Assembly (NCBI GenBank): GCA_009886095.1
Contig: VFJL01000009.1
Coordinates: forward strand, 1 to 64,000
DNA: 64,000 bases
DNA from: Nitrosomonadales bacterium
Lineage (GTDB): Bacteria > Pseudomonadota > Gammaproteobacteria > Burkholderiales > Nitrosomonadaceae
Direction: 5' to 3'
Positions 1 through 64,000 of this stretch are shown piece after piece. Made by a program: the position numbers and the translations under genes. The notes under the pieces are model-generated. The model searched no databases and was not told the origin of the DNA. It worked only from the letters and a program-made list of their open reading frames with translations. How positions within the stretch are numbered: position 1 is the first letter of the stretch; every line of letters starts with the position of its first letter.

Positions 1-813
1 GCAACTCGTCCCGGATGTGCTCCTGCGGATTGAGTTCAGGCGAATAGGGCGGCAGGAAATACAGCCTCAGGTTATCGGGCAAGACAAAGCTTTTGCTCTT
101 GTGCCAGCCAGCACCGTCGACCACCATGACAATGTTTTCCTGCGGGTAGCGCATGGCAATCTCGGTGATGAATAGCTGCATGCATCCGGTGTTGACTTGG
201 GGGAGTATCAGCGAGCAAATCACCCGTCCATTGGAGAGACGGCACCATAGGCACAAGCGTACTGGTAGACGAGCATGGCCTTGACGTGGCAAAGCCTCCT
301 ACGATTTCGTCCAGCGCGCCGGGAAGTTTTTTTTCATTCTTCGCGCGTCTGTGAGCCACCCTGAGGGTGATAAGTATCGGGGGCAAGTTTGCGCCAACCG
401 TGACGCGCCAGCATGCGGTAAACACTCGATAGCGCCAGCGTTTTTCCCAGTTTGGCTTCAATCGCTGGCTTGATCTGGGGGATGACAACCACGCCACCAC
501 TGGCAGCATCAGGCAGAACTTCATCGAGAATTTGCCGTTCACGATCCAGATCGGTGTTGGCTCTGTTGCGCAACTGGCGCTTGCTGCGTGGTGCGCTCAT
601 TTGTCCGGTCGCCACTTTGCCAAAGCGCGTGCGCATGGTGCAGGTGGCGCCATTGGAGCGACCAATGGCTCGAGCAGTCTGCTCGATGCTCAATCCCAAC
701 TCCAGGGGCAGTAACACCGACTGCGCCAGGCGCAATTCATCGGCTGTGCGCGCAGTTTCTAGAAGCTAACGTGCTGCCGCGATGTGTTCGGTTCCGCTTG
801 CAGATCTGGCCAT
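1..813 (-). pseudogene. IS630-family transposase, decayed (runs off the left edge)
   Basis: Reading the minus strand from an ATG at 813 gives MARSASGTEHIAAAR and then an in-frame TAG, after which the same frame continues with a helix-turn-helix segment (LGLSIEQTARAIGRSNGAT) to a stop at 334. The family-typical sequence then continues in a second frame (KLPGALDEIV, near 305-330), and the C-terminal DDE part is in a third frame, with VVDGAGWHKS (second Asp) and PPYSPELNPQEH (catalytic Glu) near 25-130. The block that normally holds the first catalytic Asp (FQDEARFG-like) is missing between the second and third frames, so I infer an internal deletion of roughly 50 codons. One nonsense codon, one frameshift and one deletion make it non-functional. 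IS630 transposases act in DDE cut-and-paste transposition; this copy is a fossil. No terminal repeat was identified downstream of 813. Confidence 0.85.
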
Positions 814-881
814 GATTTTGTCCCCTTGAAATCAGGACTCTATTACTACTGTTTTTAATGCAAATTGGAACAAGGGCATCT

Positions 882-2063
882 CTACAACCCCCTCAACCCT
901 CTTGCCAAATCCGCTTTGATATCTTGCACCGCTTCCAATCCCACCGCGATGCGCAACAGGCCTTCGGTGATACCCGCCGCATCCCGTGCTTCCTGACTAA
1001 TACGGGCGTGGGTGGTGCTGGCAGGATGAGTAAGCGTACTCTTGGTATCACCCAGATTGGCGGTGATCGAAATCAGACGAGCGGAGTCCACCACCTGCCA
1101 CGCCGCTTCTTTTCCACCCTTCATTTCAAATGAAACGATGCCGCCACCAGTTTTCTGTTGACGCCGGGCAAGCTCGTACTGCGGATGCGACGCTAAGCCG
1201 GGATAATAGACTCGCGCCACATTTGGCTGCACCTCCAGCCAGCGGGCAATTTCCATGGCATTAGTAGAATGAGCCTCCATGCGGATTTTTAGGGTTTCCA
1301 TTCCCTTCAGGATTACCCAGGCATTGAATGCGCTCAGAGTTGGGCCAGCAGTACGCAAGAAGCCATGCACCCCTTTTTCCATCACCAGCTCGCGTTTCCC
1401 CAGTACTGCGCCACCCAGCACCCTACCCTGACCATCAAGATACTTGGTAGCAGAGTGGATCACTAGGTCGGCGCCCAGTTCCAGCGGCCTTTGCAGTATC
1501 GGCGAACAGAAACAGTTGTCAACCGCAAGCCACGCCCCAGTTTTTCTCGCAACTATAGCCAGCGCTGCGATGTCGGAAATTTCAGTAAGCGGGTTTGACG
1601 GGGTTTCTACAAAGAAAAGTTTTGTGTTGGTTTTTACTGCCGCCTGCCATGCTGCAACATCGGTGGCTGAAACAAACGTGGTCTCAATGCCGAAACGTTT
1701 GAGGATATTGTTAAACAAGTTTACCGTGGCACCAAACAGGCTGCGTGAAGCGATAACATGATCCCCTGCAGAGAGCAATCCCATTACGCAGGCAAGTATT
1801 GCCGACATGCCGGAAGAAGTGGCAACGCAGGCCTCCGCTCCCTCCAGTGCGGCAAGTCGTTCCTCAAAAGCAGTAACCGTAGGATTGGTGAAACGCGAAT
1901 ATATATTTCCAGGTTCCGCGCCGGAAAATCGTGCGGCAGCTTGGGCGGCACTATCAAACACATAGCTTGAGGTAAGATACAAAGCCTCGGAGTGCTCATT
2001 GAATTGACTGCGGTGAATGCCTGTATGGATCGCCAGCGTTTCCAGTTCAAAATCGTCAGACAT
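882..2063 (-). CDS. metZ: O-succinylhomoserine sulfhydrylase (PLP-dependent)
   Basis: Makes homocysteine from O-succinylhomoserine and sulfide in methionine synthesis; cytosolic Cys/Met-metabolism PLP enzyme. The 393-residue length is normal. PLP-binding features are visible: the ATSSGMSA loop near residue 81, VDNCFCSP near 181, and the Schiff-base lysine in SATKYLDGQGR (K207). The start ATG at 2063 follows a purine-rich GGAGAGGG stretch. It lies downstream of purF in the usual betaproteobacterial order but has its own promoter and a SAM-II-like leader with terminator in the 152-bp gap, so it is probably transcribed separately and repressed by S-adenosylmethionine. MetZ rather than MetB or MetC is favoured by overall sequence feel and by the met-type riboswitch; a cystathionine gamma-synthase activity cannot be excluded. 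Confidence 0.92.
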   Translation of the reverse strand: MSDDFELETLAIHTGIHRSQFNEHSEALYLTSSYVFDSAAQAAARFSGAEPGNIYSRFTNPTVTAFEERLAALEGAEACVATSSGMSAILACVMGLLSAGDHVIASRSLFGATVNLFNNILKRFGIETTFVSATDVAAWQAAVKTNTKLFFVETPSNPLTEISDIAALAIVARKTGAWLAVDNCFCSPILQRPLELGADLVIHSATKYLDGQGRVLGGAVLGKRELVMEKGVHGFLRTAGPTLSAFNAWVILKGMETLKIRMEAHSTNAMEIARWLEVQPNVARVYYPGLASHPQYELARRQQKTGGGIVSFEMKGGKEAAWQVVDSARLISITANLGDTKSTLTHPASTTHARISQEARDAAGITEGLLRIAVGLEAVQDIKADLARGLRGL

Positions 2064-2083
2064 GGGAGACCCTCTCCAAATAA

Positions 2084-2117
2084 AAAAACCCGTTCAGCTT
2101 TTGCTAAAACGGGTTCC
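2084..2117 (-). terminator. Intrinsic terminator in the metZ leader (expression platform)
   Basis: On the minus strand AACCCGTTTTAGC, loop AAAA, GCTGAACGGGTT forms a 12-bp stem (one bulge, one G-U) followed at once by seven T. It ends about 20 bases before the metZ start codon, so it stops transcription before metZ instead of simply ending purF. The 5' arm contains TTTAGC (2103-2108), complementary to GCTAAA (2124-2129) in the 3' strand of the preceding aptamer, giving a mutually exclusive antiterminator pairing. Confidence 0.85.
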
Positions 2118-2174
2118 CCACGCTTTAGCTGTATTTATAACGCGCCCGCAAGCTGAATATCAAATCGGCGCACA
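2115..2174 (-). ncRNA. SAM-II (metA-motif) riboswitch-like aptamer upstream of metZ
   Basis: The minus strand reads GCGCCGATTT, a loop containing CAGCTTGC, then GGGCGCGTTATAAATACAGC and GCTAAAGCG. P1 is GCGCC with GGCGC; the loop AGCT can pair with the downstream AGCT to give the H-type pseudoknot. The order CGC-GATTT, GCGCG, T-ATAAAT, AGCTAAA matches the SAM-II consensus as I remember it from alphaproteobacterial metA/metX leaders. The predicted transcription start (about 2173) falls at the 5' edge of the aptamer. SAM-II binds S-adenosylmethionine and shuts off methionine genes. Folding and covariance were not run. Confidence 0.82.
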
Positions 2175-2179
2175 ATCAC

Positions 2180-2208
2180 AAATTACACTTGGTAAATATT
2201 TTTGTCAA
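2180..2208 (-). promoter_or_regulatory. Sigma-70 promoter of metZ
   Basis: TTGACA (2203-2208), 17-base spacer, TAATTT (2180-2185) on the minus strand, immediately after the purF stop. The -35 is perfect, the -10 is moderate. Initiation about seven bases downstream would start the RNA at the riboswitch aptamer. Confidence 0.65.
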
Positions 2209-2215
2209 ATCGCTG

Positions 2216-3736
2216 TTAGTCTGCTGCCACCAAATTCAAGTCCAGTTGCGTGCTGGATCTGGCTTGCGCTAAGGCAAGGCCACCATTGCGTTGCGCCTCA
2301 ATAATAGCCAGGTATTCTGGCGTAACATCACCAGTGATGTAATTACCATCGAAACAGGAAGTCTCATAACGTGTAATGGATGGATTGACCCGGCACACAT
2401 CTTTCTTGAGGGAGTCGAGATCCTGGTAAACAAGATGATCCGCGCCGATCTCTCGGCAAATATCATCGTCATTGCGTCCGGTGGCAATCAGTTCCTGGCG
2501 CGTTGGCATATCAATCCCATAGACATTTGGAAATCGCACTGGCGGTGCGGCTGAAGCAAAATACACTTTGTGCGCCCCGGCTTCCTGCGCCATTTGTACA
2601 ATTTCTCGGCTGGTCGTGCCGCGCACAATGGAGTCATCCACCAATAATACGTTCTTACCACGGAATTCCACACTCATAGCATTGAGCTTCTGCCGCACCG
2701 ATTTACGCCGCTGCTGCTGTCCTGGCATGATAAAAGTACGGCCAATGTAACGATTCTTGACGAAACCCTCGCGAAAATTTAGCCCCAGGCGGTTGGCAAG
2801 CTGCAAGGCACTGGGACGACTGGAATCAGGAATTGGAATTACCACATCAATATCTAGATGCCGCATGGTCTTGGTGATTTTATCGGCCAGACTCTCACCC
2901 ATGTTCAGCCGTGTTTCGTATACTGAAATACCATCCATTACCGAATCGGGACGCGCCAGATAGACATACTCGAAAATACATGGGTTAAGCGTAGGGTTAA
3001 TGGCGCATTGTTTGCTATGGAAATTACCATTCTCATCAATAAAAACCGCCTCTCCCGGTGCAATATCACGTACCAGTTTGAACCCAAGTGTATCAAGCGC
3101 TACGCTCTCAGATGCTACCAGATACTCAATCCCATGCTCGGTATCGGCACAGCCAAATACTAGCGGGCGGATACCGTAGGGATCACGAAAGGCTAGCAAC
3201 CCATAACCTGCGATCATTGCCACTACTGCGTAGGCACCACGGCAACGCCGGTGTACACCGGCAACCGCAGCAAAAATAGCGGCAGGATCAAGCTGATGGT
3301 TTTTCGTACTCCTTTGCAACTCATGTGCAAGTACATTGAGCAACACCTCAGAATCGGAATTGGTATTGACGTGACGTAGGTCTTCACGAAACAACTCCTG
3401 GTTGAGTTGTGCTGCATTGGTGAGATTACCGTTGTGTCCCAATACGATGCCAAACGGCGAATTTACGTAAAATGGTTGGGCCTCGGCACTAGATTCGGCA
3501 GAGCCAGCGGTCGGGTAGCGCACATGGGCAATACCCATATTGCCAGCCAGCGCACGCATGTTACGAGTTCTAAATACATCCCGAACCAAACCTCCACCTT
3601 TTTGCATGTGGAAAGTATTGCCCTGCGCAGTAACTATGCCAGCAGCATCCTGTCCACGATGCTGCAATACCAACAGCCCGTCATAAAGCAGCTGGTTGGC
3701 AGGCGATTGCGCGACTACACCCAGAATTCCACACAT
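2216..3736 (-). CDS. purF: Amidophosphoribosyltransferase
   Basis: First committed step of purine synthesis: glutamine plus PRPP to 5-phosphoribosylamine. The protein begins [10 protein letters not shown], so removal of Met exposes the N-terminal nucleophile cysteine of the class II glutaminase domain (about residues 2-235). The C-terminal phosphoribosyltransferase half carries the PRPP loop [16 protein letters not shown] near residue 365. Length 506 is normal. There is no long propeptide before Cys, and no iron-sulfur cysteine set of the Bacillus type is obvious, which fits the E. coli-like class. It follows cvpA by 129 bases, the classical cvpA-purF pairing. Confidence 0.96.
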
Positions 3737-3865
3737 GATTACATCCCGGAAAGAGCGTACAGGTTAACGCCGCATGAAAAAAGTGTAAAGAAATTTACTT
3801 CGCGTTTTACTCTGCACCACATTGACGAGGACTGCCCCCATCTCTGCACCATAGTCAGGGAACCT

Positions 3866-4366
3866 CTATCGTTCATAATGAATACGCTTGGACAAATCCT
3901 GCGGCAGCCAAGGCATCATCATCTTTACCGCTGTTTCAAGCGGCTTACTAAATAGGGCCTTCTGCCAGAACGATTCTTGTGGGAGCGCAGTCATCCCTGC
4001 TGCCAATACAAACAGCAGCACTACCAGCAACCCGCGTGCAAGACCGAACAATGCACCAAAAAGTCTGTCAATAAACCCCAACCCCACTGTCTTTACCATG
4101 GCCGAGGCCAGCATGGTGACCAGACTCATTCCCAACAATGCCGACAAAAATATTGCAACAAATGCCACCAACATGCGTAGCAACTCTCCATGAATGCCAG
4201 CCGGCAGCATCAATGCAAAACTTGCCGCGAAAGAGTTCGCTGCCATGAACGCCACTACCCAACTCACCAGCGCCAATAACTCGCGCACTGCACCACGCAC
4301 CATACTCAGCAGAATCGATGCAGCCAATACGCTTAGGACAGCGTAATCGAAAATAGTCATTTGCAA
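3866..4366 (-). CDS. cvpA: CvpA family inner-membrane protein
   Basis: A 166-residue protein with four hydrophobic segments (about residues 5-25, 28-50, 63-90 and 103-128), as usual in the CvpA/colicin V production family. The family is linked to envelope homeostasis and biofilm traits; its molecular activity is not settled. The gene sits directly upstream of purF and downstream of dedD, the arrangement that gave the family its purine-regulon association. The C-terminus is basic (LSKRIHYER), likely cytoplasmic. Called by family and position; the start ATG at 4366 is unambiguous. Confidence 0.9.
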   Translation of the reverse strand: MQMTIFDYAVLSVLAASILLSMVRGAVRELLALVSWVVAFMAANSFAASFALMLPAGIHGELLRMLVAFVAIFLSALLGMSLVTMLASAMVKTVGLGFIDRLFGALFGLARGLLVVLLFVLAAGMTALPQESFWQKALFSKPLETAVKMMMPWLPQDLSKRIHYER

Positions 4367-4453
4367 AAATGAGAAAAACTACCAGAGCAAGTTTTCTCCA
4401 TATGGCAATCGTTATTACTTCGTTGCATCCAAGCTATAAATTCCATCATGGAA

Positions 4454-5071
4454 TTATTGAGCTGTCACTACACCATCAAGCCCCAACTTTTTCAATTTCT
4501 CACGCATTTCCTCCGCCGTTCCGCGAATAGGGAAAGGGCCGATACGCACACGGATTACTTCACCCTTGTCGGTGTTGATATTTTCCATATAGGTATTGAT
4601 GCCATTTGAAATGAGATTTTGCTGCTGTTGCCTTGCCTTGATTGGATCAGAAAACGCACCCAATTGCACCACAAATGCACCTGTAGCAGCGACAGGTTTT
4701 TCAACTCGGGATTCAGTCTTTAAATCAGATTTATTCTCAACCGATTTCCCTGTGGTTTGTGCTGGCTGCGGCAGAGGTTGAGATTTCACCTGCCCTGTTT
4801 GCGCAGCTTGTTGTGCTATTATTTCTGGTTCTTCAGCAGCAGCAGCGATAGCTGACACCCCTGCCTCGGGAACAATCTTGGGGGAAAACTCGCCCGCCGA
4901 ATTTTCCGAAGGAATACGGATGTCAATCTCATGACTCCCCTGCTTCGGTTCGCTGTCGAGCACCATCGGTAGAATCACAATCGCAGCGATCACAAGTACA
5001 GCCGCCCCAATCAAGCGTCTTCTGGCACTTTTCCTTAATTTAATTTCTTCTTCAGTGATTGTTTTTGCCAT
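4454..5071 (-). CDS. dedD: SPOR-domain cell-division protein, DedD-like
   Basis: 205 residues: a short basic cytoplasmic N-terminus, one transmembrane segment (about residues 19-40, LIGAAVLVIAAIVILPMVL), a Pro/Ala/Gln-rich periplasmic linker, and a C-terminal SPOR domain (about 128-205, GAFVVQLGAFSDPIKARQ onwards). SPOR domains bind glycan strands denuded of stem peptides at the septum. The folC-dedD-cvpA-purF order is the one seen in enterics and betaproteobacteria, which supports the DedD assignment over other SPOR proteins. The gap to folC is only 17 bases, suggesting co-transcription with it. Confidence 0.88.
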   Translation of the reverse strand: MAKTITEEEIKLRKSARRRLIGAAVLVIAAIVILPMVLDSEPKQGSHEIDIRIPSENSAGEFSPKIVPEAGVSAIAAAAEEPEIIAQQAAQTGQVKSQPLPQPAQTTGKSVENKSDLKTESRVEKPVAATGAFVVQLGAFSDPIKARQQQQNLISNGINTYMENINTDKGEVIRVRIGPFPIRGTAEEMREKLKKLGLDGVVTAQ

Positions 5072-5088
5072 TTGAATCTGCCTGTTTA

Positions 5089-6396
5089 CTACTGTCGGCG
5101 CTTAACTATATTGCGATATGCTAACACTTCACTCACAGTATGGAATGAGCCGAAAACGCAGATTCTATCATTTTCGGTCGCTTGCTCACAGGCATATGCA
5201 TAGGCCGTAGCAGTATCTGGAAAAGCGCAGATTACCCCTCCTGCTCCCACTACATTCACACTTTCCAACACCTGCAGTAGTTCATCGGCAGAGGCGCCGC
5301 GTGGCACATTAATGTCCGCCACCAACCACATATCCACTCTGGACATGAGCGATCGCACCACACCGGCTATATCTTTATCCCTGAGCATCGCGAATACGGC
5401 ATAAGTCTTCTGATAGCGATCCATGTTGTCAAGATTGATAGCCAGAATATGTGCAGCACTTGGATTATGCGCTACATCCAACACTATCAGCGGTCGTCCT
5501 GGTAATACCTGAAACCGTCCCGGCAATGTTACCTCCAGCAGACCCTGGCGTATATCACCCATGGTAACCGGCAAACTGTCCTTGAGCGTATCCAGCGCAG
5601 CGAGGCAGGCACTGGCGTTGCGCAGTTGACAAGTACCACGCAAGGCAGGATGGGGAAGCGCATGACGCTTGCCTCCTACTCCCCAATAGCCCCATAGAGT
5701 TGCATCGGCTAAGTATCCAAAGTGTTCGCCAATATGCATGAAATTTGCACCAATTGCCTCTGCATGTCGACGGACAGCAGCAGGAACATTTGGCTCTGAA
5801 CAGATCGCAGCTCTGCCGCTTCTAAAAATTCCAGCCTTCTCGAATCCAATTTCCTCTCGCGTGTTACCGAGATAATCCATATGATCAAAATCCACGCTAG
5901 TCAACACTGCACAGTTAGCATCAAAGATATTGACTGCGTCCAAACGCCCGCCCAACCCCACTTCCAGAATCGCAACATCCACCCCAGCCTGACTGAACAA
6001 CTGCATTGCCGCCAAGGTTCCAAACTCAAAATAAGTCAGAGAAATACCACTATCTACCCGTGCCGAATCGACCTCATCAAAAGCTCTACATAAATCATCG
6101 TCACTCGCCTCCTGCTGATTTATCCTCACTCGCTCGTTATAGCGCAGCAAATGCGGCGAAGTGTAGCAAGCGACACGATACCCGGCACGGCTCAGAATTG
6201 CCTCCAGCATGGCACATGTCGAACCCTTACCATTGGTGCCACCAACAGTAATGATGGGAAAAGACGGTGTAAGACCCAGCATGCTCTTGACCTGATCGAC
6301 ACGCTCCAACCCCATCTCGATGGTCTTGGGGTGGAGATATTCGAGATAACCCAACCAATCAGACAGAGTTCTTGGTTTTGAATTGGATTCGATCAT
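5089..6396 (-). CDS. folC: Bifunctional dihydrofolate synthase / folylpolyglutamate synthase
   Basis: Adds glutamate to dihydropteroate and extends the gamma-glutamyl tail of folates; Mur-ligase fold. The ATP P-loop is visible as GGTNGKGST (residues 52-60), and DFDHMDYLG and LDVAHNP motifs of the family follow near 170 and 310. Length 435 matches FolC. It lies between accD and dedD, as in E. coli. The start ATG at 6396 leads into IESNSKPRTLSDWLGYLE, the normal FolC beginning. Confidence 0.95.
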   Translation of the reverse strand: MIESNSKPRTLSDWLGYLEYLHPKTIEMGLERVDQVKSMLGLTPSFPIITVGGTNGKGSTCAMLEAILSRAGYRVACYTSPHLLRYNERVRINQQEASDDDLCRAFDEVDSARVDSGISLTYFEFGTLAAMQLFSQAGVDVAILEVGLGGRLDAVNIFDANCAVLTSVDFDHMDYLGNTREEIGFEKAGIFRSGRAAICSEPNVPAAVRRHAEAIGANFMHIGEHFGYLADATLWGYWGVGGKRHALPHPALRGTCQLRNASACLAALDTLKDSLPVTMGDIRQGLLEVTLPGRFQVLPGRPLIVLDVAHNPSAAHILAINLDNMDRYQKTYAVFAMLRDKDIAGVVRSLMSRVDMWLVADINVPRGASADELLQVLESVNVVGAGGVICAFPDTATAYAYACEQATENDRICVFGSFHTVSEVLAYRNIVKRRQ

Positions 6397-6467
6397 TTGC
6401 TGTCACACGCCGTTCTGACAATGAAGCCACGATACGGATTATTTGCTGCAGCAAGCGCCACCATAAA

Positions 6468-7337
6468 TCAGGATGCAGGGGCAGGCACCCGCATCAGTAG
6501 CGTGCACAGATTGGCGAGCTTATCGCGCATCTGCCTGCGATCCACGATCATATCTATCGCTCCATGCTCCAGCAGGAACTCGGCACGCTGAAAACCTTCC
6601 GGTAGAGTTTGACGCACTGTCTGTTCGATCACCCTTGGCCCGGCAAAACCGATCAGCGCTCCCGGTTCGGCGATTACCACGTCGCCAATGAAGGCAAAAC
6701 TGGCCGATACGCCACCCATGGTAGGATCGGTAAGTACCGAGATAAAAGGGATTTTCTCCTGACTTAACTGAGTAAGCACCGCTGATGTCTTGGCCATTTG
6801 CATCAGCGATAACAACCCCTCCTGCATACGCGCTCCACCACTGGCAGTAAAACATACAAACGGCATATGCTGCTCAATGCATACCTGCACTCCGCGTACA
6901 AAACGCTCGCCCACCACCGAACCCATCGAACCACCCATGAAACCAAATTCAAACGCGGCTACCACCAAGGGTACAGTCTTGACGCTACCCTGCATTACCA
7001 CCAGCGCATCGTCTTCGTCAGTATCTATTTTCGCCTGTGATAGGCGATCAACGTAACGTTTGCTATCTTTGAATTTAAGCGGATCCAGCGATAGCACTTT
7101 TGCGCCGATCTCATAACGCCCCTCGGCATCCAGCAACAAATCAAGGCGTACTCTGGCAGAGATACGGTTGTGGTGATTACACTTGGGGCAAACGTTGAGA
7201 TTATTTCCCAGGTCGGAGTAATACAGCACGGCTTCACAAGAAGCGCATTTGCTCCACAACCCCTCTGGTACGATTTTTTTCTCGCCGCTTTCCTTACGCT
7301 TTATTTTTGGGGGAAGAAGTTTCTGGAACCAGCTCAT
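6468..7337 (-). CDS. accD: Acetyl-CoA carboxylase, carboxyltransferase subunit beta
   Basis: Beta half of the biotin-dependent carboxyltransferase making malonyl-CoA. The N-terminal zinc ribbon is present: C31-x2-C34 and C50-x2-C53. The crotonase-like core contains [11 protein letters not shown] and [11 protein letters not shown]. 289 residues is the usual length. The gene is 17 bases after trpA and 71 before folC, and co-transcription with the trp genes is likely. Confidence 0.96.
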
Positions 7338-7354
7338 AAGCCTGCGCTCAACCT

Positions 7355-8167
7355 TTAGTATTTAATGCTGACTTCATCAATTGCGCTCCGCAGGCCTTTT
7401 ACTAAACGGTCCACATTTGTCAGCACTTCCGCTCTGGGCGATTTTTCAATTTCTTCGATAATGCGACTACCCACTACCACCGCATCCGCCAAACCGGCTA
7501 TTGCCTTGGCTGTTACGCCATCGCGTATACCAAAACCGACGCCAATGGGGATGGAGATACATGAACGCAACTGGATCAGCTTGTTAGCTACTTCACTCAA
7601 ATCAAGGTGTGATGCACCGGTCACGCCCTTCAATGAAACGTAGTACACATACCCCTGTGCCATTTTTGCTACTTGCTCAATACGCGTCTGCGGCGTAGTA
7701 GGAGACAACAGAAAGACTGCATCCAATTCCTTCTGCCTGAGATGTTCCACCCATTCCACACACTCTTCTGGTGGATAATCCACCGTCAGCACTCCATCCA
7801 CGCCGCATTCTTTTGCCCTGGTTGAAAATTTACCGTAGCCCATCGCTTCTACCGGATTGGCATAGCCCATCAACACTACGGGTGTGCGCATATCGTTTTT
7901 TCTGAATTCTTCCACCATAGTTAATACATCTTTCAAACCCACATGGTACTTCAACGCTCGTTCGGAGGAGCGCTGTATGGTCGGACCATCCGCCATCGGG
8001 TCGGAAAATGGCACCCCCAGTTCAATGATGTCAGCGCCCGCTTTTACTAATCCATGCATTAATGGAACCGTCATTGCCGGATCCGGATCGCCGGCGGTAA
8101 TGAAGGGGATCAAGGCTTTTTTGTTTTGCTGACGCAGCCTATCAAATACTGTTGCAATACGGGACAT
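7355..8167 (-). CDS. trpA: Tryptophan synthase alpha subunit
   Basis: Cleaves indole-3-glycerol phosphate to indole and glyceraldehyde 3-phosphate. Both catalytic acids are in place: E49 ([11 protein letters not shown]) and D60 (MADGPT). The phosphate-binding loop GVGFGIRD is near residue 211. Length 270 is normal. It follows trpB by 17 bases, so the alpha2beta2 complex subunits are made from one message. Confidence 0.97.
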
Positions 8168-8184
8168 GAATATCTCAGGCTCGG

Positions 8185-9384
8185 TTAAAATGTAATGCCG
8201 GAGGCTTCAGCTACGGTGACCATATCTTTATCTCCACGCCCGGAGAGATTCACCAGCAACAACTTGTCTTTGTCGAGTGTGGGCGCGAGCTTGGCAGCGT
8301 AAGCCAGTGCGTGGCTTGATTCCAGTGCTGGCATGATCCCCTCATACCGGCATAGAGTATGGAATGCTGCCAGTGCTTCAGCGTCACTTATCCCCACGTA
8401 TTCAGCACGGTTACTGTCCTTAAGCCAAGCATGTTCCGGGCCAACACCGGGGTAGTCAAGACCAGCAGAAATGGAATGAGTCTCGATGATCTGACCATCC
8501 GCATCCTGAATCAGGTAGGTGCGATTGCCATGCAGCACACCAGGCCTTCCTGTCATTAGGGTTGCTGCGTGCTGGCCACTTTCGATGCCGCGGCCTGCCG
8601 CTTCCACGCCTATCATGCGTACATCGCTGTCGTCTATATAGGGATAAAATAGGCCAATAGCGTTTGATCCACCGCCCACACAGGCGATCAGCGCATCCGG
8701 TTGACGTCCATATTCCTCTTGCATCTGCACCTTTGCTTCACGTCCGATGATAGCCTGAAAATCACGTACCATCATCGGATAGGGATGTGGGCCAGCAACC
8801 GTGCCGATGATGTAAAAAGTATTCTCAACGTTGGTAACCCAGTCGCGCATGGCTTCATTGAGCGCGTCCTTCAGCGTCCGGGAACCGGACTCGACTGGTA
8901 CTACTGTCGCACCCAGTAACTTCATCCGATAGACATTGGTAGCCTGACGCTTTATATCCTCGGAACCCATGTAGACCACACACTCCATACCGTAGCGCGC
9001 AGCTACCGTGGCGCTGGCAACGCCATGCTGACCCGCCCCGGTCTCGGCAATCACGCGTGGCTTGCCCATGCGCTTGGCCAGCAGCGCCTGGCCGATGGTG
9101 TTGTTTATTTTGTGCGCGCCGGTATGATTCAGGTCTTCACGCTTCAGCAGAATCTGCGCTCCGCCCAGATGTGTCGACCATCTCTTTGCATGATAAATCG
9201 GGCTGGGTCGTCCCACATAGTGCTTCAACTCATAGGCGAATTCTGCCTGAAAATCGCTATCACTACGATAATGTTCATACTGGTTGCGTAATTCCTCCAG
9301 CGCTGCAATCAGTGTCTCAGCTACAAATACACCGCCATAAGGACCAAAGTGGCCGCGCTTGTCAGGAAGATCATAAACTTTCAC
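8185..9384 (-). CDS. trpB: Tryptophan synthase beta subunit (GTG start)
   Basis: PLP enzyme joining indole and serine. The PLP lysine lies in [11 protein letters not shown] (K92 in this numbering) and the phosphate-binding loop is [10 protein letters not shown]. The ORF track starts upstream at 9426, but a GTG at 9384 preceded by AAGGAG with a 9-base spacer gives the natural beginning [17 protein letters not shown], 399 residues, close to family length. The start overlaps the end of trpF by 14 bases, which suggests translational coupling. Confidence 0.96.
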
Positions 9385-9997
9385 TATTTCTAACTCCTTG
9401 CATGAAAGCGGCAATTTTCTCCGCATCCTTGATGCCCTTGGCGGCTTCTACACCACTCGATACATCCACTGCCCAAGGCTGCACCTGTTTGATCGCCATC
9501 ATTACGTTGCCGGGATGCAGGCCACCAGAAAGAATCAGCGGCAACGGCAAATGTTGCGGAATCAAGCCCCAGTTAAATACATCACCAGTCCCACCCGGCG
9601 AACCTTCGACGTAGCTATCCAGTAGCAACCCCTTGGCGCTGGAGTAACGGGTTGCATATTGTAGCAAATCTACCCCACTCCTGACTCGCACAGCTTTAAT
9701 ATAAGGTAGTGAAAATCGGCAACAAAATTCCGGGGATTCGTCACCATGAAATTGCAGCAGGTTCAGACCCGCAATGGAGACGGTTTCTTCTACCCATTCT
9801 GGTTCCGGATCAACATATACACCTACTGTGCTAATGAATGGCGGCAGCACTGCTGCAATTTCACGCACCTTAGCTGGCATGATATAACGTGCGCTTTGTG
9901 ACCAGAATATAAACCCGATGGCGTCTGCACCCAGACGCGCCGCTACCAGCGCATCTTCAATACGAGTAATACCACAGATTTTTATTCGGGTAGGCAT
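9371..9997 (-). CDS. trpF: Phosphoribosylanthranilate isomerase
   Basis: Amadori rearrangement in tryptophan synthesis, TIM-barrel monomer. The general base cysteine is in KICGITR (C8) and the general acid region is [12 protein letters not shown] near the C-terminus. 208 residues. It stands as a single-domain enzyme (not fused to trpC) and heads the trpF-trpB-trpA-accD run, following truA by 78 bases. No leader peptide rich in Trp or attenuator was seen upstream. Confidence 0.95.
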
Positions 9998-10075
9998 AAA
10001 TCAAAAACGAGTTTTTTGGATACAAGTACAAACCAGCCTTCCAGGCGCACTGTGATTATACCTGTGCATTCGTGG

Positions 10076-10891
10076 TTAAGTTTTTCCCTGTCGTGACTGA
10101 GTCCGTTGTAGCAAGCCCACGATGAGCGGCTCTACAAACCCCGGCAAACTCCACTTTGGATCATAAGCAATCCCCGCCAAGTATAACCCAGCAGCAGAGA
10201 AAGTCGGTGCAGCATGAGCACGATCACGACCTTCCAGCAGCATCCGCATCCATTCGGGCTGATATTTTCCCTTGCCCACGTAAACCAGGCAACCCACAAT
10301 ATTGCGCACCATGTGATGCAAAAATGCATTAGCACGCAACTCAATCACGATGATGTCGCCTTGACGTGTAATTTCCAGTTTAGTCAGATTCCGCACAGGA
10401 GATTTGGCTTGGCATTCGGCTGCACGGAATGCGCTGAAATCATGCTCACCTAAAAGCATTTGTGCGGCAATTCGCATCTGCTCAAGATCGAGAGTTTGAT
10501 GAAACCAACCTACTTTGCCATGATGAAGCCCAGAGCGCACTGGATGGTTCGACAGCAGGTAAAGATAACAACGTTCGCTGGCGCTGTAGCGGGCGTGAAA
10601 GTCATCAGGAACCTCGGATGCCCACAGCACCGCAATGCTGTCAGGCAATAGCGCATTGACGCCACGTACCCAGGCACTCAGAGGCCGCTGTACCTGCGAG
10701 TCAAAATGCACCACTTGGTATAGAGCATGCACGCCTGTATCGGTGCGTCCTGCTGTGACTACCCGGACATTACTGGTAGCGATTTTCGATAAGGCCTTTT
10801 CCAGTACATCTTGTACCGATCTACCCGAAGGCTGACTTTGCCAACCACAAAAACTGCTACCCTCATACTCCAGCACCAGCGCAATTCTCAT
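10076..10891 (-). CDS. truA: tRNA pseudouridine(38-40) synthase
   Basis: Modifies U38-U40 in the anticodon arm of many tRNAs. The catalytic aspartate is D51 in AGRTDTGVHA, and the family segments FHARYSASER and ANAFLHHMVRNIVG are present. 271 residues, complete. Placed between fimV and trpF, the standard order in beta- and gammaproteobacteria. Upstream lies a 397-bp gap filled by two repeat elements. Confidence 0.96.
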   Translation of the reverse strand: MRIALVLEYEGSSFCGWQSQPSGRSVQDVLEKALSKIATSNVRVVTAGRTDTGVHALYQVVHFDSQVQRPLSAWVRGVNALLPDSIAVLWASEVPDDFHARYSASERCYLYLLSNHPVRSGLHHGKVGWFHQTLDLEQMRIAAQMLLGEHDFSAFRAAECQAKSPVRNLTKLEITRQGDIIVIELRANAFLHHMVRNIVGCLVYVGKGKYQPEWMRMLLEGRDRAHAAPTFSAAGLYLAGIAYDPKWSLPGFVEPLIVGLLQRTQSRQGKT

Positions 10892-10989
10892 CTCACGGGA
10901 TATATGCTGTCATTGTCAAAACAATACAAAACCGAATCGGAGCAGTTGGGTGCATGAATGAGATTCTCAAAGAGAAAGTAGAAATACTA

Positions 10990-11111
10990 AGGAAACGCAG
11001 ATTAAATCCGTTCACATTGAACTTGTCGAAATGCTGTCTATATAAATCAGCATGTTGGCAAAGGCTTCGACAAACTCAGCCCGAACGGACTGAATAAATC
11101 GGTGTTTCCCT
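10990..11111. repeat. Long imperfect palindrome with CTTGTCGAA cores (REP/MITE-like)
   Basis: Outer arms AGGAAACGCAGATTAAATCC and the inverse of GAATAAATCGGTGTTTCCCT, with inner arms CTTGTCGAAATGCTG and CAGCATG...CTTCGACAA. Together they make an imperfect 122-bp inverted repeat that would fold end to end. CTTGTCGAA with GTTCG/CGAAC is the core of a REP-like repeat widespread in beta- and gammaproteobacteria. It carries no ORF and lies upstream of truA. Confidence 0.75.
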
Positions 11112-11118
11112 AAACAGA

Positions 11119-11226
11119 TGCTCCTAACAATCCTGACTTTGTCACAATACTTCGTTGTTCACAAGAATGTTTCCTTACATATCACCTACATGCCGCGCTT
11201 ACATTTTTTGTCTCCGCTTTGACATG
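11119..11226 (+). repeat. TIR element copy 1 (right end missing or diverged)
   Basis: Shares CTCCTAACAATCC, GTCACAATACTT, TTCCTTACATAT, ATGCCGCG and TACATTTTTTGT in order with the copies at 16602, 37152 and 54177. The right terminal repeat is not recognisable, so this copy looks truncated. It abuts the palindromic repeat that ends at 11111. Orientation is the same as in all other copies. Confidence 0.7.
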
Positions 11227-11288
11227 CGAAATCCCGTGGAATAACGCCATAGAGATTTCCAATTAACCTTCAAAGTCTGATATAAATC

Positions 11289-13919
11289 CTACAGACTTGC
11301 CAGCATTTTCTTTGCGCTTTCCTGTTGCTGGGTATCACCTTCACGCATAACTTCCTCAAGAATTTCCTTGGCGCCATCATTATCACCCATTTCCTGATAG
11401 GCTCTGGCCAAATCAATCTTGGTAGCAATTTCATGCCAGTGCACACTTTCCGTAGATTTTGTATCAGTTGATGAGGTAGACAGCGGCTCACCCAGATTTA
11501 AATTGATATCAGCCAGATCGGATTCAGATAGGGACGCGGGGTTCGGTGCCAATGCTTCAGCAGGTTCAGGCTTGGGTTTGGATTCAGATGTAACAGGAAA
11601 GTCGATGCTGAAAGTCAATCCCATGTCTTCAGCCGAAGAGATTTTCACTGCAGCATTCGCGGCAGGGACGGCAGGGGCATCAAGATCAAATACCATAGTT
11701 TTTTCCCAATCCTTCCCTGGCATTATTGGCGCAGTCACTGGGGTAGATTGATTTGTGATCACAGGAGGCTTATGATCATCACCTCCATCCTCTGAATCGA
11801 ATTTTATGCCGAAATCAGGCTCAGTAGCCTGCTTCCATGCCGGCAATTGATTTACTGACGCGGGAGCAGTGTTGCCCATGTCGAGATTCATACCAGAAGT
11901 TATTTCCGATGTTGTCACATTCTGTGACGAATCGGAAACAAGTGCAGATACCTCACCTTTTATCGCACCGATATTTGTCGCGACTACATTGCGATACAAA
12001 GGGTTCTCGGGGTCGATCTCGGCTCCCAATCCAGCCGCCCTCTCCCACAGTGGGCCCGAAGGTGCCACAGCTTGCAACACTCGGGCAGTAGCTTCAAACG
12101 CAGCCTTATCCTTACGTAAAACATATACTTCAAGCAACTTAGCCAGTATCTCAGGACGATCTGGATATTTCACCAAGGCATCTGTGAGAGTTTTCTCAGC
12201 TTGGGTATCACGTCCATAATTCAGATAAATTTCAGCTTCAGCGATTGGATCTACTTCATCAGCCCGTATAGTTACGCTCGGTACCGGTGCTGCTACAGGT
12301 AACACTTTGTCATGTAACCGTGGCTCTACGACATGAGGCATCACAATCACATCAGAGCTATCCATTACATCGGAAGGATCTGTTGGTGCTTCTTTTTTTC
12401 GACGCATCATCACACCAAGTATTCCGGCTAACAGAAGCGCAAGCGCGCCTCCTATATATTCGATATTCCTCATGAGGCTATCCATCAGCGAGGACTCTAC
12501 TGGAATGGGTGGTGGTGCAACCTGGGCAACAGTGGGTTTCACTGCAGGTTTGGCGAGCTCGACAGGCTTAATTGCTTCTGCTGAAGATGCGTCCGGTGCT
12601 ACTGGCGCTACTGGTGCCACATTTGTTTCTGCTGACTCGGCTGGCGCAGCAGGTACTGGTGCCGGGGCAGGCTGGAGTAACACCGCTGGGGCTGGGGCTG
12701 GAGACAATGCAATATCCGGCTTGATATTTTCAGTCCGTTTCTGCACTTCCACCATGGTAGCGGATTTAAATTCGAGCAGGCGTTGCATCTCTTTGATATT
12801 CTTTTCCAACAATGCAATACGCTCGTTGGCTTCATTTAGCTCCTTATTTCTGGCGATGGCATCCTCTTCCATCGCACGGATGCGATCCTGTAATGTATTT
12901 ATTCCCTTACCGCTGACTCCTCCACCCAGCGCTTCGCTTTTGGAAAGCTTCAGCACTTCTTTTGATGGATCTTTGGCTGCGGCGAAATTGTCCTCAATAA
13001 TGGTAGTAATCTTGCCGGTAGCTGTTTGCTTTGGTGCTCCAGCAAATGGAGTTGCACCAGGAGTAGTAGCCAGCTTTTGCCGATAAACATTCCAGTCGGC
13101 CATCAATGTTTTCATTTCTATAGCCGCTTCCACCGGAGAAATTTTGGAAATTTCACTACTATCCGGCACTTGTAAAATTGCCCCCGCTTTAAGCCGATTT
13201 ATATCATTGCCAGAAAAAGCCTCTCGGTTTACACGATATAACGCAATCAGCATCTGGTTAAGATTTTTCCTATCATGGACAAATTGCCGAGCGACCTGGC
13301 TTAAAGTATCACCACTTTTCACTGGGCCATAACTGATACCAGCTCTGTCAACCTGAACAGGTTCTCGCACTACCAATTTTTTATCACTGATAAAATCTTT
13401 AATCGGGGCATCCGGTTTTTCAACTACAGCCGATTCAGATTCAACGATGGGTACAGCGGGAGTAATCTGGGTCGCCGCCGCTATCGGCTGGGGAATCCGG
13501 GGGATCTGGGGGATATCAGTTTCTGGCAGATCCAGCAACACGGTATACTCTCGCAGCAGCCGCCCCGATGCCCAATTCAATTCGATCAGCATGCTTAAAA
13601 ACGGCTCGACGACAGGCTGCGGGGAGACGATTTTAACGTAGAGTTGGCCGTCGGAACGAGTTTCAATGTTGACTGCGAACGTAGGAAGAAATGGCGCATA
13701 ATCAACATCTGCTTTACGAAAAGCCTCGCGTGAGGCAAGACGCGCCGTCAAGGAAGGTATCTCCTCTTTTCTTACTGCAACCAGATCAATCTCTGCTTGG
13801 AATGGCCGCCCCAAAGCAGAATTAACTGTCAGCTTACCCAAGCCCGCCGCATGCACAGTCCATGGCATAATCAGAACGATTATGAACAACCATATTTTAA
13901 AAGTAGTAAATTTGCACAC
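11289..13919 (-). CDS. fimV: FimV-like peptidoglycan-binding polar scaffold protein (GTG start)
   Basis: 876 residues. A signal sequence (residues 1-24, LFIIVLIMPWTVHAAG) is followed by the FimV N-terminal domain (GKLTVNSALGRPFQAEIDLV), a LysM segment near 198-250 (YGPVKSGDTLSQVARQF), a coiled coil near 340-390, a Pro/Ala-rich linker, a transmembrane helix (IGGALALLLAGILGVMM, near 490), and a cytoplasmic acidic region with TPR-like repeats ending in the FimV C-terminal domain (KIDLARAYQEMGDNDGAKEIL). In Pseudomonas FimV organises type IV pili and polar cyclic-AMP signalling. The start is GTG (13919) with a weak ribosome site; the signal sequence supports this start. Position next to truA is conserved. 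Confidence 0.92.
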   Translation of the reverse strand: MCKFTTFKIWLFIIVLIMPWTVHAAGLGKLTVNSALGRPFQAEIDLVAVRKEEIPSLTARLASREAFRKADVDYAPFLPTFAVNIETRSDGQLYVKIVSPQPVVEPFLSMLIELNWASGRLLREYTVLLDLPETDIPQIPRIPQPIAAATQITPAVPIVESESAVVEKPDAPIKDFISDKKLVVREPVQVDRAGISYGPVKSGDTLSQVARQFVHDRKNLNQMLIALYRVNREAFSGNDINRLKAGAILQVPDSSEISKISPVEAAIEMKTLMADWNVYRQKLATTPGATPFAGAPKQTATGKITTIIEDNFAAAKDPSKEVLKLSKSEALGGGVSGKGINTLQDRIRAMEEDAIARNKELNEANERIALLEKNIKEMQRLLEFKSATMVEVQKRTENIKPDIALSPAPAPAVLLQPAPAPVPAAPAESAETNVAPVAPVAPDASSAEAIKPVELAKPAVKPTVAQVAPPPIPVESSLMDSLMRNIEYIGGALALLLAGILGVMMRRKKEAPTDPSDVMDSSDVIVMPHVVEPRLHDKVLPVAAPVPSVTIRADEVDPIAEAEIYLNYGRDTQAEKTLTDALVKYPDRPEILAKLLEVYVLRKDKAAFEATARVLQAVAPSGPLWERAAGLGAEIDPENPLYRNVVATNIGAIKGEVSALVSDSSQNVTTSEITSGMNLDMGNTAPASVNQLPAWKQATEPDFGIKFDSEDGGDDHKPPVITNQSTPVTAPIMPGKDWEKTMVFDLDAPAVPAANAAVKISSAEDMGLTFSIDFPVTSESKPKPEPAEALAPNPASLSESDLADINLNLGEPLSTSSTDTKSTESVHWHEIATKIDLARAYQEMGDNDGAKEILEEVMREGDTQQQESAKKMLASL

Positions 13920-14315
13920 GGCAGCGCACTCTGGTTTTTTTGAAAGAAGAAGTAGACTATCAGACTAGCATCATGCAGTTATCGAAGCAAGCTGAGCTTG
14001 TCTCTTATGTTTTGCATCAATTCGGTTATTTTTCAACTGAAATTCCAGAGGGATCAAAACCTTGGATCTGCCGACGACAGGCGGCACTCGAGAGCCGGTT
14101 TGGAATGATGTCAAAAAATACATTTGCTTAAGAAAACATTTTGGTGACCGGCGGGCCATCACAGACAGCAGAGTAAGAGAGTAGTACTCATAAGTCAGCG
14201 GCCATTGTTTCATGCGGGTTTCAGCACCGTTTTTGTAGCCATAATTCCTGACTACTTAGTAATTCCCATTTGATCTGACCCCGGATCATCCCATGACCGA
14301 CTATGTATAACAGGG
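13920..14315. other. Gene-poor interval between asd and fimV
   Basis: About 396 bp without a convincing gene. ORFs at 13940-14131 and 13971-14213 have no recognisable family, ribosome site or coding feel. Near 14270-14325 CTGACCCC and GGGTCAG form a short inverted repeat, resembling the tails of dispersed repeats, but I cannot define an element. The fimV promoter should lie here near 13920-14000. Confidence 0.5.
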
Positions 14316-15428
14316 TCAGGCTTGTACCAGAATTCGCAGCATCCTGCGCAACGGCTCTGCTGCGCCCCATAGCAACTGATCTCCTACCGTGAACGCGGAC
14401 AAATACTCGCCGCCCATAGCAAGCTTGCGTAGCCGTCCCACCGGTATATTCAGGGTTCCTGTGACCGCTGCCGGGGTGAGCTCCTTCAATGTACTCTCAC
14501 GTTCGTTGGGAATAACCCGCACCCAACTATTCGCTGCAGCAAGAATATCTTCAATCTCATTCAGTGGGACATCCTTTTTTAATTTGATGGTCAACGCCTG
14601 GCTATGGCAGCGCATGGCGCCGACACGAACGCAGATACCGTCTACCGGGATTGCATGATCACTACGATCCAGAATTTTATTGGTTTCGGACTGGCCTTTC
14701 CATTCCTCACGGGTCTGGCCGTTGCCAAGATCCCGGTCTATCCACGGGATGAGACTGCCAGCCAACGGAACACCAAAATTTGCTGTGGGGAATTTTTCGT
14801 CACGTAACGTTCCCGCCACTTCCCGGTCGATATCAAGTATGCTTGCAGCAGGGTCATCCAGCAGGTTCTTCGCTACCCGATGAGCTTCACCCATCTGCTG
14901 CAGCAATTCACGCATGTTTTGCGCACCCGCACCGGAAGCTGCCTGATACGTCATGACGCTCATCCATTCCACCAGGTCTTCTTCGAACAACCCCCCCATC
15001 GCCATCAACATCAGGCTCACGGTACAATTGCCACCGATGTAATTTTTTCCACCATCGTGTAGCGCCTGTTTAATGACCGGCAGATTGATCGGATCAAGTA
15101 TGATTACGGCATCCTTTCCCATACGCAATGTCGATGCTGCATCAATCCAGTAACCCCGCCAGCCTGCTTGGCGCAGCTTATCAAATACCGCAGTGGTGTA
15201 ATCCCCCCCCTGGCAGGAAATGATAATATCCATCACCTTAAGTTCGTTAATATTATATGCATCGCTGAGCGGGGGTGTTTCTCTGCCGATATCCGGGCCA
15301 TGACCTCCCTTCTGGGAGGTGGTGAAAAACACCGGCTCCACCAATGCAAAATCATTTTCCTCCCGCATGCGCTGCATCAGTACCGAACCCACCATGCCAC
15401 GCCAGCCAACAAATCCTACTCGTTTCAT
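14316..15428 (-). CDS. asd: Aspartate-semialdehyde dehydrogenase
   Basis: Reduces aspartyl phosphate for lysine, threonine, methionine and diaminopimelate synthesis. NADP-binding start [16 protein letters not shown], catalytic cysteine C135 in GGNCTVS, and substrate-binding [17 protein letters not shown] segments (the His is the general base). 370 residues, the Gram-negative long form. Downstream of leuB in the conserved leuCDB-asd-fimV order; a shortened copy of the TIR repeat lies in the gap to leuB. Confidence 0.96.
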
Positions 15429-15447
15429 TTGATCATCTCTCTTCTAA

Positions 15448-15537
15448 CCACCTCTAACAATCCGGATTTCATTACCATATTTCAGTACTCACAAAAACGT
15501 TCCGGCCTTATCTTATTTAAAACTTTGAATTGATAGT
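15448..15537 (+). repeat. TIR element copy 2, internally deleted
   Basis: Begins CCACCTCTAACAATCCGGATTTC, continues ACTCACAAAAACGTT, then jumps to TTATTTAAAACTTTGAATTGATAG. About 90 bp instead of about 140, missing the ACATAT...CTACATTTT middle. It ends against the leuB stop codon. Same orientation as the other copies. Confidence 0.7.
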
Positions 15538-16599
15538 CTATAAGTTTGCCAATACCGCACCACCCATTCCGGTGGTACCAACTTTTTTCATCCCTGACTC
15601 ATAAATATCGCCAGTGCGATAACCTTGCGCCAGCACTTTCTTTACTGCATCCTCGATGCGCGCCGCCGCTGTTTCCTGACTGAATGTATAGCGCAACATC
15701 ATTGCTACGGACAATATCGTTGCCAGCGGATTGGCCATATCCTTACCGGCGATATCTGGCGCTGAACCGTGTATCGGTTCATACAGCCCTTTGTTCTTGT
15801 CATCCAGCGATGCTGATGGCAACATACCAATGGAACCGGTCAGCATCGATGCTTCATCCGACAGAATATCGCCGAACATGTTGCCCGTCACGATTACATC
15901 AAATTGTCTGGGATTGCGTACCAACTGCATCGCAGCGTTATCAACCAGCATGTGCGAAAGCTCCACGTCAGGATATTCCACCGCCGTTTCAACCACCACT
16001 TCGCGCCATAGTTGCGTGCATTCGAGCACGTTCATCTTGTCCACCGAGCATAACCTGTGACTGCGCTTGCGCGCTGCCCGAAAAGCAACATGCGCGATTC
16101 TGCGTATCTCTACTTCGCTATAAATCATGGTATTGAAACCGACACGTTGGCCATTGCGCCATTCAATGCCACGCGGCTCGCCGAAATAAATATCGCCGGT
16201 CAACTCGCGAACAATCAGAATATCCAGCCCTGCAACCACTTCTGGTTTCAGTGTCGAAGCGTTGACAAGCTCGGGGTAAAGTACGGCCGGACGAAGATTG
16301 GCGAATAGGTTCAAAGCCTTGCGTATCGCGAGCAAGCCTCGCTCCGGACGCTGTTCACGCGACAACGTGTCATACTGCGGACCGCCCACGGCGCCCAGCA
16401 GTACGGCATCAGCGGCGGCAACCAGCTTGCGTGTCGCCTCCGGAAATGGTTCCCCGGTCGCATCTACTGCGCAGCCTCCCAACAAACCCGATTCCAGTTC
16501 GAATTTTAATCCGTCGCTTCTCAGCGCCTCCAGCACCTGCACCGCTTGGGCAACGATTTCCGGACCAATGCCGTCACCGGCTAGAACCGCAATTTTCAT
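15538..16599 (-). CDS. leuB: 3-isopropylmalate dehydrogenase
   Basis: NAD-dependent oxidative decarboxylation in leucine synthesis. Starts [16 protein letters not shown]; contains the [14 protein letters not shown] substrate loop, VDKMNVLE (catalytic Lys region) and the metal-binding [10 protein letters not shown] motif near residue 240. 353 residues, complete. Third enzyme gene in the leuC-leuD-leuB run; separated from leuD by a TIR repeat copy. Confidence 0.97.
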
Positions 16600-16601
16600 A
16601 A

Positions 16602-16742
16602 GGACATCTCTAAAAATCCAAGTCTCGTCACAATACTTGGTTACTCACAAAAAATGTTTCCTTACATATTCATCATATGCCGCGTCTACATTTCCTGCTC
16701 CCGCCTGGTTTTGTTTAGAACTCTGAATTTCTAGAGGTGCCC
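16602..16742 (+). repeat. TIR element copy 3 (about 141 bp)
   Basis: Left end GGACATCTCTAAAAATCC, right end GAATTTCTAGAGGTGCCC; the right end inverted reads GGGCACCTCTAGAAATTC, matching the left with few differences. Internal blocks CGTCACAATACTTGG, TTCCTTACATATTC, ATGCCGCGTCTACATTT and TTGTTTAGAACT are shared with the other copies. It sits between leuD and leuB, just upstream of the leuB start, so its RNA may form part of the leu message. Confidence 0.85.
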
Positions 16743-16776
16743 ATAAAACCTTTCTTGAGCCGCAGTAAAATGATTT

Positions 16777-17415
16777 TCACGTAAACAGCCACGGCTGTTC
16801 CATACGTCGCTTTTCTTCAAATACTTTTATCTTGTCCGCGTACTGCAATGCCAAACCAATTTCATCCAGGCCGTTTAACAGGCAATGCTTACGGAAGGGG
16901 TCAACATCGAAGGCATAAACCTCGCCACTGGGCGTAGTCACCGTTTGATTCTCAAGATTTACTGTCAGACGATAACCTTCAGTTACACTTACTGCATGAA
17001 ATATCTGCTCGACGATGTTTTCGTCGAGCACGATGGGTAGCAGGCCAATCTTGAAGCAGTTACTAAAAAAGATGTCGGCAAAGCTGGGGGCGATAATTAC
17101 CCGGAAACCATAATCTTGCAGAGCCCAGGGTGCATGCTCCCGGCTCGAACCACAACCAAAATTTGCGCGAGTGAGTAATACTTGCGCACCTCGGTAACGC
17201 GACTGATTGAGGACAAAATCCAGATTGAGCTGGCGTTGGATCACGTCCATCCCCGGCTCGCCATGATCCAGATAACGCCACTCATCAAACAGATTCTGGC
17301 CGAAGCCCGAACGTTTGATGGATTTCAGAAACTGCTTGGGGATGATCGCGTCGGTATCGACATTGGCACGATCCAGCGGCGCTACCAGCCCCTCGCAGGA
17401 ATGAAATTTGTTCAC
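16777..17415 (-). CDS. leuD: 3-isopropylmalate dehydratase small subunit (GTG start)
   Basis: Swivelling-domain partner of LeuC in isopropylmalate isomerase. Contains the family segments [13 protein letters not shown] near residue 20 and [14 protein letters not shown] near residue 87. 212 residues. The start is GTG at 17415, three bases after the stop of the small lipoprotein gene, so its ribosome site lies inside that gene and translation is probably coupled. Confidence 0.96.
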
Positions 17416-17418
17416 TCG

Positions 17419-17544
17419 CTACTGTACTGATTTCTCAATTGCTTTGCCGCCACTTTGAATATCCTTTCCCATCCCACCCAAGGTATTACATGCGGACAAC
17501 TGGAAAACAGCGATCAACGTAATTATTGCAGACAGCATTTTCAT
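17419..17544 (-). CDS. Entericidin-like small lipoprotein inside the leu operon
   Basis: Too short for the ORF track: 41 residues from ATG at 17544, with a strong GAGGGGGG ribosome site. The sequence begins MKMLSAIITLIAVFQLSAC with a lipobox (LSAC, Cys19), followed by NTLGGMGKDIQSGGKAIEK, the typical entericidin EcnA/B core (short Gly-rich amphipathic helix). Entericidins are tiny outer-membrane lipoproteins described as bacteriolytic toxin/antidote pairs in E. coli; the role here is unknown. It is wedged between leuC and leuD with 3 bases to leuD, a placement I recall from other betaproteobacteria. Confidence 0.88.
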   Translation of the reverse strand: MKMLSAIITLIAVFQLSACNTLGGMGKDIQSGGKAIEKSVQ

Positions 17545-17582
17545 AGCAACCCCCCTCTTTTAATAAAAAATCTTTTCCAAGT

Positions 17583-18992
17583 TTAATATATTTCTCGCAC
17601 ATCCACAAAGTGTCCTGCCACTGCTGCTGCTGCAGCCATCGCTGGACTCACCAAGTGAGTGCGCCCACCCGGTCCCTGTCTGCCCTCGAAATTACGGTTA
17701 GACGTAGAAGCACAGCGCTCCCCCGGCGCAAGCCGGTCATCATTCATCGCCAGACACATCGAGCAACCTGGTTCACGCCATTCAAATCCGGCATCACGAA
17801 ATATTCTGTCGAGCCCTTCCTGCTCCGCTTGCTGCTTCACCAAACCAGAACCCGGCACCACCATCGCAAGCTTAATATTTGCGGCAATATGCCTGCCCTT
17901 CACTACTTCTGCCGCCGCCCGCAAGTCTTCAATGCGTGAGTTGGTGCAGGAACCAATGAATATCTTATCCAGATAAATTTCACTGATCGGCATATTGGGC
18001 GCCAGCCCCATGTATTTGAGGGCATGCTCCATATCATGACGCTTCACAGCATCGGCGATCTGCGAGGGATCAGGCACCCTGCCGTCAACCGTCGCCACCA
18101 TCTCGGGTGAAGTCCCCCAGGTTACCTGCGGTTTGACCTGCGTCGCATCCAGACCCACCACCCGGTTGAAGGTTACACCCTCGTCACTTTTGAGGGTGCG
18201 CCAGTAAGCGACCGCTTTCTCCCATAATTTACCTTTTGGTGCAAAGGGGCGTCCCTTGATGTATTCGATGGTGGTTTCATCCACCGCTATCATGCCAGCG
18301 CGTGCGCCCGCCTCGATGGCCATATTGCAAAGGGTCATGCGCCCTTCCATGGAAAGTGCACGGATGGCGCTGCCGGAAAATTCAATAGCATAGCCGGTAC
18401 CGCCTGCGGTACCGATTTTGCCAATAATAGCAAGCGCAATGTCCTTGGCAGTGACGCCATGACCAAGCTCACCTTCGACCAGAATCTGCATCGTCTTGGC
18501 TTTTTTCATCAGCAGACACTGGGTTGCGAGCACGTGCTCCACTTCCGACGTGCCAATACCGAAAGCGAGGCAGGCGAAAGCGCCATGCGTGCTAGTATGT
18601 GAATCCCCGCACACCACCGTCATGCCGGGCAGTGTGGCGCCCTGCTCCGGACCGATCACGTGCACGATCCCTTGGCGCAGGTCGTTCATTTTGAATTCGG
18701 TGATACCTAATTCTTCGCAATTCTGGTCGAGGGTCTCCACTTGCAGGCGCGATATCGGGTCGCTGATCCCGTAGCTGCGCTCAGTAGTGGGTACGTTGTG
18801 ATCGGCTACTGCAAGAATTGAGTCCAAGCGCCAAGGCTTGCGTCCAGCCAGTCTCAGACCTTCAAACGCCTGTGGGCTGGTAACTTCATGCACCAGGTGG
18901 CGATCAATGTAGAGCAGCACCATCCCGTCCGGTTTATCGGACTCTTCGTGTACTATATGGCTTTGCCAGAGTTTGTCGTATAAGGTCTGCAT
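17583..18992 (-). CDS. leuC: 3-isopropylmalate dehydratase large subunit
   Basis: Aconitase-family [4Fe-4S] subunit. Cluster cysteines appear in [13 protein letters not shown] (near residue 347) and [10 protein letters not shown] (near 410). Substrate region [13 protein letters not shown] near 130. 469 residues, complete. First gene of leuC-lipoprotein-leuD-leuB; a GATAAT -10 about 28 bases upstream (near 19017-19022) is a plausible promoter. Confidence 0.97.
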
Positions 18993-19105
18993 CTTGCAAG
19001 GTACCGGAAAAGTGCGAAATTATCCCATAATGCAGCTATGAGAGGTAAGCATGTCTCCCTCGCCCTATTCATTCATGATTTAACGTCCTGCTCCCTCAGT
19101 CCAAA

Positions 19106-20545
19106 TCAAATATGCAGCGCCCGCTTATCGACACTTAGCGCTGCTTCGTGCAGTACTTCTGATAATGAAGGGTGAGCGTGAACGATACGAGCGATATCTT
19201 CACTACTGGCAGCAAATTCCATCGCTACCACAGCTTCGGAGATCATCTCTGAAACATAGGGGCCGATCATGTGGACACCAAGAATGCGATCAGTATCGGC
19301 ATCTGCCAGCACTTTGACGAAACCACTCGTCTCACCCAGAGCGCGTGCACGCCCGTTGGCCATGAAGGGGAACTGTCCTGCTTTATATTGAATTCCTGCG
19401 GCTTTCAATTCCTGCTCGGTCTTGCCCACCCAGGCAATTTCCGGCGAAGTGTAAATCACCCACGGAATGGTGTCGAGATTCACATGCCCCGCCTGCCCCG
19501 CAATGATTTCTGCCACCGCGACACCTTCTTCGGAGGCCTTGTGTGCCAGCATTGGTCCGCGCACTACGTCACCGACGGCATACACATTAGGCAGATTGGT
19601 ACGGCAATGGCTATCCACTTCAATGCGATCATGATTATCCAGTTGCAGCCCGACATTCTCCGCACCCAACCCGGCAGTATTGGGAATACGGCCAACTGCG
19701 ACAATCAGCTTATCCACTTCCAGTTTCTGCGCCGCACCTTGAGCGTCGGTATATTCCACTGTAATACTTTCCCCGTCAACTCTGATCGCGCTAATTTTGA
19801 CGCTGGTTTGGATCCCCAACCCCAATTCTCTGGTAAATATTTTCTGTGCCTCTTTGGCTACCTGCTCATCGGCAGCCATGAGAAAACCTGGCAACGCTTC
19901 AAGTATAGTGACTTCAGCACCCAGTCTGCGCCACACGCTGCCCATTTCCAGCCCGATCACACCCGCGCCGATAACACCCAGACGTTTGGGTGTTTCGGTC
20001 AGCGCCAGTGCCCCCACATTATCCAGGATGCGTTCATTATCCACCGGCACGAACGGCAACTGCCGTGGTGTCGAGCCAGTAGCTATGATGACGTACTTTG
20101 CTTCGATAGCCTCTGTCTGGTCACCGTTCTTCACTTCGATCTGCCAGACCTCACCGCCTGTACCACCCTTGAGAAATGCTCCACGCCCATGCATTGAAGT
20201 AATCTTATTTTTCCGGAACAGCATGGCAATGCCGCTGGTAAAAGCTGCAACGATTTTGTTCTTGCGCGAAATCATCACTGGAACATCCATCGACAAACCT
20301 TGCAGATTGATGCCGTGAGCAGAAAATTTATGTGCGGCGCGTTCGTAATTCTCGGAAGATTCCAGTAGCGCCTTGGAAGGAATACAACCAACATTAAGAC
20401 AAGTACCACCAAGACTGGCTTTGCCCTGCGGGTTCTTCCATTCGTCTATACAAACGGTGTTAAACCCTAATTGGGCGCAGCGGATCGCCGCCACGTAGCC
20501 ACCAGGGCCAGCGCCTATCACTGCCACGTCAAAAGATTGAGACAT
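19106..20545 (-). CDS. lpdA: Dihydrolipoamide dehydrogenase (E3 of 2-oxoglutarate dehydrogenase)
   Basis: Reoxidises the dihydrolipoyl group of E2 with NAD. FAD motif [10 protein letters not shown] (11-20), redox disulfide C49-x4-C54 in [16 protein letters not shown] motif [10 protein letters not shown] near 194, FAD motif YAVGDV near 325, and catalytic HAHPSLSE near the C-terminus. 479 residues. It follows odhB by 68 bases, so the complex's three genes are contiguous. It may also serve other 2-oxoacid dehydrogenases. Confidence 0.96.
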
Positions 20546-20613
20546 GTTGATACCTTATGAAAATGAAACTTATAATTCGAACTTGCGAAGTGAAACATGG
20601 GGATCTTCCATTT

Positions 20614-21807
20614 TCAGGCTTCGAGTAGCGATCCCATCTCATTCTCCAGCGCTTCTTTTATCGCCACCAGGGAAAGCACTGCCTCACGCCCATCTATGAT
20701 GCGGTGATCATAAGATAGCGCAAGGTAATTTATTGGACGAATTACAACTTGGCCATTCTCAGCCACCGGTCGATCCTTGGTGGCATGGATACCAAGGATC
20801 GCGCTTTGCGGTGGATTGATGATGGGGGTGGAAAGCATCGAACCGAATACGCCGCCATTGGTGATAGAGAAAGTGCCACCCGTCAATTCCTCGATAGTCA
20901 ATTTTCCGTCCTGGGCACGTTTGCTAAAACCGGCAATCTGTTTTTCGATTTCAACCAGCGACAGACAGTCGGCATCGCGAATGATGGGCACCACCAAGCC
21001 GCGCGGACTACCCACTGCAATGCCGATATCATAGTAACCATGATAGACGATGTCATTGCCGTCTACTGAAGCGTTAACAATAGGAAATTTCTTCAGCGCT
21101 GCCACAACCGCCTTGACGAAAAAAGAAGTGAAGCCGAGCTTGACCCCGTGTTCCTTTTCAAATCTTTCCCTGTGACGAGTACGCAAATCAATGATTGCCT
21201 GCATGTTGACTTCGTTAAACGTGGTAAGTATCGCCGCAGTAGATTGGGACTGCACCAACCGCTCGGCGATGCGTACCCGCAGTCGTGACATGGCCACCCG
21301 TTGCTCGGGCCGATTCCCGCTAGGCATGGCTACGGCTGCTACCAAAGCCGCCGTGGCCAGTGGGGGGGGTTGAATCCCCGCTTGGGTTACCACATCCTCC
21401 TTGGTGATACGTCCACCACGCCCGGTTCCTCTGATTTCCTCGACCCTGAGATTCTCTTCTGCTGCCATTTTCCTGGCTGCGGGCATCATGGCTGAGGGCA
21501 CTGCAGTCGCTGCAGCAGACTCCGTAACTGATTGCGCTGTGATCGCAGTCATAGTGGTTGTGGCTGTAGCCTCAGTATCTATGGTCGCGATGATCTCGCT
21601 GCTTACTACCGTCGTCCCATCTCCCTTGATGATTGTTGTCAGTACGCCTGTCACTGGTGACGGCAATTCCAGCACGACTTTATCGGTCTCGATATCAATC
21701 AGACTTTCATTCCGCTCAACATGCTCACCCTGTTTCTTGTGCCAGGAGAGCAGCGTGGCCTCTGCCACTGATTCGGACAATACCGGAACTTTGACTTCGA
21801 CTAGCAT
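20614..21807 (-). CDS. odhB: Dihydrolipoyl succinyltransferase (E2 of 2-oxoglutarate dehydrogenase)
   Basis: Lipoyl domain (1-75, lipoyl lysine K43 in [12 protein letters not shown]), Ala/Thr-rich linker, peripheral-subunit-binding domain (about 105-142, [17 protein letters not shown]), then the catalytic domain with [13 protein letters not shown] (catalytic His, near 370). 397 residues with one lipoyl domain, typical of SucB/OdhB. Fifteen bases after odhA. Confidence 0.96.
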
Positions 21808-21822
21808 GAGTCTTCCTTTTGG

Positions 21823-24669
21823 TTAAATTTTCTCGCGAAACGCTGCTGCCACCAATTCATTCTGCTGCGAGTTGTGCTTCGCCAGATATCCCACCGCCGG
21901 TGATGCCGATGATGGACGCAACGCATAACCCATTACCTGATCAGGCCGTTTGTGCCGCAGCAGATAATGCTGGATACGGTGCCAGGCCCCCTGATTACCG
22001 GGCTCCTCCTGGCACCAGAGTATCTCGCTAGCATTAGCGTAGCGCTCAGTCTCAGCCTGGAAGTCATCGTGTGGGAACGGATACAATTGCTCGATACGGA
22101 TAATTGTCATATCCGCAATCTTGTGTTCCCGCCGGTAAGCTAGCAAGTCGTAGTAGATTTTTCCGCAGCAGGCGATAATGCGCCGCACTTTTTTTGGATC
22201 AAGCTGTTCCGTTTCCGGGATTAAAGCCAGGAAACTGCCATGGGCCAGATCTTCCAGACTGGATACTGATTCTTTACGGCGCAACATACTTTTGGGGCTC
22301 ATGATGATCAGTGGCTTGCGCATCGGGCGAATCATCTGCCGCCGCAGCAGATGAAACATCTGCGCTGGTGTGGACGGAACGCATACCTGAATATTATATT
22401 CTGCGCACAGTTGCAGGTAGCGTTCCAGGCGCGCCGAGGAATGCTCCGGCCCTTGTCCCTCGTAACCATGCGGCAGCATCATCACCAAGCTGCATAACCG
22501 CCCCCACTTGGCTTCGCCGGAAGCAATAAACTGATCTATCACCACTTGGGCACCATTGGCAAAATCGCCAAATTGCGCCTCCCAAACAACCAGTTCATTC
22601 GGTTGAGCGGTAGCATAGCCATATTCAAAACCCAGTACCGCTTCTTCTGACAATACTGAATCGATAATCACAAAATCCGGCTGCTCTGGCGTAATGTGAC
22701 GGAGCGGAACATAGCTGCCCTCGTCCCATCGTTCCCGGTCCTGATCATGCAGCACAGCATGACGGTGGAAGAAAGTTCCACGTCCAGAATCCTGCCCGGA
22801 AATACGCAATGGATAACCATCTTTTAATAGCGCCGCGTAAGCCAGATTTTCCGCCATACCCCAATCCAGCGGCAACTTGCCTTCGCCCATCAATCGCCGG
22901 TCGGCAATAATTTTTTCCACACGCGGCTGCAGCTTGAAATTAGCAGGAATATCGGTAAGCCGTCCCGCCAGTTGCTTCAATTCCACCATTGGCAATCCGG
23001 TCTTCACTTTCTGCTGCCACCTGCTTTCCTTCAGGAAAGGCGCCCAATCTACCGCGCGTTGCGGCTTGTAGTCATAGAGTATGGTTTTGTTGGGATTACG
23101 GCCTGCGTCCATATCATCGCGATAGGCTTGCACCATCTGCTCGGCTTCACCCGCCTGAATGACGCCTTCGTTTAACAATCTATCGGCGTAGAGCCTGCGC
23201 GTGCCAGGGTGCTGGCTGATAACCTTGTACATCTGCGGTTGCGTCACCATCGGCTCGTCCTGTTCATTGTGGCCGAGACGGCGGAAACAAACCATGTCTA
23301 TGACCACATCCTTCTGGAACCGCATGCGAAAATCAAGCGCGACTTCAGTCACCATCACTACCGCTTCAGGGTCGTCACCATTGACATGAAAAATCGGTGC
23401 TTCAATCATTTTCGACACGTCGGTACAATACAGCGTAGACCGAGCATCGCGCGGATCGGAAGTGGTAAATCCAATCTGGTTATTAATAATGATATGTACC
23501 GTACCACCGGTGCCATAGCCGCGAGTCTGCGACAGGTTCAGGGTTTCCATCACTACTCCCTGACCGGCATAGGCAGCATCGCCATGCAGCAACACCGGCA
23601 ACACCAACTTACCCTGTTTGTCTCGCAAGCGATTCTGGCGGGCTCGCACCGAGCCTTCCACTACCGGATTAACGATTTCAAGATGCGATGGATTAAATGC
23701 CAGTGTCAGACGCATGACTCCGCCATCAGCGGTGGATATCGCTGAAGAAAAACCCTGGTGATATTTGACATCACCGGCGGTCAATTCCTGACTGTGCCTG
23801 CCCTCAAATTCCTGAAATAACTCAGAAGGCATTTTACCCAAAGTGTTCACCAGCACATTGAGCCGCCCACGATGTGCCATGCCAATAACCACCTCCTGCA
23901 CACCCATCTGACCAGTACGCTGCAGCAGGTTATCCAGAAGTGGAATCAGGCTCTCGCCGCCCTCACCAGAGAAGCGTTTCTGTCCGACATAGCGAGTGTG
24001 TAAATATTTTTCCAGCCCTTCCGCCGCGTTGAGGCGCTCCAGAATATGGCGCTTATATTCTGGAGAATAAGCGGGCTGGGCGCGCGGGCCTTCGAAGCGG
24101 TTCTGTATCCAGCGTTTCTGCTCAGTGTCTGCAATGTACATGTACTCGATGCCGATACTGCCACAGTAGGTCTGACGTAGTGCCTGCAGAATTTCCCGTA
24201 GCGCTGCACGATCGGGGCCAACCAGCGAACCCGTATCGAATGTCGTATCCATATCCGCTTCGGTCAAGCCGTAGTGAGACAGGTCAAGCTCTGGAATATA
24301 TGGTTTTACCTGATGCTTGAGTGGATCAAGATTTGCTAGACGCACACCAAGAAAACGATGGGCATTGATGATCTGCAGCACCGATACCTGCTTGCGTTCT
24401 GCCGCCACCGCCTGAGCAGTGCCCTGAACAGTATCCTGACCGTTGCCGGGTGAATGTTCTGTTGCCGGACGAATAAACGATTCAAGCACCAGACTATGCG
24501 ACACATCCCGTGTAGTTTTCCCGGAAATTTTCTGCAGCTCATCAAAATAACTGCGCCACTCCGGCAAAACCGAAATGGGGTTTTGCAGATAATCTTCGTA
24601 AAGCTCCTCGATGAACGGCGCATTTGTGCCAAACAGCATGGAGTTCTCGAACAGCTGCTTCATTCTCAT
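21823..24669 (-). CDS. odhA: 2-oxoglutarate dehydrogenase E1 component
   Basis: Thiamine-diphosphate enzyme that decarboxylates 2-oxoglutarate and succinylates lipoyl-E2. Contains AHRGRLNVLVN, HGDAAYAGQGVV, INNQIGFTT and the GHNEQDEP segment, all characteristic of the large homodimeric E1o. The track ORF begins at 24711, overlapping gltA, but the natural N-terminus is MRMKQLFENSMLFGTN; I choose the ATG at 24669 (24663 is equally possible), about 948 residues. The gene follows gltA by about 25 bases, so it is probably co-transcribed with the citrate synthase gene. Confidence 0.95.
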   Translation of the reverse strand: MRMKQLFENSMLFGTNAPFIEELYEDYLQNPISVLPEWRSYFDELQKISGKTTRDVSHSLVLESFIRPATEHSPGNGQDTVQGTAQAVAAERKQVSVLQIINAHRFLGVRLANLDPLKHQVKPYIPELDLSHYGLTEADMDTTFDTGSLVGPDRAALREILQALRQTYCGSIGIEYMYIADTEQKRWIQNRFEGPRAQPAYSPEYKRHILERLNAAEGLEKYLHTRYVGQKRFSGEGGESLIPLLDNLLQRTGQMGVQEVVIGMAHRGRLNVLVNTLGKMPSELFQEFEGRHSQELTAGDVKYHQGFSSAISTADGGVMRLTLAFNPSHLEIVNPVVEGSVRARQNRLRDKQGKLVLPVLLHGDAAYAGQGVVMETLNLSQTRGYGTGGTVHIIINNQIGFTTSDPRDARSTLYCTDVSKMIEAPIFHVNGDDPEAVVMVTEVALDFRMRFQKDVVIDMVCFRRLGHNEQDEPMVTQPQMYKVISQHPGTRRLYADRLLNEGVIQAGEAEQMVQAYRDDMDAGRNPNKTILYDYKPQRAVDWAPFLKESRWQQKVKTGLPMVELKQLAGRLTDIPANFKLQPRVEKIIADRRLMGEGKLPLDWGMAENLAYAALLKDGYPLRISGQDSGRGTFFHRHAVLHDQDRERWDEGSYVPLRHITPEQPDFVIIDSVLSEEAVLGFEYGYATAQPNELVVWEAQFGDFANGAQVVIDQFIASGEAKWGRLCSLVMMLPHGYEGQGPEHSSARLERYLQLCAEYNIQVCVPSTPAQMFHLLRRQMIRPMRKPLIIMSPKSMLRRKESVSSLEDLAHGSFLALIPETEQLDPKKVRRIIACCGKIYYDLLAYRREHKIADMTIIRIEQLYPFPHDDFQAETERYANASEILWCQEEPGNQGAWHRIQHYLLRHKRPDQVMGYALRPSSASPAVGYLAKHNSQQNELVAAAFREKI

Positions 24670-24694
24670 TGCGGGCATCTCTAACGGAACCGGA

Positions 24695-25996
24695 CTATTT
24701 GCGTAATGCAATCGTCACCACATCCCGCGTGGCTGCGCCGGTATAAAGCTGACGTGGGCGCCCTATCTTATATTCCGGATCGGAAATCATTTCGCTCCAT
24801 TGAGCAATCCAGCCAACTGTACGCGCCATGGCAAATATGGCAGTAAACATGGAAACAGGAATACCCAAAGCGCGTTGCACGATGCCAGAATAGAAATCGA
24901 CATTGGGATAGAGTTTCCTGGAAATAAAATATTCATCTTCCAGTGCGATTTTCTCCAACTCCATCGCCAGTTTGAATAAGGGATCATTCTGCAACCCCAG
25001 TTCGTTTAACACTTCGTGGCAGGTCTCGCGCATCAGCTTCGCGCGGGGATCAAAATTCTTGTATACCCGGTGGCCAAACCCCATCAGCTTGAAACTGTCA
25101 TTCTTGTCCTTGGCACGTTTGATATATTCACCGATGCGTGAAACATCACCAATCTCTTCCAGCATATTGAGACAAGCTTCATTCGCCCCACCATGCGCCG
25201 GCCCCCACAGGCAGGCAATACCGGCAGAAATACAGGCAAACGGATTGGCGCCGCTGGAACCGGATAAACGGACGGTGGAAGTTGAGGCATTCTGCTCGTG
25301 GTCAGCATGCAGAATCAATATGCGATCCAATGCCCTCGCCAGTACCGGATTGGATTTATATTCCTCGGCGGGGGTGGCAAACATCATGTGCAGGAAATTT
25401 TCTGCGTAGTTGAGATTGTTGTGCGGATAGATGAAAGGTTGGCCGATATTGTATTTGTAAGCCATCGCGGTAATGGTCGGTAATTTCGCGACCAGGCGAA
25501 AGGCTGACAGTTCGCGTTGCGCGGCATCTGAAATATCCATCGCGTCGTGATAAAACGCCGACAGTGCACCGACTACCCCCACCATCACCGCCATCGGATG
25601 AGCATCACGGCGAAAGCCAGTATAGAACCGTGCCAGCTGTTCATGCACCATCGTGTGCTCCTTGATGGTGTTGTCAAATGACATCTTCTGATCGCTGGTA
25701 GGCAGCTCGCCATTCATCAACAAATAACATACTTCCATGAAATCGCATTGTCTGGCTAACTGTTCGATTGGATAGCCGCGATAAAGCAGGATGCCCGCAT
25801 CACCGTCGATGAAAGTTATTTTTGAACTGCAGCTGGCCGTAGAAAAATAGCCGGGGTCATAAGTAAATACGCCGCTCCTGGCGTGCAAGCTACGGATATC
25901 CACTACCTCCGGTCCCATGCTGCCAGCCATGATAGGAAATTCAAGCGGCAAACTACCATTGCCGAGATCGAGGGTCGCCGTACGTTTCTGCTCCAT
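24695..25996 (-). CDS. gltA: Citrate synthase (type II, hexameric-type)
   Basis: Condenses acetyl-CoA and oxaloacetate. Catalytic segments [21 protein letters not shown] and [15 protein letters not shown] are all present. The track ORF starts at 26113, but an ATG at 25996 with GGAG six bases upstream yields [15 protein letters not shown], 433 residues, matching the family; the longer N-terminus looks non-coding. The long N-terminal beta domain marks the NADH-sensitive type II enzyme of Gram-negatives. It lies between sdhE and odhA. Confidence 0.96.
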
Positions 25997-26045
25997 ATCA
26001 TTCTCCACTGTTTTCATCTTTGCCAGCAAAACAACTGCGGCGCGG

Positions 26046-26279
26046 TCAAGCTGTTTGCAGAAGCCGCAATACCGACAGCAGGCTTCCATCCTCCGGTTCT
26101 TTCCTTGTTGCAATCATATCCCACAAGTCATTGTCAGGAAGATCCAACAATGTAGTGAATTGCTGTAATTCTATTTCACTCAGTTGCGTGTAATACTTAT
26201 CTATAAAGCGTTGCAGTACGATATCCAATTCCAGCAATCCACGCCGGCAGCGCCAGCGGGCGCGCTCCAGTTCTTTCAT
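26046..26279 (-). CDS. sdhE: FAD assembly factor SdhE
   Basis: 77 residues from ATG at 26279: [21 protein letters not shown], with the RGxxE motif (RRGLLELD) that defines SdhE/YgfY, the factor that promotes covalent flavinylation of SdhA. The start overlaps the sdhB stop by four bases (ATGA). The longer track ORF (to 26378) only extends into sdhB in another frame. Position directly after sdhB fits its role. Confidence 0.94.
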
Positions 26280-26971
26280 ACCGTCCTTTTCACCATCATA
26301 TCCTTGATCTTGCCAATGGCGCTGGTTGGATTCAACCCCTTGGGGCATGCGTCCACGCAATTCATAATGGAATGGCAACGAAATAGACGGTACGGGTCTT
26401 CCAGATTATCCAGTCGCTCGGCGCTGGCCTGGTCGCGGCTATCGGCGAGAAAACGGTAGGCCTGCAACAGTCCCGCAGGACCGACAAATTTATCCGGGTT
26501 CCACCAGAATGAAGGGCATGCAGTAGTGCAACACGCGCACAGGATGCATTCATATGCTCCATCCAGTTCCGCTTTTTCTTCCGGCGACTGTAACCGCTCT
26601 GTTTCTGGCGGAGGATCATTGTTGATGAGATAAGGCTTAATCGAATGGTATTGCTTGAAAAATTGGGTCATGTCCACGATCAGATCGCGGATTACTGGCA
26701 ACCCTGGCAACGGACGCAACTCCACCGGCTCTTTCAACCCTGCAACCGGCGTGATACATGCCAAGCCATTGCGACCATTAATATTCATTGCGTCCGACCC
26801 GCATACCCCTTCCCGGCAGGAACGGCGCAAACTCAAACTATCGTCGATGGATTTAATCCGAATCAGCGCATCCAGCAGCATTCTGTCGGACGGCTCCAAT
26901 TCGATGTCGTAGTCCTGCATATAAGGCTTGTCGTCCTTATCTGGATCGTAACGGTAAATCGAGAAACGCAT
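26276..26971 (-). CDS. sdhB: Succinate dehydrogenase iron-sulfur subunit
   Basis: Carries electrons from FAD to ubiquinone. Three cluster motifs are visible: CREGVCGSDAMNINGRNGLAC ([2Fe-2S]), CILCACCTTACP ([4Fe-4S]) and CHSIMNCVDACPKG ([3Fe-4S] plus). I use the ATG at 26971 (AGGAG five bases upstream; 231 residues, MRFSIYRYDPDKD) instead of the track start at 27091, which lies inside sdhA. Gap to sdhA eight bases. Confidence 0.97.
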   Translation of the reverse strand: MRFSIYRYDPDKDDKPYMQDYDIELEPSDRMLLDALIRIKSIDDSLSLRRSCREGVCGSDAMNINGRNGLACITPVAGLKEPVELRPLPGLPVIRDLIVDMTQFFKQYHSIKPYLINNDPPPETERLQSPEEKAELDGAYECILCACCTTACPSFWWNPDKFVGPAGLLQAYRFLADSRDQASAERLDNLEDPYRLFRCHSIMNCVDACPKGLNPTSAIGKIKDMMVKRTV

Positions 26972-26979
26972 GCCTGCTC

Positions 26980-28743
26980 CTAATAAATCCTGGGCTTGGG
27001 TGGAAACGATTCCACCGTCAGCGGCTTCAAGCGGACTGGCTTGTAATCCAGTCGCCGGCCTTCGCTGAAATACAGGGTGTGTTTGAGCCACTTGTCATCA
27101 TCCCGCTGGGGGAAATCGTCGCGCGCATGAGCGCCGCGGCTCTCGTTGCGGGCTTCTGCCGAAACCATGGTAGCCAGCGCCACTTCTACCAGATTGTCCA
27201 GCTCCAGCGCTTCTACCCGCGCAGTGTTGAATACTCTGCTCTTGTCCCTGATTTCGGTATGGGCGACGCGTTCTGCCACTTCGCCGATTTTGGTCACACC
27301 CTGTTTCAGCATATCAGCGAAACGGAATACGCCGCAATGTGCCTGCATGGTCTTGCGCAGATCAGTGCCTACTTGCGCCACATTCTCACCATCTTTCTGA
27401 GCATCCAGTCGAGCAAGTCGCGCCAGCACTTTGTCGGTGGCATCCGCTGGCAATGGCTTGTGATGAGGGTTCTTTTTCAAATCCTCGATGATCTGATTAC
27501 CGGCAGCTCGTCCAAACACAAGGATGTCGAGCAGCGAGTTAGTTCCCAGGCGATTCGCGCCATGCACAGACACACAAGCGCACTCGCCGACCGCGTAAAA
27601 ACCCTGCACCACTTCTTCCGGCCCGGTTTTATAGGGTGCCACTACCTGACCGTGAAAATTGGAAGGGATGCCGCCCATCATGTAATGCGCGGTGGGCGCT
27701 ACCGGAATCGGCTCATTGATCGGGTCTACCCGAGCAAATTTTATAGCGATTTCACGAATACCTGGCAGCCGCATGTTGATTACATCCGCACCAAGATGAT
27801 CGAGTTTCAACAACAGATGATCGGCATCCTTGCCGCAGCCGCGCCCTTCCTTGATTTCCGTAGTCAGAGCGCGTGATACCACGTCGCGACTGGCGAGATC
27901 CTTGGCATGCGGTGCATAGCGTTGCATAAAACGCTCGCCATCCTTGTTGAGCAGATAACCGCCCTCCCCGCGCACAGCCTCGCTGATGAGTACCCCCACC
28001 CCATATACACCGGTCGGATGAAATTGCCAGAATTCCATATCTTCCAGCGGGATACCGGCACGTGCCGCCATACCCAGGCCATCGCCAGTATTGATGAAAG
28101 CATTGGTACTGGCATGGAAGATGCGCCCTGCCCCGCCAGTGGCAAACAGCGTGGCTTTGGCTTGCAACACCATGACTTCGCCGGTTTCCATCTCCAGCGC
28201 CGTCACGCCCAGCACATCCCCCTGTTCGTCGCGAATCAGATCCAGCCCCATCCACTCGACAAAAAATTGAGTGTTGGCGCGCACGTTACGCTGATATAAC
28301 GTATGCAGCATAGCGTGGCCGGTGCGATCCGCCGCCGCACATGAACGCGTTGCCTGCGCGCCACCGAAATTCTGCGACTGACCGCCGAAGGGACGCTGAT
28401 AAATTTTCCCGTTCTCCAGGCGATCAAATGGCATACCGAAATGCTCCAGTTCGTACACCACTTCATTAGCCTGGCGGCACATGAATTCGATGGCATCCTG
28501 ATCACCCAGATAATCAGAACCCTTCACCGTGTCGTACATGTGCCAGTGCCAGTTGTCCTCGGTAACGTTGCCGAGCGCCGCAGCGATACCGCCCTGTGCT
28601 GCCACCGTATGCGAGCGCGTGGGAAATACCTTGGAGAGCACTGCCACCTTGAGCCCGGCTTCCGACAGCTGCAAAGCGGCGCGCATCCCGGCGCCACCAG
28701 CACCGACAATAACTGCATCGAATTTTCTTCTGGCTATTGCCAC
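26980..28743 (-). CDS. sdhA: Succinate dehydrogenase flavoprotein subunit (GTG start)
   Basis: FAD-linked succinate oxidation. Dinucleotide fold [12 protein letters not shown] at residues 13-24 and the covalent-FAD histidine H45 in [11 protein letters not shown]. Substrate-site HPTGVYGVG and catalytic [15 protein letters not shown] follow. 587 residues. Starts with GTG one base after the sdhD stop, so translation is likely coupled. Confidence 0.97.
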
Positions 28744-28744
28744 A

Positions 28745-29089
28745 TCAGCTCCACAGGATATCTACCGACCATACGGCATAAAACAGCAGCGACAAAATGA
28801 CCAGCACTTGTAGCGTCAGGCGGGTGCCAGTGGCATGAACGTAATCCATTAGAATGTTGCGCATCCCAATCCAGGCATGCCAGCAAAGACTCACAAAAAA
28901 TAGAAAAGAGGCAATACGCATCCACTGCTCGCTGAATAGCGCCTTCCAGGCAACATGATCATGTGGCGCCGAGACTAGCAGCACCACTGCCAACAACAGA
29001 ATATAGATTGCCATCACCACAGCGGTAATGCGCTGTGCCAACCAGTCACGCAGACCATAATGAGCGCCAGTGACTATACGCTTCACCAT
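28745..29089 (-). CDS. sdhD: Succinate dehydrogenase membrane anchor SdhD
   Basis: 114 residues from ATG at 29089 ([16 protein letters not shown]), with three transmembrane segments (about 22-42, 58-78, 90-110). The [17 protein letters not shown] motif, with the heme-pocket region, is diagnostic of SdhD. The start overlaps the sdhC stop (ATATGGTGA). The track ORF to 29236 adds non-homologous sequence that overlaps sdhC. Confidence 0.95.
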
Positions 29090-29469
29090 ATTGCCGCACC
29101 GATCAATAACGTAAGGGCGATCCCCATTCCCAGCACCAGTTTGCTGCTCATGCGTGCCTGTTCCAGTGCAATACCATAATGCAAGTCCAGTGCCAGGTGA
29201 CGAATGCCGGCGCAGAAATGATGCAGGAAAAACCACAGCGCCAGCATTGATGCGCCCTTGACCAGCGGGTTGGCCAGAAAAGACTGGAATTCAGCATAGC
29301 TTTGTGGCGAACCCAGCGTCATCTGCAGGCCACAGAGGAAAATAGGGATGCCAGGAAAAAACAGCAGCACGCCACTCACGCGGTGCAGAATCGAAACCAC
29401 CGCTGGCAAAGGCTGCTTGATTTCTATGAGATTAAGATGCTTGGGGCGTTTTCTTTGCAATTTCAGCAT
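29083..29469 (-). CDS. sdhC: Succinate dehydrogenase cytochrome b556 subunit
   Basis: 128 residues, three transmembrane helices, the family motif SILHRVSGVLLFFPG (quinone-site Ser/Arg) and the heme-ligand region HHFCAGIRHLALDLH (H84 the likely axial ligand). First gene of sdhCDAB-sdhE-gltA-odhAB-lpd, divergent from mdh across about 190 bp. Confidence 0.96.
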   Translation of the reverse strand: MLKLQRKRPKHLNLIEIKQPLPAVVSILHRVSGVLLFFPGIPIFLCGLQMTLGSPQSYAEFQSFLANPLVKGASMLALWFFLHHFCAGIRHLALDLHYGIALEQARMSSKLVLGMGIALTLLIGAAIW

Positions 29470-29568
29470 CCATGCAATTGGGTTCTGAAGACAATAATGA
29501 GTTTAGCCCGTTATGCCGGGTGACACAACCTGAGACGACCTTAAATGGACTCCGGAAGCTTACTCAAA

Positions 29569-29597
29569 TTGACAGTCGCGTAGAATGTTTCTATAGT
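29569..29597 (+). promoter_or_regulatory. Sigma-70 promoter of mdh
   Basis: TTGACA (29569-29574), exact 17-base spacer, TATAGT (29592-29597), pointing to mdh. Near-consensus in all elements. It lies in the shared intergenic region with divergent sdhC; the sdh promoter was not clear. Confidence 0.75.
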
Positions 29598-29660
29598 CGA
29601 ATGCATTAGACGTATCCCGCAAACTCCATGCAGCAACTATCTCTCCCAGGAGCGCAAAAA

Positions 29661-30644
29661 ATGAAGCCCCCCATTCGCGTCGCGGTCACTGGCGCTGCTG
29701 GTCAGATTGGTTATAGCCTGCTATTTCGCATTGCCGCAGGCGACATGCTAGGCCAGGATCAACCTGTCATCCTGCAGTTGCTCGACATACCCCAGTCACA
29801 ACCCGTGCTCAAGGGCGTAGTGATGGAACTGGACGATTGCGTATTTCCGCTACTGGCTGGCGTAATTGCAACCGACGATCCAAAAATTGCTTTCCGTGAT
29901 GCCAGTATTGCCATGCTGGTGGGTGCACGTCCACGCAGCAAGGGCATGGAGCGCAAGGATCTGCTGGAAACCAACGGCGCGATATTCACCGTTCAGGGCA
30001 GGGCATTAGATGAAGCCGCTAACCGCGATGTCAAGATTCTGGTGGTGGGCAACCCCGCCAATACCAACGCTTACATCGCGATGAAAAATGCACCTGGCCT
30101 GAAGCCAGATAACTTTTCGGCAATGTTGCGGCTGGACCATAACCGCGCTCTGTCGCAAGTGGCTGCGAAACTTGGCCAACCAGTTTCCAGCATTCGTAAA
30201 ATGGTGGTGTGGGGAAACCACTCCACCACTCAATATCCGGATCTGAACCACGCTGAAGCAGATGGCAAGAAAGTTGTTGACCTCATCAACGACCCGGTAT
30301 GGGTGGAAAATTATTTCATCCCCACCGTGCAGAAACGCGGCGCGACGGTGATCGAAGCGCGCGGCCTGTCGAGCGCTGCCAGCGCTGCCAATGCAGCCGT
30401 CAATCATATGCATGACTGGTTTTCTGGCACCCCGGAAAACAACTGGGTGTCGATGGGTATCCCGTCAAACGGCAGCTATGGTATTCCTGAAGGTGTAATT
30501 TATGGCCATCCCGTCGCCTGTCAGGGTGGTGCCTACAAAATCGTGCAGGGACTGCAAATAAGCGACTCCGGCAAAACAAGAATGCAGGCAAGCTATCGGG
30601 ATCTGCTGGAAGAACGCGACTCGGTCAGACATCTGCTGGGGTAA
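29661..30644 (+). CDS. mdh: Malate dehydrogenase (NAD)
   Basis: Oxidises malate to oxaloacetate. NAD-binding [17 protein letters not shown], substrate arginines in [15 protein letters not shown], catalytic His in [16 protein letters not shown] at 29661 with AGGAG eight bases upstream gives 327 residues starting [10 protein letters not shown]; the track start at 29628 is less likely. This is the cytosolic-type MDH class common in betaproteobacteria, not the mitochondrial-type of E. coli. Confidence 0.96.
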
Positions 30645-30754
30645 GAGGATTTCCCTATTTCGCTGAACTTCAATCTCCATCGCATCTTTTTTGGTGCGAC
30701 TGAAAAAAGCCTGCGCGGTTCGACCTGTTCTCATACACATATGGGTGCATCCTT

Positions 30755-31654
30755 ATGACCACACTCTCCGCTGGCTCTCGTTTCCGTGCCGCACTTGCCG
30801 CTGAGAAGCCCCTGCAAGTGGCGGGCTGCATCAATGCCTACTGCGCACGCATGGCGGAGCGCACCGGTTTCAAGGCGATTTATCTTTCTGGTGGTGGCGT
30901 GGCGGCAGGCTCGCTGGGTGTACCCGATCGCGGCATTTCGACGCTGGACGATGTGCTGACCGATGTCCGCCGCATCACCCGTATCACCAACCTGCCGTTG
31001 CTGGTGGACGCGGATACCGGCTTTGGCGACGCAGGCGCTGCATTTAGTATCGCTCACACGGTGAAGTCGCTGATTGAGTCGGGTGCAGGGGCAATGCATA
31101 TCGAAGACCAGGTGCAGGCCAAGCGTTGCGGCCACCTCCCCGGCAAGGCCATCGTCAGCAAAAGTGAAATGGTAGATCGGATCAAGGCTGCGGTGGATGC
31201 CAGAACCGATACCGATTTCGTCATCATGGCGCGCACCGATGCACTGGCGGTGGAAGGATTGCAATCCGCCATCGACCGGGCTTGTGCCTGTGTCGAGGCA
31301 GGTGCGGATATGATATTTCCTGAAGCGATAACCGAACTGGACATGTACCGGCAATTCGCTGCTGTGGTAAAAATGCCGATCCTGGCCAACATCACCGAGT
31401 TTGGCGCAACCCCGCTCTACACCATGCAGGAGTTGGCTGGCGCAGATGTGTCGCTGGTGCTCTATCCGCTGTCCGCATTTCGCGCCATGAATGCCGCTGC
31501 GCTCAAGGTATATCGGACGATACGCACCGAAGGCACACAAAAAAACATGGTCGATACCATGCAGACCCGCACCGAACTGTACGACTTTCTTGATTACTCT
31601 GCATTCGAACAAAAACCGGATGCCCTGTCTTCCGTTGAAAACAAGAATGAGTGA
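30755..31654 (+). CDS. prpB: Methylisocitrate lyase
   Basis: Splits 2-methylisocitrate to pyruvate and succinate in the methylcitrate cycle for propionyl-CoA. ICL/PEPM superfamily barrel with the signature KRCGHLPGK (catalytic C125), metal-site DADTGFG and MARTDA. 299 residues. Followed by prpC with an 8-base overlap, a two-gene unit downstream of mdh. Confidence 0.95.
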
Positions 31655-32810
31655 GACTGCCGAAACTCCCGCCCCCAGAAGCAAGAAATCCGTGATGCTG
31701 TCAGGCGTAGTGGCAGGCAATACTGCCATCTGTACTGTCGGCAGAACCGGCAACGATCTGCATTACCGAGGTTATGACATTCTGGATTTAGCCGCTGCCT
31801 GCGAATTTGAGGAAATCGCTTATTTGCTGGTGCATGAGAAGCTGCCTACGCTTGCAGAGCTGGCCGCGTACAAAGTAAAACTGAAAAACCTGCGTGAGCT
31901 GCCAGCCAGCATCAAAACCGTGCTGGAAGCGATTCCCGCAACAACGCACCCGATGGACGTCCTGCGTACCGGCGTTTCTGCGCTGGGCACGGTGTTGCCG
32001 GAAGCGGCAGAGCATTCCAGCACCGCTGCACGCGATCTGGCTGACCGGCTGCTGGCTTGCCTCGGCTCGATGCTGCTGTACTGGTACCACTATTCGCACA
32101 ATAACCGCCGCATCGAACTGGCAACCGGCGATGATTCTATCGGCGGGCATTTCCTGCATCTGCTGCATGGCCAACCACCACCGCAACCATGGGTGGAAGC
32201 CATGCATACCTCGCTGGTGCTGTACGCCGAGCATGAGTTCAACGCCTCCACTTTCGCCGCGCGCGTGATCGCCGGTACCGGCGCAGATTTCTACTCCGCC
32301 ATCACCGGCGCTATCGGTGCGCTGCGCGGACCCAAACATGGCGGAGCCAACGAAGCTGCATTTGATATCCAGCAACGCTACCAAAACCCCGACGAAGCCG
32401 AGATTGATATCCGCCGCCGTGTCGCGAACCGGGAAATCATCACCGGTTTCGGCCATCCGGTTTACACCATCGCCGATCCGCGCAACAAGGTCATCAGGGA
32501 AGTAGCCAGAAAGTTGTCAGTAGATGCCGGTGACATGAAAATGTTCGACATCGCAGTCAGGCTGGAAACGGTGATGTGGGACAGCAAAAAAATGTTCCCC
32601 AACCTCGACTGGTTCTCTGCCGTGAGCTATCACATGCTGGGAGTGCCGACGGCCATGTTCACCCCTCTGTTCGCAATCTCCCGCACCAGCGGCTGGGCTG
32701 CGCACATCATCGAACAGCGCCTGGACAACAAGATCATCCGGCCTTCTGCCAATTACATCGGGCCGGATAACCGGGAATTTGTAGCGATTGAAGAACGAAA
32801 TCAAAGATAG
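31647..32810 (+). CDS. prpC: 2-methylcitrate synthase
   Basis: Citrate-synthase-family enzyme condensing propionyl-CoA with oxaloacetate. 387 residues from ATG at 31647 ([20 protein letters not shown]), starting inside the prpB end (ATGAGTGA); the track start at 31491 is upstream in an overlapping frame. Catalytic segments [20 protein letters not shown] and [10 protein letters not shown] are present. The short N-terminus and pairing with prpB favour methylcitrate synthase over a second citrate synthase. No prpD or acnD follows; the accessory patch begins here. Confidence 0.93.
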
Positions 32811-32999
32811 AAAAATGGTCACAGAATAAGGCACAGCACTGGTACGGTTTGTATAAACTAACATGTGATAGAGTTGATACATAGTTAGCTCTGATGAGAC
32901 ATAATGGAATCAGGAGTAGCGAAATATTTGAGCCTTGCCCCTTTGCTGATAAGGTCGCGGGTTTAACAAGCTTGGGGAGAGCGGCAGATAAACGCTATT

Positions 33000-33011
33000 C
33001 GTTATGCGTAA
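33000..33011 (+). repeat. Left half of a 12-bp inverted repeat around the unknown gene
   Basis: CGTTATGCGTAA here is the exact inverse complement of TTACGCATAACG at 33569-33580. The pair brackets the gene 33022-33564 within about 10 bp on each side. The GTT/AAC ends recall integron recombination cores, but no full attC fold was found. Confidence 0.6.
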
Positions 33012-33021
33012 GGACAAATAA

Positions 33022-33564
33022 ATGATTTCTTCCGTGCTTTGCATCTTCGAAACCTATCAGACGTTTTTTACTGGTTTGTTAGGCTTTACTGGTGTAATTG
33101 TTACTATGGTTGTTAATGCTAAGCACCAAACAAAATTACAGTCCAGACAAATGGAACATGAAGTAAGGTCACTACGAGTGGCCTTAAAATCTGAGTTAGC
33201 TTCTAACAAGAATTCCTATGAAAATAGAATCCAGCAACTCAACGAACCATGCGAATATGACCATGCGTTGATTCCAAATAATACTGTCGATCATGTATAC
33301 AAGACACTTCTAGATAAGATTGGACTGCTATCAGAAGATGAGGTAGAGAATATACTCAAAGCATATTTACTAATTGCTGATCTTCCATATCGCATTAGGA
33401 TATTGGTGGGAACAGATAGTATTGGTGGGTTCAAGGATGAGTTTATTCGGCTAAACAAAGATCAACAGCCCATCGTTTCAGGAATCCATAAAAGTTTCCT
33501 TCCTGACATTAATAAGGCGATAGATTCAATTGAACAACAACTCATTAATCAGCAACAGGAATAG
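33022..33564 (+). CDS. Unknown membrane-anchored protein in AT-rich insert
   Basis: 180 residues, not recognised. One N-terminal transmembrane segment (about residues 10-32, TFFTGLLGFTGVIVTMVVNA), then a basic, coiled-coil-prone stretch (HQTKLQSRQMEHEVRSL to about 75) and an alpha-helical soluble tail ending in Gln-rich QQLINQQQE. Base composition is visibly more AT-rich than its neighbours. It is bounded by a perfect 12-bp inverted repeat and by the IS30 element, which suggests horizontal arrival as a cassette. ATG at 33022 has AAGGA ten bases upstream. Single-TM plus coiled coil occurs in many stress and defence proteins, but no function should be inferred. Confidence 0.65.
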   Translation: MISSVLCIFETYQTFFTGLLGFTGVIVTMVVNAKHQTKLQSRQMEHEVRSLRVALKSELASNKNSYENRIQQLNEPCEYDHALIPNNTVDHVYKTLLDKIGLLSEDEVENILKAYLLIADLPYRIRILVGTDSIGGFKDEFIRLNKDQQPIVSGIHKSFLPDINKAIDSIEQQLINQQQE

Positions 33565-33568
33565 AAGG

Positions 33569-33580
33569 TTACGCATAACG
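33569..33580 (-). repeat. Right half of the 12-bp inverted repeat around the unknown gene
   Basis: TTACGCATAACG, perfect inverse of 33000-33011, located five bases past the stop codon of the unknown gene. Just beyond it lies the 20-bp tandem repeat into which IS30 has inserted. Confidence 0.6.
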
Positions 33581-33599
33581 ATTAAGAGATTAAAGGGGC

Positions 33600-34711
33600 G
33601 GTGGATTCTAATTCCAAGTGCACCACTGTTTAGAATTTAAGCGGACATGATGAGTAAGTCTGATAGTGTGGGCAGTGCGACCCAACCACACCACAAGAGA
33701 AACCCGTCATGTCCTATGTACAGCTTACCTCAGAAGAGCGTTACGTTATTTATCATTTGAAGCTATTCAAGCTCAGTCTGCGAGAAATTGGCCGACGGCT
33801 TGGCCGCTCGCATGCCACCATTAGCCGCGAACTTAAGCGTAATGGCCCGGCGGTTTCAAGCTGGGTCTACTGGCATGAAGGCGCACATCAGAAAGCGCTG
33901 CAACGAAGAGCGCAGCCACGCCACGATCGCAGACACAACCATGCACCCCTGGTGCGCTACGTCGAACGCGGCCTGCGTGCCGAATGGTCGCCCGATGTCA
34001 TCGCGGCAAAACTGGAGATGAAATATCCGGGCGATATCAGAATGCGCGTCAGCACTGAAACGATCTATCGCTGGGTCTATCGCGATGCCAATCAAGGTGG
34101 GCAACTATTTAACTGTTTATGCCGATGCCACAAGAAACGCCGCAGGCAGCACCGCTACGGGACGGGGCGTGGATTGATACCGGGGCGTGTCAGCATTAAT
34201 TTACGGCCCGATCTGGTCGCTACCCGCGAACGTTTCGGAGATTGGGAGGGCGATACGGTGGAAGGTGCAAAAGGGAGCGGAAATATCACCACGCACGTCG
34301 AACGCAAGAGCCGTTATCTCATCGCGGGGAAGCTAACCAACAAGACTGCGGCGGTGACAGCCAAAGTGGCCACCGCCGCATACAGGCGAATACCTAAAGC
34401 GCTGCGGCACACCCTGACGCTGGACAACGGCAAAGAATTTGCACGCTTCGGTGACATTGAAAAAAACACCGGCTTGACGGTTTATTTCGCTGATCCCTAT
34501 TCGGCATGGCAGCGTGGCGCGAATGAAAATACTAATGGGTTGCTACGACGATACTTCCCCAAGGGTATGGACTTTAGAAACGTGACTGAGAAAACACTTG
34601 CGGAAGCCGTAAAAAAACTGAATCATCGACCCCGCAAGTGCCTGGGCTATCGGACGCCTCACGAAGTCTTCCAAGAAGCTAAGCGTGGTGCGGTTGCAAT
34701 GTGAATCCACC
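33600..34711 (+). mobile_element. Complete IS30-family insertion sequence (1112 bp)
   Basis: Ends are GGTGGATTCTAATTCCAAG and, inverted from the right, GGTGGATTCACATTGCAAC; the 25-bp terminal repeats match at about 20 positions and both end GCACC. A 3-bp target duplication GGC is deduced because the pre-insertion site reads as two tandem copies of TAAGAGATTAAAGGGGCCAG, one now split by the element. The element holds one intact transposase gene. Confidence 0.92.
33709..34704 (+). CDS. IS30-family transposase (intact)
   Basis: 331 residues. N-terminal helix-turn-helix (LSLREIGRRLGRSHATISREL, residues 22-42), then a DDE core: GDWEGDTVEG (first Asp), TLDNGKEFA (second Asp) and RGANENTNGLLRRYFPKG (catalytic Glu), the last being a signature of IS30. 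No frameshift or stop, so it is probably active. DDE transposases of this family insert with 2-3-bp duplications, matching the flanks seen here. Confidence 0.96.
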   Translation: MSYVQLTSEERYVIYHLKLFKLSLREIGRRLGRSHATISRELKRNGPAVSSWVYWHEGAHQKALQRRAQPRHDRRHNHAPLVRYVERGLRAEWSPDVIAAKLEMKYPGDIRMRVSTETIYRWVYRDANQGGQLFNCLCRCHKKRRRQHRYGTGRGLIPGRVSINLRPDLVATRERFGDWEGDTVEGAKGSGNITTHVERKSRYLIAGKLTNKTAAVTAKVATAAYRRIPKALRHTLTLDNGKEFARFGDIEKNTGLTVYFADPYSAWQRGANENTNGLLRRYFPKGMDFRNVTEKTLAEAVKKLNHRPRKCLGYRTPHEVFQEAKRGAVAM

Positions 34712-34807
34712 GGCCAGTAAGAGATTAAAGGGGCCAGGGTCACATTAAATGCTGGACATTGGAACCAAGTTCTGAGATTTCCCCACAAATAGTTGAACGT
34801 CAGGCTC

Positions 34808-34836
34808 TTGTTGCGTGCCGCGCAACGCGCTATCAT
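34808..34836 (+). promoter_or_regulatory. higBA promoter with palindromic operator
   Basis: TTGTTG (34808-34813), 17-base spacer, TATCAT (34831-34836). The palindrome GTTGCG-TGCCG-CGCAAC (34810-34826) overlaps the -35 and spacer, the expected place for HigA autorepression. The -10 is six bases from the toxin ATG, so the message would be essentially leaderless. Confidence 0.7.
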
Positions 34837-34842
34837 TCCAAT

Positions 34843-35121
34843 ATGATTATTTCGTTTCGACACAAAGGGCTGAGAAAGTACTTTGAGTCTGGTAGTTTGG
34901 CTGGAATCCAGCCTGCACACGCGAATCGTCTCAAAATGCAGTTGGCCGCGCTGGATACCGCTCAAACCATCGAAGATATGGATATTCCAGGCTTCCGTCT
35001 CCACCCACTAAAGGGGAGCAGTCATGGACGCTGGTCGATATGGGTAAATGGCAACTAGCGTGTCACGTTCGAGTTTGAGAATGGCAACGCACTTGTTTTA
35101 GATTATGAGGACTATCACTAA
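34843..35121 (+). pseudogene. higB: HigB/GraT-type RelE-superfamily toxin with in-frame stop
   Basis: From ATG at 34843 the frame reads MIISFRHKGLRKYFESG and IPGFRLHPLKGSSHGRWSIWVNGN, then TAG at 35056, then RVTFEFENGNALVLDYEDYH and TAA. Family members have VNxxWR at this point, so one G-to-A change (TGG to TAG) explains the stop. The last 21 residues, holding the final beta strands and C-terminal active-site residues of HigB, are lost. HigB toxins cleave mRNA in the ribosome. The full frame ends at 35121, overlapping the antitoxin ATG by one base, so the operon layout is intact and toxin death looks recent. A sequencing error or readthrough is the alternative. Confidence 0.88.
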
Positions 35122-35417
35122 TGGCTATGCACAATCCCCCGCATCCTGGGGCATTTATTCAAGAGGTTTACCTTACGCCCAATGAAATTAGTTGCAGGGA
35201 ACTTGCCCTTAAATTGGGCGTTGCCGCATCGACCCTTAACCGCGTTTTGAATGAAGCCAGTGGCATCAGTCCGGAAATGGCTCTTCGTCTCTCAAAAGCT
35301 TTAGGGCGCTCACCGGAAAGCTGGTTGACGATGCAAGGCAATTACGATTTATGGCAAGCCAAACAAACGGTAGACTTGAAAAAAATCCGCAAAATTGAAT
35401 TCAGGTATGCCCCATGA
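35121..35417 (+). CDS. higA: HigA-family antitoxin, XRE-type repressor
   Basis: 98 residues with the HigA signature beginning MHNPPHPGAFIQEVYL and a helix-turn-helix (ELALKLGVAASTLNRVLNE, about 27-46, then SPEMALRLSKAL). Neutralises HigB and represses its own promoter via a palindrome. ORF open and complete. It ends 13 bases from the stop of the convergent pntB. With a broken toxin it may persist only as a repressor. Confidence 0.92.
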   Translation: MAMHNPPHPGAFIQEVYLTPNEISCRELALKLGVAASTLNRVLNEASGISPEMALRLSKALGRSPESWLTMQGNYDLWQAKQTVDLKKIRKIEFRYAP

Positions 35418-35430
35418 AATGGGATTGGAA

Positions 35431-36810
35431 TCACAGCGCCTTGACCATACCCTCGACTACTTTCTTGGCATCACCGAATACCATCATGGTCTTGTCCATA
35501 TAGAACAGGTCGTTGTCGAGACCGGCGTAACCCGCTGCCATACTGCGTTTTACCACCATCACTGTGCGCGCTTTGTAGGCATCCAGGATAGGCATGCCAT
35601 AGATAGGGCTGCCGGGAACATTTGCCGCCGGATTGACCACGTCGTTCGCCCCCAATACCAGCACCACATCGGTGTTGGAGAAGTCACTGTTGATCTCATC
35701 CATTTCCAACACTTGCTCATAGGGAATTTCCGCTTCCGCCAGCAGCACGTTCATGTGTCCTGGCATCCGCCCCGCCACCGGATGAATGGCAAATCGCACA
35801 TTGACGCCTTTTGCGTGCAGTTTTTCCGCCAGCTCCTTGACTGAATGCTGCGCCCGCGCCACCGCCAGCCCATACCCCGGCACGATGATCACGCTGTCCG
35901 CGTTACCCAATAAGAATGCGGCATCATCCGCGCTGCCGCTACGATAGGTTCTCTGTATGCCATCGTCAGCGGCTGCAGTTCCACCTTCGCTGCCGAAGCC
36001 GCCGAGTATGACCGACAGAAATGGCCGGTTCATGGCCTTGCACATGATGTAAGACAGAATCGCACCGGAACTGCCGACCAGCGAACCGGCAATGATCAGC
36101 ATGGGATTGCCAAGCGAAAAACCGATACCTGCTGCCGCCCAACCCGAGTATGAGTTGAGCATGGAGATCACCACCGGCATATCCGCGCCACCAATCGGAA
36201 TGATGATGAGGAAACCCAGTACAAAAGCAATCGCAGCCATGCCGGCAAAAGCAGTCCAATTGGTGGTCTCACTAAAGAAGAACCAGAGACCAAAACCGAC
36301 CATCAAAATTGCCAGGATCAGATTGACCGTATGCTGCCCACTAAAAGTAATGGGCGCACCACTCATGCGGCCAGATAGTTTCAGGAATGCAATTACCGAA
36401 CCTGACCAGGTCATGGCGCCAATGAAGGTGCCGAGGAACAGCTCCAGTTTGCTGCCCATCGGCAGTACTGCAGGCAAACCGAACGAAACCGGATTATTGA
36501 CTGCGGCAATGGCGATGAATACCGCCGCCAGACCTACCAGCGAGTGCATGAATGCTACCAGTTCCGGCATTGCTGTCATTTCCACACGCCGTGCTACCGC
36601 TGCGCCGATAACACCACCTACTGTGATGCAACCAAGTATCAACGCCCAGTTCTTGGTGACGGTCAGCGTGGTGACGACAGCGATTGCCATCCCTACCATA
36701 CCGAACAGATTGCCGCGACGGGCGGTTAATGGCGAACTTAAACCTTTCAGCGCCAGAATGAAAAAAACTGACGCGATCAGATACGCGAGTGCGACCAAAT
36801 TTGCAGACAT
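35431..36810 (-). CDS. pntB: NAD(P) transhydrogenase subunit beta
   Basis: Membrane plus NADP-binding (dIII) subunit of proton-translocating transhydrogenase. 459 residues: about nine transmembrane segments in the first 270, then the dIII domain with GYGLAVARAQ, NVRFAIHPVAGRMPGH and VVLVLGANDVVNPAA. Drives NADPH formation from NADH using proton motive force. Its start directly follows the alpha-2 stop. Together with pntA1/A2 it makes the three-subunit bacterial form. Confidence 0.96.
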   Translation of the reverse strand: MSANLVALAYLIASVFFILALKGLSSPLTARRGNLFGMVGMAIAVVTTLTVTKNWALILGCITVGGVIGAAVARRVEMTAMPELVAFMHSLVGLAAVFIAIAAVNNPVSFGLPAVLPMGSKLELFLGTFIGAMTWSGSVIAFLKLSGRMSGAPITFSGQHTVNLILAILMVGFGLWFFFSETTNWTAFAGMAAIAFVLGFLIIIPIGGADMPVVISMLNSYSGWAAAGIGFSLGNPMLIIAGSLVGSSGAILSYIMCKAMNRPFLSVILGGFGSEGGTAAADDGIQRTYRSGSADDAAFLLGNADSVIIVPGYGLAVARAQHSVKELAEKLHAKGVNVRFAIHPVAGRMPGHMNVLLAEAEIPYEQVLEMDEINSDFSNTDVVLVLGANDVVNPAANVPGSPIYGMPILDAYKARTVMVVKRSMAAGYAGLDNDLFYMDKTMMVFGDAKKVVEGMVKAL

Positions 36811-37119
36811 TTAGGCGCTTCCTTTTTTATCTTTTTTTCTGAACATCTCCAGCATCCGCTGGGTGACAAGAAATCCACCAAATACATTGATCGCAGCTAG
36901 CGTTACCGCTACCGCGCCCAGCCATACACCCCAGTCGCTTTCAGCCGGACCGGCAGCCAGCATCGCGCCCACCAGGATGATGCCGGAAATTGCGTTGGTT
37001 ACAGACATCAACGGCGTATGCAGTGCCGGGGTCACATTCCATACCACGTGATAGCCGACGAATATCGCCAGCACGAATACCGTGAGATTGATGATGGTTG
37101 GATCAACTTCGCCGATCAT
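36811..37119 (-). CDS. pntAB: NAD(P) transhydrogenase subunit alpha-2
   Basis: 102 residues, ATG at 37119 with AAGGAG six bases upstream ([20 protein letters not shown]). Three transmembrane helices and a basic KKDKK tail. This is the membrane part that in E. coli is fused to PntA; here it is separate, as in Rhodospirillum-type enzymes. The track start at 37182 runs into a repeat element. Confidence 0.93.
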
Positions 37120-37151
37120 GATTACTCCTTCTAGATTCTTGAAACGTATGC

Positions 37152-37294
37152 TGGGCACCTCTAAAAATCCGGATTTCGTCACAATACTTTGTCGCTCACA
37201 AAAAATGTTTTCTTACATATCAGCCATATGCTGCGTCTACATTTTTTGTTTTCGCCTCGTCTTGTTTAGAACTTCGAATTATCAGAGGCACCCA
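37152..37294 (+). repeat. TIR element copy 4 (143 bp, best preserved ends)
   Basis: TGGGCACCTCTAAAAATCC at left and GAATTATCAGAGGCACCCA at right; the inverted right end, TGGGTGCCTCTGATAATTC, matches the left well. Middle blocks as in the other copies. It lies between the alpha-1 and alpha-2 transhydrogenase genes, so a single pnt transcript would contain it. Confidence 0.88.
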
Positions 37295-37361
37295 ACTGTA
37301 AAATAAGCCGTAAATAATCAAATATAACCCGTGCGGCCTTGGATTCTGCCACGCGCGCTCT

Positions 37362-38492
37362 TTATGCCTTCCTGATTACTTCCCCATCTGCGCAAACCAG
37401 TGTTCCGGCAATGATCTCATCTTCCCGATCTAGCTTGAATTCACCACTCTTTGCATCGAGCATCAGGTTGAGAAAATTCATCAGATTGCGCGCATATAGC
37501 GCGCTGGCGTCCGTCGCTACCAGTCCCGGCAAGTTGGAGATGCCAATGAGATGCACGCCGTGCTTGACTACAATCTTGTCCAGTTCCGACAATGGGCAGT
37601 TGCCACCCGCTTCCACCGCCATATCCACGATCACCGATCCCGGTTTCATGGCACGGACGGTTTCTTCTTTAATCAGAACGGGTGCCGGACGTCCGGGAAT
37701 CAGCGCAGTGGTGATCACGATGTCGGCCTGCACTGCGCGCTCGTGCACCAGTTCGGCTTGACGCCGTATCCAGTCCGCTGGCATTGGCCTGGCATAACCA
37801 CCCACACCTTGCGCGATCTCGCGCTCTTCATCCGTGAGGTAAGGCACGTCGAGAAATTTCGCACCCAGTGACTCGATTTGTTCCTTCACTGCTGGGCGCA
37901 CGTCCGAAGCTTCGATTACTGCACCCAACCGTTTGGCGGTTGCAATTGCCTGTAAGCCTGCTACCCCTGCACCCAGTATCAGCACCCGCGCAGCTTTCAC
38001 GGTACCCGCTGCCGTCATCAGCATGGGGAAAAATTTCTGGTAGGCGTTAGCGGCCATCAACACTGCTTTGTAGCCGGCAATATTGGCCTGTGACGACAGT
38101 ACGTCCATACTCTGGGCGCGGGAAATGCGCGGCAGCTTTTCCATTGCGAACGCAGTCAGGCCATGCTTGGCGAGAGCCTCAATGCCGTCTGCCTGATGTG
38201 GCGATAACAAACCCAGCAGCACGACATCCTTGCGCATCATTGCCAACTCACCGGAGACTGGGCCACGCACCTTGAGTACGATCTGTGACTGACCGTACAG
38301 TTCCGCTGCGCTATCCACGATAGTTGCACCAGCATCCCGGTACGCCTCATCGGGTATGCTCGCGGCGGCACCAGCACCGGATTGCACCAGAACAACATGA
38401 AAACCTTTGGCAGTGAATTTTTTCACCGTCTCTGGTGTGGCCGCAACGCGGGTCTCCCCCCCGTGAATCTCTACGGGTATTCCTATATGCAT
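37362..38492 (-). CDS. pntAA: NAD(P) transhydrogenase subunit alpha-1
   Basis: 376 residues: soluble NAD(H)-binding dI domain, related to alanine dehydrogenase. MHIGIPVEIHGGETRVAATP start, NAD fold ILGAGVAGLQAIATAKRLGA near 170-190. ATG at 38492 is nine bases after AGGAG; the track start two codons earlier is a TTG. A TATAAT on the minus strand at 38585-38590 may be its promoter. Confidence 0.95.
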   Translation of the reverse strand: MHIGIPVEIHGGETRVAATPETVKKFTAKGFHVVLVQSGAGAAASIPDEAYRDAGATIVDSAAELYGQSQIVLKVRGPVSGELAMMRKDVVLLGLLSPHQADGIEALAKHGLTAFAMEKLPRISRAQSMDVLSSQANIAGYKAVLMAANAYQKFFPMLMTAAGTVKAARVLILGAGVAGLQAIATAKRLGAVIEASDVRPAVKEQIESLGAKFLDVPYLTDEEREIAQGVGGYARPMPADWIRRQAELVHERAVQADIVITTALIPGRPAPVLIKEETVRAMKPGSVIVDMAVEAGGNCPLSELDKIVVKHGVHLIGISNLPGLVATDASALYARNLMNFLNLMLDAKSGEFKLDREDEIIAGTLVCADGEVIRKA

Positions 38493-38658
38493 TGACAATT
38501 TCTCCTATCTTTCCAATATCCCACGTCTTTCCGGAAAACATGTAAAAATGACCACTGCCGTACCCTGCTCGCAGCTAACCTTGGATTATAAATGAACTTG
38601 GGCATGGTGCATTGCCTGGATTGAGGAAAAAACTCAGTTCTGATTTATGAAAATAACC

Positions 38659-41600
38659 TTAGGCTCCAGTTTGATTGGATTCTTTCAGGCAGTAACTGAT
38701 CCACCGAGTGGTGAGTTTTTCCTGTGCGCTGTTCTGGCGCAGGCGCGATGCCAGACCGCCAAAATCAACCTGATCGAGCGGCTGATCCTGGTTGAAGCAG
38801 GAAAACACGTAAGTAACCTCGCCTGTTACCGGATCCTTGTGGGGTTGCAGGCACTGGGCGCAGATTTCTTTCATCATGCATTGCATCGGCGAATTGATCG
38901 AACCGATGGCAAAGTGATCCGCCTTCAAATAGGGCTGGAGCAGCGTATGCCGGGCGGCGCCAACTGCCGCCATCATGCGGTCGGAGCCGATAGCAATAAT
39001 ACGGTCAGCTGCCGCCAACGATATTGGCTGAGCACCTAGCGCACCGCTACCGTAGGCCGCCATAGCCTGCACCATGTTGCCAACATAACTCAGATCACCT
39101 GGGCGAGAAGGTTTGAAACCGGGAGATTCATCGCAACACCATATCACTATATCCGCCGCCGCTTCGATTTCAGTTACCTTGTAACGGTCGGCAAGTTTCT
39201 TGTAACCAGCAAAATACAGGACTTTCGATCCCGCTGCCCGCGCTGCCGCACCAATGGAAAATAACACCGCATTGCCGAGACCTCCGCCTACCAGCACCAC
39301 AGTTTCACCCGGCAGAATCTCGGTAGGTGTGCCGGTGGGGCCCATCAGCACTACCGGTTCGCCGGGTTTGAGCCTGGCGCACAAGTCTGCTGATCCGCCC
39401 ATTTCCAGTGCGATCAACGACACCAACCCGCGCGCAACATCCACTGATGCGCCAGTGAGGGCAATGCCTTCCATCGCCAACTTGGTATCGCCTGCGGTCG
39501 TGGCAAGGGTTGTAAAATTCTGAAAACGGTAGAACTGTCCGGGAAGGAAACGCTCTGCGGCCATCGGCGCATGCACCACCACTTCGATAATGTTGGGAGT
39601 GAGCCGCTCCACCTTATGCACCGTGGGTCGCAACCGTCCATTCATTTCTGTGAAAAATTGTCCGCTGGATTTTGTGGATGCAGGAGCTACACGTCCAAGC
39701 ACCCTGCTAACTACTGGATAGCCCTGCTTAGCGCTGGACATGGCTTTTACCACATTGCCAGAATAAGAGGGATGTAAATCACCAAAGAAGCTGATGAAAC
39801 GTCCGTCCTCACACCGACTTAAAAGCACCATGGAAACCTCCGGCTTGGGATTTGCACGGGGTGGATTGACCGGGTTGCCGTCTTCATCGCAAGCGGCAAA
39901 ATAGCGCCCGTTCAGCTTGAAGTTCTTTTCGTCTTCTCTGGCGAGCACCGTGTTCGGCTGGGTGCCTGCAGCCACCAGAACTGCACGGGCCGGTAGCTCG
40001 GCTTCTCCAGTTTTTTGCCATGATCCCGCTTCATCCAGTGCTTGTACCATGAATCGCACAGAGTGAGCATGTTCCCATTGATCGGTTTCCACTCGCACAG
40101 GTGTCAAACCCTCGGCAAACCAGATACCCTCCTCCAATGCTTTTTCAACTTCTTCGTGATTGAGCGTATAGGAAGGGCTGTCAATCAACCGTTTGCGGTA
40201 AGCGATGGTGGCACCTCCCCAGGCTTGAAGTAGCTCCAGGATGCGCGGTGCTCGTCCTTCCTGGAGCGCCGATTCACGTTCAGCACGGATAGCGCGGGCG
40301 TGATTGAGAAATTCTTCCGCGATTTCCCACTCTTCCGCATCCCATGCACCACGAATAGCTTGTTCGCCCTGTTCGGCTGTGAGAATTTCATAACGACGCA
40401 GAAATTTATCTACCTGCACCGGATAGTAGGCAAGTGCTTCGGTTGCCGTATCAATGGCAGTCAGGCCACCACCGATCACCACCACCGGCAGGCGCAACTG
40501 CATATTGGCGATGGAATTAGCTTGGGCCGCACCGGACAACTGTAACGCCATCAGGAAATCAGATGCGGCGCGAACGCCTCGCGCCAGACCATTGGGCAGA
40601 TCAAGGACAGTGGGGCGCCCTGCACCCGCAGCCAGTGCCACATGGTCGAACCCCAAGGCAAGGGCATCATCGGTAGTAAGTGTGCCACCGAAGCGGACGC
40701 CACCAAATAGGGCAAATTCTTCCCGTCGTTCCAACAGCAACCGGATCAGTTTAAGAAAATTCTTATTCCAGCGCACGGTAATGCCATATTCGGCAACGCC
40801 ACCAAAACCAGCCGGCACACGCTCATCCAGATTCTCATCCAGCACAGCCGCATCCTGAATAGGGCTGAACGGCAAGCGTTGTCCCTGTTGATTTACCCCG
40901 GAAAGATGCGCTGGCAAAGGCTCGATCTTAAGGCCATCAATACCCACCACCGTGTGACCATCGTTCATCAGATGGTGCGCCAAGGTATACCCTGCTGGCC
41001 CCATACCGACCACCAGCACTTTGCGGCCCGTTGGCGGCTTTGGCAAGGGCCGCTGCAGATCCAGTGGGTTCCAGCGAGTAAGCAAGCTGTAAATTTCGAA
41101 ACCCCATGGCAATTCAAGTACATCCTTGAGGGTGCGCGTTTCTGCTTCGGGAATGTTGACCGGTTCCTGTTTCTGGTAGATGCAGGATTTCATGCAATCA
41201 TTGCAGATGCGATGGCCAGTGCCGGCGCACATGGGATTATCCAGCACGATCATTGCCAGACTGCCAATGGCGACCCCCTGAGTCTTGAGTTTCTGAAATT
41301 CAGAAATACGCTCTTCCAACGGACAGCCCGCAAGCAAGGCGCCGAGCTGGCTTTTCTTGAAAGAAGAGGATTCTCCAGGTGTCTTCGGTTTTTCCTTCAA
41401 CCCCTTTGAACAGGAATCCTTTCCTTGTTCGTGGCACCAGATGCAGTAGTTTGCCTCATCCAGGGCACCAATCAAATCGGTGCCTGCATCGGTAAGCGCA
41501 AAACCCTCCCGTCGGCGTAAATGATTGAGACGATGGACGGTATATCCGGCAGTGTGATCAGTAACTGTGGATAGCAGATGTAGATAATCAAGTTTGGCGG

Positions 41601-42210
41601 GGGACTTGAACAGCACACCATCTCGGCTGTGCTCACGCCCTGCCGGCGTCTTCAGCGCCCAGGCTGCATATAGCAGTGCTGTCTTCAGACGCTCTTCATT
41701 CTCGGCCTCATTTGCCAGCCACTGGGTTACTTTAGTTGCGAAAACCATTTCTGAAAATGGTGATCCAAACTCGCTCACCAGTTTTTGTTCCAGCACAACG
41801 CCATCGGCTGTCAGTATCTCCGCCTCACTCACCTTGTTCATCGCCCGTCGCTGTACGAATTGCCGCTTACAGGAATAAAGCGGGGCGAGTTCATGATGAC
41901 GAGCTGCAAGAGTGTGGACCTCGGTTTCGATACCAAATAATCTGGCAATGAAATCCTCCATCCAGGGGGCAAGCTCAATCAACAAAGCAGACTCATCCTT
42001 GGGATCCAGATCATCAGGATGAGCGCGGGCATAATCCAGACGGATACGCAACCCAGCTTCACCCTCTTGCAAAAAATTCAGGAATGCTTGATCCAGCTTT
42101 ACCAGGCCGTCACGACGATATAAATCGGCAAAGATCATGTCAAATCCCAGGATGGGAGAAGCCACGGCAGTCATTGCGGTGGAAGGGAGTGCCGGTTCAA
42201 GATTTATCAT
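38659..42210 (-). CDS. Fused GltD/NfnB-like and PyrK/NfnA-like iron-sulfur flavoprotein
   Basis: 1183 residues. Residues 1-250 are an uncharacterised helical region. A first cysteine set is C256-x2-C259-x7-C267 (YCIWCHEQGKDSC) and C296; a second is C328-x7-C336-x2-C339-x3-C343 (MCAGTGHRICNDCMKSC), as at the iron-sulfur entrance of GltD-type proteins. Residues 395-830 are a GltD/NfnB-like double dinucleotide fold (GMGPAG at 402, VIGGGLTAIDTATEAL near 578). Residues 855-1110 resemble ferredoxin-NADP reductase/PyrK/NfnA (flavin site LPGQFYRFQNF, NAD site LVGGGLGNAVLFS near 973), followed by C1111, C1117, C1120 and C1138, a likely iron-sulfur site. The order mimics NfnB plus NfnA on one chain. 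It is immediately upstream of pntAA. Inference: an NAD(P)H/ferredoxin redox enzyme; electron bifurcation is unproven. Confidence 0.72.
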   Translation of the reverse strand: MINLEPALPSTAMTAVASPILGFDMIFADLYRRDGLVKLDQAFLNFLQEGEAGLRIRLDYARAHPDDLDPKDESALLIELAPWMEDFIARLFGIETEVHTLAARHHELAPLYSCKRQFVQRRAMNKVSEAEILTADGVVLEQKLVSEFGSPFSEMVFATKVTQWLANEAENEERLKTALLYAAWALKTPAGREHSRDGVLFKSPAKLDYLHLLSTVTDHTAGYTVHRLNHLRRREGFALTDAGTDLIGALDEANYCIWCHEQGKDSCSKGLKEKPKTPGESSSFKKSQLGALLAGCPLEERISEFQKLKTQGVAIGSLAMIVLDNPMCAGTGHRICNDCMKSCIYQKQEPVNIPEAETRTLKDVLELPWGFEIYSLLTRWNPLDLQRPLPKPPTGRKVLVVGMGPAGYTLAHHLMNDGHTVVGIDGLKIEPLPAHLSGVNQQGQRLPFSPIQDAAVLDENLDERVPAGFGGVAEYGITVRWNKNFLKLIRLLLERREEFALFGGVRFGGTLTTDDALALGFDHVALAAGAGRPTVLDLPNGLARGVRAASDFLMALQLSGAAQANSIANMQLRLPVVVIGGGLTAIDTATEALAYYPVQVDKFLRRYEILTAEQGEQAIRGAWDAEEWEIAEEFLNHARAIRAERESALQEGRAPRILELLQAWGGATIAYRKRLIDSPSYTLNHEEVEKALEEGIWFAEGLTPVRVETDQWEHAHSVRFMVQALDEAGSWQKTGEAELPARAVLVAAGTQPNTVLAREDEKNFKLNGRYFAACDEDGNPVNPPRANPKPEVSMVLLSRCEDGRFISFFGDLHPSYSGNVVKAMSSAKQGYPVVSRVLGRVAPASTKSSGQFFTEMNGRLRPTVHKVERLTPNIIEVVVHAPMAAERFLPGQFYRFQNFTTLATTAGDTKLAMEGIALTGASVDVARGLVSLIALEMGGSADLCARLKPGEPVVLMGPTGTPTEILPGETVVLVGGGLGNAVLFSIGAAARAAGSKVLYFAGYKKLADRYKVTEIEAAADIVIWCCDESPGFKPSRPGDLSYVGNMVQAMAAYGSGALGAQPISLAAADRIIAIGSDRMMAAVGAARHTLLQPYLKADHFAIGSINSPMQCMMKEICAQCLQPHKDPVTGEVTYVFSCFNQDQPLDQVDFGGLASRLRQNSAQEKLTTRWISYCLKESNQTGA

Positions 42211-42318
42211 GATAAGTTGATTGTTATTTAATGAGAAAAGCAGATGGCAAATAATTCGTACCTGTTTCTGATCAGGCTTGCTATATCCCTATAGGCATCC
42301 GGGCTAACGCCTCGCCAG

Positions 42319-42356
42319 AAAATACAAAAGCGGCAAGGTGGTTCGCCTTGTCGCTT
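42319..42356 (-). terminator. Terminator after cysN
   Basis: Minus strand AAGCGACAAGG, seven-base loop, CCTTGCCGCTT (11-bp stem, one A-C-free G-T pair), then TTGTATTTT. Follows the cysN stop by about 58 bases and would end the cysIHDN message before the fused flavoprotein gene. Confidence 0.75.
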
Positions 42357-42413
42357 CGCGATTCATCCAGGCTTGCTCCGAACCGCCGGTAGCACCGCTG
42401 AAACTCTTTCAGG

Positions 42414-43697
42414 TTATCCCTCCATCGGGCAGATCATGCCAGCGGCAACGGTATTGTTGCTGGCTTCGTCAATGACAATGAAGCTGCCTGTGGCATGGTT
42501 ACGCTCATAGTCATCACACACCAGAGGTTGTTGCACTTTCAACATCACCCGTCCAATATCATTCATCTTGAAAATATCCGCCGCTTCACGATTCAGTGTA
42601 TTAACGTCGACACGATAGTTTATCTGGCTTACCAGTGCTTTGACAATTCGGGTAGTGTGCTTGACAAGGTATTTGCGCTTCGGATCAAGGGCCTGTTCCG
42701 ACAACCAGCACAGCATCGCATCAAACTCCTTTGTTACTCGCGGCTTCTCATCAGTTTTTACCAGCATGTCGCCACGGGAAATATCCAGGTGATCCTCAAT
42801 GGTCAACGTTACCGATTGCGGTGCAATTGCATGATCGAGGAGACCATCATAAGTAACGATTTCCTTGATGCGCGAAGTCAATCCGGAGGGAAGCACTGTC
42901 ACTGCATCGCCGACCTGAATGGAACCCGACTCGATACGCCCCATATAACCACGAAAATCATGTAATTCCTCAGTCTGCGGCCGACATACCCACTGCACTG
43001 GAAAACGGAAATCATCAAGATTGATATCATGATCAATTGGAATATTCTCCAGCAAATCCATCAATGTCACCCCCTCGTACCAGGGAAGTTTGTCGCCGCG
43101 CTCCACGACCATATCTCCGTTCAAGGCAGACATTGGGATATACGTAATGTTCTGTAGCTTGAGTTCCTCGGCAAAAATAGCGAAATCGCTTTGAATGCGC
43201 TCAAACACTTCGCGGGAATAGTCCACCAAGTCCATCTTGTTGACCGCCACGACCAGATGCGGAATACCTACCAGGCTGGCCAGATAAGTATGGCGGCGTG
43301 ATTGGGTAAGTACACCTTTGCGCGCATCGATCAGGATAATTGCCAGATTGGCGGTAGAGGCGCCAGTCACCATGTTACGCGTATATTGCTCGTGACCCGG
43401 AGTGTCGGCGATGATGAATCTGCGCTTGGGGGTGGCAAAATAGCGATAAGCCACATCGATGGTGATGCCCTGTTCGCGCTCAGCCTGCAGGCCATCGGTG
43501 AGCAGCGACAGATCGACACCTTTCATCCCGCGCTTATTCGTGGTGTGTGTAATGGCGCTCAACTGATCCTCGAAAATTGATTTCGAGTCGTGCAACAAGC
43601 GTCCGATCAGGGTACTTTTACCATCATCTACACTACCTGCAGTGATAAAGCGCAACAGCTCGGTGTTATCTAATGCAATGCTTTTGATTGCCGACAT
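42414..43697 (-). CDS. cysN: Sulfate adenylyltransferase subunit 1 (GTPase)
   Basis: GTP-driven partner of CysD in making adenylyl sulfate. EF-Tu-like G motifs: GSVDDGKST (21-29), DTPGHEQYTRNM, NKMDLVDYS. 427 residues with no C-terminal APS-kinase domain, so not CysNC. This agrees with an APS-reducing CysH in the same cluster, which needs no PAPS. Gap to cysD 78 bases. Confidence 0.96.
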   Translation of the reverse strand: MSAIKSIALDNTELLRFITAGSVDDGKSTLIGRLLHDSKSIFEDQLSAITHTTNKRGMKGVDLSLLTDGLQAEREQGITIDVAYRYFATPKRRFIIADTPGHEQYTRNMVTGASTANLAIILIDARKGVLTQSRRHTYLASLVGIPHLVVAVNKMDLVDYSREVFERIQSDFAIFAEELKLQNITYIPMSALNGDMVVERGDKLPWYEGVTLMDLLENIPIDHDINLDDFRFPVQWVCRPQTEELHDFRGYMGRIESGSIQVGDAVTVLPSGLTSRIKEIVTYDGLLDHAIAPQSVTLTIEDHLDISRGDMLVKTDEKPRVTKEFDAMLCWLSEQALDPKRKYLVKHTTRIVKALVSQINYRVDVNTLNREAADIFKMNDIGRVMLKVQQPLVCDDYERNHATGSFIVIDEASNNTVAAGMICPMEG

Positions 43698-43775
43698 TTA
43701 CAATCCTTCTGGAGATTCTTTTCGCTATAGAAATTGACTCGTGCCTTTACTCAGTACTGATAGGCAGCTTTTATT

Positions 43776-44768
43776 TCAGAAATACCCTTCTTTTTTGCGT
43801 AACTCCATGGATGCATCCGAAGTCTGATCATCCATACGGGTGGCGCCTCGCTCGGTGATACGCGTGATCGCAGTTTCAGCAATGATCTCGGCAACGTTGA
43901 CTGCAGTAGATTCCACCGGACAGGTGCAGCTCATATCACCCACTGTGCGGAAACGCACCATGAGGTTCTCCGTCTGTTCGCCATCTTTAGGCTGCACCAG
44001 ATGGGATAACGGCAGCAGACCATTACCGCGCCGGATCACTTCGCGGGTATGAGCAAAATAAATATGCGGCACTTCCAGTTGCTCACGGGCAATATATTCC
44101 CAGACATCGAGCTCAGTCCAGTTGCTGATCGGAAACACGCGAATATTTTCTCCCGCATGCACCCGCGTATTATAGATATCCCACAATTCCGGACGCTGGT
44201 TCTTCGGATCCCATTGGCCGAATTCATCGCGGAAGGAAAATATACGTTCCTTCGCCCGTGCCTTTTCCTCATCACGGCGCGCGCCACCGATGCAGGCATC
44301 GAAGCGGAACTCAGCTATGGCATCCAGCAATGTTATCGATTGAAATGCGTTACGGCTCTGATTCTCCGAGCGCAACACCACCCTACCCTGTTTGATGGAA
44401 TCTTCCATGCTGCGCACGATCAAACGCTCACCCAATTGGCTGGCACGGCGATCACGGAATTCGATCACTTCGGGAAAATTATGGCCCGTGTCGATATGCA
44501 ACAACGGGAACGGAAAGCGCCCTGGACGGAAGGCTTTTTCCGCCAGTCGCAACAACACGATGGAGTCCTTGCCACCAGAGAATAACAAGGACGGGTTAGC
44601 GCATTCTGCCGCCACTTCCCGCAGGATATGGATGGATTCGCTTTCCAATGCATCCATATGACCCAGTTGCCGCACCGGGCGACGTTTAAGCACTATCGGC
44701 TCGCTTTTCATTACAAAATTCGGCACAGGAGTAATAAATTCTTGCATATCACTTAATATAATATCCAT
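43776..44768 (-). CDS. cysD: Sulfate adenylyltransferase subunit 2
   Basis: N-type ATP pyrophosphatase; PP-loop SGGKDSIVLLRLA at 64-76. Also HIDTGHNFPEVIEFRD, ARAKERIFSFRDEFGQWDPK and ISNWTELDVWEYI. 330 residues, about 25 longer at the N-terminus than typical; the ATG at 44768 has AGGA seven bases upstream and is kept, though a start at codon 38 (MDALESESIHILREV) would match usual length. Nineteen bases after cysH. Confidence 0.94.
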   Translation of the reverse strand: MDIILSDMQEFITPVPNFVMKSEPIVLKRRPVRQLGHMDALESESIHILREVAAECANPSLLFSGGKDSIVLLRLAEKAFRPGRFPFPLLHIDTGHNFPEVIEFRDRRASQLGERLIVRSMEDSIKQGRVVLRSENQSRNAFQSITLLDAIAEFRFDACIGGARRDEEKARAKERIFSFRDEFGQWDPKNQRPELWDIYNTRVHAGENIRVFPISNWTELDVWEYIAREQLEVPHIYFAHTREVIRRGNGLLPLSHLVQPKDGEQTENLMVRFRTVGDMSCTCPVESTAVNVAEIIAETAITRITERGATRMDDQTSDASMELRKKEGYF

Positions 44769-44787
44769 TAGTTAATCCTAACAATCG

Positions 44788-45582
44788 TTACGCCAAACGG
44801 AATTTTCTGGAATGCGGGTCATGCGTTTCATCCTCCAGATTCCGGTTTAGAGCCAAATCAGTCGAGTCAGCCACCATAGCGGAAGCTACGTCAGCACTAT
44901 GCCGCCCACCCGGATGTAATCCACATTCCTTGGTTTCAGGGTTCTCCCACCACCAGCGTCCGGCACGAACATCTTCACCTGGAGTGATAGCACGCGTGCA
45001 GGGTGCACAGCCGATGCTGGTGTAACCCTTGTCGTGCAGCAGGTTGTAGGGCACCTTAAACTCCTTAAGGTAACTCCATACGTCGGATAGCTCCCAGTCC
45101 AGCAGCGGGCTGATTTTTTGCAAGCCATTGTCAGGATCAAATTCTATTTCGGTCAAATTTTTCCTGGTCGGTGCCTGATCGCGACGCAGTCCGGTAATCC
45201 ATGCACACTTACCACGCAAAGCACGCTTCAGCGGTTCTACCTTGCGCATATGGCAGCAGGCCTTGCGTAAATCCACGCTGTCATAAAATCCGTTAGGGCC
45301 GTTTTGTGCGGCGTATTTCTCCACTGCAGCAAACTCGGGAAAATACAGTCGGACATGAGTATGATAACGATCCTCTACCTGTTGCATCAGACGATAAGTT
45401 TCATCCGGCAGGCGACCGGTATCCAAGGTGAACATTTCGATAGTGGGATAAAACCGCCCAATCAAATCGGTCAGCACCATGTCTTCCGCACCGAAACTGT
45501 TGGCAAAAACAACGGGAACATAACTTTCCTGCACTGCCGTTAACAGCGTTCTTGCCTCCCTGATTTTGTGCTCCAGATTCAT
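44788..45582 (-). CDS. cysH: Adenylylsulfate (APS) reductase, assimilatory
   Basis: Reduces APS to sulfite. Carries the [4Fe-4S] pattern of the plant/bacterial APS-type enzyme: CC at residues 109-110 (KACCHMRKVEPL) and CAPCTRA near 195. Thus it uses APS, not PAPS; no cysC is present nearby. I prefer ATG at 45582 (AAGG upstream) over the GTG at 45588. 264 residues. The usual C-terminal catalytic Cys appears in TKECGLH. Confidence 0.95.
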   Translation of the reverse strand: MNLEHKIREARTLLTAVQESYVPVVFANSFGAEDMVLTDLIGRFYPTIEMFTLDTGRLPDETYRLMQQVEDRYHTHVRLYFPEFAAVEKYAAQNGPNGFYDSVDLRKACCHMRKVEPLKRALRGKCAWITGLRRDQAPTRKNLTEIEFDPDNGLQKISPLLDWELSDVWSYLKEFKVPYNLLHDKGYTSIGCAPCTRAITPGEDVRAGRWWWENPETKECGLHPGGRHSADVASAMVADSTDLALNRNLEDETHDPHSRKFRLA

Positions 45583-45622
45583 GGCCACCTTATGATGCCA
45601 TCTCAGTCACCATTTAAAATCA

Positions 45623-47713
45623 TCACGCCACAATAGCCGGTTGCTGAGTACGCTGAGTCTGCAGCAATCCGATCTGCGGCAACGCACCGGTCAAATCCAG
45701 CTGGCGATCGAAGCTCAAACAGAGTGCTGCAGCTTCCAGTGTCCAGGAGTCCAATTCGGCAAACCACTCCGTTAGCCGAGCGTCATTCAACTCCTCCACA
45801 GGGTGCGCAAAATATTCCGCAAATTTGATTAGTTGCCCGGACAGTTGTGGTTTGGTCGGCAATACGCGGCGCAGCTCTTCTGCCTGCTCCGCCAGGCCGT
45901 CATGCTTCTGTCCACCAAATAACTCGGTCACACCTTGGCCGATCAAACGCGCGATCTCCTCGGCACATCTGAGCGAATCTTCAAATTTACGCTGAAACTT
46001 GAGCGCATCCCGATAGTTTCGCTCGTGAGCTGCTTCAAAGAAGCTTGAGCCGATCTTTACTTGACTCATACCCGCACACTCGCCACCGCCTAGTTGCAAC
46101 ACTTTGAAATCAGTAACCGTACCATGGTCGCGCAAGACCGATTCCAGCTCTTCAGGTTTCACTTCCGTCAGATCTGCCAATAATTCGGTGAAATAGGTTT
46201 TGCCGACACGCCGTGTCCAGGAAAAAAACGTCTCGGCTGTTTCATGATTGGATGCATAAGCCGATTTCACTCGTCCCACTACCGCTTCGATACGTGCTGC
46301 GGGCGCCGATGGGCCTTTGATCGCCAGTGCTCCACCTGCCATACCGTTACCACCAAAATACATCTGATAGTGTGGCACCAGCTTGCCGTGCATGCGCCTG
46401 CCTTCACCGTAAATACCGATGTCGCCAGTCTCCGGTTGGGCGCAACCATTGTGGCAACCCGAAACACGAATTTTCAGATCATGTTTACCGCCACTTAATT
46501 TGGGTGAAACGATCGTGCTGGAAGTTATTCCCAGACGGCAGGTTGAAGTGCCGGGGCAAGCCACCACATCGTCGCCTGCCTGCGGCTCGCCCAAACCCAG
46601 CACAGCCAAGGCAACACGCAAGGAATCGATTTGGGCCTGCGCCACATTTATCAGTACCATATTCTGATCCTGAGTCACTCTGATATCGTGCAGCTCATGG
46701 GTCTCGGCAATATGGGCGAGGCCACGCAATTGCACCGCAGTCAAATTTCCCATCGGTACGCTGACGGGGAAAACGTAATAGCCGGGCTGCTTTTGACTGA
46801 ACAGGCGCCGTGGTGCACCGATACCAGGAGCCTCACTATCGTCACCGGCACCCCATGTGCCTTGAGGGTAATCCTGCGTTGCCAGCGCGGCCTTGGTACG
46901 CGCCAGTTCTTCACGGTATTTCTCGACAAACCCCTCGGCACCGAATTTATCGACCAGGAATTTAATTCGCGCTTTGGCACGCTTAACCCGGTCAGAATAG
47001 CGGTTATGTAACGAAATAATCGCCTCCATCACCAACAGCAAATCTTTTTCTTCAACGAATTCCTCTACCACAATGGCTTCATGCGGCTTGTGTCCGAGAC
47101 CGCCACCAGCTACAACTTTGAAGCCAAAATGCGCACCGTTACGCACTGCGATAACACCCAGATCGTGCATCATGCCTTGGGCGCAATCGCTCTCACAAGC
47201 CGAGAAGCTGATTTTGAATTTGCGCGGCATCTGTTGAGTCAGCGGGTTACGCAAGAAATGCTGAACCGCGCCATCGAGATGCTGCGTGACGTCGACATGC
47301 TGACGCGGGCATACACCAGACAGTGAACAGGCAGTGATATTGCGGATGGTATTGCCGCAGGCTTCACGTGTAGTCAAACCCGCCGTAGCTAAATGACGCA
47401 ATACTGCCGGCGTATGCTCAAGCGGCACATAATGCATTTGAATATCCTGGCGCGTGGTGATATGCACGACATTGTGGCTGACATATTTTTCCAACATGTC
47501 AGCGATCGCCGTCAATTGTGGCGCGTTCAGACGGCCACCCGGAAGTTTGATGCGCACCATGTTGACACCTTCCTGACGCTGACCGTAGATCCCCATTTGC
47601 AAGCGGGTAGCGGTAAAACGGTCGGTATCCATGCGCAGAGCCTGATAATCCTGCAGCGCCTGATCAAATAAATTTATTTCCTCGGCGTTAGCGAGACCAG
47701 CCAAACGATTCAT
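45623..47713 (-). CDS. cysI: Sulfite/nitrite reductase hemoprotein with C-terminal extension
   Basis: Siroheme/[4Fe-4S] reductase giving sulfide. The cluster-siroheme cysteines are visible in CPGTSTCRLGI and SGCHNGCAQPETGDIG (near 395-440); the pseudo-repeat half shows ACSLSGVCPRQ and SACESDCAQG. ATG at 47713 with GGAGG gives MNRLAGLANAEEINL, 696 residues. The core ends near residue 560; the remaining about 130 residues (EELRRVLPTKPQLSGQ onward) are an added helical domain. Context with cysH, cysD, cysN indicates sulfite as substrate, although the sequence resembles nitrite/sulfite reductases generally. Confidence 0.93.
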   Translation of the reverse strand: MNRLAGLANAEEINLFDQALQDYQALRMDTDRFTATRLQMGIYGQRQEGVNMVRIKLPGGRLNAPQLTAIADMLEKYVSHNVVHITTRQDIQMHYVPLEHTPAVLRHLATAGLTTREACGNTIRNITACSLSGVCPRQHVDVTQHLDGAVQHFLRNPLTQQMPRKFKISFSACESDCAQGMMHDLGVIAVRNGAHFGFKVVAGGGLGHKPHEAIVVEEFVEEKDLLLVMEAIISLHNRYSDRVKRAKARIKFLVDKFGAEGFVEKYREELARTKAALATQDYPQGTWGAGDDSEAPGIGAPRRLFSQKQPGYYVFPVSVPMGNLTAVQLRGLAHIAETHELHDIRVTQDQNMVLINVAQAQIDSLRVALAVLGLGEPQAGDDVVACPGTSTCRLGITSSTIVSPKLSGGKHDLKIRVSGCHNGCAQPETGDIGIYGEGRRMHGKLVPHYQMYFGGNGMAGGALAIKGPSAPAARIEAVVGRVKSAYASNHETAETFFSWTRRVGKTYFTELLADLTEVKPEELESVLRDHGTVTDFKVLQLGGGECAGMSQVKIGSSFFEAAHERNYRDALKFQRKFEDSLRCAEEIARLIGQGVTELFGGQKHDGLAEQAEELRRVLPTKPQLSGQLIKFAEYFAHPVEELNDARLTEWFAELDSWTLEAAALCLSFDRQLDLTGALPQIGLLQTQRTQQPAIVA

Positions 47714-48224
47714 CCCAATCCTCCACAATTCGTTACCGTATCAATTTACTGCCCAATTTACTGCCAAAAATGACAAGACTGATTGCCGCCATCGGTTGTA
47801 ACTTTCAGTCCAGTACCCGTACGCCGGTATAGCTACCCACACCATTTCCTGGCAGCGACTCCAGCATACCAAACAAACGGGAATTTACGTTCCCATAGGA
47901 GCATCACCCAGTCCGGCCATACTGCATGTCACCATGTAATTTTTGCAACATATCATTTTTATGATGCATCAAGGCCGCTATGATAGCAGCCAGCATATAT
48001 GTCACGAAAGAATATTGTGTTAGATTGTTATAATCTAACGTTATTTAACCCAAGATGAGCCATTAGAATGCGAGAAGAATGCGAGACAGTCTTGTCGGTT
48101 GAGAGAAGTCTATAGCCCGATCTATGGACGCCGAGCAAGCGGTAAAGATAGCCGCAACGCGCGTAGGCTCGGAGAGCCACCTAACGAATTATCTGGGTAA
48201 AAAACACCTCTAAAGATAGAAATC
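47714..48224. other. Divergent cysI-cysB regulatory interval
   Basis: 511 bp with no supported gene. It contains the palindrome at 48019-48039 and a GC-richer stretch (48060-48212). That stretch has two short frames, 15 codons from 48068 and 29 codons from 48125; neither is recognised. The promoters for cysI (minus) and cysB (plus) must be here. Confidence 0.6.
48019..48039. promoter_or_regulatory. Perfect palindrome over a TATAAT box between cysI and cysB
   Basis: GTTAGATT-GTTAT-AATCTAAC, 8-bp arms with a 5-base centre, overlapping TATAAT (48029-48034). Placement between a LysR-type regulator gene and its divergent target is typical of a regulator-binding site, possibly autoregulation of cysB. 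Confidence 0.5.
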
Positions 48225-49151
48225 ATGAAACTACAACAATTACGCTATCTGTGCGAAGTTGCCAATCAAGGCCTGAATTTATCTAAAGCTGCAGAGGCCC
48301 TGCACACTTCACAACCCGGAATCAGCAAGCAGATCAGCCTGCTGGAGGAGGAGCTGGGAGTAGATATTTTTGTGCGCAACGGCAAGCGGGTGGTCAAAAT
48401 CACCCCACCAGGACAGGCCATACTTGAAATCGCTGAAAGAATACTCAGAGATGCGAAAAACTTGAAACAAGTTGGTCAAGAATTTACCAATGAAGCCAGC
48501 GGCTCTTTGACCATTGCCACCACCCATACCCAGGCGCGATATGCGCTGCCACCCGCGATCAAACATTTCACCGCACGTTATCCCAAGGTGAGGTTAGTTC
48601 TGCGCCAAGGCAATCCGACCCAGATATCAGAACTTGTCACCTCAGGTGAAGCAGATATCGCCATCGCCACGGAGGCGATTGGATCGTTTCGGGAACTGGT
48701 AATGCTACCGTGTTACCAGTGGAATCACTGCGTTATCACCCCACCCAGACACCCGTTGCTTAAACTCGAAAAACTGACGTTGGAGGCCATTGTCGAGCAT
48801 CCCATCATCACTTATGATTTTGCTTTTACCGGTCGCTCAAAAATCAATCAAGCATTCGGATCCAAAGAACTAATCCCTAACGTGGTGCTGACTGCAATAG
48901 ATGCCGACGTAATCAAGACCTACGTTGAGTTGGGGCTGGGCATCGGCATTCTGGCACAGATGGCATTCGATCCAAAACGTGACAAACACCTGAGAGCCAT
49001 CGACGCCAGCCACCTGTTTGAGCCGAGCACTACCCGTATCGGCATTACCCGTAATAGTTACCTGCGCGGATATGTGTACGATTTCATAGGCATATTCGCT
49101 CCTCATCTTAATCGTGCTGTGATCACGGCAGCGATGGAAGGACACACGTAA
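48225..49151 (+). CDS. cysB: LysR-type regulator of sulfur assimilation, CysB
   Basis: 308 residues. Winged helix-turn-helix at the N-terminus (LNLSKAAEALHTSQPGISKQISLLEEELG, 17-45) then a periplasmic-binding-fold effector domain with TTHTQARYALP and PTQISELVTSGEADIAIATE, both characteristic of CysB/Cbl. Divergent from the cysIHDN operon, its expected target; in enterics the inducer is N-acetylserine. Cbl is the alternative, but the cluster favours CysB. Confidence 0.94.
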   Translation: MKLQQLRYLCEVANQGLNLSKAAEALHTSQPGISKQISLLEEELGVDIFVRNGKRVVKITPPGQAILEIAERILRDAKNLKQVGQEFTNEASGSLTIATTHTQARYALPPAIKHFTARYPKVRLVLRQGNPTQISELVTSGEADIAIATEAIGSFRELVMLPCYQWNHCVITPPRHPLLKLEKLTLEAIVEHPIITYDFAFTGRSKINQAFGSKELIPNVVLTAIDADVIKTYVELGLGIGILAQMAFDPKRDKHLRAIDASHLFEPSTTRIGITRNSYLRGYVYDFIGIFAPHLNRAVITAAMEGHT

Positions 49152-49242
49152 CCGCAGTAGCTGCAAAAACTTGCAGCAAATTAGGCAGTTAACCACGGGT
49201 CGTGGTACCACCACTCGGACAACAAACCGTAACCCAACACCG

Positions 49243-49248
49243 TATAAT
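49243..49248 (+). promoter_or_regulatory. Candidate -10 box of mutL
   Basis: TATAAT 28 bases before the mutL ATG; no good -35 is seen at 16-18 bases, so the call is tentative. Confidence 0.4.
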
Positions 49249-49276
49249 CGCAGCATATTCCTGTTCCACCTCATTC

Positions 49277-51049
49277 ATGACCGCAATTAGACTTCTTCCC
49301 GATCTGCTCATCAATCAGATTGCCGCTGGCGAGGTAGTGGAACGCCCTGCCTCAGCGCTCAAGGAATTATTGGAGAATAGCCTGGATGCGAAGGCAACAG
49401 AAATAACCGTACAGCTTACCCAAGGCGGAATAAAATTGATCCGGGTAGCTGATAATGGCGGCGGAATTTCCAGGGATGACCTGCCGCTTGCTCTTGCTCG
49501 TCATGCCACCAGCAAAATAACTACGCTGGAAGATTTGCAGAAAGTAGCGAGCCTGGGTTTTCGCGGTGAAGCCCTGGCAAGTATCGCCGCAGTTTCGCGC
49601 CTGATGTTGACAAGTCGCATACCAACGGAAAAACATGCCTGGCAAATACAAGTAGAAGGTAACCATTTCTCACAACCTGAACCAGCAGCATTTGATGCCG
49701 GTTCCATGGTGGAAGTGCATGATCTCTACTTCAACACCCCTGCCCGACGCAAGTTCCTGAAAACAGAAGCCACTGAATTCGCCCATTGCGAGGAAATCTT
49801 CCTGCGCCTTGCGTTGTCACGCGCCGCCATCGGTTTCACTCTGCAGCATAACGGGAAAGTGCGCCATCACCTGCGTCCGGCAGATACAGAACAACGCATT
49901 GCGGCAATCCTGGGACAGGAGTTCGTTCAGACTGCGGCATTCATTGATGAACAAGCCGCAGATTTGCGTCTATGGGGTGCGGCGGCATTGCCTACCTATT
50001 CGCGTTCCTCCCGCGACACCCAGTATTTTTTTGTCAATGGTCGTTTCGTCCGCGACAAACTAATTGCCCATGCGCTGCGCGAAGCTTACCGCGATGTGCT
50101 GCATCTGGATCGGCATCCGGCTTTTGTACTGTTCCTCGAAATGAGTCCGGATGGCGTGGATGTGAATGTGCATCCCACCAAAACCGAGGTGCGATTCCAC
50201 GATTCGCGCGCATTGCATCAATTTATTTTTCATGCAATCAACAAGGCCTTGGCATCACCGCATCAAGAGCTGCTACCCAGGGATCAGGGAATTGGAAGCG
50301 AAAACCAGAGGACAGTTACAGCATCTCCTGCTTATTCACGACAAAGTACCATGCCGCTTGCCACGGCAACCCAACCACCAGCGTTTTATCAAACCCTGTT
50401 TGGCACAGGTGCGCCCTTGCGCGGGATGCCGGTGACAGCAGTGCCGCTTGAAACGGAAACAGAAATTCCGCCACTAGGATTTGCCTTGGGACAACTTTTG
50501 GGCATTTATATTCTGGCGCAGAATGCTCGGGGGTTGATCATTGTAGATATGCATGCAGCACATGAGCGTGTTGTATATGAAAAGCTCAAATCAGCACTGG
50601 ATGAACATACGCTCTCGATGCAACCATTGTTGATCCCTGTAACATTCCGGGCGGACAGCCTGGAAATCACCACAGCTGAAGAGAGCAGCGCAATCCTGTG
50701 CAAACTGGGATTTGAAATCGTTGCACTTTCCCCCACTGCGCTAGCAGTTCGCGCGGTGCCAACCACTCTCAAGGATGCCGATGCAGTGCAGTTGGCACGT
50801 GCTGTGCTGCGTGAAATACGCGAATTTGGTGCCAGTCAGATATTGACTAACAGGCGCAACCAGCTTCTCTCGACCATGGCCTGCCACACTGCAGTTCGTG
50901 CAAACCGCATGCTGACTGTACCGGAAATGAATGCGCTGTTACGTGAAATGGAAGTAACCGAGCGCTCCGGTCAATGCAATCACGGCCGGCCAACCTGGTT
51001 TGAAATAAACCTGGCTGATCTCGACAAAATGTTCATGCGAGGGAAATAA
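49277..51049 (+). CDS. mutL: DNA mismatch repair protein MutL
   Basis: 590 residues from ATG at 49277 (MTAIRLLPDLLINQIAAGEVVERP); the track start at 49202 lies in the leader. GHKL ATPase motifs: ELLENSLDA, DNGGGI, GFRGEALASI, HATSKI. The C-terminal dimerisation domain spans about 400-590. There is no DQHAxxER endonuclease motif; the equivalent place reads DMHAAHERVVYE, close to the enterobacterial and beta type, so the endonuclease question stays open. Matchmaker between MutS and downstream repair enzymes. Confidence 0.96.
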   Translation: MTAIRLLPDLLINQIAAGEVVERPASALKELLENSLDAKATEITVQLTQGGIKLIRVADNGGGISRDDLPLALARHATSKITTLEDLQKVASLGFRGEALASIAAVSRLMLTSRIPTEKHAWQIQVEGNHFSQPEPAAFDAGSMVEVHDLYFNTPARRKFLKTEATEFAHCEEIFLRLALSRAAIGFTLQHNGKVRHHLRPADTEQRIAAILGQEFVQTAAFIDEQAADLRLWGAAALPTYSRSSRDTQYFFVNGRFVRDKLIAHALREAYRDVLHLDRHPAFVLFLEMSPDGVDVNVHPTKTEVRFHDSRALHQFIFHAINKALASPHQELLPRDQGIGSENQRTVTASPAYSRQSTMPLATATQPPAFYQTLFGTGAPLRGMPVTAVPLETETEIPPLGFALGQLLGIYILAQNARGLIIVDMHAAHERVVYEKLKSALDEHTLSMQPLLIPVTFRADSLEITTAEESSAILCKLGFEIVALSPTALAVRAVPTTLKDADAVQLARAVLREIREFGASQILTNRRNQLLSTMACHTAVRANRMLTVPEMNALLREMEVTERSGQCNHGRPTWFEINLADLDKMFMRGK

Positions 51050-51188
51050 TTTCAATGCCCGCTTGAAAGTGAAGCCAGGCGATGGCAAACGAATGCTGCA
51101 GACAACACATCCACCCGAGGGGGACTTCCTTCTGGCGCATAGTACGGCCAGGCGCAAGTGAGGATATCAACGAAGTGGCACTGATAAA

Positions 51189-51212
51189 ATGGAAATGGAA
51201 ATGGAAATGGAA
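51189..51212 (+). repeat. Hexanucleotide tandem repeat (ATGGAA)x4
   Basis: Four perfect ATGGAA units about 35 bases upstream of the -10 of the next gene. Such tracts can vary in copy number by slippage. Confidence 0.9.
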
Positions 51213-51246
51213 TTACAACGGTTTCTGTTGAGTAGTATCACGCGCC

Positions 51247-51252
51247 TATAAT
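51247..51252 (+). promoter_or_regulatory. -10 box placing the transcript start at the ATG of the oxygenase gene
   Basis: TATAAT six bases before the ATG at 51259; initiation at the usual distance would begin at the start codon itself. No Shine-Dalgarno is visible between them. The -35 is weak. Confidence 0.45.
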
Positions 51253-51258
51253 ACCCTC

Positions 51259-52380
51259 ATGAAAACTCCCCTCTTGGGCGGGCGTACGCCCAGAAATTTC
51301 CTGCGCGACTACTGGCAGAAGAAGCCACTGTTAGTGCGTGGCGCTCTGCCCGGCTTCCAGGGACTCCTGACACGCAATGATCTTATCGGTCTTGCCTGCA
51401 GGGACGACTCGCAATCGCGTCTGGTGTTACAACAAAAAGGGGAATGGCAAGTCGAACACGGCCCCTTCATTGCCCGCAATTTCTCTCATCTATCAAAAAA
51501 AACCTGGACGTTACTGGTACAGGATGTCAACCACTTCCTGCCCACCGCCCGCGACCTGCTGTGCAGGTTCAATTTTATCCCCTATGCCCGGCTCGATGAC
51601 CTGATGGTCAGTTATGCCCCCAAGGGGGGTGGGGTCGGACCCCATTTCGATTCTTATGACGTTTTCTTGCTGCAAGGCATGGGTCGCAGACTCTGGCAAA
51701 TATCCTCCCAGCATGACAACAGTCTGATTGCAGATGCGCCACTGAAAATCCTGCGCAACTTTCGTCCAGAACAGGAATGGGTGCTGGAATCGGGCGACAT
51801 GCTTTATCTGCCGCCCGGCTACGCCCATAACGGTATAGCCGAGGATGATTGCATGACCTACTCCATCGGCTTTCGCGCCCCAAGTTACCAGGAGCTTGCC
51901 ACCCAGTTCCTCGTTTATCTACAAGATCATATCAAGATCACTGGCATCTATCGCGACCCCGATATTGCTTTGCAACCCCATCCGGCACAAATCAGCTCGG
52001 CTATGCTACGTCAGACAGGTGTCGCACTGGGTAAAATCAAATGGAACAACGCTGACATAGAACGCTTTATCGGCACCTACCTCACCGAGCCCAAACCTCA
52101 TGTTTTTTTCACGCAACCATCACCTCTCCTGACGCAGAAAAAATTTGCGCTGCAAGTCAAAAAAAACGGATTGTGGTTGGATTTGAAGAGCCGCATGCTG
52201 TGCCGGGGAAAAACAATTTTTCTGAATGGCGACGCCTATACAGTCAACACTATTGCCTGCCATACATTGGAAAAATTTGCCGACCATCAGGAGTTGCCAG
52301 CGGGAGAAATTCTTGATGCAGAAGCCATGATACTGCTGTATCAATGGTATCTCTATGGCTATATCAGAATGGTTAGCTGA
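51259..52380 (+). CDS. roxA: Cupin (JmjC-like) ribosomal protein oxygenase, RoxA/YcfD family
   Basis: 373 residues. Fe(II)/2-oxoglutarate site: H129 and D131 in GPHFDSYDVF, and H190 in PPGYAHNGIAE. N-terminal RNFLRDYWQKKPLLVRGALPGF is the classic YcfD beginning. Family members hydroxylate an arginine of ribosomal protein L16. The C-terminal half (about 210-373) is the dimerisation and winged-helix part. Predicted leaderless start. It stands alone after mutL. Confidence 0.88.
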   Translation: MKTPLLGGRTPRNFLRDYWQKKPLLVRGALPGFQGLLTRNDLIGLACRDDSQSRLVLQQKGEWQVEHGPFIARNFSHLSKKTWTLLVQDVNHFLPTARDLLCRFNFIPYARLDDLMVSYAPKGGGVGPHFDSYDVFLLQGMGRRLWQISSQHDNSLIADAPLKILRNFRPEQEWVLESGDMLYLPPGYAHNGIAEDDCMTYSIGFRAPSYQELATQFLVYLQDHIKITGIYRDPDIALQPHPAQISSAMLRQTGVALGKIKWNNADIERFIGTYLTEPKPHVFFTQPSPLLTQKKFALQVKKNGLWLDLKSRMLCRGKTIFLNGDAYTVNTIACHTLEKFADHQELPAGEILDAEAMILLYQWYLYGYIRMVS

Positions 52381-52526
52381 GCAGCAACTCACCCCCGATT
52401 AATTACTTTGCATTGCCGCTAGCATCCTCTTGGAACGAGTTCCTACTAGGGGGAATGCATAAATTCCGCGAAATCTACTAGACAACATTTCTTAAGTCTG
52501 CTATTAAGGTAGCGGTCTTTCCAGAT

Positions 52527-52555
52527 TTGAATGGCCAAAGCGCTTTTGTTGTAAT
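52527..52555 (+). promoter_or_regulatory. Promoter of lipoprotein gene 1
   Basis: TTGAAT (52527-52532), 17-base spacer, TGTAAT (52550-52555). The spacer core GGCCAAAGCGCTTTTG resembles those upstream of lipoprotein genes 2 and 3. Confidence 0.6.
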
Positions 52556-52601
52556 TTATCGTGATCCGATCCGTCATAAACTATATTAAAGGAGATTAAT
52601 A

Positions 52602-52817
52602 ATGAAATATGCGCTCCTCGCCGCTGCCTTAGTACTAACATTAACTGCCTGTGACCAGATGCGGGAAAAAACACCTGGAGAAGGCAAGCCAGGACAATAC
52701 CCCCCAAGCCTTTGGGATAAGCGTGAAGGTCAAGTATCTGACGAAGAAATTGAGAAAGAGGCAAAAGCTGCTGCTGCTGCTGATTCTGCTGCTGCTCCTG
52801 CTGCTCCTGCTAAGTAA
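52602..52817 (+). CDS. Small lipoprotein 1 of the tandem array
   Basis: 71 residues, not a named family. Lipoprotein signal MKYALLAAALVLTLTAC with lipobox LTAC (Cys17). The mature part is charged, with QYPPSLWDKREGQVSDEE, and ends in an Ala-rich low-complexity tail encoded by repeated GCT codons (AAAAADSAAAPAAPAK). Strong AAAGGAG ribosome site eight bases upstream. Own promoter and terminator. The second residue of the mature protein is Asp (CDQ), an inner-membrane retention signal in enterics. Function unknown; the first member of four. Confidence 0.82.
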   Translation: MKYALLAAALVLTLTACDQMREKTPGEGKPGQYPPSLWDKREGQVSDEEIEKEAKAAAAADSAAAPAAPAK

Positions 52818-52857
52818 AAATAAAGAAATAACCAACGAAACAACAGGAAAATGCAAA

Positions 52858-52890
52858 CGAAAAAAGCCGTCCTCCGGGACGGCTTTTTTT
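52858..52890 (+). terminator. Terminator of lipoprotein gene 1
   Basis: GCCGTCC-TCC-GGGACGGC with flanking A and T tracts (eight T), 43 bases after the stop. Confidence 0.95.
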
Positions 52891-52962
52891 CTGCAAGCCG
52901 ACCTTGTCAAACAATCAGTCAAGCCAGTCAATCGCTTTAAATTTGAATGGTCAAGGTGTTTC

Positions 52963-52992
52963 ATAATATACTTTGCGTTGAAATAAAATTTA
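52963..52992 (+). promoter_or_regulatory. Promoter of lipoprotein gene 2
   Basis: TTGAAT (52963-52968; reading AAATTTGAATGG), 18-base spacer, TATACT ending near 52992. Same TTGAATGGYCAA block as gene 1. Confidence 0.55.
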
Positions 52993-53008
52993 TAAGGGAA
53001 ACTGAATA

Positions 53009-53212
53009 ATGAAATACACACTCCTCGTTGTTGCCTTGGCCGCATTGACGCTGACTGCCTGTGGTGAAGGTAAAAAAAGTCTTGACGGTCACCCGATGGA
53101 TAAACCGCCCCCCTCTGCCGATGCGCCCCGCGACTCTGAGCCGAATTTTGATGCGCTTAAAGATGATGAGCCTACTCCAGCTCCAGCTAGCCCCGCTACT
53201 GCAGGCAAATAA
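53009..53212 (+). CDS. Small lipoprotein 2 of the tandem array
   Basis: 67 residues: signal MKYTLLVVALAALTLTAC (lipobox LTAC, Cys18), then GEGKKSLDGHPMDKPPPSADAPRDSEPNF and a Pro/Ala tail. The signal peptide is close to that of gene 1, and the Pro-rich, acidic, unstructured mature part is similar in character, not alignable in detail. AAGGGAAA precedes the ATG. Own terminator 47 bases after the stop. Function unknown. Confidence 0.82.
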   Translation: MKYTLLVVALAALTLTACGEGKKSLDGHPMDKPPPSADAPRDSEPNFDALKDDEPTPAPASPATAGK

Positions 53213-53255
53213 GGTTGGCAGCGGGTGCAAAATTCCCGATATTTATTAAATAACC

Positions 53256-53292
53256 CGTAAGAAAATCTATCCTTCGGGACGATTTTCTTACG
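53256..53292 (+). terminator. Terminator-like hairpin of lipoprotein gene 2
   Basis: CGTAAGAAAATC, 13-base loop region with CC-TTC-GG, GATTTTCTTACG: perfect 12-bp arms. It lacks a clean T tract beyond the stem, but the U-rich 3' arm is present. Confidence 0.75.
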
Positions 53293-53339
53293 CAAGAATT
53301 CATGTCTAGAATCAGCAAACAAAATTAGTTAAATATTTT

Positions 53340-53368
53340 CAGTAGTCAAAGTACTTTTGCTGTATACT
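53340..53368 (+). promoter_or_regulatory. Promoter of lipoprotein gene 3
   Basis: TATACT at 53363-53368 preceded by AGTCAAAGTACTTTTGC, the same internal block as gene 1; the -35 (TTCAGT-like) is weak and slightly off-spaced. Confidence 0.5.
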
Positions 53369-53442
53369 GCCTAGGTAGTTTTACTATATAGTGCACCGCC
53401 CGCTGTAAATTATTTTATTTAACTATCAAAGGAATATAAACA

Positions 53443-53730
53443 ATGAAACTTCCGCTTCTCGCTGCCGCTCTGGTAGCACTGACATTTACGGCTTGCGACA
53501 GACCAAAACAGGCCGAACAAGCTGGTTCAGCTACTTATGGCACCAACATGGAAGGAGGTGGCACCCTTGGGGGAGAGCGTAAAGAAATGGGTCTTGTCGA
53601 GGTGACAGATGCTATTAAAGCGGATGAAGACCTTAGCGGTCCAGCCGAGCTCCCAGGTTTTGCTCTTGATGGCAATGGTAATCCCCTTAAAGCCGGCCAG
53701 GAAGCCCACAAACCTCCGCAGGTTCACTAA
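53443..53730 (+). CDS. Small lipoprotein 3 of the tandem array
   Basis: 95 residues: signal MKLPLLAAALVALTFTAC (lipobox FTAC, Cys18), then DRPKQAEQAGS, a Gly-rich GTNMEGGGTLGGERKEMG, and the segment ADEDLSGPAELPG that recurs in gene 4, ending HKPPQVH. Asp at +2 of the mature protein. AAAGGAA precedes the ATG. Own promoter and terminator. Paralogue of gene 4 by the shared ADEDLSGP block and the HKP tail. Function unknown. Confidence 0.83.
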   Translation: MKLPLLAAALVALTFTACDRPKQAEQAGSATYGTNMEGGGTLGGERKEMGLVEVTDAIKADEDLSGPAELPGFALDGNGNPLKAGQEAHKPPQVH

Positions 53731-53751
53731 AGCAGTTAATCAGCAAGCAAT

Positions 53752-53781
53752 AAAAAGCCATCCTGCGGGATGGTTTTTTAT
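53752..53781 (+). terminator. Terminator of lipoprotein gene 3
   Basis: AAAAAGCCATCC-TGC-GGGATGGTTTTTTA, 22 bases after the stop; typical Rho-independent shape. Confidence 0.93.
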
Positions 53782-53836
53782 TATCTGGAAATTGCAGATA
53801 GGAAGTGACATACGAAACCAGCCAGTTCTCTTGCAC

Positions 53837-53865
53837 TTGAACTGGCTAATATTTATGTTTATACT
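53837..53865 (+). promoter_or_regulatory. Promoter of lipoprotein gene 4
   Basis: TTGAAC (53837-53842), 17-base spacer, TATACT (53860-53865). Near-consensus. Confidence 0.65.
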
Positions 53866-53919
53866 ATTTTTCGTTACATTACGCCCTGTCCAAAACTCTT
53901 TATCAAGGATAATCAAATA

Positions 53920-54174
53920 ATGAGACTCACGCTCCTCGCCGTCACCTTGGTGGCACTCACCTTGGCCGCTTGTAGTAGACCCGAACAAGCACTCCCCGAA
54001 CAAGAGAAAGAACGATTCGGGAAAATATCTGTGGTACCTGTCGACACTTCGCCTGAGATCACTCCACCCCCGATTGCGGCGGATGAAGATTTAAGTGGCC
54101 CCACAATTCTCCCTAGCGCGCGCGCCGACGGCAGCACCGATCTCTCGCAGATCCACAAACCGGCAGCTCGTTAA
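53920..54174 (+). CDS. Small lipoprotein 4 of the tandem array
   Basis: 84 residues: signal MRLTLLAVTLVALTLAAC (lipobox LAAC, Cys18), then SRPEQALPEQEKERFGK, ADEDLSGPTILPS (shared with gene 3) and QIHKPAAR at the end. Ser at +2, unlike Asp in genes 1 and 3, which in enterics would mean outer-membrane sorting. CAAGGA precedes the ATG. A TIR repeat lies between its stop and its terminator. Function unknown. Confidence 0.83.
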   Translation: MRLTLLAVTLVALTLAACSRPEQALPEQEKERFGKISVVPVDTSPEITPPPIAADEDLSGPTILPSARADGSTDLSQIHKPAAR

Positions 54175-54176
54175 AA

Positions 54177-54316
54177 GCCACCTCTAATAATTTGAATTTT
54201 CGTTACGATACCGCATCGTTCACAAAAAAACATTTTCTTACATATCTGCCATATGCTGTATCTGCATTTTTGTTCTCGCCTTGTCTTGTTTAGAACTTTG
54301 AATTATTAGAAGCATC
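54177..54316 (+). repeat. TIR element copy 5 (about 140 bp), inside a gene-terminator gap
   Basis: CCACCTCTAATAATTTGAA at left, TTTGAATTATTAGAAGCATC at right; inverted right end TTCTAATAATTCAAA matches the left. Middle blocks CATATCTGCCATATGCTG and TTGTTTAGAACTTTGAATT as in the other copies. The other three lipoprotein genes have 22-47 bases from stop to terminator; here it is about 160, the excess being this element. Confidence 0.88.
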
Positions 54317-54335
54317 TTAAAGGTGGTTAACCGGT

Positions 54336-54377
54336 GGACAATAAAAAACCATCCTACAGGATGGTTTTTTATTGTCC
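54336..54377. terminator. Bidirectional terminator between lipoprotein 4 and the MBL gene
   Basis: GGACAATAAAAAACCATCCT, two-base centre, AGGATGGTTTTTTATTGTCC: a perfect 20-bp inverted repeat with A tract and T tract, usable from both strands. It ends 23 bases from the stop of the convergent hydrolase gene. Confidence 0.93.
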
Positions 54378-54400
54378 ACAAATCCCCGAAAAATCGCCCG

Positions 54401-55168
54401 TCAAATTAGTTGCCGCCAGCCAAAACCCTCGTTCTGGTCAGCTATGCCAATCCAGTTTCTCTCGCAGCTTAAGCTGCTGCTCAGTGCGATTTGTGCCAGC
54501 AGCGGGGTATTATTTGTCCGGCTCAAATGAGCGGCGAAGATATGCTGCAGCCGACTGCAATCAAGATTTGCCAGGAGTTTCGCCGCGGCGGCATTCTCAA
54601 GATGTCCAAAACGGCCGCTGATGCGCTGCTTGAGGCTTGATGGGTAATCACTGTTCGCAAGCATCTGTGCGTCATGATTGCACTCCAGCACCAGTGCATG
54701 ACATCGGCTCAAGACCGCTTCAATATGCGGGGTAGAACAACCAGTATCGGTCAGCACACCCAAACGCACCGCACCGTCACCGAATACAAACTGCGCTGGC
54801 TCATAGGCATCATGCGGAACTGGGTAGGGCTCTATCTCGATAGCATCGATAGCAAAACGCTGATGACTGTCAATGATGTTGACTTTCGGCAATACCGCAA
54901 ATACCTTCTCCATACTGCGCAGGGTGCCATGCGTCAGCCACACTGGAATATCGAATTTTCGTGCCAGCCGCGCTACACCGCTGATATGGTCATCATGCTC
55001 ATGCGTGACAACGATACCATCTATCATGCCGGGATCAAGATCTAGACGGGAGAGACGGGCAATTGTTTCTTTCATGGTCAAGCCACAATCCAGCAGCAAT
55101 CTGGTATCTGCCACCTCGACCACTAGACTGTTTCCCTGAGAGCCGCTACCTAAGCAAGCAAAGCGCAT
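54401..55168 (-). CDS. Metallo-beta-lactamase fold hydrolase
   Basis: 255 residues with the MBL metal motif THEHDDHISG (near 55-64), an early GSGSQGNSLVVE and later TDTGCSTPH and AAHLSRTNN. It resembles the YycJ/WalJ-type subgroup of MBL exonuclease-like proteins. In many betaproteobacteria a gene of this type follows bamC and dapA, as here (20 bases after bamC). Substrate unknown; nuclease or phosphodiesterase activity is an inference from family resemblance. Confidence 0.85.
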   Translation of the reverse strand: MRFACLGSGSQGNSLVVEVADTRLLLDCGLTMKETIARLSRLDLDPGMIDGIVVTHEHDDHISGVARLARKFDIPVWLTHGTLRSMEKVFAVLPKVNIIDSHQRFAIDAIEIEPYPVPHDAYEPAQFVFGDGAVRLGVLTDTGCSTPHIEAVLSRCHALVLECNHDAQMLANSDYPSSLKQRISGRFGHLENAAAAKLLANLDCSRLQHIFAAHLSRTNNTPLLAQIALSSSLSCERNWIGIADQNEGFGWRQLI

Positions 55169-55188
55169 TTTCGATATGAAAACTGAAA

Positions 55189-56331
55189 CTACTTAAGCTG
55201 CTCATACAACAAATTCAATATCTTGATTGCCGTAGTAGATTTTTCTGGGGTACCATCCTGGTTGAGCACTCTGACTTCGCTGCCTGCTTCTGCCGTACTC
55301 ACCTGAATATGGTACTGATCCGGTTTGGCTGCGGCAGCGGCATCAGCTTCACTGCGCCAGAAAAAAAGTTTTGCCAACATACCTCCGCCGCCCTTGTCGT
55401 TATCTTTATCAGGATTGGCATAGCGCACGAAGTAAATGCCTTTTGAACGGTCACGATCTTCTACGGTAAAGCCAACCCGGTCGAGCGCCAACCCGACACG
55501 CCTCCATGAGCGATCAAATGCTTCGCTCAGTGTGAGAATTCCTCCGCGCCCACGGTCGATACGTGCACGCTCCTGACCGCTACCTGGGCTAGTTATCGCC
55601 GTTCTAGCGCGCGCCTCCTCCACGCCAAAGCGCATCATCAGACGGGCAAGCATCTCTGCTTCCAAACTCTGGTCGGCAGGACGCGGCTGCCAGATGGTGC
55701 GTGTATTACCCTCTAGTACCTCGTCCATGCCACGGTGACTAATATAAATTTCGGTGGTGCCCGCTTCACCTCGTTCCAGGCGAGTGCGGAACTTATCGCG
55801 CTGACCAGTCGAATATAAACTATCCAGAACTTTGGAGAGTATGCTGCGTATGATGTCTTGCGGAATATTGGCACGATTTTCTGCCCAGTCGGTTTCCATC
55901 ACCCCGGCTGCAGGTGTTTCCACATTGATGATAAAACCCAGTTCCTGCCAGAATTCTTTTACTATCGGCCATACTACTTCTGGCTCACCCTTCACCACTA
56001 GCCAGCGCTGAGTACCGGCACGCTCGATGCGCGCTCCAGAGTCATCCGGCGCGGGCAGAAGAGAAGTAGAGCCGGCTCCAGGCTTACCCGTACGCTCTTT
56101 GTTGTAGGCGGAATAAGTCGCACTTCCTGACGGACTGATATCGGGAACAATATAGCGTTCATCCGTTCCGGGTGCAGTCAAATCCGGCGGCACTTCCAGC
56201 GGCGGCAACTTGCCTGCCGACTTGTAGTCCATTTTCTTGCTTTCTGGCAACAGGTTCATCACGTTACATCCCGTCACTGCCAACGTCACCATCAATGCCA
56301 TGTATGGCGTGACCGCTCTGCGCCATTTCAT
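55189..56331 (-). CDS. bamC: Outer-membrane assembly lipoprotein BamC
   Basis: 380 residues from ATG at 56331 (MKWRRAVTPYMALMVTLAVTGC; lipobox VTGC, Cys22). The N-terminal unstructured segment PPLEVPPDLTAPGTDERY is the BamD-binding stretch of BamC, followed by two helix-grip domains (about 110-230 and 260-380). Accessory subunit of the BAM complex. It follows dapA by one base, the usual dapA-bamC (nlpB) order. The track start at 56391 overlaps dapA and is not used. Confidence 0.92.
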   Translation of the reverse strand: MKWRRAVTPYMALMVTLAVTGCNVMNLLPESKKMDYKSAGKLPPLEVPPDLTAPGTDERYIVPDISPSGSATYSAYNKERTGKPGAGSTSLLPAPDDSGARIERAGTQRWLVVKGEPEVVWPIVKEFWQELGFIINVETPAAGVMETDWAENRANIPQDIIRSILSKVLDSLYSTGQRDKFRTRLERGEAGTTEIYISHRGMDEVLEGNTRTIWQPRPADQSLEAEMLARLMMRFGVEEARARTAITSPGSGQERARIDRGRGGILTLSEAFDRSWRRVGLALDRVGFTVEDRDRSKGIYFVRYANPDKDNDKGGGGMLAKLFFWRSEADAAAAAKPDQYHIQVSTAEAGSEVRVLNQDGTPEKSTTAIKILNLLYEQLK

Positions 56332-56332
56332 G

Positions 56333-57226
56333 TTAAATATCCAATTCTTCTGCAGCATGAATTCCGGCCTGACGCATCGCATCCCTGACAACCTGATGAT
56401 ACTGCGCCGATAACTGTGTCAACGGCAGACGTAGACTGGGGCCTATCAGTCCCATTTGTGCCAACGCCCATTTCACTGGAATCGGGTTGGCTTCAGTAAA
56501 CAAATTCAGATGCAGCCCCAACAATTTATTGTTGGCCGCACGGGCAGCGGTCAGATCGGAGGCAAATGCTGCCTCACACATTTCATGCATTAGTTTCGGC
56601 GCGACATTGGCCGTGACCGAGATCACACCGTGACCACCTAGCAATAACATTGCCAAGGCACTGGCGTCATCCCCGCTATAAACTGCAAAATCTGCCGGGG
56701 CACGTCGCAACAAGTCAGAACCACGTCCTATGTCGCCAGTCGCATCCTTAATGCCAATGATATTCGAGATCTGCGCAAGCCGTAACGCCGTATCGTTGGT
56801 AATATCCGCCACCGTTCTGCCCGGCACATTGTACAGAATCTGTGGAATATCCACTGCTTCCGCCACTGCCTTGAAGTGTTGATACAAGCCTTCCTGGGTG
56901 GGTTTGTTGTAATAGGGAACCACTGACAGGCTCGCATCCGCACCAGCATCTTTGGCAAAAACCGATAGGTCTATGGCTTCTCGCGTAGAATTTGCACCAG
57001 TACCGGCGATCACCGGCACACGTCCGGCAGCATGCTCCACCGCGATACGGATCAGCAGATGATGCTCATTAAAATCGACTGTAGGGGATTCGCCGGTAGT
57101 ACCCGCCACCACGATGCCATCGGTCCCCTGCGCCACATGAAAATCAATCAGGGCGCGGAAACGCTCCAGATCCAATTCACCCGCTTCGCTCATGGGCGTA
57201 GCGATAGCGACCAAGCTACCTCTCAT
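56333..57226 (-). CDS. dapA: 4-hydroxy-tetrahydrodipicolinate synthase
   Basis: Condenses pyruvate with aspartate semialdehyde toward diaminopimelate and lysine. Class I aldolase-type barrel: Schiff-base lysine in [10 protein letters not shown] (K165 of the track ORF), catalytic tyrosine in [10 protein letters not shown] (Y137), and [10 protein letters not shown] (catalytic Thr pair). I prefer the ATG at 57226 ([12 protein letters not shown]), five codons inside the track start at 57241; both are possible. 297 or 302 residues. Confidence 0.96.
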
Positions 57227-57399
57227 TACTACACTGTGCATGACAAGCTATCCGCTAAAAAAGTCGATATTTTACCTGAATCTTGCGCCTCCCAAGAATA
57301 TTCGCTGCATCGTGCAGTGCAACGACTGGGTCATCATTCCTCGTCAATACCGTCTGCGTTCTCTGCTGTATACAATACTCCACGCCCACGCACCGAAAA

Positions 57400-59979
57400 T
57401 CATGCCTTTGCAAATACCCATGCACCGTTGCTGCAATCCACTTTAATTGTGTCTTTGGCGGCAAAACGACCTTCAAGAATCTCTTTTGCCAAAGGGTTTT
57501 CGATTTGTGCCTGGATCGCACGCTTCAATGGGCGCGCACCAAAAATCGGATCGAAACCAGCTTGGGCGAGTTCCGTCAGTGCGGCTGCCGACACTTCCAG
57601 TTTCATTTCCAGCTTCGCCAGCCGTGCTTCCAGATATTGCAACTGTATCCGCGCGATTGACTGAATGTGTTTCTCATCCAGCGCATGGAATACCACTACC
57701 TCATCTATGCGATTGATGAATTCTGGGCGGAAATGAGTTTTCACTTCACCCATCACCGCCAGTTTAATAATCTGATAGTCATCACCGGCCATTTGCTGAA
57801 TCATTTGCGAACCGAGATTGGAAGTCATGACGATGACGGTGTTCTTGAAATTGACAGTGCGCCCCTGTCCATCAGTCATGCGACCGTCATCAAGCACCTG
57901 CAGCAACACGTTGAATACATCGGGGTGCGCTTTTTCCACCTCATCCAGCAAAATCACCGCATAGGGCTTTCTGCGTACCGCTTCGGTGAGATAGCCACCC
58001 TCTTCATAACCCACGTAGCCGGGCGGTGCACCAATCAATCGCGCCACGGAATGTTTCTCCATGAACTCCGACATATCGATGCGAATCAGACGATCTTCCG
58101 CATCGAACAGAAAACCTGCCAGCGCCTTGCACAATTCGGTTTTGCCTACACCCGTCGGCCCCAAGAATAAGAACGAGCCATAAGGGCGATTGGGATCGGA
58201 AAGCCCCGCGCGTGAGCGGCGGATAGCATCGGAAACGAGACGCACCGCTTCATTCTGCCCCACTACCCGCTGGTGTAGTTTTTGCTCCATGTGCAGAAGC
58301 TTTTCCCGTTCGCCCTGCATCATTTTAGAAACAGGAATACCGGTAGAACGGGAAACCACTTCGGCGATTTCCTCCGCGCCGACCTGGGTGCGCAGCAATC
58401 GATTCTTGGGCTTACTCTCCTCTGCGTGCGCCGCTTCTTTTAGCTTGGCCTCAAGTTGCGGCAGTTTGCCATATTGCAGCTCGGCAACTTTCTCCAGCTT
58501 GCCTTCGCGTTGCAGCTTGACGATCTCGGCACGCACCTTATCCATTTCTTCCTTGAGCTGTGCCGTACCTTGTGCCGCACCTTTTTCCGCCTTCAAGATC
58601 TCTTCCAGATCAGCGTATTCGCGTTGCAGTTTTTTGATCTCGTCTTCAATCAATGCAAGACGTTTTTGTGAGGCCTCGTCCTTTTCCTTCTTCATCGCCT
58701 CACGCTCGATCTTGAGCTGGATCAGACGGCGATCGAGTTTATCCATCACTTCGGGCTTGGAGTCGATCTCCATCTTGACACGCGCCGCAGCCTCGTCGAT
58801 CAGGTCGATAGCCTTGTCAGGCAGGAAACGATCGGTAATGTAGCGGTGCGACAGTTCCGCCGCTGCGACAATAGCCGGGTCGGTGATGTCTACGCCATGA
58901 TGCAGCTCGTATCTTTCCTGCAGGCCACGCAAAATGGCGATGGTCGCTTCCACACTGGGTTCGTCCACCAGCACTTTCTGGAAGCGCCGCTCCAGTGCAG
59001 CATCCTTCTCGATATATTTACGGTATTCATCCAGCGTGGTGGCCCCTACGCAATGCAACTCGCCGCGCGCAAGTGAGGGCTTCAACATGTTGCCCGCATC
59101 CATCGCACCTTCTGCCTTGCCTGCGCCGACCATGGTATGCAGTTCGTCAATGAATACGATAGTCTGACCTTCATCCTGCGCAAGCTCTTTCAGAACAGAT
59201 TTCAGACGTTCCTCAAACTCGCCACGATACTTCGCCCCCGCCAGCAATGCCGCCATATCGAGGCTCAGCACCTTCTTGCCCTTGAGTGATTCCGGCACTT
59301 CGCCGTTAACAATCCGCTGGGCCAGACCCTCGACGATAGCGGTCTTGCCCACCCCAGGTTCACCGATTAGAACTGGATTATTTTTGGTGCGCCGCTGCAA
59401 TACCTGGATGGTACGGCGGATTTCATCATCACGCCCGATCACCGGATCGAGCTTGCCCATACGCGCACGCTCAGTGAGATCGAGCGTATATTTTTTCAGG
59501 GATTCGCGGCTGCTTTCAGCTTCGGCGCTGCCCACATTCTCGCCGCCACGTACTGTGTTGATGGTCTGCTCCAGCGCTGCACGATTGGCACCATGCTGCT
59601 TCAACAGCGTACCGGTTTCACCCTTGTCCTGCAGCGCAGCCAGCAGAAACAATTCTGATGCGATGAACTGGTCGCCGCGTTTTTGTGCTTCCTTGTCCGC
59701 CAAGTTGAGCAGATTGCCAAGTTCGCGTGAGGCGCTGATTTCTCCGCCGGTGCCTTCCACTTTCGGCAGGCGCTGGGTACTTTTCTTCAGTGCATCACGC
59801 AACGGGGCAACATTGGCTCCGGAGCGTTGCAGCAACGAAGCTGTACCGCCATCTTCCTGCTGCAATAACGCGAACAGCAGGTGCTGCGGCTCAATGTACG
59901 GATTGTCCTGACCAACCGCCATACTCTGTGCATCGGCCAGCGCCTGCTGAAAGCGGGTAGTTAATTTGTCAAAACGCAT
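57400..59979 (-). CDS. clpB: ATP-dependent disaggregase ClpB
   Basis: Hsp104-class chaperone that resolves aggregates with DnaK. N-terminal ClpN repeats (1-145), NBD1 with Walker [14 protein letters not shown] (near 205), a long coiled-coil middle domain (about 410-525, [18 protein letters not shown]), NBD2 with [14 protein letters not shown] (near 605), and small C-terminal domain. 859 residues, complete. A good heat-shock promoter lies upstream. Confidence 0.97.
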
Positions 59980-59983
59980 GAAA

Positions 59984-60005
59984 CCCTCCTCTATGTAATT
60001 AGAGG
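59984..60005 (-). promoter_or_regulatory. Hairpin over the clpB ribosome site
   Basis: Minus strand CCTCTA-ATTACA-TAGAGG followed by AGGG and, four bases later, the ATG. The 3' arm contains part of the GGAGG ribosome site. A six-base-pair stem could act as a simple thermosensor, but the predicted transcript start lies near the 5' arm, so the full stem may not be in the RNA. Confidence 0.4.
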
Positions 60006-60007
60006 CT

Positions 60008-60036
60008 ACATGGGGGGGGTAGTGGAGAATTTCAAG
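60008..60036 (-). promoter_or_regulatory. Sigma-32 (RpoH) promoter of clpB
   Basis: CTTGAAA (60030-60036), 14-base spacer, CCCCATGT (60008-60015), matching the heat-shock consensus CTTGAAA-N11-15-CCCCATNT exactly. 29 bases from the -10 to the ATG. Confidence 0.88.
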
Positions 60037-60109
60037 GGTGCGCTGCGTTTCCCACAGGATGAGCGGTGGGTTTGAGAAACGGGATTAAGAAACCTTATAT
60101 AGAGCGCCT

Positions 60110-61498
60110 CTAATAATGCCCGGATTTTGCATAACTCTCGAACCTGGTGTATTCGCCGAGGAAGGTGAGGTCAATTTTACCTATGGGGCCGTTACGCTGT
60201 TTACCGATGATGATTTCGGCAATCCCCTTGTCTTGCGTTTCGGGATTGTAGACTTCGTCACGATAGATGAACAAAATCAAGTCTGCATCCTGTTCGATAG
60301 CGCCTGACTCGCGCAAGTCCGACATCACTGGGCGCTTGTTTGGACGCTGCTCCAGACTGCGGTTCAATTGCGACAGCGCGACTACTGGCACCTGAAGTTC
60401 TTTTGCCAGCGCTTTCAGCGAGCGTGAAATTTCAGAAATTTCGGTGGCACGGTTTTCACCCTGACCGCTGGCGGACATCAGTTGCAAATAGTCCACCACG
60501 ATCAAGCCAAGTCCACCGTGCTGGCGGTGAAGCCGCCGTGCTCTCGCCCGGAGTTCCAGAGCATTCAATGCCGCACTTTCGTCGATGAACATGGGTGCAT
60601 CATTCAGCTTGCCCAGCGCATGGGTAAGCTTGGACCAGTCCTCATCCTGCAAGCGGCCGGTGCGCACCTTGTGCTGGTCCAGCCTGCCTACCGAACCCAG
60701 CAGCCGCATTGCCAGCTGCGTCCCCCCCATTTCCATACTGAATACCGCTACCGGTTTTTCCAGTACCAGCGCCACATGCTCAGCGATATTGAGTGCGAAC
60801 GCAGTCTTTCCCATGGATGGTCTGCCGGCGACAATAACCAGATCGCCTGGCTGGAAACCGGAGGTCTTCTGATCCAGATCGTGGAATCCGGTAGCAATGC
60901 CGGTAACATCGCTAGGATTATCCTGATTGTAGAGCGTCTCGATACGTTCTACTACTTGCTTCAGGAGTGGCTGGATATCGGTAAAGCCTTGTTTCCCGCG
61001 TGCCCCCGCCTCGGCAATTTCAAATACTTTGGCTTCAGCTTCATCCAGCAAATTCGCCGCAGAGCGCCCTGCTGGGCTGTACGCTGAGTCTGTAATCTCC
61101 GACCCAATCCGGGCAAGCTTGCGCATGACTGAGCGCTCCCGCACGATTTCCGCGTAGCGGCGGATATTGGCTGCGGATGGCGTGTTCTGTGCCATTGTAC
61201 CGACATAAGCCAGCCCCCCAACGCTTTGCAGCTCTGCTGAAATTTCCAATGACTCAGCGACGGTTACCACGTCCGCAGGTTTGTTGTGCTCAATCAGTTT
61301 GCAAATATGCCGATAAATGAGACGGTGGTCCTGCCGGTAAAAGTCATCCTCAGTGAGGACATCGGCCACCTTGTCCCAAGCATGGTTGTCCAGCATCAAC
61401 CCACCCAATACCGACTGCTCAGCTTCCACTGCATGCGGTGGCGTCTTGTAGGATTCAAGCGGATGATCGCTGCTGACAGTAGGGAGGATCTGAACCAT
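60110..61498 (-). CDS. dnaB: Replicative DNA helicase DnaB
   Basis: 462 residues. N-terminal primase-interaction domain (15-115, AVEAEQSVLGGLMLDNHAWDKVAD), linker, RecA-like domain with Walker A GRPSMGKTAFALNIA and the DYLQLMS Walker B; the ESGAIEQDADLILFIYRD arginine-finger region is present. Hexameric fork helicase. Downstream of rplI in the common rpsF-priB-rpsR-rplI-dnaB order but separated by a terminator. Its last codons overlap a stretch resembling the TIR-element end. Confidence 0.97.
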   Translation of the reverse strand: MVQILPTVSSDHPLESYKTPPHAVEAEQSVLGGLMLDNHAWDKVADVLTEDDFYRQDHRLIYRHICKLIEHNKPADVVTVAESLEISAELQSVGGLAYVGTMAQNTPSAANIRRYAEIVRERSVMRKLARIGSEITDSAYSPAGRSAANLLDEAEAKVFEIAEAGARGKQGFTDIQPLLKQVVERIETLYNQDNPSDVTGIATGFHDLDQKTSGFQPGDLVIVAGRPSMGKTAFALNIAEHVALVLEKPVAVFSMEMGGTQLAMRLLGSVGRLDQHKVRTGRLQDEDWSKLTHALGKLNDAPMFIDESAALNALELRARARRLHRQHGGLGLIVVDYLQLMSASGQGENRATEISEISRSLKALAKELQVPVVALSQLNRSLEQRPNKRPVMSDLRESGAIEQDADLILFIYRDEVYNPETQDKGIAEIIIGKQRNGPIGKIDLTFLGEYTRFESYAKSGHY

Positions 61499-61564
61499 GG
61501 AATACGAGTAGAGTGACGAGTAATGAAATGAAATAATTCTACCATCAGCCAGTGCAGGAAAAAA

Positions 61565-61598
61565 TAAAAAAGGGCTGATATCAGCCCTTTTTTATTAC
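61565..61598. terminator. Bidirectional-looking terminator after rplI
   Basis: AAAAAAGGGCTGATATCAGCCCTTTTTTATT: palindromic stem GGGCTGAT-ATCAGCCC with A and T tracts. It ends the rpsF-priB-rpsR-rplI message 17 bases after the rplI stop. Confidence 0.95.
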
Positions 61599-61614
61599 TC
61601 GGCTAAAAACATGT

Positions 61615-62070
61615 TCAAGTTGCGATTTCACCCAACACCGATACCGTGATATGCGCCAGCACGTCACTATGCAAGGCGACAACCAACGGATGGTCGCCCA
61701 CCTGTTTCAATGGCCCCTGCGGCATACGGATCATGGCTTTCTCGACCTCAAAGCCCTGAGCCTTGAGCTCGTCCACAATATCCACGTTGGTAATTGAGCC
61801 GAACAGCTTGCCGTCTATTCCGGCTTTCTGGGTAATTTGCACCATCAGCCCTTCCAATTTAGCTGCACGCGCCTGAGCAGCAGCCAGAATATCCGCCTGA
61901 GCTTTTTCCAGTTCGGCACGTTTTGCCTGAAACTCGGCCACAGCGGCTTCGGTCACCCGCTTTGCTTTGCCCTGCGGGATCAGAAAATTTCGCGCATAAC
62001 CATTTTTTACCTTGACCACATCACCCATCTGGCCAAGATTGGTAACTTTTTCCATCAGTATGATTTGCAT
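61615..62070 (-). CDS. rplI: 50S ribosomal protein L9
   Basis: 151 residues. N-terminal rRNA-binding domain [22 protein letters not shown] and [13 protein letters not shown], a long connecting helix (about 40-75) and C-terminal domain. Standard fourth gene of the S6 operon, 11 bases after rpsR. Confidence 0.98.
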
Positions 62071-62081
62071 GCTGTCACTCC

Positions 62082-62363
62082 TCAGTGCAGGTCGGTGTAA
62101 GGCAGCAGCGCAAGGAAACGCGCACGCTCAATGGCAACACCCAACTGGCGCTGATAATGAGATCTGGTACCGGTAATACGAGCGGGAATAATTCTGCCGT
62201 TTTCATTGATGAAATCTTTCAATATCTCAACGTCCTTGTAATCCACAGTCTTGATACCTTCTGCAGTAAAACGGCAGAATTTCTTGCGTTTGAACAGAGG
62301 CTTCGCCTTCTTGTCCTTATCTTTATCTTTGCTATCTTTACGTCTTGAGATAAAACGAGCCAT
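62082..62363 (-). CDS. rpsR: 30S ribosomal protein S18
   Basis: 93 residues, with an extended N-terminus rich in Lys and Asp ([23 protein letters not shown]) before the conserved core [16 protein letters not shown] and [20 protein letters not shown]. Longer than the 75-residue E. coli S18, as in betaproteobacteria. Binds S6 on the 30S platform. Gap to priB 20 bases. Confidence 0.97.
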
Positions 62364-62383
62364 GATTTTTTCCTATTTCCCGA

Positions 62384-62680
62384 TTAAATGATATCTACGT
62401 TATTTACATGCAATGCCAGTTGCGTACTCATGCGGCTTTTTTTCGCCAGAAATCCAGTCAGCTTTACTGCGGCACCAGTCTCTATGCCGGAGATGGTTTT
62501 AGCCATCTGCGCCAGTGCCACCGCAAAAATTTCACATTCCACCTGGCGCGGCAAGCCTGCTTCCATTTGATGGGAGACGTGACTGATTTTAAATTCAGCC
62601 ACCGCTACTCCCGTTGGGGTGTAACGCAGTTTACCGATTTCAGCAATCCTGCCGCAAATTACCGTCTGGTTGCAATCCAA
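62384..62680 (-). CDS. priB: Primosomal replication protein PriB (TTG start)
   Basis: 98 residues, single OB fold related to SSB: NQTVICGRIAEIGKLRYTPTGVAVAEFKISH. Takes part in PriA-dependent replication restart. The start codon is TTG at 62680 with no clear Shine-Dalgarno, suggesting low or coupled translation after rpsF (20-base gap). Position between rpsF and rpsR is diagnostic. Confidence 0.93.
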   Translation of the reverse strand: MDCNQTVICGRIAEIGKLRYTPTGVAVAEFKISHVSHQMEAGLPRQVECEIFAVALAQMAKTISGIETGAAVKLTGFLAKKSRMSTQLALHVNNVDII

Positions 62681-62700
62681 TTAACTGACCCAGCTTAAGG

Positions 62701-63075
62701 TTAGGCAATGCTAGTTTCTCTAGCTTCCTCTACTGCCAGTGAAACAGCCGCCGGTCTTTCTTCGCGCATCATTGGCGAAACTGTAGTCACCGGACCGTCC
62801 ATCCTGATGGTCAGATGACGCAATATTGCGTCGTTGAATTTGAAAGCATGATCCAGTTCGTCCAAGGTTTCCTGATCACACTCGATATTCATCAGCACGT
62901 AATGCGCCTTGTGAATCTTCTGAATCAGATAGGCGAGTTGGCGGCGGCCCCAGTCTTCCAGACGGTGAACCTGACCATTCTTGGCAGTCACTATGTTGCG
63001 GTAACGTTCAATCATCGCGGGCACCTGCTCGCTCTGATCGGGATGAACAATGAAAACTATTTCGTAATGTCGCAT
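62701..63075 (-). CDS. rpsF: 30S ribosomal protein S6
   Basis: 124 residues. [25 protein letters not shown] is the conserved start; [22 protein letters not shown] in the middle. First gene of the operon. A leader of about 110 bases contains a stable hairpin near 63090-63125. Confidence 0.98.
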
Positions 63076-63092
63076 GCAGTTTCCTTATGGGT

Positions 63093-63126
63093 AAAGCCTC
63101 CCGTGATACGAACACAGTGAGGCAAG
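63093..63126 (-). promoter_or_regulatory. rpsF leader hairpin, candidate S6:S18 autoregulatory site
   Basis: Minus strand GCCTC-A-CTGTG-TTCGTAT-CACGG-GAGGC: a two-block stem of ten pairs with a bulged A, ending 15-20 bases before the rpsF ATG. S6 operons in many bacteria bind S6:S18 through a leader stem; I cannot confirm the specific consensus here. Confidence 0.45.
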
Positions 63127-63183
63127 GGTTTGACCCAGCTGCTCATACCCCAAGGCATGAGACATCCAGGTTAGGAGGCCAGT

Positions 63184-63212
63184 ATTCTACTGAATTAACG
63201 AAAAAATATCAA
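63184..63212 (-). promoter_or_regulatory. Sigma-70 promoter of the rpsF operon
   Basis: TTGATA (63207-63212), 17-base spacer rich in T, TAGAAT (63184-63189). Confidence 0.7.
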
Positions 63213-63297
63213 ACGTACTTGAAGCGTGAAACTGTCAAGAATAAAGTAGAAATTGAAATTCTGCCTTTTCCTGCATTCTTATCCAGGGCACTTTTGA

Positions 63298-64000
63298 TTA
63301 TTCAGAGACTTTAGGCCGCATCTGTCGGCGGGTTTCAAACAGACAAATGCCCGCGCTGACCGAAACATTGAGACTTTCAATACTGCCCAGCATGGGGATG
63401 GCAACCAGTTGATCGCAGGTTTCACGGGTAAGTCGCCGCATGCCCTCTCCTTCCGCACCCAGCACCCAGGCGATAGGGCCGTCCAGCTTAATGGAGTCAA
63501 GGCTACTGTCCGCATCAGCTGCAGTCCCAATGATCCACAAGCCACGCTGTTTCAATTCTCGCAAGGTGCGGGCCAGATTGGTGACGGCGATATACGGTAC
63601 AGTGTCGGCAGCACCACTCGCTACCTTGTGTACCGTGGCATTGAGCCCCACAGCACGGTCTTTCGGCGCGATTACAGCATGAACGCCAAAGGCATCCGCC
63701 ACCCTTAAACATGCTCCCAGATTATGCGGGTCCTGAATACCATCCAGTACCAGCAGCAGCGCCGGTTCGGTAAGAGTATCAAGCACATCCTCGATGTCCA
63801 CATGGCTGCGGGTAGCGTCTATATTTGCCGCCACACCCTGATGACGGGCGCCACCTGCCATACTGGCAAGTCTGGCACTATCACATAAAATCAATCGAAC
63901 GTTCTGGGTTTCGACCATTTTCGTCAGGTCACGTGCGCGCTGGTCGCGGCGAGTGGAGTCGAGAAAAATTTCCTTGATGCTATCGGGATTTTGCCGCAAG
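63298..64000 (-). CDS. rlmB: 23S rRNA (guanosine-2'-O-)-methyltransferase, N-terminus beyond window
   Basis: 233 residues visible; the beginning (usually MxxIYGIHAVxAAL) lies beyond 64000, so the apparent start at 63999 is artificial. Contains the L30e-like substrate domain then the SPOUT knot: [32 protein letters not shown] and [18 protein letters not shown], the SpoU motifs 1-3. Methylates G2251 of 23S rRNA in E. coli. Position upstream of rpsF is common. Confidence 0.95.

Follow-up and report, generated by a model that had tools for sequence, protein, structure and literature searches.

A SAM-II riboswitch predicted to control metZ by transcription termination in a Nitrosospira-like bacterium, and its probable identity with the metXZ and Bp2_287 elements

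Promoters lying only a few nucleotides ahead of the P1 helix, and terminators in many SAM-II leaders, those of Bordetella included, were noted by Corbino et al. in 2005, and coupling of SAM-II to a terminator was proposed in that work (PMC1273637). In 2007 this coupling was named the most frequent SAM-II arrangement in alpha- and betaproteobacteria (PMC2258182), and Huang and Lilley (2018) state that the majority of SAM-II riboswitches are transcriptional (PMC6061858). A predicted transcription terminator was described in the SAM-II leader of Sinorhizobium meliloti metZ by Scheuer et al. (2022), along with a terminated small RNA (sRNA) of about 100 nt (PMC9373788). The first-pass annotation of the DNA analyzed here had taken SAM-II riboswitches to be usually translational, a view that PMC6061858 contradicts. 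It had also presented as new a betaproteobacterial, terminator-coupled SAM-II whose RNA starts at the aptamer edge, an arrangement already in print (PMC1273637, PMC2258182, PMC9373788). The metZ locus described below adds a member to a known SAM-II type; the switch itself is not new, and taken alone such a locus is routine annotation.

Two other descriptions concern loci of this kind. Leyn et al. (2014) place SAM_alpha (the Rfam SAM-II family, RF00521) only in Rhizobiales and Rhodobacterales. They report as new an RNA element of betaproteobacteria, metXZ, which has a pseudoknot, a terminator and a ligand given as unknown, and name Nitrosospira multiformis metZ (PMC4239095). A cis-acting methionine element had already been suggested by Khoo et al. 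(PMC3521395) in connection with the RNA named Bp2_287.

The window, i.e., the whole 64,000-nucleotide stretch analyzed, contains a purF-metZ interval which, on comparative sequence evidence, we consider to be a SAM-II riboswitch that turns metZ off at the level of transcription, with a probability of about 0.9.

The purF-metZ leader and its promoter

The interval measures 152 nt and lies on the minus strand between the purF stop codon (ending at 2216) and the metZ ATG (2063). The flanking genes were assigned as PurF and MetZ from NCBIfam models. The features are as follows.

2216-3736, minus strand: purF, upstream neighbor co-oriented with metZ (TIGR01134, 528 bits); synteny conserved throughout the family
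2203-2208, minus strand: -35 hexamer TTGACA
2180-2185, minus strand: -10-like hexamer TAATTT, after a 17-nt spacer
2141-2172, minus strand: P1 hairpin of the SAM-II aptamer (RF00521 alignment; compensatory changes in P1)
2172-2167, minus strand: P1 5′ strand UGCGCC, pairing with the P1 3′ strand GGCGCG at 2146-2141
2166-2161, minus strand: U-rich third strand GAUUUG (RF00521 alignment)
2155-2148, minus strand: P2 5′ strand CAGCUUGC (RF00521 alignment)
2121-2129, minus strand: P2 3′ strand and SAM-binding core GCUAAAGCG, also the putative antiterminator 5′ arm; invariant in 30 relatives except for its eighth base
2103-2111, minus strand: anti-core CGUUUUAGC, putative antiterminator 3′ arm that also lies within the 5′ arm of the terminator (pairing with the core; motif recurs in relatives)
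2087-2115, minus strand: intrinsic terminator hairpin AACCCGU(U)UUAGC-AAAA-GCUGAACGGGUU
2082-2088, minus strand: U7 tract of the terminator (from sequence)
882-2063, minus strand: metZ, O-succinylhomoserine sulfhydrylase, the controlled gene (NF006003, 719 bits, and TIGR01325, 598 bits, both above cut-off)

Read along the minus strand, the leader presents in order TTGACA, TAATTT, the P1 5′ strand, GAUUUG, CAGCUUGC, the P1 3′ strand, UUAUAAAUACA, GCUAAAGCG, the terminator with its U7 tract, the Shine-Dalgarno region and metZ. Promoter, aptamer and terminator, all described at first pass, were each recovered at the positions listed above. The promoter had been called perfect at both hexamers. 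This holds for the -35 element, while the -10 element matches the consensus at 3 of 6 positions, so that a perfect sigma-70 promoter was rejected. Of 98 distinct leaders, 49 have an exact TTGACA ahead of the aptamer, usually at the same distance from it, and in most of the relatives' leaders that carry it TAnnnT follows after 17-18 nt. Such conserved spacing makes it very likely that the RNA begins within a few nucleotides of P1, with a predicted start adjoining P1 at about 2173 (± 2). A generic promoter and terminator scan listed neither this promoter nor this terminator.

The host genome is that of a Nitrosospira/Nitrosovibrio-like member of the Nitrosomonadaceae, the closest named MetZ (98% identical) being that of Nitrosovibrio sp. 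Nv4 isolate MsH-01oct19-150, and named Nitrosospira species keep the leader element in their own, orthologous intervals between purF and metZ. Immediately 5′ of the metZ ATG, a 5-bp hairpin (GGAGA-GGG-UCUCC, 2065-2077, minus strand) covers the Shine-Dalgarno region; short inverted repeats of this kind are present in several close relatives and absent from others. Adjoining the metZ 3′ end, disrupted reading frames that include a winged helix-turn-helix (PF13592) at 72-735 on the minus strand look like a decayed IS630-type transposase.

Assignment of the aptamer

The leader aligns with RF00521 over the full length of the model at 32.1 bits (E 1.6e-5), short of the gathering cut-off of 36 bits, which is a search threshold and not a structural feature. 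An Rfam scan of the entire window at gathering thresholds returned no match; by itself, this null result would lead one to dismiss the finding wrongly. The first-pass annotation had named the lack of a covariance hit above threshold as grounds for refutation. The score does fall below the threshold, and the threshold undercalls the betaproteobacterial members: a covariance model trained on 30 relatives only (R1) has matches in 227 genomes out of 300 from the window's order, against 51 with RF00521 above cut-off and 142 in which E 0.01 is reached. Most SAM-II leaders of this order are thus left unannotated by the Rfam cut-off. In a search of 61 genomes of relatives, RF00521 gave matches in 37, four of them above cut-off; two of these four are orthologous metZ leaders from the window's own family (L009 and L010 in our numbering of loci, 38.3 and 36.6 bits).

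P1 shows compensatory changes in five of its six pairs: 49 cells are doubly changed where shuffles gave 8.4, and none of 500 shuffles was as high, in an alignment (A2) that was itself fitted to the P1 of R1. The pairs of P2, which in SAM-II is an H-type pseudoknot joining the P1 loop to the 3′ tail, are formed in 94% of cells and the inner four never vary, hence the absence of a covariation signal in either direction. The nucleotides of the binding core (the U's of the third strand, UUGC and GCUAAA) agree with the Rfam consensus and are invariant in the 30 relatives. Across the whole window the core pattern has a single occurrence, which is on the minus strand. As a single sequence the leader folds unexceptionally (z -1.4), as expected of two competing hairpins and a pseudoknot. 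Outside the window's class R1 finds nine loci, each scored by RF00521 at 59-79 bits. Since a model built from relatives reaches known SAM-II aptamers of other classes as well, the element belongs to SAM-II by homology in spite of its sub-threshold single-sequence score. The SAM-II likeness noticed at first pass is thus supported by the RF00521 E-value, by R1 homology and by P1 covariation. Within the host genome the next RF00521 match has an E-value of only 0.2 and R1 gives one site, so that no second SAM-II was found there. Weak Rfam matches to SSRC10, rli56, Trp_leader, RybB and MIR319 were set aside as chance-level or trivial terminator resemblances.

We infer that SAM is the ligand of the metZ leader; residue-level contacts would be those argued, by analogy, from the SAM-V paper (PMC6061858). 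A relative of the SAM-II fold that senses another ligand, e.g., S-adenosylhomocysteine (SAH), is very improbable. The beta members do constitute a distinct sequence group with low scores under the alphaproteobacterial model; yet the strands that hold SAM in SAM-II and SAM-V are unchanged here and the controlled genes produce methionine and SAM. As for SAH, the window's genome contains one separate SAH riboswitch that scores above its own cut-off.

Terminator, antiterminator and the proposed switch

The core (2121-2129) has two alternative partners, the P2 strand at 2148-2155 and the anti-core at 2103-2111. Complementarity between GCTAAA and TTTAGC had been pointed out at first pass; in the RNA, GCUAAA (2129-2124) can indeed pair with UUUAGC (2108-2103), as part of nine continuous pairs with the core; two more (CC/GG) bring the antiterminator to 11 bp. 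When the segment downstream was shuffled 200,000 times, a 9-bp anti-core arose in 167 cases. Antiterminator and terminator are mutually exclusive and their computed energies are equal (-15.3 kcal/mol each, from nested folding that ignores pseudoknots, SAM and kinetics). When folding was computed on the growing chain, the antiterminator had a probability of 1.00 right after its own 3′ arm, ahead of the terminator 3′ arm, and the terminator a probability of 0.94 upon completion of its own 3′ arm. With the antiterminator favored early and the terminator later, SAM would act by keeping the core strand within the aptamer during transcription of the anti-core.

Terminators were detected in 75 of 88 distinct leaders of relatives. 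Of the 19 same-family leaders with a terminator, 16 have the anti-core motif TTT[AG]G[CT] ahead of the U-tract (0.16 expected in shuffles), as do 27 of the 56 other terminator-bearing leaders (0.89 expected), whereas leaders without a detected terminator have it at chance level (1 of 13, 0.54 expected). Although these shuffles retain nothing beyond base composition, and related sequences do not count as independent, the effect is large and spread across several families. In several leaders (L064, L065, L077 and L086) the motif occupies the loop of the terminator, a position from which it does not contribute to that hairpin. The exact anti-core is missing from about half of the more distant leaders, which may switch through other pairings.

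Coupling of the aptamer to the terminator through competition between core and anti-core, as read at first pass, is supported by the 11-bp pairing and by recurrence of the anti-core in relatives, and the mechanism that follows is well supported by comparison. The RNA would start at P1 or a few nucleotides before it. At low SAM, GCUAAAGCG (2129-2121) would be unoccupied as UUUAGC (2108-2103) emerges; the 11-bp antiterminator would form and polymerase would continue into metZ. With ample SAM, the ligand would keep GCUAAA within the P2 pseudoknot/triplex, leaving the anti-core to join the terminator (2115-2087), and transcription would stop at the U-tract after about 93 nt. By homology with SAM-II and SAM-V structures (PMC6061858), the core strand is expected to line the SAM pocket. 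Termination at the metZ leader would, on this scheme, depend on SAM. Some 93 nt from predicted start to termination, with the SAM pocket doubling as the antiterminator strand, make for a compact switch that would be handy for co-transcriptional folding studies.

Alternatively, the aptamer could be a genuine SAM-II with the terminator outside its control, regulation being translational or exerted at the promoter. There is a precedent in the S. meliloti metA leader, for whose terminator no response to SAM is predicted (PMC9373788), and the small hairpin at 2077-2065 does span the Shine-Dalgarno region. We regard this arrangement as unlikely here. The 11-bp core/anti-core pairing, conserved in relatives, links the aptamer directly to the terminator; moreover, the terminator lies between aptamer and ribosome-binding site, which makes direct masking by P2 impossible.

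Relatives and previously named elements

Among 80 named MetZ loci, the element is present in all 20 from Nitrosospira or Nitrosovibrio and in none of the 37 from Nitrosomonas (L124-L174 range). Nearly all of the latter retain purF-metZ adjacency, with a spacing of 16 nt in N. europaea, and the absence of the riboswitch looks like a clade-wide loss. One of the 20 copies, that of Nitrosospira briensis Nsp8 (L176), is interrupted: an insert of about 230 bp (L176:1196-1435) divides the aptamer, with the P1 3′ strand on one side and AAATTCGGCTAAAG on the other. The insert has inverted repeats, CCTGAATCC/GGATTCAGG, at its termini and is accompanied by a direct repeat, ATTAT. The riboswitch terminator of N. 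multiformis Nl12 is separated from metZ by about 150 bp of inserted, hairpin-rich sequence (L149:1320-1475).

SAM-II-type leaders also precede metH (L055, L062, L064, L065, L076), metX (L083-L089 range), metK (L069, L085, L090, L091, L093, L098, L102) and an ABC ATPase resembling methionine importers (L041, L096, L105), gene names here having been read from the protein sequences rather than obtained by family scan. The regulon in relatives is therefore broader than metZ alone, and its genes serve SAM and methionine supply. These locations also bear on the idea that the hairpin is a mere purF terminator and its likeness to an aptamer incidental. The hairpin does follow purF, with which it shares its strand, and may in addition halt read-through from that gene; however, the element stands before metX, metH and metK in other genomes, and most Nitrosomonas keep purF-metZ without it, making this reading hardly tenable. 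Seven loci (L011, L036, L043, L044, L078, L079, L080) carry tandem SAM-II-type aptamers, the first coupled to a terminator and the second often without a detected one. Tandem pairs were rejected as a novelty, 44 cases having been reported (PMC9481103).

On the plus strand, positions 2083-2209 of the window match RF02424 (Bp2_287, "Burkholderia sRNA") at 32.3 bits, under the cut-off of 70 and on the strand opposite to aptamer and metZ. This match, together with RT-PCR detection of Burkholderia transcripts from such an interval (PMC3521395), could point to a trans-acting or antisense small RNA read from the plus strand. The probability of this is minimal, given that promoter, aptamer core, U-tract and gene all lie on the minus strand in the window, and that RF02424 matches run antisense to metZ and overlap an opposite-strand R1 match in all three loci above the RF02424 cut-off (L037, L038, L039). 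In those three loci the R1 match falls within the stretch matched by RF02424, and MetZ comes next on the strand of the R1 match. RF02424 thus models the strand complementary to a SAM-II/terminator leader of metZ, and the family appears to have been given the wrong orientation.

The N. multiformis metZ leaders (L146, L149, L158, L172) match R1 at 76.6-78.8 bits. Given these strong matches, what Leyn et al. (2014) presented as the metXZ element is very probably the betaproteobacterial SAM-II. A search of the open-licence literature found no paper equating either RF02424 or metXZ with SAM-II. We think it highly probable that metXZ and RF02424 are one RNA, a betaproteobacterial branch of SAM-II controlling metZ, metX, metH and metK. 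In this branch the antiterminator arm would be the very strand that binds SAM, and most members would be missed by current Rfam thresholds. Three labels, SAM_alpha, metXZ and Bp2_287, would thereby be tied to a single RNA.

Compared with SAM-II as modeled in RF00521, the locus shares P1, the pseudoknot strands, the GAUUUG/GCUUGC/GCUAAA core, a promoter adjoining P1, a leader terminator and a downstream met gene; it differs in that P1 and P2a are those of the betaproteobacterial subgroup, which scores below or near the Rfam cut-off. SAM-V (PMC6061858) has a near-identical SAM-binding core but possesses a P3 helix and acts on translation, and was not scored as a match here. Bp2_287 is of the same locus type and spans aptamer plus terminator upstream of metZ, although Rfam models the opposite strand and the Burkholderia members have extra insertions in the aptamer linker. 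With the metXZ element (PMC4239095) the leader shares lineage and gene, N. multiformis metZ included, as well as a pseudoknot and a terminator; that paper calls the element new and does not recognize it as SAM_alpha, and the two are very probably one RNA. Finally, the S. meliloti metZ leader and its RZ sRNA (PMC9373788) offer the same gene, a predicted SAM-dependent terminator and a terminated RNA of about 100 nt; that leader is alphaproteobacterial in sequence and its terminated RNA has been seen, whereas the termination product of the present locus is a predicted one.
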